This document shows positions 1-6,431 of a stretch of DNA of 6,431 bases, piece by piece (positions within the stretch are counted from its first letter, which is position 1; each line of letters starts with the position of its first letter). Position numbers and translations under genes: made by a program. Below the pieces are notes generated by a model that saw nothing but the letters and a program-made list of their open reading frames with translations, was not told the DNA's origin and made no database searches. The stretch spans positions 1 through 6,431 of the forward strand of contig JAUXGS010000054.1 in the NCBI GenBank assembly GCA_030621945.1, written 5' to 3'. The stretch is from Methanosarcinales archaeon (GTDB lineage: Archaea; Halobacteriota; Syntropharchaeia; Alkanophagales; Methanospirareceae).

Positions 1-417
1 AACAATCTTCTGCCCGACTACAGGAGTAATACCCGCGGCAGTCAATTCTTCAATCGGGCTGGTTATTAGCATATCCTCACGATAGGCACCGTATGCTTCT
101 TCGGGCGGAATGGTTAATGTCTTATTTTCGCCCACAGCCATACCCACAACGCCCTTATCAAATCCCACGATCATCTTACTGGCACCAACCGTAAATCCAA
201 GCGGCTGGTAATCCCTTTTCTGGTTGTATATTCCTGCTTCAATCGCAATGTCTTTTACAGACGTGTCAAAAACAGTACCGTCTTCCAGTTTCCCGACGTA
301 GTCTACCTGAGCGTAGTCGCCGTCTTCAACCACTTTTACCGGATTATCAGTACTTAAACATCCGCTCACTAAAATGGCGCCCACCAGCAACAAAAGCAAT
401 GCTTCTTTTCTTCTCAT
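1..417 (-). CDS. Lipoprotein FKBP-type peptidyl-prolyl isomerase, SlyD-like (C-terminus cut by window edge)
   Basis: Translating the minus strand from the ATG at 417 gives 139 residues that stay open to base 1, so the C-terminus is missing. Residues 1-20 are a lipoprotein signal: a basic start (MRRKEA), a leucine-rich core and a lipobox VSGC with Cys20 as the lipidation site, so the protein should be anchored outside the cytoplasmic membrane. From about residue 35 comes an FKBP fold: DYVGKLEDGTVFDTS (40-53 region), then FTVG and KMIVGFDKGVVGM (75-93), then IPPEEAYG (103-110). Tyr40, Phe50, Asp51, Phe75, Ile83 and Tyr109 match the usual FKBP active-site positions by motif. The stretch after EEAYG (AYREDMLITSPIEEL, ending VGQKI) looks like the start of the insert-in-flap chaperone domain of SlyD-type FKBPs. 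Expected role: cis-trans isomerisation of proline bonds and folding of exported proteins. The helicase gene upstream is divergent. No strong Shine-Dalgarno motif lies before the ATG. Confidence 0.9.
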   Translation of the reverse strand, partial: MRRKEALLLLLVGAILVSGCLSTDNPVKVVEDGDYAQVDYVGKLEDGTVFDTSVKDIAIEAGIYNQKRDYQPLGFTVGASKMIVGFDKGVVGMAVGENKTLTIPPEEAYGAYREDMLITSPIEELTAAGITPVVGQKIV

Positions 418-703
418 TTTTTCTCTATCGCGTGCACTCGCAATCTCCAGTAAGTGACAAACAAATCAGGCTACACACATACCTTCCTACCTTCAGAAGC
501 TTTTCAACTCCCGACCCGAAAGAGAATGTAGCCCATGTGTCTATAAGTTACTTCTTAAACTATGGCCTGTTAAACATTTCGCGTAATTCCCATCTCTTGT
601 AAAAATCAGTGACTTCACATTTACCTGAGCGGTGCATGGAATTTAAAACAAAAGAGAACAACCTAAAAATAGGGGCACGTGAAAAAGCAAAATTTTACAG
701 CAC
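418..703. other. Divergent intergenic region, no gene supported
   Basis: These 286 bases separate the FKBP lipoprotein gene (leftward) from the helicase gene (rightward) and should hold both promoters. A 67-codon open frame runs through 399-602 on the plus strand, but it has no family resemblance and starts inside the FKBP gene, so it is not called. I saw no tRNA, no clear C/D-box RNA and no strong hairpin. AT-rich candidates for TATA boxes are at 641-648 and 663-670 (plus). For the FKBP gene the best minus-strand candidate is a weak CTTATA at 542-547, which would imply a leader of about 100 bases. Confidence 0.6.
641..648 (+). promoter_or_regulatory. Candidate TATA box for the helicase gene
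   Basis: The sequence atttaaaa lies about 60 bases before the helicase ATG. Archaeal transcription usually starts some 25 bases after the TATA box, which would put the start near 670 and give a leader of about 33 bases. A second candidate, ctaaaaat at 663-670, would give a leader of about 12 bases. The sequence does not decide between them. Confidence 0.35.
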
Positions 704-2716
704 ATGACTAAAACAAACAACTCATATTTCCCCTTCTTGTCTATAAGAGCAGGACAACGGGAGTTTATGGACGATGTAAGAGATTCGGTAGAGTCCGAAA
801 AAATCCTTATCGCGCATGCGCCAACCGGGATAGGGAAAACCGTCGCGGCACTCGTTCCCGCCTTGCAGTACGCACTGGAAAACGAAAAAACGGTCTTTTT
901 CCTCACTTCCAAACGCAGCCAGCACAAAATAGCTATTGACACGCTCAGATTAATAAAGCAGCATACCAAACTCAATTTCGTGGCGGTTGACGTTACGTCG
1001 AAGCAATCCATGTGCCCACGTGCGACCTCTGTCTATCGGGAGTTTTATTCGTTATTCAACGAGTTTTGCAAGTCCGAGCAGAAGAATAAACGATGTCGGT
1101 ATTTCCTTAAGAGCGATGAAGAAGCACTGCGGCGGATACGAGATGACATACTGCACGTAGAGGAGTTATGTGGCTGGTGCGCAGGTAGAGGAGTATGCCC
1201 GTATAAGGCAGCTTTGGAGGTGGCTGAACGTGCTGATGTGGTCGTGTGCGACTATAACTATCTCTTTTCCCCGGACATTGCAGAAATGGTGTTAGAGAAG
1301 ATAGAAGTGGGTTTGGACGACCTCATTGTAATCGTTGACGAAGCCCATAACCTGCCAGACCGTATACGAAACAATCTAAGCAATACCTTGCGAATGAGTA
1401 CGGTAACCAGTGCAGCGCGGGAGATCAGGTATATAGACCGCGAAATGTACGGCAATCTCATGGAATTGGAAAAGATCTTCACGAAATTGGCTCTGGAAGC
1501 GAGTAAAAACAAAGCGGTAGAGATAGGGGTGGAGCGGGATTTTCTGCTGGAAGAGATGGAGAAGGTGTTGCGGCGGAGAATAGAAGCAATAAGTTATGAT
1601 GATTTCGTCAACACGCTTCAAAGCATTGCCGAAGACCTTGAGACCACCGGCGAGGCTAAAACCGCTGGGAGCACAAAAGATGTGTTCTCCGCAGAAGAGA
1701 AACGCATACTCAAAACCTTGAAAAAGAGCCGCGATAGCTCGATAAGAACTACGAGAAGCCCAAGATATAAAAAAGAGAAAGAGACGGCGCAGCGGAATAT
1801 CATCAACGTGGCGGAGTTCTTAGACGGATGGAGAACAAGAGAGAAATGTGTAAGGATATTTTCGCTTGTGCCGCGAGAGAATCCAATGCTTTACTTCAAA
1901 CTGCTTGACCCCTCGGTGATAAGTGCGCCAATATTCGCACGGGTGCATGCAACCATAATGATGAGCGGCACGCTATGCCCTACAGAGATGTATGCCGATG
2001 TGCTCGGCGCTACGCCTGATCGAATCAAAGGCAAAGAGATACTTATGCGGGAGTACAGGTCGCCGTTTCCAGAGGAGAACCGGCAGATTGTGGTTACAGC
2101 TGAGCTCACAACGAAATATACGGAACGAGGCGAAGAGATGTATATGAAGGTAGCCGGGAAGATTAGTGAAGTGGCTAAATACGTAAAAGGCGGCATGGCG
2201 GTATTCTTCCCGTCTTACGCGCTTCTCAAAGACATTGCTACATATTTGCCGGAGGACGTAAGAAGTCGGGCGCTGGTGGAGCGGAGGAAGATGAATAAGG
2301 AGGAGAAAAATAGGCTTTATGAGTCGTTACGGGATACTACTGGGGGAATATTACTCGCCGTGCAGGGCGGGTCGTTCTCCGAAGGCTTGGATTATGAATC
2401 CAACACGCTAAAGGCGATTATCGTCGTTGGAGTGCCGTTGAGCCCGCCAACGCTGGAGGTAAAAACGATAGAAGGCTATTACACGGGTAAATACGGCGCG
2501 GAAAAGGGACGGCTGTACGGTTATCTCCACCCCGCGGTTACGAAGGTGCTGCAAGCGGCGGGCCGCGGTATAAGAAGCGAGCAAGACCGATGTATCGTTG
2601 TTCTGATGGATTACCGATTCGCCCAGTTTCCGTATAAACAGTGTCTCCCTTCGGATTACAATGTTACCTTTACCGATCGAGCAGAAGTACTGTGTAGAAA
2701 ATTCTTTCTTACATGA
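704..2716 (+). CDS. xpd: XPD/Rad3-family iron-sulfur DNA helicase (superfamily 2)
   Basis: This 670-residue protein has the full XPD/DinG helicase order. An RAGQREFM motif at 15-22 is followed by Walker A APTGIGKT (39-46), TSKRSQH (motif Ia, 68-74), the DEAH box (212-215), SGTL (421-424), GSFSEGLDY (556-564) and the arginine-finger motif QAAGRGIRSEQDR (617-629). Cys104, Cys122, Cys131 and Cys165 line up by spacing and context with the four 4Fe-4S ligands of human XPD: the first two are 17 residues apart in both, then RCRYF and GVCPY match human HCRFY and GWCPY. Two more cysteines, 156 and 159, are extra. Residues of roughly 225-410 would form the Arch domain; 335-365 is very basic. XPD enzymes unwind DNA 5' to 3'; in archaea the repair role is presumed. 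An in-frame stop at 680-682 precedes the ATG, so 704 is the first possible ATG start. No Shine-Dalgarno motif is evident. A DinG-like assignment within the same family is the main alternative. Confidence 0.93.
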   Translation: MTKTNNSYFPFLSIRAGQREFMDDVRDSVESEKILIAHAPTGIGKTVAALVPALQYALENEKTVFFLTSKRSQHKIAIDTLRLIKQHTKLNFVAVDVTSKQSMCPRATSVYREFYSLFNEFCKSEQKNKRCRYFLKSDEEALRRIRDDILHVEELCGWCAGRGVCPYKAALEVAERADVVVCDYNYLFSPDIAEMVLEKIEVGLDDLIVIVDEAHNLPDRIRNNLSNTLRMSTVTSAAREIRYIDREMYGNLMELEKIFTKLALEASKNKAVEIGVERDFLLEEMEKVLRRRIEAISYDDFVNTLQSIAEDLETTGEAKTAGSTKDVFSAEEKRILKTLKKSRDSSIRTTRSPRYKKEKETAQRNIINVAEFLDGWRTREKCVRIFSLVPRENPMLYFKLLDPSVISAPIFARVHATIMMSGTLCPTEMYADVLGATPDRIKGKEILMREYRSPFPEENRQIVVTAELTTKYTERGEEMYMKVAGKISEVAKYVKGGMAVFFPSYALLKDIATYLPEDVRSRALVERRKMNKEEKNRLYESLRDTTGGILLAVQGGSFSEGLDYESNTLKAIIVVGVPLSPPTLEVKTIEGYYTGKYGAEKGRLYGYLHPAVTKVLQAAGRGIRSEQDRCIVVLMDYRFAQFPYKQCLPSDYNVTFTDRAEVLCRKFFLT

Positions 2717-2749
2717 AACGTGCAATTACACTGCCCTTATAGTATCGAA
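2717..2749. other. Convergent gene junction
   Basis: Only 33 bases separate the helicase stop (TGA, 2714-2716) from the stop of the minus-strand unknown gene (TAG, read from 2750-2752). There is no hairpin and no clear oligo-T tract in the gap, so any terminator must be weak or lie inside the coding ends. The transcripts of the two genes may overlap at their 3' ends. Confidence 0.5.
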
Positions 2750-3112
2750 CTACAAATCCTCCTCAATTCCCTCGAGTTCCTCTCCGAATTCCTCTTCTAC
2801 TTCTCTCTCAAGATCAGCGCTCGCACTGGCACCTAAAGCAGCTTCTAATAACCCAACTACAGAATCTCGCATAGCAAACGCCTTCTCCCTGTCATAAGGG
2901 AAATTAAAACGCTTTCGCCCGAAATCGCTTTCTACTATCTTCCCGCCTTCTATCTTTCGAACCCAGTGCTGCTCGATAGAGATAAACTTGCCATATTGCC
3001 CTTCTTTGACAAAACCCCTCCATACTAACCTCGGGTTACCATCATCATTTTTCAAAATCACTCTGTACCCGACATCTTTTAACGTCTTTATACTCGGTTT
3101 TATTCCAGCCAT
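2750..3112 (-). CDS. Unknown 120-residue protein with an acidic C-terminal tail
   Basis: I do not recognise this family. Three things support a real gene: a Shine-Dalgarno motif (AGGTGA, 3123-3128) 10 bases before the ATG, a consensus TATA box at 3159-3166, and a neat fit between two real genes. The protein has no signal peptide or membrane segment, so it is probably cytoplasmic. Residues 1-75 look beta-rich and basic or aromatic (GYRVILKNDDG, PRLVWRGFV, YGKFISIEQHWVRKI, FGRKRFNFPYD). Residues 76-97 look helical (EKAFAMRDSVVGLLEAALGA). Residues 100-120 form a tail with 12 Asp/Glu out of 21, ending GIEEDL. A beta-rich basic body plus an acidic tail is a layout seen in some single-stranded nucleic-acid-binding proteins, but this is only a resemblance in shape. 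The gene converges on the helicase and lies 54 bases downstream of secF on the same strand, yet it appears to be transcribed on its own. Confidence 0.8.
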   Translation of the reverse strand: MAGIKPSIKTLKDVGYRVILKNDDGNPRLVWRGFVKEGQYGKFISIEQHWVRKIEGGKIVESDFGRKRFNFPYDREKAFAMRDSVVGLLEAALGASASADLEREVEEEFGEELEGIEEDL

Positions 3113-3122
3113 GGCTTTTCTT

Positions 3123-3128
3123 TCACCT
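3123..3128 (-). promoter_or_regulatory. Ribosome binding site of the 120-residue unknown protein
   Basis: On the minus strand this reads AGGTGA, a match to the 16S rRNA 3' end, followed by 10 bases to the ATG at 3112. It supports that start codon and a leadered transcript. Confidence 0.65.
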
Positions 3129-3158
3129 ACTCCTTATCTTATTTAGATTTTCTATCGG

Positions 3159-3166
3159 TATATAAA
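3159..3166 (-). promoter_or_regulatory. TATA box of the 120-residue unknown protein
   Basis: The minus strand reads TTTATATA, essentially the archaeal consensus. Transcription would be expected to start near 3137, giving a leader of about 25 bases that contains the ribosome binding site at 3123-3128. The box directly abuts the secF stop codon (TAA read from 3167-3169), so this gene can be expressed apart from secF. Confidence 0.7.
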
Positions 3167-4144
3167 TTAGACGGTGCTGCTTTTACTTTTATTCTTCGCG
3201 TTCTTTTTATTCACCCCGCTCTTCACACTGCGCTTCCCATATTTCTTCCTCTCCTTCTTCCCCATATACCACCGTAATACCCCTGCATTAAAGAGCCAGG
3301 TGTTCAGCAAATCCATCGTGAGACCGAAAAAGAGCACGAGCGAGATGTCCCTTAACATGGGAATAGGAGCGAAATGCGATGAGAATAAATGAATAGAAGA
3401 GGAAACGAGGAACATTGCGAATACCGCGGACAGGGTAGAGAAGGTCATCGTTATGCCGGTTTTCATTGCATTTCTTACCTTCTCATTTAAGTCACCCTTT
3501 TTACGAAGCAGATTCGTCGTCAGTAAAATATTAGAGTCCACAGAATAGCCGATGAGCATAAGCAACGCTGCGACCGTGCTAAGCGATAATTTCATTCCTA
3601 TTATGTCCATACAGGCAACCGCAATTACGATGTCAGAAAAAGCGGCAAAAATTACTGCTAACGGTGGAATAACTGTTCTAAATACCACGAAGACAACAAT
3701 TGCCATCAGCGTAAAAGCGAGGATCACGGCACGCACTGCCTGACTTTGCGATTCCTGACCAAACAACGGACTTATGTCCCGCAGTTCATACGACCCGTAT
3801 TCTTCTTTAAACACTGCTATCAACTCATCTTTTTGTAATTCGCTCATTTGTCCGAATTCTATACTTTTCTCGTTCACGCCACCAGTGTCCCTTATATGGG
3901 CAATCGGATAAGCAGCGAATTTCGCGGTAAGCGCTTCTTTTGTATCGTCAGTTGTTATCTTTATCACTGTTCCGCCTTTGAAATCCGTTCCTAAACTAAC
4001 CGGTGAGTCTACGGTTACTTGCGTGTACGTGATTATAGCGAAAGAGATGAGTAAGATGATTAACGGTATCGCAACCATTTTTTTCACCGGATATTTTGTA
4101 ATATCTACTTTTTCAAACAGGCTGTCTATATCAGGTATACGCAT
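3167..4144 (-). CDS. secF: Protein-export membrane protein SecF
   Basis: SecF works with SecD in the cytoplasmic membrane to aid late steps of protein export through the Sec channel. The 325 residues show the six-helix SecF plan. TM1 is at about 23-43, an external P1 head domain at 44-137 begins with the conserved LGTDFKGGT (51-59), and five more helices follow at about 138-156, 159-182, 186-210, 231-256 and 266-292. GYSVDSNILL (199-208) in TM4 is the SecF signature; Asp203 sits where bacterial SecF has the Asp tied to proton use. The tail at 296-325 is rich in Lys/Arg and should stay in the cytoplasm. A GAAAGGA ribosome-binding-like sequence (4151-4157) lies 6 bases before the ATG at 4144. 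Length and helix count are normal. SecF is usually paired with secD, but here the downstream gene is an unknown protein with its own promoter and the upstream neighbour is divergent purL. Confidence 0.95.
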   Translation of the reverse strand: MRIPDIDSLFEKVDITKYPVKKMVAIPLIILLISFAIITYTQVTVDSPVSLGTDFKGGTVIKITTDDTKEALTAKFAAYPIAHIRDTGGVNEKSIEFGQMSELQKDELIAVFKEEYGSYELRDISPLFGQESQSQAVRAVILAFTLMAIVVFVVFRTVIPPLAVIFAAFSDIVIAVACMDIIGMKLSLSTVAALLMLIGYSVDSNILLTTNLLRKKGDLNEKVRNAMKTGITMTFSTLSAVFAMFLVSSSIHLFSSHFAPIPMLRDISLVLFFGLTMDLLNTWLFNAGVLRWYMGKKERKKYGKRSVKSGVNKKNAKNKSKSSTV

Positions 4145-4150
4145 GCAACA

Positions 4151-4157
4151 TCCTTTC
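4151..4157 (-). promoter_or_regulatory. Ribosome binding site of secF
   Basis: The minus strand reads GAAAGGA with 6 bases to the ATG at 4144. An overlapping ATG at 4149-4151 is out of frame with SecF. Use of this site requires a transcript that starts upstream (at a coordinate above 4157), which matters for deciding which AT-rich box is the secF promoter. Confidence 0.5.
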
Positions 4158-4159
4158 TA

Positions 4160-4173
4160 TTTATTTAAATAAA
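4160..4173. promoter_or_regulatory. Symmetric AT palindrome, candidate TATA box between secF and purL
   Basis: The 14 bases tttatttaaataaa are a perfect palindrome, so they read as a TATA-like element on both strands. Used rightward, a start near 4193 would give purL a leader of about 50 bases. Used leftward, the start would fall around 4140-4146, at the secF start codon, giving a leaderless transcript without the ribosome binding site at 4151-4157. Confidence 0.45.
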
Positions 4174-4217
4174 AACCTTCATCTTTTGCAAATAGGGATG
4201 TAAAATCCGTGATAAGG

Positions 4218-4226
4218 CTTTTAAAG
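4218..4226. promoter_or_regulatory. Second AT-rich box in the secF-purL spacer
   Basis: The sequence cttttaaag has a symmetric tttaaa core. Read leftward, it predicts secF transcription starting near 4196, with a leader of about 50 bases that includes the secF ribosome binding site. Read rightward it is too close to the purL ATG (4243) unless purL is leaderless or uses a later start. The role is uncertain. Confidence 0.3.
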
Positions 4227-4242
4227 TCATGCTTTTCTTACC

Positions 4243-6431
4243 ATGAAACGATTTGAAGTAGGGATACGGGATGCGAACGATGAAGAATTGAGCAGTATAA
4301 GTGAAGGTATGGGTCTTTCGCTCAATTTGGAAGAGATGCGCAGAGTACAGCGTTATTTCGCAGCGAAAAAGCGAGAGCCAACAGATGTAGAACTCCAGAG
4401 TATTGCACAGGCGTGGTCGGAGCATTGCTGTTACAAGAGTTCGAAAAATGTATTACAGAAGTTCATTTTTGGGATAGAAGCGCCGCAGAATATGTTAGTG
4501 ATAAAAGAAGATGCGGGCGTCCTGGAATTTGACAAGGATCACGCGTATGTTTTTGCCTTCGAGAGCCATAACCATCCCTCGGCAATAGAGCCTTACGGTG
4601 GTGCTGCAACAGGAATAGGGGGCATAGTCAGGGATGTAATCTGCATGGGCGCGCAGCCGATTGCGTTGATTGACCCTTTATTCTTCGGCCCGTTGGATTA
4701 TGCGTATGACCAACTTCCTGCAGAGGTGAAGCATCCGCGGTTTTTGTTTAATGGTGTTGTTGCAGGGATAAGCGACTACGGGAATCGTATAGGCATTCCA
4801 ACATGCGCGGGTATGGTTTATTTCGATGAAGGCTACGTGGGCAACTGCGTGGTGAACGTCGGCTGCGTAGGAATAATGAAGAAGGCTGATTTGAGCAGAA
4901 GCATGGCGAAGCACGGTGAAGTGCTTGTCTTGGTTGGCGGGAAGACAGGGCGAGACGGTATACATGGGGTTACCTTTGCTTCGGTGGAGCTGACGGGTGA
5001 GGAGGAATTCAGAAGCGCAGTTCAATTGGGTGACCCGATAACTAAGGAACCACTCATGCATGCGATACTGGAAGCGAACGGGAAGAGGTTGATAAGTGGG
5101 ATGAAGGATTTTGGTGGCGGTGGCTTGTCCTGCGCAGTGAATGAGATGTGCCATGCAGGTGGATGCGGTGCTGAGATTCACTTAGAGCGAGTGAAGTTGA
5201 AGGAAGAGGGTCATAGCGCATGGGAGATCTGGGTTGCTGAATCACAGGAACGGTTTTTAATCGCGGTGGAGCCGGATAACGTGGACGAATTACTGGCAGT
5301 ATTCGAGAAATGGGATGTAGACGCCGTGGCTATAGGTCAAACACAAACTTTTAAGAAAAGTTTGATCAAAAACGCTTCGCAACAAACTTTAGGAAAGTTT
5401 GATCAAAACGCTCCTCAGATAACGATCTTTTACGATAACGAGAAGATATTTGAGCTGGAGACGGATTTCCTTGTCTCCTGTCCTGTTTATACGCGTCCGA
5501 TGGAGGTGAGGCGGGAAGAGAAAGAGAAGTTCATGGCAATAGAAGAGCCGGTCGACTATAACGAAACGTTAAAACGATTGCTTTCCGCTCCGAATATCGC
5601 ATCCCGGGAATCTGTTATAAGACAATATGACCACGAAGTGCGAGCTTCTACGGTAATAAAACCGTTGCAAGGGCTATTAGGAAAAGAGACGCATGGCGAT
5701 GCAGCAGTGATAAAGCCGTTAGAAGACTCTTATAAGGGACTTGCGATTACTTCGGATGTGAATCCGTCCTTTTGCAGACTAAACCCGTTTTGGGGCGCGG
5801 CAAGTGCGATAGACGAGGTGTGCAGGAATTTGACTGCGGTAGGCACAGTTCCTCATGCGTTTGCCGACTGCTTGAACTTCGGTAATCCCGAGAAGCCGGA
5901 CAGGATGGGTGATTTCTATGAATGCTGTCGTGGTCTCGGCTACGTGGCATCCGCACTTGGAGTGCCGTTTGTTAGCGGGAACGTGAGTTTTTATAATGAA
6001 TCTGCAGCGCTGAAAGAATCCATTCCTCCTACGCCTACCATTCTGGGCATCGGGCTATGCGAGGACGTGCGAGAATGCGTTACGGTGGACATGAAGGAAG
6101 CGGGCAATCAGTTGTATGTGGTAGGGGAAACGAAAGCGGAGTTAGGCGGGAGTGAGTATTGCAAGTTACGAGGTGTAGATGGCGGTATTGTGCCGAGGAC
6201 CGATCCAGCGGTGCTGAGCAGGAGTATGGAATCGTTACGAGAAGCGATGAAGATGGGCGTAATAGCGAGTTGTCATGACGTTTCCGAAGGTGGTCTTGCG
6301 GTTGCGGTATGCGAGATGTTATTAGGCGGGGATATTGGCGCTTCTATTGATATTGCAGGTGTAAATCCGGAACTGAGAAGCGATTATAAGTTGTTCTCCG
6401 AGTCGAATTCGAGATGGGTGGTGGAGGTGTG
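4243..6431 (+). CDS. purL: Phosphoribosylformylglycinamidine synthase subunit PurL (C-terminus cut by window edge)
   Basis: PurL converts formylglycinamide ribonucleotide to the amidine using ATP and ammonia supplied by PurQ with PurS, in purine synthesis. The window holds 729 codons; the small archaeal/Gram-positive PurL is usually a little over 700 residues, so only the end is missing. Motifs in order: AWSEHC (57-62, His61 in the catalytic region), ESHNHPS (107-113), GGAATGIGG (119-127), the VGGKTGRDGIHG glycine-rich loop (231-242), QLGDPITKEP (261-270), KDFGGGGL (288-295), GDAAV (485-489), SGNVSFYNES (578-587) and HDVSEGGLAVAV (678-689). There is no fused PurS or PurQ domain at the N-terminus and neither gene is in view. 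Residues 368-392 are an unusual insertion made of two palindromic repeat units, in a loop after VAIGQ and before ITIFYDNEKIFEL. An in-frame stop at 4222-4224 precedes the ATG at 4243. There is no Shine-Dalgarno motif. Confidence 0.96.
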   Translation, partial: MKRFEVGIRDANDEELSSISEGMGLSLNLEEMRRVQRYFAAKKREPTDVELQSIAQAWSEHCCYKSSKNVLQKFIFGIEAPQNMLVIKEDAGVLEFDKDHAYVFAFESHNHPSAIEPYGGAATGIGGIVRDVICMGAQPIALIDPLFFGPLDYAYDQLPAEVKHPRFLFNGVVAGISDYGNRIGIPTCAGMVYFDEGYVGNCVVNVGCVGIMKKADLSRSMAKHGEVLVLVGGKTGRDGIHGVTFASVELTGEEEFRSAVQLGDPITKEPLMHAILEANGKRLISGMKDFGGGGLSCAVNEMCHAGGCGAEIHLERVKLKEEGHSAWEIWVAESQERFLIAVEPDNVDELLAVFEKWDVDAVAIGQTQTFKKSLIKNASQQTLGKFDQNAPQITIFYDNEKIFELETDFLVSCPVYTRPMEVRREEKEKFMAIEEPVDYNETLKRLLSAPNIASRESVIRQYDHEVRASTVIKPLQGLLGKETHGDAAVIKPLEDSYKGLAITSDVNPSFCRLNPFWGAASAIDEVCRNLTAVGTVPHAFADCLNFGNPEKPDRMGDFYECCRGLGYVASALGVPFVSGNVSFYNESAALKESIPPTPTILGIGLCEDVRECVTVDMKEAGNQLYVVGETKAELGGSEYCKLRGVDGGIVPRTDPAVLSRSMESLREAMKMGVIASCHDVSEGGLAVAVCEMLLGGDIGASIDIAGVNPELRSDYKLFSESNSRWVVEV
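5344..5376 (+). repeat. Palindromic repeat unit 1
   Basis: The arms caaactttt (5344-5352) and aaaagtttg (5356-5364) are perfect 9-base complements around the loop aag. The tail atcaaaaacgct (5365-5376) follows. Across the arm/tail join the 10 bases tttgatcaaa (5361-5370) form a second perfect palindrome. Confidence 0.85.
5383..5412 (+). repeat. Palindromic repeat unit 2
   Basis: The arms caaacttt (5383-5390) and aaagtttg (5394-5401) are perfect 8-base complements around the loop agg. The tail atcaaaacgct (5402-5412) is one A shorter than in unit 1. The tttgatcaaa palindrome recurs at 5398-5407. Relative to unit 1, one base pair of the stem and one tail base are gone, three bases in total, so the purL frame is kept. 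Confidence 0.85.

Follow-up and report, generated by a model that had tools for sequence, protein, structure and literature searches.

Palindromic elements that are translated are known chiefly from Rickettsia and related bacteria. Wolbachia palindromic repeats, like the Rickettsia palindromic elements (RPEs), are dispersed palindromes that lie in frame within protein genes. RPEs measure 105-146 bp and occur in frame in at least 19 protein genes, as well as in the tmRNA and RNase P RNA genes (excerpts of PMC2229807 and PMC10969869). In-frame fusions are also formed by other bacterial MITEs (PMC10969869, same excerpt).

Here, we analyzed a 6,431-nt stretch of DNA (the window) whose purL gene contains a palindromic repeat, A, twice. 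The two tandem copies belong to a repeat of 36-39 bp that is dispersed through the genomes of this archaeal family; it is likely a non-autonomous selfish element, and its in-frame copies would be translated as a disordered loop. The host probably belongs to the methane-oxidizing ANME-1 group.

Like RPEs, A is palindromic, dispersed and present in many copies; it lies in frame in unrelated, conserved protein genes as well as in intergenic regions and RNA genes, and is absent from some orthologues (compared with excerpts of PMC2229807 and PMC10969869). Unlike the 105-146-bp RPEs (PMC2229807, in part), most complete copies of A span 36 or 39 nt. In addition, A is archaeal, occurs in tandem and nested with other palindromes, and also occupies a tRNA intron and the 3' ends of tRNAs. 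The parallel with Rickettsia drawn by an earlier, sequence-only reading of this DNA thus stands for dispersal and for in-frame presence in unrelated genes, and falls short for unit size. The analogy is apt insofar as A would work like RPEs, which is a likeness in function.

Two further systems resemble A in part. The Borg repeats of Methanoperedens also have open-frame units divisible by three and disordered stretches, but they are tandem direct repeats, whereas A is dispersed, palindromic and located on contigs with core genes (excerpts of PMC9879509). The coding palindromes of Nematomorpha mitochondria are likewise inverted repeats within translated genes; unlike A, they reach 284 bp, and both arms encode conserved residues (excerpts of PMC6649704). 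Literature searches covered archaeal palindromes, including intragenic ones, and ANME-1 or Methanophagales palindromes, MITEs and repeats; among the matches listed, represented by titles and the starts of abstracts and including few subscription papers, A was undescribed.

Two tandem palindromic units within purL

The features of the locus are as follows.

4243..6429, plus strand: purL, the host gene, 729 codons, truncated by the contig end
5338..5343, plus strand: CAAACA, directly upstream of unit 1, from DNA comparison of purL loci
5344..5382, plus strand: unit 1 of the palindrome (39 nt), which reads QTFKKSLIKNASQ in frame; 9-bp stem, AAG loop, ATCAAAAA and tail CGCTTCGCAA (length class 21+8)
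5383..5418, plus strand: unit 2 of the palindrome (36 nt), which reads QTLGKFDQNAPQ in frame; 8-bp stem, AGG loop, ATCAAAA and tail CGCTCCTCAG

Together, the 39- and 36-nt units span 5344-5418, or PurL residues 368-392. The hairpin of unit 1 lies at 5344-5364 (CAAACTTTT-AAG-AAAAGTTTG) and that of unit 2 at 5383-5401 (CAAACTTT-AGG-AAAGTTTG), following a common plan of a CAAACTTT...AAAGTTTG hairpin with a 3-base loop, then ATCAAAA(A) and lastly a short GCTTCGC tail. With the preceding T, the CAAACA upstream reads TCAAACA, which is common to several occupied purL relatives and is possibly the remnant of an older repeat copy. Two tandem, AT-rich hairpin units in the purL frame had been described at 5344..5412. 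Both units are present in an open frame, and the GC content of 5344-5412 is 31.9%, compared to 49.6% in the remaining purL, where only one non-overlapping 69-nt segment equals it in AT-richness. The start is unchanged, while the end moves six bases further to 5418, since the units run in frame through 5344-5382 and 5383-5418. The fold of 5344-5412 scores z = -3.8 as single-stranded DNA and z = -2.0 as RNA. Elsewhere in the window, no further repeat copies were found with up to three mismatches allowed.

The open frame at 4243-6429 is free of stops and matches TIGR01736 (PurL) with 825 bits. Outside the insert, dN/dS values of 0.095-0.115 against five relatives indicate purifying selection on purL. 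Aligned to Thermus thermophilus PurL (3VIU), the window protein shows a 20-residue gap at the insert. An AlphaFold model was based on 27 of the purL sequences read here; of the 30, it left out two long frames, one of which contains an intein domain, and a frame that is extended at the N-terminus. It gives a pLDDT below 50 for residues 371-388, between strands 361-368 and 392-397, and above 80 for the blocks flanking the insert. Overall, the model is poor (mean pLDDT, 49.6); a fold search with it ranked PurL structures first at a TM of ~0.36, and it is therefore not relied on in its entirety. The predicted translation product of the in-frame copies is a disordered loop at the surface, and the structural comparison agrees with the loop position assigned to residues 368-392 by the sequence-only reading.

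The purL site in relatives

PurL matches were obtained in 55 of 59 genomes, and 30 purL loci, including that of the window, were read; all 30 frames are stop-free. Between conserved PurL blocks, the segment after strand VDAVVIG varies widely. An A palindrome, a second palindrome unrelated to it (B, AAACCTTTCTTTA...AAGAAAGCTTTACCAAAGA), or both occur at 14 of the 30 loci; another six contain remnants that are ambiguous, and 10 lack both palindromes.

A, whole or partial (11 loci): L052, L054-L057, L060, L064, L065, L071, L072, L077
B (4 loci): L053, L061, L064, L079
Ambiguous remnants (6 loci): L063, L066-L070
Neither (10 loci): L058, L059, L062, L073-L076, L078, L080, L081

These 10 loci have only a short segment between the conserved blocks, as the sequence-only reading had stated for other PurL proteins. 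Ordinary conserved PurL sequence is ruled out as an explanation, since the insert is absent from those 10 loci (six others being ambiguous). Within the genus of the window, G000 has two A units, G003 has one and G005 has B instead; dS between the G000 and G005 genes is 0.19, with a dN/dS of 0.115. At L064 (G022), an A unit is nested inside the loop of a B unit.

One relative's purL (L077, G008:C264, 1330-4851, minus strand) has a large in-frame insertion carrying intein splicing and LAGLIDADG domains (PF14890, PF14528). The purL frame of L079 (G024) is similarly long.

Dispersal of the repeat

The 14-nt core of A, AAAGTTTGATCAAA, has 10 exact copies in the draft genome of the window (1.19 Mb, 231 contigs, 56% complete) and the reversed control none; palindromes of the form CAAACTTT-N(0-20)-AAAGTTTG number 12, and again none for the control. 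In 36 genomes of the same family, the core sums to 405 copies and is present in 33, the three genomes without an exact core all being drafts. Outside the family, five copies were found in 3 of 23 genomes. The core thus occurs in 36 of 59 genomes, over all of which the reversed control has a single match. Seven of the eight draft genomes of the genus carry 6-18 cores each, with the maximum of 18 in G003 and none in G004. That the units belong to a dispersed family had been proposed from this locus alone and is borne out by these counts. A chance palindrome is ruled out by the reversed-sequence controls. In a named genome collection, a longer A pattern matched 16 stretches, of which seven are titled ANME-1 or Methanophagales, seven Methanosarcinales archaeon and two archaeon only. 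A 25-nt A pattern had no matches in viral_contigs.

A total of 141 distinct exact cores was surveyed, with the purL loci L052-L081 excluded and orthologous copies counted separately. The sample comprises the own genome, the copies of eight other genomes almost in full (for G022, 22 of 23; the G003 purL copy is counted only among the purL loci), first matches elsewhere and named contigs. Copies lie both inside and between genes and, in addition, within or beside tRNA genes.

Copies in other protein genes

Open frames of at least 110 codons contain 48 of the 141 cores, 40 in sense and eight in antisense orientation (other criteria give 37). In total, 38 host frames were found, and 20 besides the window purL were scanned with Pfam; 14 had a match and six had none, so some of the open frames may not be genes. 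Copies lie in frame in about ten protein families.

Sense hosts: PurL, glutamate-synthase-like (two sites), NnrD/YjeF, TraB, PaREP1, tRNA splicing endonuclease EndA, Mre11/SbcD-like, F430 synthase CfbE, prephenate dehydratase PheA, UbiA prenyltransferase, and a DUF1847 frame, where the copy lies close to the start
Antisense hosts: a diphthine-ammonia-ligase/asparagine-synthase-like fusion and an L15/L27A-like frame

As at purL, occupancy differs between orthologues: some CfbE genes have A and some do not, and PheA genes have zero, one or two A units, or B. Five PheA copies (L258, L260, L263, L264 and L267) replace host residues, and simple insertion fails to explain them because the net gain is one codon.

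In ANME-1 GoMg2, a PaREP1-type gene, known by its flanking residues, carries two tandem units (L094, ~1961-2030, minus strand). The second unit brings a stop into the expected frame, and the gene may have been damaged by the repeat.

Unit length, reading frame and orientation

Within open frames, each of the 22 complete copies measures 36 or 39 nt; 18 are in sense orientation and in one common frame, and four are antisense. The 36-nt class consists of a 19-nt hairpin followed by ATCAAAA, and the 39-nt class of a 21-nt hairpin followed by ATCAAAAA. Outside open frames, 25 of 32 complete copies have one of these lengths, and all seven exceptions are found here. Against a one-third chance this gives p ~3e-7; however, the copies derive from two source sequences and are hence non-independent, so the proportion may only mean that both sources are frame-compatible.

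Tail-typed A copies lie in sense 24 times and in antisense three times, again as non-independent copies. Each consensus unit has one open frame in sense; in antisense, the 39-nt unit has two and the 36-nt unit has one. Because antisense frames are open too, stop codons do not account for the sense excess. Peptides encoded in sense are more hydrophilic (GRAVY of -0.9 and -1.2, compared to 0.3, 1.6 and -0.5 for antisense), and selection on the protein may therefore explain the excess. Between co-directional genes, 16 intergenic A copies point along and seven against the genes, an orientation bias that is only suggestive. All eight stem pairs are intact at 65 of 98 sites; the stem changes over these sites comprise six compensated, 11 G-T and 42 broken pairs, and two-sided stem covariation is weak.

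An A subtype with the tail GATCAAAGAA mostly has longer stems (CAAACTTTCTTT...AAAGAAAGTTTG). It is intergenic in 28 of 32 cases and has no sense bias (L007, L010, L037, L042, L044, L046 and others).

Copies within tRNA genes

Six cores lie inside the intron of tRNA-Arg(CCT) in five genomes, one of which has two tandem exact cores, and all six are in sense orientation. A seventh, antisense core lies within a doubtful tRNA-Glu prediction. Matches to the tRNA-Arg(CCT) anticodon arm number 46, in 44 of 51 genomes. Among the 30 of these loci that were read, the intron is absent from 10, contains or equals A in nine and is of another kind in 11, some of which are perhaps diverged A copies. At L181 and L194, only the 3' part of A is present, beside other palindromes. 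In the predicted pre-tRNA fold, the repeat hairpin forms the tip of the intron stem, and both the intron position and the fold at the anticodon loop fit an archaeal tRNA intron. In Thermoproteales, highly similar sequences in the introns of different tRNAs mark transposed tRNA introns (Fujishima 2010, as related in part of PMC4090602). Unlike these, A is not confined to introns but also occurs in protein genes and at the 3' ends of tRNAs; it is surely tRNA-intronic only in tRNA-Arg(CCT).

Since A extends the intron stem of a tRNA, the coding copies could likewise be mRNA introns, cut at a bulge-helix-bulge by the tRNA-splicing endonuclease to leave a PurL protein without the loop. We regard this as very improbable: all 22 complete open-frame copies are multiples of three and all 30 purL frames are stop-free, and a spliced intron would not need to keep the frame. 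We infer instead that the A copies are translated and not spliced from the mRNA.

The tRNA-Arg introns at L178, L181 and L194 contain additional palindromes, namely AAGCCCTTACAGGGCTT with its variants and GC-rich hairpins such as CGGGGCGGAGCCCCG. Palindromes of these further kinds are also present in CfbE of G031 (L230).

Copies at tRNA 3' ends

Fifteen of the 141 cores lie within approximately 8 nt 3' of a tRNA gene, all on the tRNA strand, compared to ~0.15 expected if 46 tRNAs per 1.5 Mb are assumed. The tRNAs are nine Gly, two Ile and one each of Pro, Tyr, Arg and Leu; because many of the 15 are orthologous, the six acceptor types are the safer number of sites. This enrichment is what would be expected of a DNA or RNA signal, for tRNA 3'-end processing or termination, for protein binding or of an uptake-sequence-like kind, with the coding copies as tolerated by-products. 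The inner TTTGATCAAA of the hairpin, a perfect palindrome, fits such a signal as well. However, occupancy varies among close relatives at the purL, PheA, CfbE and tRNA-Arg sites, copies nest and repeat in tandem, and three of the family drafts have no exact core, and we consider a functional signal an unlikely account of A. The nesting of copies and their turnover at fixed sites speak for insertion.

Further palindrome families

The B core, AAAGAAAGCTTTACCAAAGA, has 13 sites in the own genome with up to three mismatches, and its control has none. B sites include L053, L061, L064, L079, L242, L247-L249, and G000:C213, C73 and C87, among others; one own-genome site, on C225, overlaps an A copy. 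A and B have insertion sites in common in PurL and PheA. Since B is read as KPFFKKESFTKE in PurL and as NLSLKKKALPKKH in PheA, which are two different frames, its peptide is not the conserved feature. The additional palindromes in the tRNA-Arg introns and in CfbE suggest that several such families exist.

Discussion

From the comparison of occupied, empty and replaced sites, we infer that A is mobile. In the proposed scheme, the palindrome would insert, duplicate in tandem and be replaced; coding copies would survive where the frame is kept and the site is a loop, and selection would retain only loop copies with tolerable, hydrophilic peptides. By eye, no clean target-site duplication is evident at purL, PheA or CfbE.

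Bacterial REP elements offer one model for such movement. They are multicopy palindromes of 20-40 bp, a size range that includes A, and are sometimes intragenic (excerpts of PMC3733652), so that A could be a REP element mobilized by a Y1 transposase of the RAYT type. Against this, the consensus units show no GTAG or CGTC tag on either strand by eye, in-frame copies are frequent, and the Y1 transposase PF01797 was matched in none of the eight draft genomes of the genus (56-98% complete), though seven of these carry A cores; in the family, it was matched in 29 of 51 genomes. We therefore rate a REP origin as extremely unlikely.

The tandem insert is better viewed as a non-autonomous selfish repeat, for which the orientation of the copies bears on the route of spread. 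Leaving the doubtful tRNA-Glu aside, sense orientation holds for 6 of 6 copies in the tRNA-Arg intron, 15 of 15 at tRNA 3' ends and 40 of 48 in open frames. As it also holds in the tRNA contexts, where there is no peptide, an RNA-level route is conceivable: a tRNA-intron-like hairpin, cut out of tRNA transcripts or joined to them by the splicing endonuclease and ligase, would enter other transcripts in sense and be copied back into DNA. This route would explain the orientation at all three kinds of sites. We give this route a low probability. A DNA-level route in which copies are selected as terminators or for processing would be no less simple.

Compared with what was noted from this locus at first, the association with tRNA genes, the B family, the nested copies and the bias towards sense are additional. 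A adds an independent case, in uncultured archaea that probably belong to ANME-1, of small palindromes colonizing core enzymes, the intron of a tRNA and the 3' ends of tRNAs. At purL, the site series comprises empty, single, tandem, nested and replaced states, which would allow the insertion, loss and tolerance of peptide inserts to be dated. In addition, the repeat poses a testable question, namely, which enzyme or RNA pathway moves a unit of 36-39 bp.
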